Below are positions 1-32,612 of a DNA stretch of 32,612 nt, piece by piece. The DNA is taken from positions 1 through 32,612 of the forward strand of contig JAQWDH010000009.1 of NCBI GenBank assembly GCA_028705565.1. The letters are read 5' to 3'. The stretch comes from Patescibacteria group bacterium (lineage in GTDB: Bacteria; Patescibacteriota; Patescibacteriia; Magasanikbacterales; GWA2-37-8). The translations under genes were made by a program, and so were the position numbers. Below the pieces are notes generated by a model. The model was not told the origin of the DNA. It saw only the letters and a list, made by a program, of their open reading frames with translations, and made no database searches. Position 1 is the first letter of the stretch. Each line of letters starts with the position of its first letter.

Positions 1-39
1 TTGCTTTTTTTCCTTTTTTTCATTAAAATACCGAGTATT

Positions 40-2784
40 ATGAAAGAACTTGAAAAGGCATACGAGCCGCGAAAATACGAGGATAAAATTTATAAGCTCT
101 GGGAGGAAAGCGGATTTTTTAATCCGGATGTTTGTGTTGAAAAAGGAGAAATTAAAAAAGATTCGCGTTATTTTTCCATTGTTTTGCCTCCGCCGAATGT
201 TACTGGAACTCTGCATATGGGACATGCCGTGATGCTGGCGATTCAGGATGCGATGGTTCGCTACCATCGCATGAATGGCGAAAAGACATTGTGGGTTCCC
301 GGCACGGACCACGCCGCCATCGCCACGCAGACCAAAGTGGAAAAGATTTTAATTGAAAAAGGTATAAAGGACCCGAAAAATGATTTGGGGAGAGAAAAAT
401 TTTTATCAGAAGTGAAAAAATTCGCCCAAGAGTCGCGCGATACGATTGTAAATCAATGCCGAAAAATGGGCGCTTCTTTGGATTGGAGCCGCGAGGCGTA
501 CACTTTGGACGAGAAACGCAATTTGGCGGTGCGTTCGGTTTTTAAAAAAATGTATGACGAAGGATTGATTGAAAGAGGATACAGAATCGTTAATTGGTGT
601 CCGCGCTGTCATTCCACTCTCGCGGATGACGAAGTTGAATATAAGGAACAGTCGGCAAAAATATACACTTTCAGATATTCCGTTGAATTTCCTTTTTCCA
701 TCGCCACCACTCGTCCTGAAACGAAATTGGGAGACACAGCCGTTGCCGTGAACCCGAAGGATAAAAGATATAAAAAATTCATTGGTAAAATTTTTGAAAT
801 AAAAAATTTCGGCGGCGGGCCTGATTTAAAAATAAAAATAATTTCCGATCCGTCGGTGGATGTGTCATTCGGAACAGGCGCGGTCGGCGTGACGCCGGCG
901 CATTCTTTCGCGGATTACGAAATGGCGCTGAAAAATAAACTTTCTATAATCAAAGTGATTGACGAGGACGGAAAAATGACAGCCGAAGCCGGCTCCGCGT
1001 ACGCGGGTTTGTCGGCGAAAGAAGCGAGAAAAAAAATAGTTGAATTTCTACGGACGAATAATTTATTGGAAAAAGAAGATGACGCGCCCAATAATCTGTC
1101 GGTTTGTTATCGCTGTGAAACACCGATTGAACCGTTGCCTTCACGGCAGTGGTTTATCAGAGTTGAAAAAGAATTCAAAATGGGACCGTCAAAAATCAAA
1201 GGGATAAAAAAGGGGCAAAAAACCACATTAAAAAAATTGATGCAAGCGGCTGTGCGTGGAGGGCAAATAAATATCATTCCAGAGCGTTTTGATAAAACAT
1301 ATTTTTATTGGATAGATAATTTGCGCGATTGGTGTATTTCGCGGCAGATTTGGTACGGACATCGCATCCCTGTTTATTATTGCAAACAGGGGGATTACCA
1401 TGAGAATACCGCTTCGCTAAAAAATAATAAATGCGACAAATCGATTGTAAGCGTTGAAGAAATAAAAAAATGTCCTCATTGCGGCGGAGCGGTGGAACAA
1501 GACACCGACACCTTGGACACATGGTTTTCTTCCGGTCTTTGGACTTTTTCAACGCTCGGTTATCCTGATTTGAATTCCGAAGATTTGAAAAATTTTCACC
1601 CGACATCGGTAATGGAAACAGGATATGATATTTTATTTTTTTGGGTCGCGAGAATGATTTTAATGACTACTTATGTTTTGGGGGATATACCGTTTGAGAA
1701 AGTTTATTTGCACGGGCTTGTGCGCGACGAGCAGGGAAGAAAGATGAGCAAATCGCTCGGCAATGTCATCAATCCGTTGGATATGATAGAGAAATACGGC
1801 ACTGACGCGGTGCGCCTGTCTTTGCTTTTGGGCAATACGCCGGGCAATGATATGAAATTATCCGAAGAAAAAATCGCCGGTTTCCGCAATTTTACGAACA
1901 AACTTTGGAATATATGCCGGTTTATATTGTCTTTGGACAATGAAGAATCGGCAATTAACAAAAAAATCAAACCAAAAACCGTCGCCGATGTTTGGATTTT
2001 ACGAAAAATGTTGAACCTGATTTATAATGTTGATTTTGATATTATAAATTATAATTTTTCGCAGGCGGGTGAAAAATTGAGAGAATTCACATGGAATGAT
2101 TTGGCGGATTGGTATTTGGAGGCGAGTAAATTTGAGAATACTGAAGAAAAAAATAATATTCTATATTTTATTTTGAAGGACCTGTTAAAATTATGGCATC
2201 CGTTTATGCCGTTTGTGACAGAAACTATTTGGCAAGAAATCAGTGAAGAAAAAATGTTGCTGGTTAGCGAATGGCCGAAAGAAAAAAGTTATAAAGAAAT
2301 TATAGACAATACCAAGTTGCCTTATAATTTTGAGTTGATACAAAAAATTATCATAGCGATACGCAATATGCGCGCGGAAAACAAAATTGAAGCGGCGACA
2401 AAAATTAGAGCCGTTATTTACGCGCCGAACAATGTTTTTGACTTGGTTGTTTCGCAAAAACATATTATTGAAAATTTAAGAACGGGAGTTGAAGAGTGCG
2501 TGATTCAAAACAATAAACCTAAAATTGATAATGCGATTTGCGTTTCCGTAGACGGGGTTGAGATATACCTTAGTGTCTCCATTGACGCGGAAAAAGAAAA
2601 ATTCAGACTTCAAAAAGAAATCTCCTCGGCTGAGCCGTATGCCGTTGGATTGGCTAAAAAACTTTCAAATAAAGAATTCATTAAAAACGCCCCGAAAGAA
2701 ATTGTGGAAAAAGAAAAACAAAAATTGTCGGAAGCGGAAGAAAAGATAAAAAAATTAAAAGAACAATTAAAAAATTTATCGTAA
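40..2784 (+). CDS. valS: Valyl-tRNA synthetase
   Basis: Class I aminoacyl-tRNA synthetase that charges tRNA-Val with valine in the cytoplasm. The start is set at the ATG at 40 because the upstream TTG reading adds only a hydrophobic stretch with no counterpart in the family; this gives 914 residues, a normal length. The HIGH-type signature is HMGH at residues 59-62, following PPPNVTG. The KMSKS loop is at 568-572. Several CxxC pairs (CPRC, CYRC, CPHC) suggest the zinc-ribbon-like insertions found in many ValRS, and the charged C-terminal tail of about 60 residues looks like the ValRS coiled-coil arm. The stop is 5 nt from tyrS, so valS, tyrS and argS are probably co-transcribed. The promoter lies outside the window. 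Confidence 0.97.
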   Translation: MKELEKAYEPRKYEDKIYKLWEESGFFNPDVCVEKGEIKKDSRYFSIVLPPPNVTGTLHMGHAVMLAIQDAMVRYHRMNGEKTLWVPGTDHAAIATQTKVEKILIEKGIKDPKNDLGREKFLSEVKKFAQESRDTIVNQCRKMGASLDWSREAYTLDEKRNLAVRSVFKKMYDEGLIERGYRIVNWCPRCHSTLADDEVEYKEQSAKIYTFRYSVEFPFSIATTRPETKLGDTAVAVNPKDKRYKKFIGKIFEIKNFGGGPDLKIKIISDPSVDVSFGTGAVGVTPAHSFADYEMALKNKLSIIKVIDEDGKMTAEAGSAYAGLSAKEARKKIVEFLRTNNLLEKEDDAPNNLSVCYRCETPIEPLPSRQWFIRVEKEFKMGPSKIKGIKKGQKTTLKKLMQAAVRGGQINIIPERFDKTYFYWIDNLRDWCISRQIWYGHRIPVYYCKQGDYHENTASLKNNKCDKSIVSVEEIKKCPHCGGAVEQDTDTLDTWFSSGLWTFSTLGYPDLNSEDLKNFHPTSVMETGYDILFFWVARMILMTTYVLGDIPFEKVYLHGLVRDEQGRKMSKSLGNVINPLDMIEKYGTDAVRLSLLLGNTPGNDMKLSEEKIAGFRNFTNKLWNICRFILSLDNEESAINKKIKPKTVADVWILRKMLNLIYNVDFDIINYNFSQAGEKLREFTWNDLADWYLEASKFENTEEKNNILYFILKDLLKLWHPFMPFVTETIWQEISEEKMLLVSEWPKEKSYKEIIDNTKLPYNFELIQKIIIAIRNMRAENKIEAATKIRAVIYAPNNVFDLVVSQKHIIENLRTGVEECVIQNNKPKIDNAICVSVDGVEIYLSVSIDAEKEKFRLQKEISSAEPYAVGLAKKLSNKEFIKNAPKEIVEKEKQKLSEAEEKIKKLKEQLKNLS

Positions 2785-2789
2785 AAATT

Positions 2790-3989
2790 ATGAAAATAAA
2801 CACCGACCCAGAAAAAATAAACGAACTTTTGACAAGGGGAGTTGAAAATATTTTTCCGACAAAAGAATTTTTGGAAAAAGAATTAAAATCCGGCAGACGA
2901 CTTACTTTGTACACCGGTTATGACCCCACCGCGCCCACACTGCACATCGGCCACGCCATTACCATGATGAAACTTCGTCAATTTCAAGATTTGGGGCATA
3001 AAGTGATTATGCTCATCGGCGATTTTACGGGCATGATAGGCGACCCGACCGATAAATCATCCGCGCGCCAACAATTGACACGCAAACAAGTTTTGGAAAA
3101 TTGCAAATCATATAAAAAACAAGCAAGCGTGATTTTGAATTTTGGAGGAAAAAATCCGGTTGAGATAAAATTCAACGGAAAATGGTTGTCAAAGATTAAT
3201 ATGGAAGATATGCTGGAATTGACGAGCCATTTCACGGTTCCGCGTCTTTTGGAAAGAGATATGTTCCAAGAACGTATTAAGGAAGGGAAAACGGTTTTTT
3301 TGCATGAATTTTTATATCCGGTTATGCAGGCGTATGACAGCGTGGCGATGGATGTTGACGGAGAGGTCGGCGGAAACGACCAGACATTCAATATGCTTGC
3401 CGGAAGAGACCTGATTAAAGAATTAAAAAACAAGGAAAAATTCGTTTTGACGACAAAATTATTGGCTGACGCGAACGGCAAAAAAATGGGCAAGAGCGAA
3501 GGCAATATGATTGCTTTGTCCGATAACGCGGAAGATATGTTTGGCAAAGTGATGAGTTGGACAGACGGAATGATTATGGTCGGTTTTGAATTATGCACGA
3601 AAATTTCGGTTGAAGAATTTAAAAAATATGAAGCTGAAATCAAATCAGGCGCCAATCCGCGCGACATTAAATTGATTTTGGCTTTTGAAATAGTAAAAAC
3701 ATTTTTGAGCGTAAAAGAAGCTGAAAAAGCGCGGACGCGTTTTATTTCCACTTTCAGTAAAAAAGAAACACCCTGTGAAATTTCGGAAATCGAGCCGAGC
3801 GTTTACGACATCGCGACTGTTCTGGCTGAATCAAAAATTTGCAAAAGCAAATCCGAAGCCAGACAGGTGATTGACCAAGGAGGCGTTAAAATCAATGACA
3901 TGAAAGTTGAAGCGAAAAAATACGACCAGACGGTCAAATCCGGAGATGTAATACAAAAAGGCAGTCGCTGGTTCGCGAAAATCAAATAA
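2790..3989 (+). CDS. tyrS: Tyrosyl-tRNA synthetase
   Basis: Class I synthetase that charges tRNA-Tyr. It has 399 residues, typical of bacterial TyrRS. The Rossmann-fold signature GYDPTAPTLHIGH ends with HIGH at residues 52-55. The KMSKS loop is KMGKS at 232-236, a common TyrRS variant. A C-terminal S4 RNA-binding domain is visible (KSKSEARQVIDQGGVKIND onward to the end). The GDPTDKSSAR stretch after the HIGH region suggests the TyrRS branch with a canonical KMSKS-like loop rather than the E. coli KFGKT type. It lies 5 nt after valS and 9 nt before argS, and the Shine-Dalgarno sequence is weak, which fits an operon of three synthetases. Confidence 0.96.
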   Translation: MKINTDPEKINELLTRGVENIFPTKEFLEKELKSGRRLTLYTGYDPTAPTLHIGHAITMMKLRQFQDLGHKVIMLIGDFTGMIGDPTDKSSARQQLTRKQVLENCKSYKKQASVILNFGGKNPVEIKFNGKWLSKINMEDMLELTSHFTVPRLLERDMFQERIKEGKTVFLHEFLYPVMQAYDSVAMDVDGEVGGNDQTFNMLAGRDLIKELKNKEKFVLTTKLLADANGKKMGKSEGNMIALSDNAEDMFGKVMSWTDGMIMVGFELCTKISVEEFKKYEAEIKSGANPRDIKLILAFEIVKTFLSVKEAEKARTRFISTFSKKETPCEISEIEPSVYDIATVLAESKICKSKSEARQVIDQGGVKINDMKVEAKKYDQTVKSGDVIQKGSRWFAKIK

Positions 3990-3998
3990 TAAAACATT

Positions 3999-5774
3999 AT
4001 GAATTTTTTAAGCGCGGAAGTCGTTTCTTTGTTAAAATCCGTAGGAGTCGGCGGAGAAATTGAATTTACAAAACCGCCAAAGGCGGAGATGGGCGATTTG
4101 GCGTTCGCGTGTTTTAATATCGCGAAAGAACGTAAAATGTCGCCAGTTGAAGCCGCTAAAGAACTGGAATTAAAAATCAAAGAAACGAGCGAAAACACCA
4201 TTATTGACGACGCAAAAGCGGTCGGTCCTTATTTGAATTTTTATTTTAATCCTCAAAAAATCGCTGAAAAAGTTTTAACGGAAATAAAAAAGGCCGATAA
4301 GAAATTCGGCTGTTGCGAAATCGGTAAAAACAAAAAAATATTGATTGAATTCGCGCATCCGAATACGCATAAAATGTTTCATATCGGGCATTTACGAAAC
4401 ATCATAACCGGAGAAACTGTTTCGCGAATTTTGGATAATGCCGGTTTTAAAGTAAAAAGAGTTAATTATCAAGGCGATGTTGGAATGCACATCGCGAAAT
4501 GTTTGTATGGCATTTCGCGAATTCAAAACTCCCCACCAGTGGCAGGTCCGCCGCTTTTGGCGGAAAAATTCAAAACTCCCAGCCGGAGGCATGTCCGCCT
4601 TTGGCGGAAAGATTTAAAATCAATTGAAGAAAAAATGAAATTTTTGGGGCAGGCGTACGCGGCCGGAAGCAAGGCGTTTGATGAAAACGAAGAAGCGAAA
4701 AAAGAAATTATTGAGTTAAACGAAAAAATTTATTCCGGCGATAAAGCGATAAAAAAACTTTATCAAGAAACGAGAAAATGGAGTTTGAAATATTTTGACA
4801 AGATTTACAAAAGGGTGAACACAAAATTTGACCGTTTATATTTTGAATCGGAAACTTTCAAACGCGGAAAAGAAATCGTTTTGGAATTTTTAAAAAAAGG
4901 AATTTTTAAGGAAAGCGACGGCGCGATTATTTTTGAGGGTTCAAAATACGGTTTGCACGACCGCGTATTCGTGAACGGCAAAGGTTTTCCGACATACGAA
5001 GCCAAGGACTTGGCTTTGGCGGAACTGCAATTCAAGGAAAACGGGCCGGACAAGATTTTTCATGTCGTGGCTAAAGAGCAATCCGAATATTTTAAAGTGA
5101 TGTTCAAGGCGCTTGAATTTACTTTGCCGAAAAGCAAAGACAAAGAAAAGCATTTGGTTTACGGTTGGGTTAGTTTGAAAGAAGGCAAAATGAGTTCGCG
5201 CTCAGGACAGGTGGTTTTGGGCGAATGGCTTTTGGACGAGGCGGAAAAAAAGATTTTTACCATAATAAAAGACAGGGAAATAAAAAATAAAGAGGCGGTC
5301 GTAAAAAAAATAGCTCTCGCGGCCGTTAAATACTCAATGCTTAAAACCGGAGTTGGCAATGATATGATTTTTGACATTAACGAATCAATAAGTTTGACCG
5401 GAGACAGCGGACCGTATCTTTTGTATATTTGCGCGCGCGTAAAAAGCATTTTGAAAAAAAGCGGAAAAAATAAAACCGGAAAAATCATAGCGCCGAACAA
5501 AATTGAATTGGCTGAAAAAAAATTGCTTTTAAGTTTGGCTCGGTTTCCGGAAGCCGCGGCCGAAGCCGCGGCGGACGATTCTTGCGATCCGTCAAAAATA
5601 GCCAAATATCTTTTTGAGTTGGCGCGGGAGTTCAATGATTTTTATCAAGAATGTCAGGTATTAAAAGCGGAAAAAGAAATTCAAGCTTTTCGTTTATCGC
5701 TTATAAAATCAGTTGGAGAAACAATGGCAAAAGGGTTGAATCTTTTAGGCATTGAAACCGTTGAAGAGATGTAA
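3999..5774 (+). CDS. argS: Arginyl-tRNA synthetase
   Basis: Class I synthetase that charges tRNA-Arg. In 591 residues it shows the N-terminal Add1-type domain, HIGH at 128-131 (FHIGHLRN), a KMSKS-like KMSSR at 397-401, and a helical DALR-type anticodon-binding domain at the C-terminus (SGPYLLYICARV onward). Oddity: residues about 174-205, just after the catalytic-core stretch GDVGMHIAK, are encoded by two tandem copies of a repeat unit of about 46 bp. They give a Pro/Arg-rich segment unlike ArgRS sequence. The reading frame is intact on both sides, so the enzyme is probably functional with a surface insertion. Last gene of the valS-tyrS-argS run; no clear hairpin terminator follows. Confidence 0.96.
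   Translation: MNFLSAEVVSLLKSVGVGGEIEFTKPPKAEMGDLAFACFNIAKERKMSPVEAAKELELKIKETSENTIIDDAKAVGPYLNFYFNPQKIAEKVLTEIKKADKKFGCCEIGKNKKILIEFAHPNTHKMFHIGHLRNIITGETVSRILDNAGFKVKRVNYQGDVGMHIAKCLYGISRIQNSPPVAGPPLLAEKFKTPSRRHVRLWRKDLKSIEEKMKFLGQAYAAGSKAFDENEEAKKEIIELNEKIYSGDKAIKKLYQETRKWSLKYFDKIYKRVNTKFDRLYFESETFKRGKEIVLEFLKKGIFKESDGAIIFEGSKYGLHDRVFVNGKGFPTYEAKDLALAELQFKENGPDKIFHVVAKEQSEYFKVMFKALEFTLPKSKDKEKHLVYGWVSLKEGKMSSRSGQVVLGEWLLDEAEKKIFTIIKDREIKNKEAVVKKIALAAVKYSMLKTGVGNDMIFDINESISLTGDSGPYLLYICARVKSILKKSGKNKTGKIIAPNKIELAEKKLLLSLARFPEAAAEAAADDSCDPSKIAKYLFELAREFNDFYQECQVLKAEKEIQAFRLSLIKSVGETMAKGLNLLGIETVEEM
4520..4611 (+). repeat. Two tandem palindromic repeat units inside argS
   Basis: Two imperfect copies of a unit of about 46 bp lie head to tail (4520-4566 and 4567-4611). 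Each starts with AATTCAAAACTCCC and ends with a small palindrome, TCCGCC-loop-GGCGGA (4547-4564 with a 6-nt loop, 4594-4608 with a TTT loop). The insertion of about 31 codons keeps the argS frame. It resembles coding-compatible palindromic elements such as Rickettsia RPEs in behaviour, though not in sequence. Confidence 0.85.
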
Positions 5775-5782
5775 GGAGGGTA

Positions 5783-5811
5783 TTGAATAAAACAAAAAAA
5801 AATTGTAAGAT
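5783..5811 (+). promoter_or_regulatory. Candidate promoter upstream of bactofilin
   Basis: TTGAAT (5783-5788), a 17-nt spacer that is almost all A, and TAAGAT (5806-5811). The match is moderate. It lies in the 107-nt AT-rich gap after argS and would leave a leader of about 65 nt. Confidence 0.35.
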
Positions 5812-5881
5812 GTATATAGTTATAACCATTTTGTCCAAAATTTTTAATTATCAAATTAGTTAATTTTTAAATTATTTAAGT

Positions 5882-6343
5882 ATGATTTTTCAAAAATCGT
5901 CAGTTGAAGAAGATCGTTACGGCGTAGAGCCGTCCGCGAGCAAAGACGAAGTGGAAACAATAGTCGGACCATCCGTGAATGTTGAAGGCGATTTCGCTTC
6001 GGAAGGAAATATAATAGTGAAAGGCACGGTTGCGGGAAGCGTTCGCACAAGTAAATTTTTGACAGTTGAATTGGGAGCGAAGGTTTTGGCGAATGTGCGC
6101 GCCGGAAGCGCCAAAATTTCAGGAGATGTCAGGGGAAATATGAAAATAAAGGAATCTTTGGAAATAACATCAACCGGAAAAGTTGGCGGAGACATTGAAG
6201 TAAAAACATTGATAGTGGAAGCCGGCGCCGCGATTTGCGGTAAAGTTTCCATGCCTGGTATGGAAAATTGCGAAAAACCATCTTCCGCTAAAAGTAAATC
6301 ATCGTTGATTTCTAAAAAGTCCGAAGAAATTATCGCGGCCTGA
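5882..6343 (+). CDS. Bactofilin family protein
   Basis: Polymer-forming cytoskeletal protein of the bactofilin/DUF583 family. Its 153 residues show the typical layout: a variable N-terminal tail (about 1-35), a repetitive right-handed beta-helix core (about 36-130) with recurring hydrophobic-Gly steps such as VEGDFASEGNIIVKGTV and KISGDVRGNMKI, and a charged, Ser/Lys-rich C-terminal tail. Bactofilins assemble without nucleotide and scaffold cell-shape, division or surface machinery at the membrane. The gene stands 18 nt before a diacylglycerol-kinase-like gene, so they may share a transcript. The family call rests on the beta-helix periodicity; the specific role in this cell cannot be read from sequence. 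Confidence 0.88.
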   Translation: MIFQKSSVEEDRYGVEPSASKDEVETIVGPSVNVEGDFASEGNIIVKGTVAGSVRTSKFLTVELGAKVLANVRAGSAKISGDVRGNMKIKESLEITSTGKVGGDIEVKTLIVEAGAAICGKVSMPGMENCEKPSSAKSKSSLISKKSEEIIAA

Positions 6344-6361
6344 TTTTTTTAGTTTGCGGTT

Positions 6362-7129
6362 ATGTATGTTTATCTTTACGACAATTTTTTGCGTCAAAAA
6401 AAATTTGAAACTGTCACAAAAGCGATTGAGGTGAAACTGACGGATTACGGGATAGGGGGAAAGATTTTGCGTTTAAACAATTATTCGGACGCAAAATTTT
6501 TAATTGAAGACGAAATCAAAAGAGGCGCCAAGACAATAGTTATAGTCGGCAACGACAACACAGTCGGACAAGTTCTGTCCAGCAGCGCCACGGCAAATTG
6601 CGTTTTCGGTTTTATACCTGTCGGTCAGAACAACACAATCGCCGAAGTGCTCGGCATTCCTGTTGGAGCGGAAGCTGTGGATGTTTTGTCTCGCCGACGA
6701 AAAGAAAAATTGGATATCGGCTGGATGAATAACAGATTTTTTGTTTCGCAGTTGCGTGTTTTTCCGGCGAGGATAGAAGTTTTTTACGATGAAAAATTCA
6801 AGGTTTCCGCGAATGATAAAATGGAAGTTGTAGTTTGTAATTTACAGCCGTTTTTTTGGAAAAAAGACGGAGATAAAACCGGTAAAAATCAAGTAGTGCA
6901 TCCGCAGGACGGAAAATTGGAAGCGTTTTTGAGGCCATTGACAAAGAAGCGTTTTTGGGGATATAAATATGATGAGCCGAGCATTTTTCCGTTTTTGGAA
7001 ATGGAAATCATCGGCAAAGAACCGTTTAAAGTGGAAGCTGACGGAAAAGCGTCAAAGGAAATAAAAGTGAAAATAAAATTGGCATACGGAAAAATTGAAT
7101 TGATTGTCGGCAGAAACAGAAAATTTTAA
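6362..7129 (+). CDS. Diacylglycerol kinase / NAD kinase-like fold protein with altered signature
   Basis: The N-terminal half (255 residues in total) resembles the DAGK catalytic domain of the YegS/LCB kinase superfamily: a Rossmann-like beta-alpha pattern, then GNDNT at 63-67 where the family has GGDGT, then GFIPVGQNNTIAEVLGIP where the family has the G-x-P-xGTxND-xAxxLGIP motif. The C-terminal part is beta-rich, as in lipid kinases of this group. Because the phosphate-binding GGDGT is changed (two Gly to Asn, Asp and Thr kept), activity on lipid is uncertain; it could be a divergent lipid kinase or a binding protein. It follows bactofilin closely and precedes tRNA-Leu by 8 nt. Confidence 0.65.
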   Translation: MYVYLYDNFLRQKKFETVTKAIEVKLTDYGIGGKILRLNNYSDAKFLIEDEIKRGAKTIVIVGNDNTVGQVLSSSATANCVFGFIPVGQNNTIAEVLGIPVGAEAVDVLSRRRKEKLDIGWMNNRFFVSQLRVFPARIEVFYDEKFKVSANDKMEVVVCNLQPFFWKKDGDKTGKNQVVHPQDGKLEAFLRPLTKKRFWGYKYDEPSIFPFLEMEIIGKEPFKVEADGKASKEIKVKIKLAYGKIELIVGRNRKF

Positions 7130-7137
7130 CAAAATTA

Positions 7138-7221
7138 GCCGGGGTGGCGAAACTGGTAGACGCACTACTTTGAGGTGGTAGCGGCCGCAAGGCCATGGAG
7201 GTTCGATTCCTCTCTCCGGCA
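7138..7221 (+). tRNA. tRNA-Leu (anticodon GAG)
   Basis: Complete cloverleaf with a class II long variable arm. Acceptor GCCGGGG pairs with CTCCGGC and the discriminator is A. Anticodon stem CTACT/GGTAG holds loop TTGAGGT, giving anticodon GAG. The variable arm folds as GGCC-GCAA-GGCC. T arm GGAGG-TTCGATT-CCTCT. The CCA end is not encoded, so a CCA-adding enzyme is needed. It decodes CUC/CUU. Probably co-transcribed with the gene 8 nt upstream. Confidence 0.96.
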
Positions 7222-7236
7222 CTTTAAAACAAATTT

Positions 7237-7479
7237 ATGCATTACATTATAGGCATCGCATTGGCCGCCATCGGAGTTGTTTTGGTTTTAAAAACCGAGT
7301 GGTTTGTCCAAAATTTCGGGCATATCGCTTGGGCGGAAGAACATTTGGGAGCGGACGGCGGTAGCCGTTTGATGTATAAAATCATAGGTTTGATTTTTAT
7401 TTTTATCGGTTTTCTTTTGATTACCAATATGTTTCAAGGTTTTATAATGGGCACAATCGGCAAAATTTTTCCACGCTAA
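7237..7479 (+). CDS. Small membrane protein, unknown function
   Basis: Eighty residues with two predicted membrane helices, one at the N-terminus (about 3-20, IIGIALAAIGVVLVL) and one near 48-66 (IIGLIFIFIGFLLI), joined by a loop of about 27 residues containing HIAWAEEHLGADGG. The protein ends with a short amphipathic stretch. I do not recognise a named family. It starts 15 nt after tRNA-Leu and ends 12 nt before a methyltransferase gene, so it probably belongs to the same transcript. Confidence 0.7.
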   Translation: MHYIIGIALAAIGVVLVLKTEWFVQNFGHIAWAEEHLGADGGSRLMYKIIGLIFIFIGFLLITNMFQGFIMGTIGKIFPR

Positions 7480-7491
7480 TTTTTTAATTTT

Positions 7492-8040
7492 ATGTCTCAC
7501 ACAGGCATCGCTTTAATAGACCCGCGCGCTATTTTTGAAAAAATATCTTTGAACAAAGGTATGCGCGTCGCTGATATGGGATGCGGACGCACGGGTCATT
7601 TTGTTTTTCCGGCTTCGCATGTCGTCGGGGAATCCGGAGTCGTTTATGCCGTGGATGTGATGCGTGATGTTTTGGAAAATGTTAAAAGCCGCGCTCGGAG
7701 CGAGGGTTGCGATAATGTGCTCGCCGTCTGGTCGGATGTTGAATGTCCGGGAAAAACTCCGATAATGGAAAAAAGTTTGGATGTCTGTTTTTTTACAAAT
7801 GTTCTTTTTTTGGTGAAAGAAAAAAAGGAAGCGATTAAAGAAGCGACGCGCCTTTTGAAAAGTGAAGGGCGTTTGGTGATTGTTGATTGGACGAAAAAAC
7901 TCGGACCTCTTGGACCGTCGCCGGAAGCAATGGTTAATATTGAACAAATTAAAAATTTAGCCAAAGAGGAGGGACTGGAATTTATAGAAAATATTCCTGC
8001 CGGCAAGTATCATTTTTGTTTAATTTTTAAAAAAATATGA
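7492..8040 (+). CDS. Class I SAM-dependent methyltransferase
   Basis: 182 residues with the Rossmann methyltransferase fold. Motif I is VADMGCGRTGHF (about 26-37), which binds S-adenosylmethionine. An acidic end of strand beta2 follows (VYAVDVM), and later come FTNVLFL and a post-motif III stretch, LLKSEGRLVIVDWTKK, as in UbiE/Methyltransf_11-type enzymes. The substrate cannot be told. Its last four bases overlap the start of the next gene (ATGA at 8037-8040), indicating translational coupling with a membrane protein. Confidence 0.82.
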   Translation: MSHTGIALIDPRAIFEKISLNKGMRVADMGCGRTGHFVFPASHVVGESGVVYAVDVMRDVLENVKSRARSEGCDNVLAVWSDVECPGKTPIMEKSLDVCFFTNVLFLVKEKKEAIKEATRLLKSEGRLVIVDWTKKLGPLGPSPEAMVNIEQIKNLAKEEGLEFIENIPAGKYHFCLIFKKI

Positions 8041-8441
8041 GCATATTAAATGTTTTGGATTTGTCTTATTGGTTTTATCAGCCGTTTATGGCGCGAGGGC
8101 TATCTTTATGGGTTTTGGTCGGTGGTTTTTTGCTTTTTGTTTTGGCAAGTTTGGTTTTGCGTTTTTTAAGGAGCCACGAGGCAGATTCGCTGAAAAAAGA
8201 ATTGATGCGCCGTTTTGGAGATTTGTTTTTTTGGACCGGCATAGTCGGACTTTTTTGGATGTTTATGAGACAGGAACGAATTCCGTTTTTCGCTTGGCGT
8301 TTTTGGCTTTTGTTTTTGGCGGTTGGTTTTGGATGGTGGACATTCAGAATCATTTGGTATTGGAAAAAGAGAATGCCGAAAATTAAAGAAGAAAAATTAA
8401 GAAAAGAAACGTTGGAAAAATATCTTCCGAAAAGCAAGTAA
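8037..8441 (+). CDS. Membrane protein, unknown function
   Basis: 134 residues with three likely membrane helices: about 21-42 (LSLWVLVGGFLLFVLASLVL), 61-77 (LFFWTGIVGLFWMFM) and 86-107 (FAWRFWLLFLAVGFGWWTF), the last rich in aromatic residues. The C-terminal tail is basic and lies after the last helix. No catalytic motif or named family is recognised. The ATGA overlap with the methyltransferase gene suggests coupled expression. Confidence 0.72.
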   Translation: MSILNVLDLSYWFYQPFMARGLSLWVLVGGFLLFVLASLVLRFLRSHEADSLKKELMRRFGDLFFWTGIVGLFWMFMRQERIPFFAWRFWLLFLAVGFGWWTFRIIWYWKKRMPKIKEEKLRKETLEKYLPKSK

Positions 8442-8461
8442 ATATTTCGCGAAAGGAATTT

Positions 8462-8827
8462 ATGACAAGAGAAAAAAGAAATTTGGGCGACTGGGGCGAA
8501 GAACAGGCGTGCGGTTTTCTGCGTAGAAACGGTTTCAAAATTGTTGACAGAAATTTTCAGACCACGGCCGGAGAAATTGACATCGTCGCCGAAAAAGGCG
8601 GCGATTATTATTTTGTGGAAGTGAAGACTCGCGCGGACAAGGAATTCGCGAATGATTTGGCCGTCACTTATTTTAAAAAACGCAAATTGGCGAAGACGAT
8701 AAAAGCGTATTGTTATAAACGCGATTTAGGAGAGGTGTCCGTAATTATGGCGGCTTTGGTGGTTTTTGTTGATCGCCAAAGCAGAAAAGTCAATTTTCGT
8801 TTCACGGTTTTAATTGAACCGCTTTGA
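8462..8827 (+). CDS. yraN: YraN family (UPF0102) endonuclease-like protein
   Basis: 121 residues matching the YraN family, small restriction-endonuclease-fold proteins often next to genes for genome maintenance and RNase HII. Visible motifs: the N-terminal GDWGEEQACGFLRRNGF helix, the GEIDIVAEKGG catalytic strand (Glu/Asp), and YFVEVKTR, the ExK core that forms the PD-(D/E)XK metal site. The start ATG has a plausible GAAAGGAA ribosome binding site 5 nt upstream, better than for most genes here. Function in vivo is not established for the family; a DNA-processing role is inferred from the fold. Confidence 0.9.
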   Translation: MTREKRNLGDWGEEQACGFLRRNGFKIVDRNFQTTAGEIDIVAEKGGDYYFVEVKTRADKEFANDLAVTYFKKRKLAKTIKAYCYKRDLGEVSVIMAALVVFVDRQSRKVNFRFTVLIEPL

Positions 8828-8858
8828 CTTTTTAGAAACAAGATGACACCTGAAAAAA

Positions 8859-8887
8859 TTGACTTATGTTTGATTTTTTGTTAAAAT
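8859..8887 (+). promoter_or_regulatory. Promoter of ndk
   Basis: TTGACT (8859-8864), a spacer of exactly 17 nt, and TAAAAT (8882-8887). Good sigma-70 type match, about 30 nt upstream of the ndk start codon, in an intergenic gap of 90 nt. Confidence 0.7.
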
Positions 8888-8917
8888 TATAAAAATTCAT
8901 TTTTAATCAAGCGCTAT

Positions 8918-9505
8918 ATGCCAAACTTCAAAAAAGAAAGGACATATGTAATGGTTAAGCCGGACGGAGTAAAGAAGGGCTTAATCGGAGAAATCTTGCA
9001 TCGTTTTGAACAGCGAGATTTAAAAATCGTGGCTTTGGAGATGTTTCACGCCACCAAAGAACAAATTGATAATCATTACCCGAAGGACGAAGCGTGGATA
9101 AGGCGCCTTGGACAAAAAACTTTGGGTACTTACGAAAAATACGGACTTGACGCGGTAAAAGAACTTGGTACGAATGATGATTTGGAATTGGGAAAATTCG
9201 TGCGCGGATGGCTGGTGGAATATATGACTTCGGCTCCGCTTGTCCGTATGGTTGTGGAGGGAGTGCACGCGGTTGATATGGTTCGCAAAATTTGCGGAGC
9301 CACTTTGCCGTATCTCGCCGATATGGGCACAATTCGCGGCGATTATTCCAATGATTCGCCGGTTATCGCCAATATGGAAAAGAGGTCTGTAATGAATATA
9401 ATGCACGCCTCCGAGACTCCTGTTGAAGCCCAACACGAAATAGAGCATTGGTTCGGCGGAAGGGAAGAAGTGATCTTTGACTATAAAAGATACGGTGAAG
9501 AATAG
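8918..9505 (+). CDS. ndk: Nucleoside diphosphate kinase (extended form)
   Basis: Transfers the gamma phosphate between nucleoside triphosphates and diphosphates through a phospho-histidine. The N-terminal strand TYVMVKPDGVKKG with Lys14, the GTIRGDY motif (about 137-143) and the active-site segment NIMHASET with His163 identify the family. At 195 residues it is about 55 longer than the usual bacterial enzyme of roughly 140. Extra sequence sits at about 50-88 and again just before the active-site His. The usual HGSDS is HASET here, but His is kept. It has its own promoter and is followed at once by the promoter of a small RNA. Confidence 0.93.
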   Translation: MPNFKKERTYVMVKPDGVKKGLIGEILHRFEQRDLKIVALEMFHATKEQIDNHYPKDEAWIRRLGQKTLGTYEKYGLDAVKELGTNDDLELGKFVRGWLVEYMTSAPLVRMVVEGVHAVDMVRKICGATLPYLADMGTIRGDYSNDSPVIANMEKRSVMNIMHASETPVEAQHEIEHWFGGREEVIFDYKRYGEE

Positions 9506-9541
9506 GCATTGACAAGGATTTTGTGTTTTTTTTGACTTTTT

Positions 9542-9550
9542 TGGTATAAT
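9542..9550 (+). promoter_or_regulatory. Extended -10 promoter of the small RNA
   Basis: TGGTATAAT at 9542-9550 is a perfect extended -10 element (TGnTATAAT). A TTGACT at 9532-9537 is too close (7-nt spacing) and TTGACA at 9509-9514 too far (30 nt) to be a normal -35, which is acceptable for an extended -10 promoter. Start of transcription is expected near 9556-9558. Confidence 0.75.
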
Positions 9551-9553
9551 ACC

Positions 9554-9721
9554 TTTGTTTGAAGCGGCGGTTATAAATGTTCTACAAACAATCATAATGG
9601 TTAGCCAAATTTGTTTAGCCCGTGGGTTAAACGTGAGGCATACCACTTACAGTCACGGAACTCGTGACACCGCCTCTTATCAAACAAATCAATCCCGACG
9701 CAAGTTGGGATTGATTTTTTT
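9554..9721 (+). ncRNA. Structured non-coding RNA, unknown class (6S-like size)
   Basis: About 165 nt between an extended -10 promoter and a strong terminator, with no convincing ORF. The two ends pair: 9554-9561 with 9681-9688 (TTTGTTTG/CAAACAAA, 8 bp), then AAG/CTT, then GGCGGT/ACCGCC (9566-9571 with 9669-9674), 17 bp in all with a 2-nt bulge and one mismatch. Inside are three adjoining hairpins: GTTTAGCC-CGTG-GGTTAAAC (9613-9632), GTGAGG-CATA-CC..TTAC (9633-9650) and GTCACG-GAACT-CGTGAC (9652-9668), the last stacking on the closing stem. GTTC at 9579-9582 could pair with the GAAC loop at 9658-9661. I see no tmRNA, SRP RNA or RNase P signature. Length and closed ends would suit 6S RNA, but the multi-hairpin interior does not clearly match. 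Confidence 0.75.
9686..9721 (+). terminator. Rho-independent terminator of the small RNA
   Basis: ATCAATCCCGAC - GCAA - GTTGGGATTGAT, a 12-bp stem (one G-U pair) closed by a GNRA tetraloop and followed by seven T. The three A at 9686-9688 can extend the stem or instead belong to the closing helix of the RNA. Confidence 0.92.
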
Positions 9722-9752
9722 CCGGCAAAATGATAGATTAGGATTGATTTTA

Positions 9753-9765
9753 CGGGCTGTAGCGA
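9753..9765 (+). repeat. 13-nt copy of the tRNA-Pro 5' end
   Basis: CGGGCTGTAGCGA occurs here and again, identical, as the first 13 nt of tRNA-Pro at 9824-9836. Similarity stops beyond it. It could be a remnant of a duplicated tRNA or of an integration or recombination at the tRNA gene. The rest of 9722-9823 is AT-rich and holds nothing else I can name. Confidence 0.6.
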
Positions 9766-9823
9766 TTGCTTCTGATTTAATTTGCTATAAATAATTTTAT
9801 AAAATAATCAAATTAAATATTAT

Positions 9824-9896
9824 CGGGCTGTAGCGAAGTTGGTATCGCGCATGCATGGGGTGCATGAGGCCGCGGGTTCAAGTCCCGCCAGCCCGA
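9824..9896 (+). tRNA. tRNA-Pro (anticodon GGG)
   Basis: Complete 73-nt cloverleaf. Acceptor CGGGCTG/CAGCCCG with the C1-G72 pair usual in bacterial tRNA-Pro; D arm GCGA/TCGC; anticodon stem CATGC/GCATG with loop ATGGGGT, anticodon GGG; T arm GCGGG-TTCAAGT-CCCGC; discriminator A. CCA is not encoded. Confidence 0.96.
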
Positions 9897-9915
9897 CGAA
9901 CGAAGCGGAGATATA

Positions 9916-9964
9916 TTGTCAGGAAATTATTACTTAGAGTAATTTTAATTTTTCTTGAGTAATT
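9916..9964 (+). promoter_or_regulatory. Candidate promoter and operator before the nuclease gene
   Basis: TTGTCA (9916-9921), 18-nt spacer, TAATTT (9940-9945). The -10 overlaps the inverted repeat ATTACT-TAG-AGTAAT (9929-9943). GAGTAATT is repeated at 9937-9944 and 9957-9964, exactly 20 nt apart (about two helical turns), suggesting a regulator binding site. Moderate evidence only. Confidence 0.35.
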
Positions 9965-9971
9965 ATAACCT

Positions 9972-10724
9972 ATGTCCAAATATTACACGCCACAGCGAGT
10001 AAAATGTTTATATAATACGAGGTCTGACGAGCCGTTTAAGTTATCGCGGTCAAAGATTGATTTGTTTTTAAACTGTCAGCGATGTTTTTATTTTGACCGC
10101 CGACTTGGCGTTGGCCGTCCGCCCGGGTTTCCTTTTGCTTTGAATTCGGCAGTTGACCATCTTTTAAAGCTTGAATTTGATATTCATCGCGTGAACGGCA
10201 CGAAGCACCCATTAATTGAAAAATACGGAGTTGACGCGCGTCCTGTCGCTCACGAAGATTTGGACAAGTGGCGGCATAATTTTACGGGGATTCAATTTTT
10301 ACATAAACCAACCAATTTTTTGGTGTTTGGCGCGATTGATGATCTCTGGCAAAACTCCAAATGCGAATATATAGTTGTTGATTACAAATCCACTTCCAAA
10401 GATGAAGAAATAAACGAGCTTAACAAAGATTGGCAAATCGGTTATAAAAGGCAAATGGAAATTTATCAATGGCTGCTTCGTCAAAATGGTTACAAAGTTT
10501 CCGATACAGGATACTTTGTTTATTGCAACGGACAGACGGACCGAAAAGCTTTTGACGCCAAGCTTGAATTTGATGTTACTTTGATTTCATACAAAGGCGA
10601 CGATTCTTGGGTTGAAAAAACCATCAAAGAAGCTCATAAATGTTTAAACAGCGATAAAATTCCAAAAGCCGATGATGATTGTGATTATTGCAATTATATT
10701 AAAGCGGTAAATGGTAAAAAATGA
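9972..10724 (+). CDS. Cas4/RecB-like PD-(D/E)XK nuclease
   Basis: 250 residues of the PD-(D/E)XK (PDDEXK_1/Cas4-like) superfamily. The nuclease core shows GAIDDLW at 120-126 (catalytic Asp123), VVDYKS with the Asp137-x-Lys139 pair, and the helix QMEIYQWLL corresponding to motif QxxxY. Cysteines at 35, 38 (NCQRC) near the N-terminus and 237, 240 (DCDYC) at the C-terminus have the split spacing of a Fe-S cluster staple, as in Cas4 and AddB. Enzymes of this type resect or trim DNA ends. No cas1, cas2 or CRISPR array is present in the window, so a stand-alone repair or mobile-DNA role is likelier than CRISPR adaptation. The downstream reading frame overlaps its end. Confidence 0.82.
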   Translation: MSKYYTPQRVKCLYNTRSDEPFKLSRSKIDLFLNCQRCFYFDRRLGVGRPPGFPFALNSAVDHLLKLEFDIHRVNGTKHPLIEKYGVDARPVAHEDLDKWRHNFTGIQFLHKPTNFLVFGAIDDLWQNSKCEYIVVDYKSTSKDEEINELNKDWQIGYKRQMEIYQWLLRQNGYKVSDTGYFVYCNGQTDRKAFDAKLEFDVTLISYKGDDSWVEKTIKEAHKCLNSDKIPKADDDCDYCNYIKAVNGKK

Positions 10725-10752
10725 ACATTGTCGCGCGTCCAAATTAAAAGTT

Positions 10753-11046
10753 ATGTTTGAAATAAAAAAATCCAAAATTCACGGTAATGGATGTTTCGCG
10801 AGCGAGCCGATTAAAAAAGGAAAAACAATCGGCGCGGCTTTTGTAAAAATCAATGACACGGGAAACTGCGACGCGGATTATCAAAGAACAAAACTCGGAC
10901 AATTTGTGAATCATTCCGACAAACCGAATTTGAAAATTAAAAAAGATAATGGCAAGATTTTATTTGTCGCGAAAAACGCCATAGACGCGGGCGAAGAGTT
11001 ATTCGCGAATTATGAAGAATTTGGTTGGGAGGGCAAAAAAATTTAA
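10753..11046 (+). CDS. Small SET-domain protein
   Basis: 97 residues from the ATG at 10753; an upstream ATG at 10711 would overlap the nuclease gene and add 14 residues without domain sequence. SET signatures are KSKIHGNGCFA at the N-terminus, the cofactor-site motif FVNHSDKPNL, and AGEELFANYEEF at the C-terminus, which holds the conserved Tyr. It is a minimal SET fold (such proteins are usually about 100-130 residues). SET proteins are lysine methyltransferases in eukaryotes and in some bacteria; the target here is unknown, with ribosomal or DNA-binding proteins as candidates. It is followed after 18 nt by arfB. Confidence 0.82.
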   Translation: MFEIKKSKIHGNGCFASEPIKKGKTIGAAFVKINDTGNCDADYQRTKLGQFVNHSDKPNLKIKKDNGKILFVAKNAIDAGEELFANYEEFGWEGKKI

Positions 11047-11064
11047 AATAAAAGGAGGGACTTT

Positions 11065-11478
11065 ATGTTAAGCCAAGAAGAGAAAAATAGAATTATCAGT
11101 GAAACAACTTTTGAGTTCGCGCGGTCTGGCGGGCATGGCGGACAAAATGTCAACAAGACATCATCCAAAGCCCAATTGCGTTGGAATGTGGCGGATTCGC
11201 GCGTTTTTGATGAACAACAGAAAAAAGCGATTAGTTCTTTTCTAAGAAATCGTTTGAATTCCGAAGGTGTGTTGGTTTTGTTTTGCGAAGAGGAGAGGTC
11301 GCAGTCGCAAAATAAAGAAAAAGTTATCGCTCGGTTTTTTGGATTATTGGAGCAAGCTCTTAAACCGAAAAAAAAGAGGTTTTCCACAAAACCGACCAGA
11401 GCGTCTAAGGAGAGAAGGTTGGAAGAAAAAAAGAAGAAATCATTAAAAAAGGAAAGGAGAAAAATACAGTTGTTTTAA
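11065..11478 (+). CDS. arfB: Alternative ribosome-rescue factor ArfB (YaeJ)
   Basis: Peptidyl-tRNA hydrolase that frees stalled ribosomes lacking a stop codon. 137 residues, like E. coli ArfB (140). The catalytic GGQ loop is SGGHGGQNVNKT (about 21-32), and the C-terminal 40 residues are rich in Lys/Arg (KPTRASKERRLEEKKKK), the tail that enters the empty mRNA channel. There is no stop-codon recognition domain, which separates it from prfB at 20.4 kb. It has a strong Shine-Dalgarno (AAAGGAGGG, 7 nt before the ATG) and is followed by a terminator. Confidence 0.92.
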   Translation: MLSQEEKNRIISETTFEFARSGGHGGQNVNKTSSKAQLRWNVADSRVFDEQQKKAISSFLRNRLNSEGVLVLFCEEERSQSQNKEKVIARFFGLLEQALKPKKKRFSTKPTRASKERRLEEKKKKSLKKERRKIQLF

Positions 11479-11517
11479 GGTCTTGCGTGTGATTTATCCA
11501 GCAAGACCTTTTGTTTT
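11477..11517 (+). terminator. Rho-independent terminator after arfB
   Basis: AAGGTCTTGC pairs perfectly with GCAAGACCTT (11477-11486 and 11501-11510) around a 14-nt loop, followed by TTGTTTT. The stem starts inside the arfB stop codon. Confidence 0.85.
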
Positions 11518-11545
11518 AAACGATAAAATTTTTTCCAATGGTATA

Positions 11546-11574
11546 TTGACAAAACCGTCAAAATGTGCTATTAT
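11546..11574 (+). promoter_or_regulatory. Strong sigma-70-type promoter
   Basis: TTGACA (11546-11551, consensus), 17-nt spacer, TATTAT (11569-11574). It points into the repeat-bounded module at 11.6-12.0 kb and could also serve the exported HExxH gene at 12.16 kb. Confidence 0.75.
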
Positions 11575-11585
11575 TACCTATTCTT

Positions 11586-11604
11586 TGACAATTATCAGTT
11601 GTCA
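11586..11604. promoter_or_regulatory. Inverted repeat at the expected transcription start
   Basis: TGACAA-TTATCAG-TTGTCA, perfect 6-bp arms with a 7-nt centre, begins 12 nt after the -10. Could be an operator, or simply an overlap with the TTGTCATTCC repeat whose first bases form its right arm. Confidence 0.35.
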
Positions 11605-11624
11605 TTCCGAGAAGCGAAGTGCCA

Positions 11625-12026
11625 ATGAAAAAAGCCATACCAACAACACAAGACCCTCTTATACAAGAAGCCAAAGATTATTTACTTTCTAAATCTTCTT
11701 TATTAACTGGCATTCCCTCAAATAAAATTGTAGCACCCAGCTTACCTAAATTTGGTTTGGAGACAAAAGTTTCGCCTTCCTTAACCAAAACTCTTTCGCC
11801 GGCGGGAGCGTCTAAATCTATTTTATATTCTGAACCTTCCCAAGTGAAAATTTTAGATTCCATAGATTTTAATAAGTTATCTCCTTCTGATTTAAGTATA
11901 ATACAAAAAGTAAATTCTATCAACAGCAAACCATTTTCTAACGCTTTAGAAAAAGCGACTGGTCGGTTATATTATAAAAATCGGACAGAGATCCCTCGTC
12001 ATTTCATTCCTCGGGATGACAATTAA
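11625..12026 (+). CDS. Doubtful ORF running through the inverted-repeat module
   Basis: A 133-codon frame from the ATG at 11625, Ser/Pro-rich, with no recognised domain. Its last dozen residues (IPRHFIPRDDN) are just the translation of the terminal palindromic repeat. A strong promoter lies upstream, but there is no good Shine-Dalgarno. It fully overlaps a minus-strand frame with its own promoter; at most one of the two is likely to be a gene. I consider this the weaker candidate. Confidence 0.25.
   Translation: MKKAIPTTQDPLIQEAKDYLLSKSSLLTGIPSNKIVAPSLPKFGLETKVSPSLTKTLSPAGASKSILYSEPSQVKILDSIDFNKLSPSDLSIIQKVNSINSKPFSNALEKATGRLYYKNRTEIPRHFIPRDDN
11678..11863 (-). CDS. Small hypothetical protein (61 aa) inside the repeat module
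   Basis: From the ATG at 11863 the minus strand encodes 61 residues with a globular-looking, charged composition (MESKIFTWEGSEYKIDLD at the start, then a Gly-rich segment). Support: a TTGATA-17-TATACT promoter just upstream and an AAGGAG site at 11881-11886. The spacing from that site to the ATG is long (17 nt), so the true start may be an upstream non-ATG codon, or the site may be coincidental. No family recognised. It overlaps a plus-strand frame completely. Confidence 0.45.
   Translation of the reverse strand: MESKIFTWEGSEYKIDLDAPAGERVLVKEGETFVSKPNLGKLGATILFEGMPVNKEDLESK
11895..11923 (-). promoter_or_regulatory. Minus-strand promoter within the module
   Basis: On the minus strand: TTGATA (11923-11918), spacer of 17 nt, TATACT (11900-11895). 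The predicted start lies just before an AAGGAG motif at 11886-11881, giving a very short leader for the 61-residue frame. Confidence 0.55.
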
Positions 12027-12031
12027 ATCCT

Positions 12032-12113
12032 TGTCATTCCGAGCGAGGCTCGTCGCTACGCTTCTCGGGATGACAGTCAAATTTTTGTCATTCCCGCATC
12101 TTCACAATGACAA
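12032..12113. repeat. Palindromic TGTCATTCC repeats
   Basis: Two adjoining palindromes. The first is TGTCATTCCGAG (12032-12043) with CTCGGGATGACA (12064-12075), nearly perfect 12-bp arms around 20 nt. The second is TTGTCATT (12085-12092) with AATGACAA (12106-12113). Same family as the ends of the 11.6-12.0 kb module. No coding gene is visible between 12027 and 12159. Confidence 0.75.
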
Positions 12114-12159
12114 AAAAGCTCGCCTACGCTAAAGCCGTGGTGAGCAAAGGAGGTTTTTG

Positions 12160-12834
12160 ATGAAAAAATTATATTATATTATTATTGTTATTATTTTACT
12201 TTCTTCCGCTAATGCGGAAGGCAGGTTCCGAAAAGAAGTTTTGTGGAATTTGCTTGCCGCGCCGGTATACGGGTTTGTTCAGTTAAATGTCCATGAGGGC
12301 TCGCATGCCCTCGGAGCTTTAACAGTTGGGGCGGAAGTAGTTAAATATCAACCTTACCCATCTGTTGAAGATGGAACGTTTATGTGGGGGAAGGTGATAA
12401 CGAATAAAATTCAGGATAGGCACGAAAATGGTTTTGTGCTTGTCGCCCCGTATATATCTGATGTTGCAATATTTACAACTTCGGATATACTTCTCTCTGC
12501 GGAAATCGTTTCTCCGCGTTCTATTTCCGGCGGAATTTTATTCATCGCCGGAATGGTCGCTCCATTTGCAGATTTTGTCTGCAATGTAAATAATTGGAGT
12601 GATGGGAACGACTTCACGAGGATATCGGAATTATACGATGTTCCCCGTGTGTTCACCGTGGTAATGGGGAACATAATCGCAGCCGTAGCCTTATGGAGGT
12701 TGGTTACGGTTGGAATTAAAGTTTTTTTTGAAGAAGAGAATGAAAATGAAGAGGAAGAGACAAGAATAAGTTTTTCAGTAATGCCAACCGTAGGAGGCGG
12801 GGGCGCTACAATGTCTTTTTCTTTTCAATTTTAA
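12160..12834 (+). CDS. Exported or membrane HExxH protein, putative metalloprotease
   Basis: 224 residues from the ATG at 12160. A clear signal peptide (Lys-Lys, then an Ile/Leu core, cut probably after SSANA at 19) is followed by NVHEGSHALGAL, an HExxH zinc-binding pattern with His45, Glu46 and His49. Hydrophobic stretches lie at about 125-140 and 170-187, and an acidic segment (EEENENEEEE) precedes a Gly-rich, beta-looking C-terminus. The motif in a hydrophobic setting recalls M50-type proteases, but I see no NPxP-like or LDG motif, so the family is uncertain. The Shine-Dalgarno AAAGGAGG is much stronger than usual here, and the gene sits in an accessory island beside an L,D-transpeptidase; horizontal gain is plausible. 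Confidence 0.6.
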   Translation: MKKLYYIIIVIILLSSANAEGRFRKEVLWNLLAAPVYGFVQLNVHEGSHALGALTVGAEVVKYQPYPSVEDGTFMWGKVITNKIQDRHENGFVLVAPYISDVAIFTTSDILLSAEIVSPRSISGGILFIAGMVAPFADFVCNVNNWSDGNDFTRISELYDVPRVFTVVMGNIIAAVALWRLVTVGIKVFFEEENENEEEETRISFSVMPTVGGGGATMSFSFQF

Positions 12835-12860
12835 AATACCCCGAATTATTCGGGGTATTT
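12834..12860. terminator. Bidirectional terminator
   Basis: AAATACCCCGAA - TTA - TTCGGGGTATTT, a perfect 12-bp stem with A/T-rich flanks on both sides. It separates two convergent genes, the HExxH gene (plus) and the L,D-transpeptidase gene (minus). Confidence 0.88.
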
Positions 12861-12866
12861 ATTATT

Positions 12867-13583
12867 TTAAAAATAATTTTTTACTATTACTTTTGTTCCT
12901 ATCTTTACAAAATTTTGATTTAGCCATTTTGCGTCCTCTGTAAAAAGACGGACGCATCCGTGGGATGCGTTGAACCCAGGAAGGTTGTTTGATCCATGGA
13001 AACCCATACCATTGTGAAATGGCATAAACCATGGAATCTGGGCGCATGAGTCGCCATGGCACCCAATCGGGTAAAGCGATGACCGAGCGTCAATCCCCCT
13101 TTTTTCTAAAATTTTAAACACACCAGTCGTGGTGCGGCACCTGCGATTTATATCGTCGCACCAATTTGCGCCTCCGGAGGCTGGTCCCCAATTTATTAAT
13201 TTTCCATCAGTTTCGTAAGCGGCCCACGCAAGAAGTTTGGGGTCAAAAATAATTAATTTTTCATTCGGCGGGGTGATTGATTTTTCAAAAGGTGAAAAAT
13301 CAATTCTTGTTTTTTTAGCAATTTCATTCGGTATTGCCAGTGTCATCCATCCTTTTAGTTTTATGTTCATTCTATTAATTCTCCTTATTAAATCCCTTTC
13401 AATTTCATTTGGAAAAACTGTTTCCCATGAATCGTTTTTTTGTATTTTTAAACAATGGAACCCTGTGTTCTTACATATTCTCACCCCGTACATTCTTGGC
13501 AGTTTATGAGCTTCTGCTACGGTTACGGTTCCGAAAGCTATGATAAAAAACAATAAAATAATGACTGATTCTCGTATTTTCAT
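12867..13583 (-). CDS. Exported L,D-transpeptidase (YkuD domain)
   Basis: Cross-links peptidoglycan stem peptides or anchors proteins to them, acting outside the membrane. 238 residues: a signal peptide (about 1-25, ending in AEA), then a catalytic YkuD domain with GFHGSNN (His196) and SHGCVRL (His208, catalytic Cys210). The stretch GCHGDSCAQIPWFMPFHN resembles the EnhA-like L,D-transpeptidases of Legionella and Coxiella (recalled, not searched). Extra cysteine pairs (CKNTGFHC, CDDINRRC, CHGDSC) suggest disulfides. It has a strong AAAGGAGG ribosome site and its own promoter, unlike most genes in the window. These points suggest acquisition from another lineage. Confidence 0.9.
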   Translation of the reverse strand: MKIRESVIILLFFIIAFGTVTVAEAHKLPRMYGVRICKNTGFHCLKIQKNDSWETVFPNEIERDLIRRINRMNIKLKGWMTLAIPNEIAKKTRIDFSPFEKSITPPNEKLIIFDPKLLAWAAYETDGKLINWGPASGGANWCDDINRRCRTTTGVFKILEKRGIDARSSLYPIGCHGDSCAQIPWFMPFHNGMGFHGSNNLPGFNASHGCVRLFTEDAKWLNQNFVKIGTKVIVKNYF

Positions 13584-13631
13584 TTTTTCCTCCTTTACTT
13601 CTTGGAATAGTTTTTAAAAGAGCTGTAATTT

Positions 13632-13660
13632 AAATTAGTCCAAAATCGCAAAAAAGTCAA
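13632..13660 (-). promoter_or_regulatory. Promoter of the L,D-transpeptidase gene
   Basis: Minus strand TTGACT (13660-13655), 17-nt spacer, TAATTT (13637-13632). About 48 nt upstream of the start codon, directly after a terminator, so the gene is probably a single unit. Confidence 0.65.
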
Positions 13661-13665
13661 TAATC

Positions 13666-13694
13666 AAAAAACCCCGATTAAATCAGGGCTTTTT
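13666..13694. terminator. Terminator downstream of rpmB
   Basis: AAAAA-CCC-C-GAT, TAA loop, ATC-A-GGG-C-TTTTT; on the minus strand the hairpin ends in GGGGTTTTTT. It would stop transcription from rpmB before the L,D-transpeptidase promoter. The stem has one mismatch and one bulge. Confidence 0.7.
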
Positions 13695-13753
13695 AATTGA
13701 ATTCGGTTCATTATAATTCCGCGAATCCCATAACACTTTGGTCTGGGTATGAT

Positions 13754-13927
13754 TTACTTTATTTTCGCCATTGTTTTTATGCATTTGGCGCAAATCTTGG
13801 TTCTTTTGCCGTCAATATTTTTCCACTGCAAATTCAGCCGTAATGTGCGTTTTGTTTTGATATTTGAGTGGCTGCGGCTTGCTCCCGTGATGGTTCCGCG
13901 TCCGCAAATTTCGCATTTTCTTGCCAT
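13754..13927 (-). CDS. rpmB: 50S ribosomal protein bL28
   Basis: 57 residues on the minus strand, starting at the ATG at 13927 with stop TAA at 13754-13756. It begins MARKCEICGRG, with the conserved TGASRSHSNIKTKR core after it, and ends with KICAKCIKTMAKIK; two CxxC pairs (CEIC, CAKC) make it the zinc-binding type. It is a structural protein of the large subunit near the E site. The gene is easily missed because of its length. There is no clear Shine-Dalgarno. A terminator lies 60 nt downstream, and the plus-strand gene beginning at 13993 is transcribed divergently. Confidence 0.95.
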   Translation of the reverse strand: MARKCEICGRGTITGASRSHSNIKTKRTLRLNLQWKNIDGKRTKICAKCIKTMAKIK

Positions 13928-13942
13928 ATTTTTGGATTTAAT

Positions 13943-13971
13943 TTAACATTAAGAAGATTAAGTGATATAAT
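13943..13971 (+). promoter_or_regulatory. Promoter of the M50 protease gene cluster
   Basis: TTAACA (13943-13948), 17-nt spacer, TATAAT (13966-13971), with TG one base before the -10 (TGATATAAT, extended -10). The expected start lies about 15 nt before the ATG at 13993, so the leader is very short. Confidence 0.75.
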
Positions 13972-13992
13972 CATATCATTAAACCGTTAAAT

Positions 13993-14601
13993 ATGCAAGA
14001 GTTAATCAATTTTTTGTTTTTTCTCATCATCCTCATCCCATCGGCTATAATACACGAATACGCGCATGGTTGGATGGCGGATCGGTTGGGAGACCCTACG
14101 GCGCGGTATATGGGCCGGCTTACGCTCAATCCGAAAGCGCATGTGGATTTATGGGGAACGATTTTATTGCCTCTTATTTTATCCATTATCAGCGGAGGGC
14201 GATTTATTTTCGCTTACGCAAAACCGGTGCCTTATAATCCTTATAATTTAAGATATCAAAAATGGGGACCTGCGATTGTCGGTTTGGCCGGGCCGTTGGC
14301 AAACTTGCTTTTGGCTTCCGCTTTCGCGGTTTTGACACGCGTGGCGATGGATTCAAATCTCGCGTCTTTTCTCGCGACAATCGTGTATGCCAATGTGATG
14401 CTTTTGGTTTTTAATTTAGTTCCGATTCCGCCGTTGGACGGTTCAAAAATTTTATACGCGATTCTTCCCGATTCGGCGCAAAACATAAAAATTTTTTTAG
14501 AAAAGTATGGGACTTTCATTTTGCTGTTTTTCATTTTTTTCTTGTTTGACATTATTTCGCCAATAATCAATTTAATTTATAATTTGCTTGTCGGCATATG
14601 A
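13993..14601 (+). CDS. Site-2-protease family (M50) membrane metalloprotease
   Basis: 202 residues, almost all membrane-embedded. The zinc-binding HEYAHGW motif (HExxH at about 21-25) lies in the first helix. The second M50 motif, NLVPIPPLDGSKI (about 141-153), gives the third zinc ligand, Asp. Between them are GRLTLNPKAHVD and GPLANLLLA, as in the YwhC/S2P group of compact intramembrane proteases. There is no PDZ domain. Such proteases cleave single-pass membrane proteins or signal peptide remnants; the substrate is unknown. It has its own promoter and its last 4 nt overlap the next start (ATGA). Confidence 0.9.
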   Translation: MQELINFLFFLIILIPSAIIHEYAHGWMADRLGDPTARYMGRLTLNPKAHVDLWGTILLPLILSIISGGRFIFAYAKPVPYNPYNLRYQKWGPAIVGLAGPLANLLLASAFAVLTRVAMDSNLASFLATIVYANVMLLVFNLVPIPPLDGSKILYAILPDSAQNIKIFLEKYGTFILLFFIFFLFDIISPIINLIYNLLVGI

Positions 14602-14789
14602 AAAATTATTCTTCCAATCGGGCGCAAAAAGGCAAGACGGCTTATCGCACGCCCAGCCGTCTGAAAATTTCTCCGCAAACGGATAAAGCCGTGAAAGAGA
14701 CGCAATATTTTCGTTCCTGCTACGCGACGCGGCAGGAAATAAACAGGTCTGTTTACGCGCCGTCGCGAAAAAAAGCTGCTAAAAAGTAA
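14598..14789 (+). CDS. Small basic protein, unknown
   Basis: 63 residues, strongly basic (many Lys and Arg, ending in RKKAAKK), polar, with no membrane segment and no recognised domain. The start codon overlaps the stop of the M50 protease gene (ATGA), and pyrH follows 28 nt later. This coupling is the main support that it is real. The composition would fit RNA or ribosome binding, but that is a guess. Confidence 0.6.
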   Translation: MKNYSSNRAQKGKTAYRTPSRLKISPQTDKAVKETQYFRSCYATRQEINRSVYAPSRKKAAKK

Positions 14790-14817
14790 ACCCCATCACT
14801 AAACTGTGAATCGGCTT

Positions 14818-15531
14818 ATGAACATTTTTTTTAAAAAGGAAAAGAAAGAAAAAATTATCGTTTTGTCTCTCGGCGGTTCGCTTATCGCGCCAAAAGACGG
14901 TTTTGATTCGGACTTTTTACGCGGATTTAAACGGATGATTTTGAAATTAACGGAAAACGGTTTCAGGTTTATTATTGTTTGCGGAGGCGGACAGACGGCG
15001 CGAAATTATCAGACCGTGACAAAAGAAATAGGGGAGCTCACGAATGAAGATGTTGATTGGATAGGAATTCACGCCACCCGTTTAAACGCGCATCTGATGA
15101 GAACCATATTCAGGCAAATAGCGAATCCCATTGTAGTAAAAAATCCGACGCGTAAATTAAAATGGACGGAAAAAATTCTTATCGGAGCAGGTTGGAAACC
15201 CGGCTGGTCCACGGATTATGACGCGGTAAAATTAGCCGAACTTTACGGAGCCAAAACCGTGATAAACCTTTCAAATATTGAATTTGTCTATGACAAAGAC
15301 CCGCGTCAATTTCCGGACGCGCGTAAAATAGAAAAAATTGCTTGGCGCGATTTTAGAAAAATCGTTGGAGATAAATGGGACCCTGGTTCCAATGTTCCTT
15401 TTGACCCTGTTGCCAGCCGCGAAGCGGAAAAATTAAACTTAAAAGTTATAATTACGCGCGGAACGGATTTGGACGAGGCGGAAAAAGCAATCAAAGGCGA
15501 GCAATGCAAAGGAACGGTAATTGAGGGTTGA
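14818..15531 (+). CDS. pyrH: UMP kinase
   Basis: Phosphorylates UMP to UDP in pyrimidine synthesis; amino acid kinase family. I start at the ATG at 14818 (237 residues) rather than the GTG at 14806. Visible motifs: LSLGGSLIAPKDG (phosphate loop), IVCGGGQTARNYQ, GWKPGWSTDYDAVKLAE (the T-D-Y-D-A-V-x-L-A signature) and VYDKDPRQFPDA. The layout is closer to the shorter archaeal-type UMP kinase (about 225 residues) than to the E. coli hexamer type, as is common in CPR bacteria. The stop codon overlaps the -35 box of the rplJ promoter. Confidence 0.88.
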   Translation: MNIFFKKEKKEKIIVLSLGGSLIAPKDGFDSDFLRGFKRMILKLTENGFRFIIVCGGGQTARNYQTVTKEIGELTNEDVDWIGIHATRLNAHLMRTIFRQIANPIVVKNPTRKLKWTEKILIGAGWKPGWSTDYDAVKLAELYGAKTVINLSNIEFVYDKDPRQFPDARKIEKIAWRDFRKIVGDKWDPGSNVPFDPVASREAEKLNLKVIITRGTDLDEAEKAIKGEQCKGTVIEG

Positions 15532-15555
15532 CATATATTTTAAAAGGTGTATAAT
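15528..15555 (+). promoter_or_regulatory. Promoter of rplJ-rplL
   Basis: TTGACA (15528-15533, consensus), 16-nt spacer, TATAAT (15550-15555, consensus). The -35 overlaps the pyrH stop codon. This is the best promoter in the window, as expected for ribosomal genes, and produces a leader of about 180 nt. Confidence 0.88.
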
Positions 15556-15565
15556 ATGGTTGCTA

Positions 15566-15612
15566 TAGACAGCAGGTTCCCGAATTGACGGGATTAAATA
15601 TCCTGCCGAGGC
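15566..15612 (+). promoter_or_regulatory. Ribosomal protein L10 leader
   Basis: The block AGACAGCAGG...TATCCTGCCGAGGC matches the conserved part of the L10 leader known from Firmicutes and other bacteria. GCAGG (15572-15576) pairs with CCTGC (15602-15606), and CCCG with CGGG inside. The L10(L12)4 complex binds such leaders and represses its own operon. It lies about 12 nt after the -10 box and 130 nt before rplJ. Confidence 0.85.
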
Positions 15613-15657
15613 AATTGAGCTTTTTGCTTTTTTAAGGTCGAAATTGCTTGTGGTCTG

Positions 15658-15679
15658 TGGCTTTTATAGCCATTTTTTT
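15658..15679 (+). terminator. Possible attenuator hairpin in the L10 leader
   Basis: TGGCT - TTTAT - AGCCA followed by seven T. A short 5-bp stem, so weak alone, but its place between the L10-binding region and rplJ fits attenuation control. AGGTC near 15635 and GACCT near 15706 could pair as an alternative structure. Confidence 0.45.
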
Positions 15680-15741
15680 ATTCATATTTTTGTTGAATAA
15701 AAAAAGGACCTGTTATATCAATCAGTTAATTGCGATTGTTT

Positions 15742-16263
15742 ATGCCAAAATCAAGAGAACAAAAACAGACAACATTGAAATTACTCGCGTCGTGGCTGAA
15801 AGACGCCAAGTCAATTGTCTTTGCCAATTTTCAAGGTTTGAAAGTGTCAGAGGCGACTGTATTGCGTCGCGAGTGCCGAAAACAAAACATAAAAGTTTTG
15901 GCGACCAAAAAAACATTGCTTAAAAAGGCGTGCGAAGAATTGGGTTTAAACATTGAGCCTGAAAAATTCTCCGGCGGCGTGGCGGTGTTTATGGGCGTTG
16001 AAGACGAGGTCGCTCCCGCGAAGACCGTGGCCAATTTTGCCAAAACTCACGAGATTGTTTCTATTTTCGGAGGCATGCTTGAAGGCAAAATGGTGGATGC
16101 TTCGGTCGTTAAGTCGTTGGCATCTTTACCGAGCAAAGAAGCGCTTCTCGCCAAAATGGTTGGCGCGCTCAACGCGCCCGTATCAGGTTTCGTCAATGCC
16201 TTATCCGGCAATTTGCGAAACTTGGTCGGTGTATTGAACAATATCAAAGAAGCTAAAGTTTAA
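15742..16263 (+). CDS. rplJ: 50S ribosomal protein uL10
   Basis: Base of the ribosomal stalk that carries the bL12 dimers and recruits translation GTPases. 173 residues from the ATG at 15742 (MPKSREQK); an upstream in-frame TTG is not needed. The uL10 pattern is clear: [21 protein letters not shown], then [13 protein letters not shown], and GGVAVFMG, with the C-terminal helix ([16 protein letters not shown]) that binds bL12. It lies behind the L10 leader and 23 nt before rplL, as in nearly all bacteria. Confidence 0.97.
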
Positions 16264-16286
16264 TTATTTATTTAATTTATAAAAAT

Positions 16287-16688
16287 ATGTCAGAAGAAAA
16301 AAAAGAAGTGATTGTTCCCGAAAAATTCAAATCGCTCGTGGAACAAGTTGAAAAAATGTCGGTTTTGGACTTGTCCGAATTGGTTAAAATTTTAGAAGAC
16401 AAATTTGGCGTGTCCGCTTCGGCCCCCGCCGCGATGATGGCCGCTCCGGCAGCCGCCGCCGCTCCGGTTGAAGAAAAATCGGAATTTGATGTTGAATTGA
16501 CAGAAGTTGGAGCGAATAAAATCAATGTCATTAAAGCCGTGAAAGAAATCACAGGCTTGGGTTTGGCTGATGCCAAGGCATTGGTTGACGGCGCTCCGAA
16601 AATGATAAAGACCGGCGTTAAGAAAGAAGAAGCCGAGGCAATGAAGAAAAAGATTGAAGAAGCCGGCGGTAAAGCCGTTTTGAAGTAA
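16287..16688 (+). CDS. rplL: 50S ribosomal protein bL12 (L7/L12)
   Basis: Stalk protein that contacts elongation factors. 133 residues: N-terminal dimerisation helices ([14 protein letters not shown]), an Ala/Pro-rich hinge (about 48-62, [14 protein letters not shown]), and the globular C-terminal domain with [20 protein letters not shown] and [13 protein letters not shown]. The domain is full length. It is followed after 15 nt by a terminator. Excess over uL10 is expected, but I see no separate promoter in the 23-nt gap. Confidence 0.97.
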
Positions 16689-16703
16689 GGTGTATATTTT
16701 CAT

Positions 16704-16739
16704 AAAAAATCCTCCCGATTTTTGGTCGGGAGGATTTTT
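16704..16739. terminator. Bidirectional terminator after rplL
   Basis: AAAAATCCTCCCGA - TTTTTGG - TCGGGAGGATTTTT, a stem of about 14 bp with A and T runs on both sides. It ends rplJ-rplL on the plus strand and the gene at 16.8-19.1 kb on the minus strand. Confidence 0.92.
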
Positions 16740-16760
16740 GTTTGATTATTTTTTTATTTT

Positions 16761-19064
16761 TTAAAAATTCAGGCGGTAAAGTTTATCGGAATCCAGTATG
16801 TAAATCGTTTTGCTCGGTTCGTCAACTGACATTCCGACCGGGTTCGCGAATTCCGCTGCCGTGATTTGCGTTTTTAATTTTCCGTCTTTTTCCAAAATTA
16901 CAACCCGCTTGTTTTTTGCGTCCAGTATATAGATATACTGCGAATCTGTGTATGTCCAAATTTTATTTCCTGAATCAAGCGCAGGATCAAGACCTGATAT
17001 TTCAAAAGTTTGTTTTACGCCCTTGGTCATTTTAATTATTTTTCCGTTTTTCGTTAGCGCGAATATATCTCCGTCAATGGCCATATCAGCGTTTTCTTTT
17101 AAAGTTTCAATATTTTCTTCGGTCCACGGTTTACCGCGCTCAAAACCGGTTTTAATACTGTCGTGTTTCAATATTCTTCCTTGCGCCGCGTCCAAACTGT
17201 AAAGGCGCCTGTTATAGACCAAAATTCCGCTGATGTTCGCTCCTTCGGTCGGGTAGCTTATTTCAATCTTTTTCCATGAGTTGTCTTTTGGGTCATAAGA
17301 AATGAGGTCTTTTTTGTTGTATAAAAACAACGCGTAATCGTTTTCTTTCGGGGCTGCGGCGGCGGAAAATCCGACCGCGCTCGCGTCTGTCCGCATCTTC
17401 GCTGATTCTTTTGAAATTATATTATAAACATAAATTGAAGAGGTGCTTTCGCCGAATGCTAAAATTTTTCCGTTCAATTTCAAGATTCCTGACAAGTTCG
17501 CTTTTTCATTGGTCCAATCCGCGGCAAGTTCAACCGGAACGGTTTTCATTTTACGCGCGCGCGACAGTATTGTTTCTATTTGTCCGTTCAAATCCGCGCA
17601 TTCTATTTTTTTTTGTTTAGTGTCGCAGGCGAGTTTGGCGAATAAATCTTTAGCCGAAACGATTTCCGCCAGAGCGGCGGTCGTATCGTTGTAAATTAAA
17701 GAGCTTTCCGCCGCGTCTTTTTTATTTTTTATGGTTTGTACGGTGTCTTCATAAATTTTGGTTTCCGCCGCGTCGCGTTTGTTTTTAAAATATATTATTG
17801 AACCGGAGCTTACCGTCAAAAAAGCCGCGATTGAAAATCCTAAAATTATTTTTGTGTACAAAGGCAATGAAAAAATGTTTTCTTTGCAAGAACGCCATTG
17901 TCTGCCCCAGTCGTCCAAAATTGTTTTGCGTCTGTTCTTGTAATTTATAATTACGAATAATAAAAGTATTGAATTTTTTCCCAAGACAAGAATAGCTGTC
18001 CATAAAAACACGGAGAACCACCACGCGGCTTTGGCAACTCCGCCACCAATCGCCGCGACGGCGATTTTTAGATATTTTAGGAAAATCTTAAAAGCAACGG
18101 ACGCGTTTGAAGGTTTTTCAGAAACATCGGATTTGTATGGCGTATGAGCGTGAAGTCGCGCGGAGTTTGTCTTCAGGGAAGTTGTTTCGTTTTCCAAATT
18201 TGTTTCTTCCGCGGGCGATTCGTTTTTTTGCCTTCCGTATTTTTCGGTTATTGATTTTATTTTTTCGCCGAACCTTGGAAAGATGGAAGGGGAGAGTATT
18301 GTGTTGGTTTTTTGCCTTAAATCAAAAAGATTGGATAAAGATTTTGATGATTCGTTTTCTGTTGATTTGTTGTTAAATTCAGCCGCGTTTTCGCGTTTTT
18401 CCATATTTATTATCAACCCTCCGAAAGAAAATCCGTTTTTCAATTCCGATAGCACTCTTTGCAGATGTTCCGAGCTTTCGCGCGCGGATTTGACCGTGAT
18501 TATTTTTTGCAAACGGTCATGATTGAAATAATTGGCGGTATGCGGCGTGCCGGCGAACATAAAATCCCCGCCGTTGATTTTTCCCTGCACGATTTGGGCG
18601 AATAATTGTTTTTTTTCTTCTTCCGGTTCTGGTTTGTTTTCTTCCACCAAATCCATTTTTTGGTATTCGCCATTATGTTTTTGGTAAAAAATCAGTATTT
18701 GGGGACGACCGCAGAAACTCAACATCAATTCGTTGCCTCGCATAGAGCAGATAACGCAATGCAATTCAACCCCGCGATTTAAAAAAGAAAAAGTTTTTTG
18801 ATTGATTTTTTCCAATGCGATTTCCAACGATGTTTTGTCTTTTTCGTCCGCTATTTCATAATAATCGTTTTCCATTTCACTTATCATATCTTGCAGTTTG
18901 ACGATGAATTCCGGGGAAGCATTATTGATTTCGCAGACAGCGAAAAAATATCCCTTCTTTTTTTCTTCCGCGGTCGCCGGTTCGCTGATATGCAAAAGCG
19001 CGTGCGATTTGTTTTGGTCGCCTCCTTCCACGAAGAACTCGTTTAATTGCAATGTATGTTCCAT
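16761..19064 (-). CDS. Membrane protein with PP2C-like N-terminus and C-terminal beta-propeller
   Basis: 767 residues in three parts. Residues about 1-225 look like a PP2C-type phosphatase fold (GYFFAVCEIN, a helix, SFLNRGVELHCVICSMRGNELMLSFCGRP, then GDFMFAGTPHTAN), but the Asp residues that bind metal (RxxxED, DGxxD, GDN) are mostly absent, so it may be a pseudophosphatase. A polar linker follows, then hydrophobic membrane segments at about 330-375 and 405-425. The outer part has a coiled-coil-like stretch and then repeated YxxD/IYIL strands (about 520-767) resembling an NHL or six-bladed propeller. It may sense something outside and signal inside, but this is inference. A possible promoter overlaps that of the divergent gene near 19.09 kb. 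Confidence 0.7.
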   Translation of the reverse strand: MEHTLQLNEFFVEGGDQNKSHALLHISEPATAEEKKKGYFFAVCEINNASPEFIVKLQDMISEMENDYYEIADEKDKTSLEIALEKINQKTFSFLNRGVELHCVICSMRGNELMLSFCGRPQILIFYQKHNGEYQKMDLVEENKPEPEEEKKQLFAQIVQGKINGGDFMFAGTPHTANYFNHDRLQKIITVKSARESSEHLQRVLSELKNGFSFGGLIINMEKRENAAEFNNKSTENESSKSLSNLFDLRQKTNTILSPSIFPRFGEKIKSITEKYGRQKNESPAEETNLENETTSLKTNSARLHAHTPYKSDVSEKPSNASVAFKIFLKYLKIAVAAIGGGVAKAAWWFSVFLWTAILVLGKNSILLLFVIINYKNRRKTILDDWGRQWRSCKENIFSLPLYTKIILGFSIAAFLTVSSGSIIYFKNKRDAAETKIYEDTVQTIKNKKDAAESSLIYNDTTAALAEIVSAKDLFAKLACDTKQKKIECADLNGQIETILSRARKMKTVPVELAADWTNEKANLSGILKLNGKILAFGESTSSIYVYNIISKESAKMRTDASAVGFSAAAAPKENDYALFLYNKKDLISYDPKDNSWKKIEISYPTEGANISGILVYNRRLYSLDAAQGRILKHDSIKTGFERGKPWTEENIETLKENADMAIDGDIFALTKNGKIIKMTKGVKQTFEISGLDPALDSGNKIWTYTDSQYIYILDAKNKRVVILEKDGKLKTQITAAEFANPVGMSVDEPSKTIYILDSDKLYRLNF

Positions 19065-19070
19065 ATATTT

Positions 19071-19099
19071 TTGACTTTTAGGATTATAATTATTATACT
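19071..19099 (+). promoter_or_regulatory. Promoter of the wHTH gene, in a divergent promoter region
   Basis: TTGACT (19071-19076), 17-nt spacer, TATACT (19094-19099). On the opposite strand TATAAT (19097-19092) overlaps this -10 and could serve the PP2C-like gene, though its -35 is poor. Competition between the two is possible. Confidence 0.65.
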
Positions 19100-19192
19100 A
19101 TATAAAGATTTTAAAGTATAGATTGGTTTTAAACAGTAATTCTGTCGGACGCGGTTTTGACGTTTCTTCATAATAAATTTTGAATTATTTTT

Positions 19193-19804
19193 ATGCTTGA
19201 ACACATTTTTGGTTCAAAGACCAGAATTAAACTTTTGCGCGTATTTTTTCGTTATCCGGCGAAATCTTTTTATGTGCGTGAATTATCCCGCGCCATAGAC
19301 GCGCAGTTAAACGCGGTTCGGCGCGAACTCGGCAATTTGGAAAAAGTGGGAATCATAGAATCTGCTCCGGCGGCGGAAACGGAGGGCGATTTGGTGGAAG
19401 ACATAAAAAGAAGCCGTTCAAAATATTTTCGTTTAAAAAAGGATTCTTTGATAGCGCCGGAATTCAAATCGCTTTTGGAAAAAGCCGAGTTGCTGGAAGA
19501 GCAAGAAATCATTGACGAGCTTAAAAATAACGGAGGCAAAATAAAGTTGATGGTTTTAAGCGGAGTTTTCGTTGGTGAAGATGACGCGAAAACGGATTTG
19601 CTTTTGGTCGGAGAAGCGTTGAAGCCGCTTGTCATTTCCAAACTTATAAAAAAATTTGAAGAATTATTTGATAAAACTTTGCGTTATACAATTATGCCGA
19701 AAAAAGAATTTTCCGAAAGAAGACGCTATGGCGACAAATTCATTTACGGAATTTTTGAAGGCAAGCACAGGATTTTAGTTGACGAGGAAAAACTTTACAG
19801 TTAA
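19193..19804 (+). CDS. Winged-helix regulator with nucleotidyltransferase-like domain
   Basis: 203 residues. The first 65 form an ArsR/MarR-like winged helix: LEHIFGSKTRIKLLRVFF, then FYVRELSRAIDAQLNAVRRELGNLEKVGII, which contains the recognition helix. The C-terminal part (about 115-200) looks like a minimal nucleotidyltransferase fold: LMVLSGVFVGEDDAKTDLLLVGE corresponds to the GS..xxxDxDLLV motif, with the first Asp shifted or lost, then RRRYGDKFIYGIFEG. Proteins of this layout are widespread in Parcubacteria; function unknown. An AT-rich leader of about 85 nt separates it from its promoter. The next gene starts 6 nt later. Confidence 0.7.
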   Translation: MLEHIFGSKTRIKLLRVFFRYPAKSFYVRELSRAIDAQLNAVRRELGNLEKVGIIESAPAAETEGDLVEDIKRSRSKYFRLKKDSLIAPEFKSLLEKAELLEEQEIIDELKNNGGKIKLMVLSGVFVGEDDAKTDLLLVGEALKPLVISKLIKKFEELFDKTLRYTIMPKKEFSERRRYGDKFIYGIFEGKHRILVDEEKLYS

Positions 19805-19810
19805 TTTTTT

Positions 19811-20311
19811 ATGTTTATCGCCGATTATCTTTTGCAGTTGTTTATCGGTTGGCCGCCAGAGCTTGCCACATTTTTTTTGGCGATGATTCCAATCGGCGAA
19901 TTGCGTTTGGCGATTCCGGTTTCAATCGCCGCCTATCATTTGGCGCCGTGGGAAGCGTTTGTCTGGTCAGTGGCCGGGAATATGGTTCCTGTCGCTTTTA
20001 TTTTATTTTTTGCCGAGAGATTTAACAAATGGGTGGAAAAAAATTCCGGATTTTTATTCGGCAAAGCGTGGGTAAGATATTTGCGCAGGGCGCAGGAAAA
20101 ATTCGCGAAAGATTATGAAAAATACGGATTGATAGGACTCGCGATTTTTGTCGGCATCCCATTGCCGCTTACAGGAGCTTTTACAGGAGCTTTGGCCGCT
20201 TTTGTTTTCGGCATTCCGATGCGCAAAGCAATGCCGTATATTTTTGCCGGCGTTATAATGGCCGGTTTGATTACTTTGTTTTTGACGGTAGGCGCGGTAA
20301 AGGTGTTTTAA
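19811..20311 (+). CDS. Small multidrug export family membrane protein
   Basis: 166 residues with four or five membrane helices. The sequence matches the family labelled small multidrug export protein (PF06695, recalled): MIPIGELRLAIPVSIAAYHL, VWSVAGNMVPVAFILFF, then a cytoplasmic stretch RAQEKFAKDYEKYGLIGLAIFVGIPLP and TGAFTGALAAFVFGIP. The re-entrant GIPLPLTGAF motif is typical, and is also reminiscent of DedA proteins. Real transport function for the family is poorly established. It is co-directional with the wHTH gene (6-nt gap), so they are probably one transcript. Confidence 0.8.
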   Translation: MFIADYLLQLFIGWPPELATFFLAMIPIGELRLAIPVSIAAYHLAPWEAFVWSVAGNMVPVAFILFFAERFNKWVEKNSGFLFGKAWVRYLRRAQEKFAKDYEKYGLIGLAIFVGIPLPLTGAFTGALAAFVFGIPMRKAMPYIFAGVIMAGLITLFLTVGAVKVF

Positions 20312-20313
20312 AA

Positions 20314-20371
20314 CCCGCCCGCCCTGCCTGCCGGTTTACATACCGTAGGTATGCAGGCAGGCTCTGGCGGG
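20314..20371. repeat. Long nested palindrome between genes
   Basis: Three nested inverted repeats: CCCGCC (20314-20319) with GGCGGG (20366-20371), CCTGCCTGC (20323-20331) with GCAGGCAGG (20353-20361), and CATACC (20339-20344) with GGTATG (20348-20353). GC-rich, without a T run, so probably a dispersed palindromic repeat rather than a normal terminator. Confidence 0.75.
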
Positions 20372-20392
20372 GTGATTGAAAATTATTTATCT

Positions 20393-21472
20393 ATGTCTAT
20401 CTCCGAACGCCTGTCGGCGTTAAAAAATAAAATTCAAGAAACGCAAAAGCTTTTGAAGATTGAAGAGTTGAAAGGAAAAATGGAACAACTGGCCGAAGAA
20501 ATGAATCGGCCTGATTTTTGGCATGACCAGGAAAACGCGCAGGCGATATCGCAAGATTACAAAAGTATTGAAGAAGAAATAAAAAAATGGGAACGATTGG
20601 CGAAAAAAACAGAAGACGCGATTGACTTATCCGGAGCCGGAGATATTGAATTGGAAAAAGAATTGGAAAAACAAACAGGCGAACTTGAAAATGAATTTGA
20701 GAAATACGAATTTTTTTTGCTTTTGAACGGACCTTACGATCAAAACAACGCGATTGTTTCCATCCACGCGGGTTCAGGAGGCACGGAAGCGCAGGATTGG
20801 GCCGAGATGCTTTTGCGAATGCTTCTTCGTTTTTGCGAAAAACAAGGTTGGCAGACGAAAATTTTGGATGAGTCGCGCGGAGCTGAAGCTGGATATAAAT
20901 CAGTCACTTTTTCCGCGCGCGGCCGCCACGCTTTCGGATACTTGAAATCCGAACATGGTGTTCACAGATTGGTTCGCATTTCGCCGTTTGACGCTGAAAA
21001 AATGAGACACACTTCCTTCGCGCTTGTGGAAGTTTTGCCTGAATTGGATGACGACATTGAAATTAAAATTGACCCGAAGGATGTAAGAATAGACACGTTT
21101 ATGTCAGGAGGGCATGGAGGACAAAGTGTTAACACAACATATTCGGCCGTGCGTATCGTGCATATCCCGACTGGCATAAGCGTGTCATGTCAGAACGAGC
21201 GGTCGCAACAACAGAACAAAGAAACCGCGATGAAAATTTTGCGCGCGAAATTGCACCGTTTGGAACAGGAAAAAAAAGCCAAAGAAAAAAAAGAATTGCG
21301 AGGGGAATACAAATCAGCGGAATGGGGAAACCAAATCCGTTCCTATGTTTTGCACCCGTATCATATGGTAAAAGACCACCGCACAGATTATGAAGCGTCA
21401 AATCCGGAAGATGTTTTGGAAGGCGAAATTTTGCCGTTGTCCGAGGCGTATCTTAAATGGTTGAAAGAGTAG
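20393..21472 (+). CDS. prfB: Peptide chain release factor 2
   Basis: Terminates translation at UAA and UGA. I start at the ATG at 20393 (359 residues); an upstream ATG at 20351 lies within the palindromic repeat. The codon-recognition tripeptide SPF occurs in LVRISPFDAEKM, which marks RF2 rather than RF1, and the catalytic GGQ is in SGGHGGQSVNTTYSAV. The N-terminal helical domain and the C-terminal DVLEGE stretch are complete. The gene is one uninterrupted frame, so there is no programmed +1 frameshift of the E. coli type. Its presence shows that UGA is a stop codon here. Confidence 0.95.
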   Translation: MSISERLSALKNKIQETQKLLKIEELKGKMEQLAEEMNRPDFWHDQENAQAISQDYKSIEEEIKKWERLAKKTEDAIDLSGAGDIELEKELEKQTGELENEFEKYEFFLLLNGPYDQNNAIVSIHAGSGGTEAQDWAEMLLRMLLRFCEKQGWQTKILDESRGAEAGYKSVTFSARGRHAFGYLKSEHGVHRLVRISPFDAEKMRHTSFALVEVLPELDDDIEIKIDPKDVRIDTFMSGGHGGQSVNTTYSAVRIVHIPTGISVSCQNERSQQQNKETAMKILRAKLHRLEQEKKAKEKKELRGEYKSAEWGNQIRSYVLHPYHMVKDHRTDYEASNPEDVLEGEILPLSEAYLKWLKE

Positions 21473-21517
21473 GACTGACGAGAGAATTATGAATTATGAC
21501 AAATAGCGGTTTATATT

Positions 21518-22144
21518 ATGTTTTTGCTTAAAAAAGAAAATTTGGACAAGGCCGTTGAACTTTTGAAAAAAGGAAAAATTTTGATTTTTCCAACGGAAAC
21601 TTCTTACGGTTTGGGTTGCGATGCAACAAATCAAAAAGCAGTTGACAAGATTTTTAAAATCAAAGGCAGACAGACCGACAAACCGCTTTTGGTTGTCGCG
21701 CCGACCGTTGAATCGGCGAGAAAATATCTGGAATGGAGCGATATTTTGGAAAAAATTTCTTCAAAGCGCTGGCCGGGACCGATAACTGTTGTGGGAAAAT
21801 ATAAAATCAATAATTCAAAAATTGAAAAATTAAAATTATCGGATGGTGTCGTGGCAAAAGATGGAACGGTGGCGGTGAGAGTTTCAGCTCATCCTGTTTG
21901 TAAGTTTTTATCAGAAAAATTGGGCTCGCCGCTGGTGGCGACTTCGGCGAATTTATCCGAAGCCGGCGATATTTACGATTCGGCCGACGCGATAAAAATT
22001 TTTGAGAACAGAGAATTTAAGCCGGACGCGATTTTGGACTACGGACGCGTTCCTTTTCGCAAACCTACGACCATCGTGAGTGTCATTAAAAAAAAATTAA
22101 AAATTTTAAGACAGGGAGAAATAAATGTATTACATAATCCGTAA
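21518..22144 (+). CDS. tsaC: L-threonylcarbamoyladenylate synthase (YrdC/Sua5 family)
   Basis: Makes the threonylcarbamoyl-AMP used for the t6A37 modification of ANN-decoding tRNAs. 208 residues with the YrdC fold: GKILIFPTETSYGLGCDA, then KIFKIKGRQTDKPLLVVAP (KGR..KPL motif), KRWPGPITVV, and VATSANLSEAGD. No Sua5 C-terminal domain. The last 20 nt overlap the start of the DUF4015 gene. The usual partners tsaB, tsaD and tsaE are not in the window. Confidence 0.93.
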   Translation: MFLLKKENLDKAVELLKKGKILIFPTETSYGLGCDATNQKAVDKIFKIKGRQTDKPLLVVAPTVESARKYLEWSDILEKISSKRWPGPITVVGKYKINNSKIEKLKLSDGVVAKDGTVAVRVSAHPVCKFLSEKLGSPLVATSANLSEAGDIYDSADAIKIFENREFKPDAILDYGRVPFRKPTTIVSVIKKKLKILRQGEINVLHNP

Positions 22145-23264
22145 AATTTCTTATTGGTTTGTTTTCTTTTTTCTTTCCGTGTGGACGGGAATGTTTATTT
22201 TTTCGCAAGGTTTGTATTGCGCCGCTGTTTTGGACGCGGATGCCGTGCTTTCTGAATTCAAATACGAAGCCGGTCAAGAAATAACGCGCCCGGCTCCGAT
22301 TAAAGTAAAAGGACTTTATCTCACGGCTTACTCGGCCGGAAATCCGCAGAAAATTTCCGAGATAATCGGTTTGATAAAAAGCACGGAATTAAACAGCGTG
22401 GTCATTGATTTGAAAGATTACAGCGGGCTCGTTCTTTACGATTCAAAAATTGATTTTGTCAACAAAAACGGATTGAAAGAAACGCGAATAAAAAATCTCA
22501 AATCGCTCGTAAAAAAATTAAAAGACAATGGAGTGTACGCCATAGCGCGCATCAGCGTTTTTCAAGACCCGATGCTTGCCGAAAAAAAACCGGATTTGGC
22601 GATTAAAACAAAGGACGGAAAATTATGGAGAGACAAAAAAGGATTGGCGTGGGTGAATCCGATAAAACGCGAAGTTTGGGATTATGTGATTTCCGTCGCC
22701 AAAGAAGCGAGCCGCGCCGGTTTTGATGAAATCAATTTTGATTATATCCGTTTTCCGACAGACGGCGATATGGGCGCGCTGGCTTACGCAATAGGCGGAA
22801 AGAAAAGATACGAAGTGATGAATGAATTTTATAAATATCTGTCGGAACGGATGAAAAATGAGCCGGTTTATATTTCCGCCGACCTGTTTGGGCTTACGAC
22901 TGAAAAAAGCGGGGAAGACGATATGCAAATAGGTCAGAGATTGGCGGACGCGGTAAAATATTTTGATTATGTATGCCCGATGGTTTACCCGTCGCATTAT
23001 CCGAAAAATTATATGGGTTTTAAAAATCCGGCCGAACATCCGTATGAAGTTGTTTTGAACGCGATGAAAGCCGGCGTTAAGCAAGCGACCGGCAACAGAG
23101 GCAAACTGCGCGCTTGGATTCAGGCATTTAATATGGGAGCGATTTATGACGGAGATAAAATCAAAGCGCAAATCAAAGCGTCTGACGACGCGGGCGCTGA
23201 CGGATGGATTTTATGGAACGCGAGAAATGTGTATGCCGCCGACGGGTTGTCAGTGGTCAAATGA
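22125..23264 (+). CDS. Exported glycoside-hydrolase-like protein (DUF4015)
   Basis: 379 residues. An N-terminal signal anchor (about 5-35) is followed by a TIM-barrel domain of the DUF4015 putative glycosyl hydrolase family: VKGLYLTAYSAGN, STELNSVVIDLKDYSG, GVYAIARISVFQDPMLAEKKPDLAIK, WVNPIKREVWDYVISVAKEA, GFDEINFDYIRFP, and near the end YDYVCPMVYPSHY-like and WILWNARN. The Asp/Glu in the DEINFDY segment are the likely catalytic or binding acids. The role is probably cell-envelope polysaccharide handling; no substrate is established. The start overlaps tsaC by 20 nt. Confidence 0.88.
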   Translation: MYYIIRKISYWFVFFFLSVWTGMFIFSQGLYCAAVLDADAVLSEFKYEAGQEITRPAPIKVKGLYLTAYSAGNPQKISEIIGLIKSTELNSVVIDLKDYSGLVLYDSKIDFVNKNGLKETRIKNLKSLVKKLKDNGVYAIARISVFQDPMLAEKKPDLAIKTKDGKLWRDKKGLAWVNPIKREVWDYVISVAKEASRAGFDEINFDYIRFPTDGDMGALAYAIGGKKRYEVMNEFYKYLSERMKNEPVYISADLFGLTTEKSGEDDMQIGQRLADAVKYFDYVCPMVYPSHYPKNYMGFKNPAEHPYEVVLNAMKAGVKQATGNRGKLRAWIQAFNMGAIYDGDKIKAQIKASDDAGADGWILWNARNVYAADGLSVVK

Positions 23265-23311
23265 CCAATGTCCAATGTCCAATGACCGCAGTCCAATGTC
23301 CGTAGTCCAAA
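23263..23311 (+). repeat. Heptanucleotide tandem repeat
   Basis: Seven consecutive 7-nt units with consensus GTCCAAT: GACCAAT, GTCCAAT, GTCCAAT, GACCGCA, GTCCAAT, GTCCGTA, GTCCAAA. It begins at the stop of the DUF4015 gene and ends 10 nt before rsmA. No coding role. Confidence 0.85.
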
Positions 23312-23321
23312 ATAGTCCACT

Positions 23322-24155
23322 ATGCCAAATTTATTCAGCATAAATTATTTGAAACAATTGTGCGCGGAATACCATTTTACGCCGTCAAAAAAATACGGCC
23401 AGAATTTTTTAATAAACCCGGCTCCGATAACAAGGATGGTTGAGGCCGCGGAAATTTCCAAAGAGGACACGGTCGTTGAGATCGGACCAGGGTTTGGAAT
23501 TTTAACATTCGCGCTGGCGGAAAAAGCCGGAAAAGTTTTGGCGTTTGAAATTGAAAAAAAATTGGAATCGTATTGGAATAAAAAAATTGAACATTATAAA
23601 AATATTGAGATTGTTTGGGGAAACGTTTTAAAAAGTTCCAAATTCCAAAATTCAAAATTCAAAAAATATAAAGTGGTCGCTAATTTGCCGTATCAAATTA
23701 CCTCCAACGCGATACGCGTTTTTTTGGAAGCGGAAAACAAACCTGAAATAATCGTTTTGATGATACAAAAAGAAGTCGCGGAAAGGATTTGCGCTGGGCC
23801 AGGAAAAATGTCAATTTTATCCGTGTCTGTTCAGTATTACGCCGAACCGGAAATCGTTATGAAAGCCCCGCGTTCGTATTTTTGGCCGGAACCGGGCGTT
23901 GACAGCGCGGTTTTAAAATTAAAAGTTTGCAAAAATCGTGACACCGACGTTGAAAATTTTTTCAGGATGGTTAAAACAGGATTCGCGAACAAACGGAAAA
24001 TGTTGATTAAAAATCTTGAGTCGCTGGTCGGCAAAGACGGAAAAGAAAAATTAAAAAACGCTTTTAAACAAACAGGGCTTGATGAAAAAATTCGCGCGCA
24101 GGACTTATCCGTTGAGGATTGGGTGGGGCTGTCTATTAAAATTTTTAATTTTTAA
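23322..24155 (+). CDS. rsmA: 16S rRNA dimethyladenosine transferase
   Basis: RsmA/KsgA dimethylates A1518 and A1519 of 16S rRNA during small-subunit assembly. 277 residues: KKYGQNFLIN at the N-terminus, SAM motif VEIGPGFGILTFALAE (Gly55-x-Gly57-x), the base-flipping/catalytic NLPYQI at 121-126, and the C-terminal helical domain with the YFWPEPGVDSAV motif. Residues about 106-114 (SKFQNSKFK) come from a simple AT-rich repeat (TTCCAAATTCC-like units), a small in-frame insertion before NLPY. The Shine-Dalgarno is weak. Confidence 0.95.
   Translation: MPNLFSINYLKQLCAEYHFTPSKKYGQNFLINPAPITRMVEAAEISKEDTVVEIGPGFGILTFALAEKAGKVLAFEIEKKLESYWNKKIEHYKNIEIVWGNVLKSSKFQNSKFKKYKVVANLPYQITSNAIRVFLEAENKPEIIVLMIQKEVAERICAGPGKMSILSVSVQYYAEPEIVMKAPRSYFWPEPGVDSAVLKLKVCKNRDTDVENFFRMVKTGFANKRKMLIKNLESLVGKDGKEKLKNAFKQTGLDEKIRAQDLSVEDWVGLSIKIFNF
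23636..23665 (+). repeat. Short repeat of TTC(C)AAA type inside rsmA
   Basis: Four units, TTCCAAA, TTCCAAAA, TTCAAAA, TTCAAAAA, in a row, encoding a Ser/Lys/Phe-rich patch. Probably replication slippage or a small repeat insertion; the frame is kept. Confidence 0.6.
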
Positions 24156-24212
24156 TTTTATAAATCCGTATTTGGAATTTAGTTGCGTCTTATTATTTAT
24201 CCACTTCTTTAC

Positions 24213-24241
24213 CTGACTTCATTTTTGTTTTATGGTATAAT
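24213..24241 (+). promoter_or_regulatory. Promoter of the TSP3 / giant-protein genes
   Basis: CTGACT (24213-24218), 17-nt spacer, TATAAT (24236-24241) preceded by TGG (extended -10). A perfect inverted repeat, TGGTAT-AATA-ATACCA, covers the -10 and the bases after it, a possible operator. About 35 nt before the start codon. Confidence 0.75.
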
Positions 24242-24275
24242 AATACCATTATAGCTTCCTATTTTTCGTTGTCTT

Positions 24276-24902
24276 ATGGACGAAATCGGAAAGCAACCCA
24301 ACGGTTTGAAAAAAGAGCAAAAGATTGGAATTATTCTCCTGTCTTTTTTTGCTGTATTCGCGATTGGATTGGGGGTTTTACAAATCAGGAACACGATGTA
24401 TTCTCCGTTCGCTTTGAAAAAAACAGCGCCTCCGATTGACGAGAGTTTGACAAACGATATGAACGCTTTGCGTTTTCGCGACACGGACAAAGACGGCCTG
24501 AATGATTTTGATGAACTGTATGTTTATACTACGAGTCCATATCTTGAAGACACGGATTCTGACGGAATTTTTGATAAGCAAGAAATAGACAGCGGCACAA
24601 ATCCGATTTGCGCGGAAGGAAAGGAATGCGAATCCGCGGGATTGGCTTCGGACGCGTTGTTGACGCAGAGCGCGACAAACACGTCAGCGTTTGGCGCGGT
24701 CGCTCCGGAAACGGAAAAACCCGTGAATATAAACGAGGCATTGCAAGATCCGAAACAGCTCCGCCAGATGCTTTTGGATTCCGGAATGAATGAACAAATT
24801 TTAAATAAAATTTCCGATAAAGATTTATTAAAAATGGTTCAGGAAATTATGGTATCCACTTCCACGATGGATATGATGAAACAGCTGAATAATATAAAAT
24901 GA
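24276..24902 (+). CDS. Membrane-anchored TSP3-repeat (calcium-binding) protein
   Basis: 208 residues. One membrane helix at about 17-35 (IGIILLSFFAVFAIGLGVL) anchors it; the rest is outside. Two thrombospondin-type-3 units follow: RDTDKDGLNDFDELYVYTT and EDTDSDGIFDKQEIDSGTNP, with Asp at alternate positions for calcium binding. A Ser/Thr/Ala-rich linker and a helical C-terminus (LRQMLLDSGMNEQILNKIS...) complete it. It stands 21 nt before the giant exported protein, so the two are probably co-expressed and may act together at the cell surface. No family function is known beyond the repeats. Confidence 0.85.
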   Translation: MDEIGKQPNGLKKEQKIGIILLSFFAVFAIGLGVLQIRNTMYSPFALKKTAPPIDESLTNDMNALRFRDTDKDGLNDFDELYVYTTSPYLEDTDSDGIFDKQEIDSGTNPICAEGKECESAGLASDALLTQSATNTSAFGAVAPETEKPVNINEALQDPKQLRQMLLDSGMNEQILNKISDKDLLKMVQEIMVSTSTMDMMKQLNNIK

Positions 24903-24923
24903 AATTGAAAATGAAATTTTTTT

Positions 24924-27900
24924 ATGTCAAAAATTAAAAAAACCGGCCTTGGATTTATGATAGCGATTTTCGCTTTTTTCAGTATGTTCGGTTCGCTGTT
25001 TTTTTCAATTCGTCCGGCTCAAGCGCAGTTGCCTGTCACTATAACAACTTCACTTCCGGATACTGTAAAAGATTTAAAGGATATATTAATGAGTTTTTTG
25101 AAAGGCGCGCTTTTAAATGCTGTGATTCAGGCAGTAAGTTACGCCACTGATAAAATAGCTTACGAAGGAGCGGTTTGGATGGCTTCGGGAGGAAAAGGAC
25201 AATCGCCGATGGCGCACACGGAAAGTTTCGGCGATTTTATGGCGAATGTCGGAGACGAGGCGTTCGGAGTCGCTTTGGAAGAACTCGGCGAACCGTATGG
25301 TTTGAATTTATGCGAAGTTCCGGACCCGCAAATTGATTTGACTTTGCGTCTCGGCATCGGCTTAAACGCGCGCGCCGGAACAGCCCAGGCTCAACAAATT
25401 CCGAACTGCTCTTGGAGCCAATTCCGCGAAAATTGGAGCAGCGCGATTGACACTTGGCGAAGTCAATACGGTTCGCAGGACGCTCTTTTAAATCAATTGA
25501 ACGATTCAATTTCAGTTGACCAAAGCGATGTGGGAATTTATCTTGGCGCTTTGGCGAGAATCAATGATAGAGTGGTTGCCGAGAGAGAAGGCGAGGCGGC
25601 GCAGAGGACAGAGGACAGCGGTTTTAAGGCCCAAGTAAAACAAATATCAGATACCATTCTTACACCCGGCAATATGATAATGGCCGAAGCGCAAGCAAAT
25701 TTGCCGAGCGCGCAACAAGATAAATCAGCTGAAAATTTTGACGCTCAGCTTGCCGCGGCAGGCGATAACGCGTTTATGATTATTCCGACAATGCTAGCCA
25801 CATTTTTAAACACGCTTACTTCGCAGATGATTACGAATTATACCGAGAAAGGAATGTTTCCTTTTGGCATTGGAACTGAAGAAGGGGGCGGTTCTGATGT
25901 CGCGAGCGAATACGGTTCAATTTCTTCAGTAAGCGGACGGCGCGCCGCAGAGAAAATTTTCAGCGATTTGCTTACGACTAAAGTGTCTGCTGTGGAAAGA
26001 TACAATATCCTGCCGGAGTTGACAAATTGTCCCGACACTCCCGGTATTTACAATTGCGTTGCCGATGAATCTTTGGCGCAAGCCGCGCAAGAATCCACAA
26101 CCGGAAAACCGATTACAATTAAAGAAGCGATTGAAAAAGATTGGCTGCACGGAAATTGGAAATTGATTTCTCCGAATCGCGAAGCTGATAATATAAATAA
26201 AACTTGTTACCAAAGTTCTTATTGTTATGCAAATATAAAAGTTTTGCGCCAGTTGCGTTTATTGCCATTGGGTTTTGAGATCGCGGCTTTGAACAGCGAC
26301 CCGGATAATCCTTGGACATTGAAACAGGTGGTTGACGGGTTTAGCGATTGCAGTTATATCAAAGACAGCCAGGGGAATATCGCTGGAATCAATAATGATC
26401 CCGTTAACAAACCATTTTGTCATCTTATTGACCCGAATTGGGTGATAAAGATATCGCCTGTGCGGTGCAATGCGATGGTTTACGGTTCAACTCCGATGGC
26501 GGACGGATTGTCAATACGGAAAGAAGAATGCGTGGATATGCCGTCTTGTGTCGGTTTTAACACCGACGGCTCCTGCTACGCTTACGGATATTGCGCGCGT
26601 GAAAAAAATGTTTGGCGTTTTGACGCTGATAAATGCGAACCCGAATACGCCAGTTGCCGAGTTTTTAAAGACGAAGGCGGCAACCAGCTCGCTTATCTCT
26701 ATCGCACGCTGGACACTTCTTATTGTTCGCAGGACACGGAAAATTGCGCGGCATACAGTTTATATAAAAAGAACGGAAAATGGGCCGAGCCGGATTCCAA
26801 TTTTATAAATCAACAAATTCATTTTAATAAAAAAGTTTCCGCTTCTTGTTCGTCCGGTTCAGCCGGATGTTCGGCGTTTAAAATCGCTTCAGCCGACAGT
26901 TCATTGTATCTTAAAAAAGCGCCGGATTATTTGAAGTGTTATGATGCTGACACGGCTACGGAAAAAATTGACTGGCCGCAGACACAGGCCGATTTAACCA
27001 AAATGAAATTAAGCGAAGAATGTGGAGAATACGCCAAAGCATGTATTAAAGATGAGCTTGGTTGCAATTGGTACACATCGGTTTTAAATCCATCGCTGAA
27101 AATTCCGGGCAAATTCACGCCGGCTGCGGTTGAAGAAAATCAAATCGTTTGGAACGACCAGTGCGACGCGAAATGTTCCGGATACGCGGCTTATCGTGAA
27201 ATGCCAAGTAATTATTCCAACGGATTAAACACCGCTTACATCGTTCCTTCCACAGGACAATCATGTTCGTCGGAAGAAGAAGGGTGCGCGGCTTTCACAA
27301 ATTTGGAAACCACCGAGAGCGGTTTGGAAAAATCAGAATACTATTCATATCTGCGTCCCTGTATTAAACCAGACGCTAATAAACAGCAAACTTTTTATAC
27401 TTATGAGGGTTCCGTGGTCGGCGGTTATCAATTGAAAGTTTTTATTTTGGAAAAAGACGAACAAGGAGGTCCGAAATATTTTTATCGCGCAGCTGATGAT
27501 ATAAATTTATATACTACGATGTGCTCGGAAGATTTGTATAAAAAAGGTTTGGCGAGTTTGGACTGCCGGCAATTCAATGACGCGCAAGGAAATGTTTTTT
27601 ACAAACTGCTTTCAAAAACAATCGCGGTTTCAGAAAAATGCGTTTCTTATCGTTTGAATAGCACTGAATTATACGCGGTCGCCGCGGCAGACGCGACAGC
27701 TTGCTCAAATATGAACGGCGTGTGGAGAAACAACGAATGTAAAGTATGCTTCCAAAATGGCGAATACAGAGACGAATTTTGTTTTTACTCCGGTTTGCCG
27801 CAGGGTGTTGCAAACAACGCGGGCGAAAGCAAAGGTTGTTCATCGGCAGTTGATACTTGCCGAGCGTATAAAGGCAACGCAGGAAATAATATAAAATTAA

Positions 27901-30900
27901 TTTATGAAAATGATTTTGAAATCACAGGAGAAGCCGTGAACAATTGGTCTGCAAAAACTGGACAAATTTCTTTGTCCCCTGAAGCCACCCGTGTCGGAGG
28001 ACACTCTTTGAGCTATGTGAATCAGAACGCGGATTCGGTCTCTTTGAATAATTTAAGTTTGAAAGCCGGAAAGAGTTATGATTTGACTTTTTGGGCAAAA
28101 GCCGGCGCCGGAAAAATCACCGTGAGTTTAAACAGCGGTGTTTTTGGCGTTGTAACTCCTGGCGACACTTGGCAATATTATCATCTAGGGCCAGTTGAAT
28201 TGACGGGCGCGGATTCAGGCGCGAATTTATCTTTCGCTTTGGAAAAAGGAGGAAGGATATATCTGGATAATTTGCGTTTAACGGAAATCACCGATTATAT
28301 TTATTTGGTAAAAAAATCTTTAGTTGTTGACCCTGTTTGCGACAGCGACGCGGACGACGGATTGCCGGGCGAAGCGTTGGGATGTTCGGAATACAAAACA
28401 GCTGATAATAATTCCATATTTTTAACCAATTTCAGTTATCTTTGCCGCGAAGACGCGATCGGTTGTGTCGGTTTGGTTGACACATATAATACGCCATCTG
28501 ACGCAAAACCGCGCGCGTATAATGTTTGGCTTGCTGGTGAAAGCGGATCTACTCCCGAAATAACAATTGGAGGAAAAATTTTCTCTTGCCACATTTCAGT
28601 CGGCGAAAACGGATGTTATACAAATATTTTTGGATACATAAAAGAACAGATTGAAACCGCCGGAGGATTGTTCAATGCTTCGTCGGTTTATATTTCAGCA
28701 GATACTTCCGTGAACAGCCCGATTTATTTGGTGGCTATCAAAGAAGCGACCTGCAATCAAGCTGATTTGGGTTGTTCAAAAGCCGGACTTAAAAAATCCA
28801 CACAGGCAGGTTATCAATACGAAGATGTTTTGATTAAAAACGACCCGGCGACTTATGAACAGACATTGTGCCAGAGCGAAGCTGTCGGTTGTCGCGCTTA
28901 TTCTTCGGCGCAAGGAACATATTATTTTAAAGCTCCGGAAATGACCGGACAAAAAGTTTGTTCTTATAAAAAAGATGTTACCGTGAATGGAGTAAAAACC
29001 AGCGGATGGTTTTGGAAAAACACGGGTATTTGCTCAAACAATTCAACAAGATATTGTTCCGAGAATGGCGATTGCGCGACCGGAGGAACTTGCCAGGGCA
29101 TAGGCGACCAACCATGTTATCCGAATTATCTTTTGGCAGGAGGAAATTATGGAATTTGGTCTTTCGGAGACAAAGCGGAATACAAAAATTTTGTCGGCGA
29201 ATGTTCTATAGAAGCTGACGGATGTTCAAAATTTGTTGACCATTCAGACAATGACACCGCGTATTATTTTTTGGAAAACAATAAATTTAAAAATAAACAA
29301 AGCGAATGCAGAGGCGAGGCGAGCCAAAGCTACGGATGTATTTTGCTTGATAAAACGGATTCGCCAAATAAATCGTGGAGCACCGCTGCGACTTATCTCG
29401 CGAGCGCGCGCAAGAGTTATGATTTGGTTGCTCCGGAATCAAATGAAAACAATGACGCGAATGTAATTATAAAAGTAACGAAAGACAGAGAGTGCGGAGA
29501 GTGGCTTTATTGCAACCAGGTGCGACCGGTAAAAAACCCTGAAACAGGAGAAGTCGCTAATAAATGTTACGGGTTGGGTGTATGCGAAAAATCCCAGCCC
29601 GGCGAAGGAAGCAGCCAATGCGCAAAAGATATTACTTCAAATTGGGAAGGCAAAAATCAAATTTTAACGGAAAATGTTTATCGCGGACGCGATGTTTCGT
29701 GGAGAGGAATGGATTATTCCGGCTATTCGTTGTTTAACCAATTCCAACCTGCTGATTTGAACACGGTTGTTTATAGTGAAGGAGGCAAGGAATATAGCAT
29801 TTTGGCGATTTATAAAAATGAAACCTGTTCGGGCGCAGATGACGGAAAAAATTGCGGAAAAGACAATAATGGCGATGGCAATAAAGACGGAATATGCAGT
29901 AAAAAAATGTGTTATTATCCTGTTTCTGGAATTACTCCCGGCGGAGCGCAAGGGCTTGTAAAAGATAAATTGGTTGAGACATCTGTTTGTCGCGGTTATC
30001 CTGAAAAAGACAGTCCATATCCGTCCTCCATACTTTCAAGCGACGGCAGGTTTAAAACAGGTTTTGATAAAGTGAATTTATGCAACGGAGGCGATTGCGA
30101 TTGCAGTTATCTTAAAAAATCATACGGTTCAAACGATGAAAAATCAATGTATTACGAGTCGGCAGATTTAGCCGGAGACCGCGTGTGCAGTGGAGGAAAA
30201 TATAATGATGTTTTTTGCTCAGAAGATGGAACGACAACCGCGGAAGAAGGTTATGTGACGAAAGAAAATTGTCAGAATGAAGGCGGATCGTGTTTGAGCG
30301 CGCATCGCCAGTCGTATCTTACGGGCTGGCAGGGTTATTGTTTGGAGCGCGATATGAGGCGAAAAATCAATGGCGACCCAAAACAGAATTCTTGTTTGAC
30401 GTGGCTGCCTTTGGACGCCGGTTCAGGCATTAAAGATATTTTTTACGAAAACACTTCCGCCGGTTATTTGGCGAATAATAATCAGGATAGGTATGTGTGT
30501 TTGTATAACGAATCGCCGTTGGATAAAAATTATTCAAAAGTGTTCGTTGATATGAATGGAAGTTCGGAAGGCGGAATGGTTAACGCTTTTGTAGATGTCG
30601 GAAGTAATTATAACCAATATGGCGATTTATTAGATGAGGATAATTATGTAAGGGGAGTTGACCCGAAATTGCAAATAATTATGGACAGTGGAAAATTTGG
30701 GGTTAATTTTACTTCTTTGGCAAAGGCGGTTATAAATAAAAGTTATATAATGTCAGATGAGAACCTCCGTTCAAATGAGAACAGCCGTCTTTATAGGGAA
30801 TGGTTTATACCTTTGGGTCGCGATTATGTAATCCCCGGCAATAACGGCAATGAAGATTTTATCAAAAAAGAAGAAATCAAAAGGATTGATGTGTATTTTG

Positions 30901-32612
30901 ACGGAGAAGATCAGCTCACTTCAATAACTCCAAACATTGTTTCTTTTGAAACAGACGGCGTTAATCTTGTAAATTCAACTATTTGGAAGGGCAAGGAGTA
31001 TGGCAAATTTAATTCCGGTATGATTGACAATGGAAAATATGAATATTGGGAGTGGCAAGGTTTTGTGGAAAATACCGAATGCAGTATAAATAATATTTCA
31101 GACCCAATCTTTAATTTGTTTCCAAATTTATACAAACAACCAAAATGGAATACCCAGGGAGCAACCGCGAACCAGGGATTGCTTGATTTAAGCAACGGAG
31201 ATGGAGGTATGTATTACAATGGCGCTGATTCCGAAGGAAGTTGCAGCGGTTTAGGAATAAGGGCGGTTTTTGACAAAGATAATTATTTTAAGGGTTTTTG
31301 GATGTTTATGCACCACAACGCGGAAGGCGCGGGACACGAGGGATTTTTCTTTGTAATTCATTTTACAAATGGCAGATGCAAAGTGATGGCTCAAGTGTCG
31401 CAAAAAAGCAACAGCGCGTTTTCTTTGGACACAAAACCGATAACATGGCAGATGCGATTGGATGAATTAAAGATTAATCCCGTAAAAATACAAGAAGAAA
31501 AATTTCGTGTCAACCGTAAAAAGAATTTTAATTTTATTGAATACGGTTTGACCAGCTCGCTTGTTAATCTGCCAAAAAATTTAACAGTTCCAATTTGGGT
31601 TGATCCGTTTAATCCGAATGAAGCGGCTTTGGATTTAAGTCAAAAACCAGCCGGTGTTTACAAGGGTGGTATTCCGATGGCAGTATTTACTAATTCAAAC
31701 GCCGCTCCGAGCACCCTTGATACCGCAGGAAATTGCGGCGGCGATGATACGCATCCAGTCGGTTGTTTATTGGAAGAAATGTTTGCCAAGATTTATAAAA
31801 TATGGACTTGGAATTCAAGCGAAAAAAAATACGATGAAAATTTAAATTCAGTAAACGATGCCGCCGCGTTGCGCAGAAATTCCATCCCTCAAATCGCCGC
31901 GCCGGATTTCAGTTCCTGTATCAATAAAAGCGCGGGTTCCGGATGTAGAATAGCTAAAAAAAGCGCTTTCGCGGTGAATGATAAATATAACGAAGATGTT
32001 TATTTATCAAGCGGAAATTCGGCGTTCGTTCGCTTTTACGCTTGGGCCGACCCGATGCAAATGCCGTTAAGGCGAATCAAGATTGATTTTGACAATGGCA
32101 GTTTTCCATTCCAAAGCCAGAATGACGCGCAAAGCAATTATAAACCGCGTTGCGACGCGCCGAATGGAAAATTTTGTTCAGCTGATAATAAAATTCCTTG
32201 CGCCACTAACGCGGAATGTATAAATTTATCAACTCCGGCGAGGGGATGTTCATCAGAAGACGCGACACATCCACAATCAAATTTCGGCAACACCACGGAA
32301 ACTGGTTGCGTGCCGGATTATTTTGAAGTGAGCACGAATTATGTCTGTGATTTGGAAGGGTATGCGAACATAGATGATGTTCCGGCGGCAAAAAGATACG
32401 GAAGTCCGGAAGGCGGCCATATAGCGGTAATGAAAACAACTGTGTCAGAGAACTATCAAATCGCGCTTACTCCTAAAGCCCGCGCTCTCGGACTTTCAGA
32501 CGGCTCGCTCGTCTGCGCTTTCAAACCAAAAGTGCAGGTAATGGACAATTGGGGCTGGTGCAGTGGGAATTGCGGTGGAGCGGAGGGGTGTTATAAAGAA
32601 TTTATTGATAGT
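24924..32612 (+). CDS. Giant Cys-rich exported protein, 5' part (truncated by window end)
   Basis: An uninterrupted frame from the ATG at 24924 to the last base: 2,563 codons and no stop. The N-terminus is a signal peptide (basic start, hydrophobic core, RPAQA cut at about 33), so the rest is exported. Residues about 35-400 are mostly helical and Cys-poor. From about 26.0 kb on, short Cys motifs recur, typically C-x5-GC-x-x-[F/Y/L], e.g. CSSGSAGCSAF, CSSEEEGCAAF, CREDAIGCVGL, CQSEAVGCRAY, CSIEADGCSKF. At 27.9-28.3 kb a jelly-roll, carbohydrate-binding-like domain is visible (YENDFEITG ... YLDNLRLTEI). KDNNGDGNKDG near 29.87 kb is a TSP3-like calcium loop. Many disulfides are likely. No catalytic motif seen. 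Probably a surface adhesin, fibre or part of a secretion apparatus. Confidence 0.85.
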   Translation, partial: MSKIKKTGLGFMIAIFAFFSMFGSLFFSIRPAQAQLPVTITTSLPDTVKDLKDILMSFLKGALLNAVIQAVSYATDKIAYEGAVWMASGGKGQSPMAHTESFGDFMANVGDEAFGVALEELGEPYGLNLCEVPDPQIDLTLRLGIGLNARAGTAQAQQIPNCSWSQFRENWSSAIDTWRSQYGSQDALLNQLNDSISVDQSDVGIYLGALARINDRVVAEREGEAAQRTEDSGFKAQVKQISDTILTPGNMIMAEAQANLPSAQQDKSAENFDAQLAAAGDNAFMIIPTMLATFLNTLTSQMITNYTEKGMFPFGIGTEEGGGSDVASEYGSISSVSGRRAAEKIFSDLLTTKVSAVERYNILPELTNCPDTPGIYNCVADESLAQAAQESTTGKPITIKEAIEKDWLHGNWKLISPNREADNINKTCYQSSYCYANIKVLRQLRLLPLGFEIAALNSDPDNPWTLKQVVDGFSDCSYIKDSQGNIAGINNDPVNKPFCHLIDPNWVIKISPVRCNAMVYGSTPMADGLSIRKEECVDMPSCVGFNTDGSCYAYGYCAREKNVWRFDADKCEPEYASCRVFKDEGGNQLAYLYRTLDTSYCSQDTENCAAYSLYKKNGKWAEPDSNFINQQIHFNKKVSASCSSGSAGCSAFKIASADSSLYLKKAPDYLKCYDADTATEKIDWPQTQADLTKMKLSEECGEYAKACIKDELGCNWYTSVLNPSLKIPGKFTPAAVEENQIVWNDQCDAKCSGYAAYREMPSNYSNGLNTAYIVPSTGQSCSSEEEGCAAFTNLETTESGLEKSEYYSYLRPCIKPDANKQQTFYTYEGSVVGGYQLKVFILEKDEQGGPKYFYRAADDINLYTTMCSEDLYKKGLASLDCRQFNDAQGNVFYKLLSKTIAVSEKCVSYRLNSTELYAVAAADATACSNMNGVWRNNECKVCFQNGEYRDEFCFYSGLPQGVANNAGESKGCSSAVDTCRAYKGNAGNNIKLIYENDFEITGEAVNNWSAKTGQISLSPEATRVGGHSLSYVNQNADSVSLNNLSLKAGKSYDLTFWAKAGAGKITVSLNSGVFGVVTPGDTWQYYHLGPVELTGADSGANLSFALEKGGRIYLDNLRLTEITDYIYLVKKSLVVDPVCDSDADDGLPGEALGCSEYKTADNNSIFLTNFSYLCREDAIGCVGLVDTYNTPSDAKPRAYNVWLAGESGSTPEITIGGKIFSCHISVGENGCYTNIFGYIKEQIETAGGLFNASSVYISADTSVNSPIYLVAIKEATCNQADLGCSKAGLKKSTQAGYQYEDVLIKNDPATYEQTLCQSEAVGCRAYSSAQGTYYFKAPEMTGQKVCSYKKDVTVNGVKTSGWFWKNTGICSNNSTRYCSENGDCATGGTCQGIGDQPCYPNYLLAGGNYGIWSFGDKAEYKNFVGECSIEADGCSKFVDHSDNDTAYYFLENNKFKNKQSECRGEASQSYGCILLDKTDSPNKSWSTAATYLASARKSYDLVAPESNENNDANVIIKVTKDRECGEWLYCNQVRPVKNPETGEVANKCYGLGVCEKSQPGEGSSQCAKDITSNWEGKNQILTENVYRGRDVSWRGMDYSGYSLFNQFQPADLNTVVYSEGGKEYSILAIYKNETCSGADDGKNCGKDNNGDGNKDGICSKKMCYYPVSGITPGGAQGLVKDKLVETSVCRGYPEKDSPYPSSILSSDGRFKTGFDKVNLCNGGDCDCSYLKKSYGSNDEKSMYYESADLAGDRVCSGGKYNDVFCSEDGTTTAEEGYVTKENCQNEGGSCLSAHRQSYLTGWQGYCLERDMRRKINGDPKQNSCLTWLPLDAGSGIKDIFYENTSAGYLANNNQDRYVCLYNESPLDKNYSKVFVDMNGSSEGGMVNAFVDVGSNYNQYGDLLDEDNYVRGVDPKLQIIMDSGKFGVNFTSLAKAVINKSYIMSDENLRSNENSRLYREWFIPLGRDYVIPGNNGNEDFIKKEEIKRIDVYFDGEDQLTSITPNIVSFETDGVNLVNSTIWKGKEYGKFNSGMIDNGKYEYWEWQGFVENTECSINNISDPIFNLFPNLYKQPKWNTQGATANQGLLDLSNGDGGMYYNGADSEGSCSGLGIRAVFDKDNYFKGFWMFMHHNAEGAGHEGFFFVIHFTNGRCKVMAQVSQKSNSAFSLDTKPITWQMRLDELKINPVKIQEEKFRVNRKKNFNFIEYGLTSSLVNLPKNLTVPIWVDPFNPNEAALDLSQKPAGVYKGGIPMAVFTNSNAAPSTLDTAGNCGGDDTHPVGCLLEEMFAKIYKIWTWNSSEKKYDENLNSVNDAAALRRNSIPQIAAPDFSSCINKSAGSGCRIAKKSAFAVNDKYNEDVYLSSGNSAFVRFYAWADPMQMPLRRIKIDFDNGSFPFQSQNDAQSNYKPRCDAPNGKFCSADNKIPCATNAECINLSTPARGCSSEDATHPQSNFGNTTETGCVPDYFEVSTNYVCDLEGYANIDDVPAAKRYGSPEGGHIAVMKTTVSENYQIALTPKARALGLSDGSLVCAFKPKVQVMDNWGWCSGNCGGAEGCYKEFIDS

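Follow-up and report, generated by a model that had tools for sequence, protein, structure and literature searches.

The window, by which we mean the entire 32,612-nucleotide stretch of DNA that was analyzed, belongs to a patescibacterial genome of 0.93 Mb with an estimated completeness of 98%; the genomes of its relatives measure 0.4 to 2 Mb, sizes that would fit Parcubacteria. Between ndk (8918-9505) and a tRNA-Pro gene (9824-9897), positions 9542-9721 fold with a computed energy of -66 kcal/mol, compared to -37.2 ± 4.2 kcal/mol for 200 dinucleotide shuffles (z -6.8), none of which folded as well. The features of this segment and its upstream neighbor are as follows.

8918..9505, + strand: ndk, nucleoside diphosphate kinase, the conserved upstream neighbor (Pfam NDK, E 1e-35)
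9542..9550, + strand: extended -10 promoter element TGGTATAAT, read in the sequence; similar -10 boxes precede the RNA in relatives
9557..9719, + strand: predicted 6S-like RNA transcript of ~163 nt including the terminator (fold z -6.8; covariance-model homologues)
9557..9571, + strand: closing stem, 5′ strand, pairing with 9669-9685 (present in 38 of 38 homologues, z < -3)
9579..9583, + strand: S1, inner end of the closing stem, GUUCU, pairing with GGAAC (S1:S3 covariation; own-versus-permuted z -8.7)
9584..9598, + strand: 5′ central bubble ACAAACAATCATAAT, with a conserved UUCUACAA motif
9599..9644, + strand: apical arm, consisting of P2 (GG..GCC/GGC..CC) and P3 (9613-9620/9625-9632), with covariation
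9645..9656, + strand: 3′ central bubble, which contains most of the 3′-bubble hairpin's 5′ arm (GUCACG, 9652-9657)
9652..9668, + strand: predicted extended 3′-bubble hairpin GUCACG/CGUGAC with S3 in its loop, resembling the E. coli-type release hairpin
9657..9661, + strand: S3, 3′ strand of the inner closing stem, GGAAC (S1:S3 covariation; own-versus-permuted test)
9669..9685, + strand: closing stem, 3′ strand, pairing with 9557-9571
9686..9720, + strand: intrinsic terminator with a 14-bp stem, GCAA loop and U tract (hairpin 9686-9717); terminators follow the RNA in relatives

A reading of the sequence without database searches (the sequence-only reading) had described this segment as a compact, highly structured RNA gene forming a complete transcription unit, with an extended -10 promoter, a GNRA-capped terminator and no gene inside. 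The fold energy and the presence of the RNA's own promoter and terminator, both of which recur in relatives, bear this description out. Judging from the position of the -10 box, transcription would start near 9557. A simple consensus scan for promoters and terminators listed neither for the RNA at 9557-9719. The only overlapping open reading frame on the + strand, a 79-codon frame at 9555-9794, has no Pfam match, and relatives conserve the helices through compensatory changes and show no conserved frame; we therefore rejected a protein-coding gene at this position. We likewise rejected a phage origin, as the RNA has no match among 50,697 phage records. At this locus, an Rfam search of the window returned no family at gathering score and none that was meaningful at E < 10.

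Several other features of the window are recorded here in their own right. A short copy of the tRNA-Pro 5′ end (CGGGCTGTAGCGA) is found at about 9754-9768, in the spacer that separates the RNA from the tRNA gene (9824). Positions 10711-11046 encode a small SET-domain protein (Pfam E 3e-11); SET domains are uncommon in bacteria. A ribosomal protein L10 leader at 15545-15687 (RF00557, 50.5 bits, over the cutoff) directly precedes the L10 and L7/L12 genes (15730-16263, 16287-16688), and a frame that stays open for 2563 codons or more (24924-32612) runs off the end of the window.

Homologues of the RNA were collected in several rounds. BLAST with the core recovered five homologues among the first 57 relatives. 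Within the order, a covariance model of the core (R1) had matches in 40 of 86 genomes; within the class, in 26 of 380. A second model, R2, built from 38 sequences and extended to the inner closing stem and the 3′-bubble hairpin, matched 62 of 285 class genomes and 65 of 193 across the phylum. With a third, R3, built from 65 sequences, 147 of the 379 genomes sampled from the phylum gave a match, always a single one. These genome counts are lower bounds, because the large sets were scored with strict filters. Three genomes (G082, G377, and G483) had two matches each in the R1/R2 searches, which may be second gene copies or assembly duplicates. One pattern scan of genome contigs yielded two records only, from Butyrivibrio and an alphaproteobacterium; we take both as chance matches because R2 matches neither.

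Comparison of these homologues demonstrates both the structure and its covariation. In the 65-sequence alignment, which was fitted to the model, 93.3% of cells are paired and 410 cells carry changes on both sides of a pair (shuffles, 116.6). The covariation score of 0.743 drops to 0.218 on shuffling and to no more than 0.158 when partners are slid; the covariation is strong, with compensatory changes of the kind proposed earlier as a check on the RNA. The same picture emerges from a MAFFT alignment (A3) that was not fitted to the model, with 91.0% paired and a covariation score of 0.583 (0.230 shuffled, at most 0.172 slid). The outer closing stem, assessed separately as a duplex, has z below -3 in all 38 sequences (mean -6.2). 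In the apical arm, P2 is paired in 99% of cells and P3 in 95%, with double changes at all eight P3 pairs. Between the two helices lies a conserved asymmetric internal loop, in which columns A41, A43, and U44 opposite U69, G70, and G72 (numbered as in A3) are invariant. Three inner hairpins had been proposed: the middle one, 9599-9644, is conserved and covarying, and the third, 9652-9668, occurs in a subset of sequences and has a fold z of -3.7 and a stacking-score z of 3.9 in the window, but the first (~9578-9590) is not conserved, and we discarded it, as this stretch is the open 5′ bubble. A proposed loop pairing of 9579-9582 with 9658-9661 survives as a conserved, covarying helix, although it is the inner end of the closing stem and not a loop contact.

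6S RNA acts as a decoy by which starving bacterial cells shut down their RNA polymerase. The window sequence itself has no match to the 6S family model (RF00013; SsrS) even at E < 10, which is the part of the earlier assignment to "no recognised class" that holds. That assignment fails at the level of the family, because RF00013 matches diverged relatives over its full length. Seven homologues found with R1 or R2, independently of Rfam, are matched across model positions 1-187 (L038, 38.9 bits; L037, 35.9; L035, 31.2; L095, 40.9; L097, 39.2; L100, 30.8; L102, 26.0). Each of these matches coincides in position and strand with the R1/R2 match and spans the full model length; the RF00013 scans of those loci gave no match away from the R1/R2 positions. 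Conversely, R2 recovers loci fetched with RF00013 (L057, E 2.8e-12; L055, 3.8e-12; L058, 9e-5), none of which was used to build it. One further RF00013 match, L053 in genome G052, may be due to chance because R2 misses it and points elsewhere in that genome (G052:C3). No homologue reaches the RF00013 gathering score (best 40.9 bits compared to 46.4), and the model is over its cutoff in 0 of 380 genomes of the class, while the control genomes (E. coli, B. subtilis, Caulobacter, and Synechococcus) are positive; the gathering cutoff is a detection threshold and not a biological criterion. Seven homologues matched by RF00013 and three RF00013-fetched loci matched by R2 together demonstrate, through intermediates, homology between this family and 6S RNA. 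The family also displays 6S architecture, namely a closing stem, an open central bubble, an apical arm and a 3′-bubble hairpin, and computation predicts the alternative release helix typical of 6S RNA, as a collapse helix in most relatives and as an extended hairpin in the window. On these grounds, we hold with high confidence that the locus encodes a divergent 6S RNA (SsrS). Comparison with the 6S family, which the earlier reading had named as a way to check its claim, gives a positive answer for 6S and counts against an unknown class.

That reading had also set the RNA apart from tmRNA, SRP RNA, and RNase P RNA. Consistent with this, tmRNA is encoded on contig C19, and C16 carries an RNase P RNA candidate. 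SRP RNA is set aside because the RNA matches no SRP family (RF00169, RF01854) and because of the evidence for 6S. The RNase P RNA candidate (G000:C16:6908-7257) scores 55.1 bits against a class A cutoff of 100 bits and appears to be another diverged housekeeping RNA. Models of the small and large bacterial SRP RNAs gave no match anywhere in this assembly (G000), and its SRP RNA may have diverged too.

In 6S RNAs, the 5′ bubble serves as a template from which polymerase transcribes a short product RNA that runs into the closing stem, after which the freed 3′ strand refolds and polymerase is released. Two refolded forms have been described (PMC8876501). One, the central bubble collapse helix of B. 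subtilis 6S-1 and A. aeolicus 6S, joins the freed strand to the distal 5′ bubble; the other, in E. coli 6S, is an extended hairpin formed within the 3′ bubble. In own-versus-permuted tests of the homologues, S1:S3 gives z -8.7 and S2:S3, where S2 is the distal 5′ bubble, gives z -10.0; both pairings use the same 3′ strand. Among the 30 sequences that lack the extended hairpin, S2 pairs with its own S3 at a mean of -7.05 kcal/mol and with the S3 of others at -3.22 kcal/mol (z -9.9; 0 of 5,000 permutations). This signal is absent in the eight extended-hairpin sequences (z -0.8), which are the window and seven relatives. In these, a preference for the sequence's own S3 is shown by the 3′ bubble instead (z -2.9; 31 of 5,000 permutations). 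This is a weaker test than that of S2:S3, because the eight were chosen after inspection of the folds. The collapse helix occurs in none of the eight but in 23 of the other 30 (Fisher p 1.3e-4, uncorrected for relatedness). For the window RNA, the computed energy is -58.6 kcal/mol for the S1:S3-paired state and -63.8 kcal/mol for the hairpin state. The comparisons demonstrate two mutually exclusive helices in most relatives, the collapse helix and the closing stem, and in the computed foldings, both known release arrangements occur within one family.

Most probably, the RNA works in the same way as 6S RNAs elsewhere. The long closing stem, open central bubble and apical arm would imitate an open promoter, so that RNA polymerase carrying the main sigma factor could bind the RNA in place of DNA and be kept inactive during nutrient shortage. 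Once nucleotides are available again, polymerase would use the 5′ bubble as a template and extend a short product RNA into the closing stem; by analogy with known 6S RNAs, this product would start near C9585, with the predicted sequence 5′-GUAGAACAUUUAU... The product RNA would occupy the 5′ strand of the closing stem and free the 3′ strand, which could then pair with the distal 5′ bubble (the collapse helix, in most relatives) or with the 3′ bubble (the extended hairpin, in the window), and this refolding would release polymerase. For the window RNA, polymerase binding, product RNA synthesis and a physiological role are what we infer from its known counterparts.

We considered whether other readings might account for these data. 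Of 48 loci compared, 28 have an ndk homologue within the retrieved flank. In most loci of the window's own taxonomic family, ndk is directly upstream on the same strand, as it also is in three loci from other families of the class (L040, L046, and L058, the last of which was fetched with RF00013); in several more loci, it is farther upstream. We know of no link between ndk and 6S RNA elsewhere. The position of the RNA just downstream of ndk in many genomes might suggest a cis-regulatory leader or 3′ UTR element, belonging to ndk or to the downstream gene. This seems extremely improbable: the RNA has its own -10 box and terminator, ndk is ~1 kb distant in some loci and, in L015, sits on the opposite side and strand, and the downstream genes vary between loci.

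The two other candidates concern the kind of RNA. Resemblance by convergence, in which a distinct structured class had arrived at 6S-like switching helices, would fit the lack of any Rfam match to the window alone and the conserved internal loop and short apical arm, which differ from the RF00013 consensus. However, seven out of seven RF00013 matches in homologue loci fall on the RNA, on the same strand and over the full model length, and L055 and L057 have longer apical arms that bridge the short-arm and RF00013 forms; we regard convergence as very improbable. We also think it unlikely, if slightly less remote, that the RNA is of the Ms1 type, which has a similar shape, binds the polymerase core without sigma and does not undergo product-RNA release. 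Known Ms1 is structurally related to 6S RNA yet bound to core enzyme (PMC9130861), which gives this idea its precedent. The conserved alternative helices that reuse the closing-stem strand fit the 6S product-RNA release cycle instead, and of the Rfam families, RF00013 fits the diverged members best. The locus holds a real RNA gene, very probably one for a divergent 6S RNA, a variant of a known RNA rather than an unknown class.

6S RNA is a global regulator of transcription, and the Rfam model alone would score it as absent from a whole class of small-genome bacteria. Among the openly licensed papers searched, we found none reporting 6S RNA in this class. Under strict filters, R3 finds one copy in ~39% of the genomes sampled across the phylum, which suggests that many reduced genomes keep what looks like a polymerase-sequestering regulator. 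It is about as likely as not that these RNAs constitute a phylum-wide 6S subclass missed by Rfam. A short apical arm bearing an invariant asymmetric internal loop would then stand in for the long arm of other 6S RNAs, and within one family the release switch would have changed between the Bacillus-type collapse helix and the E. coli-type 3′-bubble hairpin. Two release switches in one family would offer a natural experiment on how 6S RNA frees polymerase.

Among known systems, Ms1 RNA of Actinobacteria shares a 6S-like shape and is a polymerase-binding regulator; it binds core polymerase, a mode that nothing here favors. The window family shares with RF00013 6S RNAs (E. coli 6S, B. subtilis 6S-1) the closing stem, open 5′ bubble, apical arm and 3′-bubble hairpin, as well as an alternative release helix, a single free-standing gene and, in its diverged members, a GGG/CACCCACCU-like junction. 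It differs in that the window RNA is shorter (~129 nt from closing stem to closing stem), the longer paired arm of the consensus is replaced by a truncated apical arm with the conserved asymmetric internal loop, and its members score below the Rfam cutoff and are often found beside ndk. Most relatives resemble B. subtilis 6S-1 and A. aeolicus 6S in pairing the distal 5′ bubble with the closing-stem 3′ strand (PMC8876501), whereas the window RNA lacks this collapse helix (z -0.9). Instead, the window and seven relatives resemble E. coli-type 6S RNA in having a 3′-bubble hairpin that takes up the closing-stem 3′ strand, although in the window this hairpin is 6 to 7 bp long and S3 lies for the most part in the loop, not the arm.
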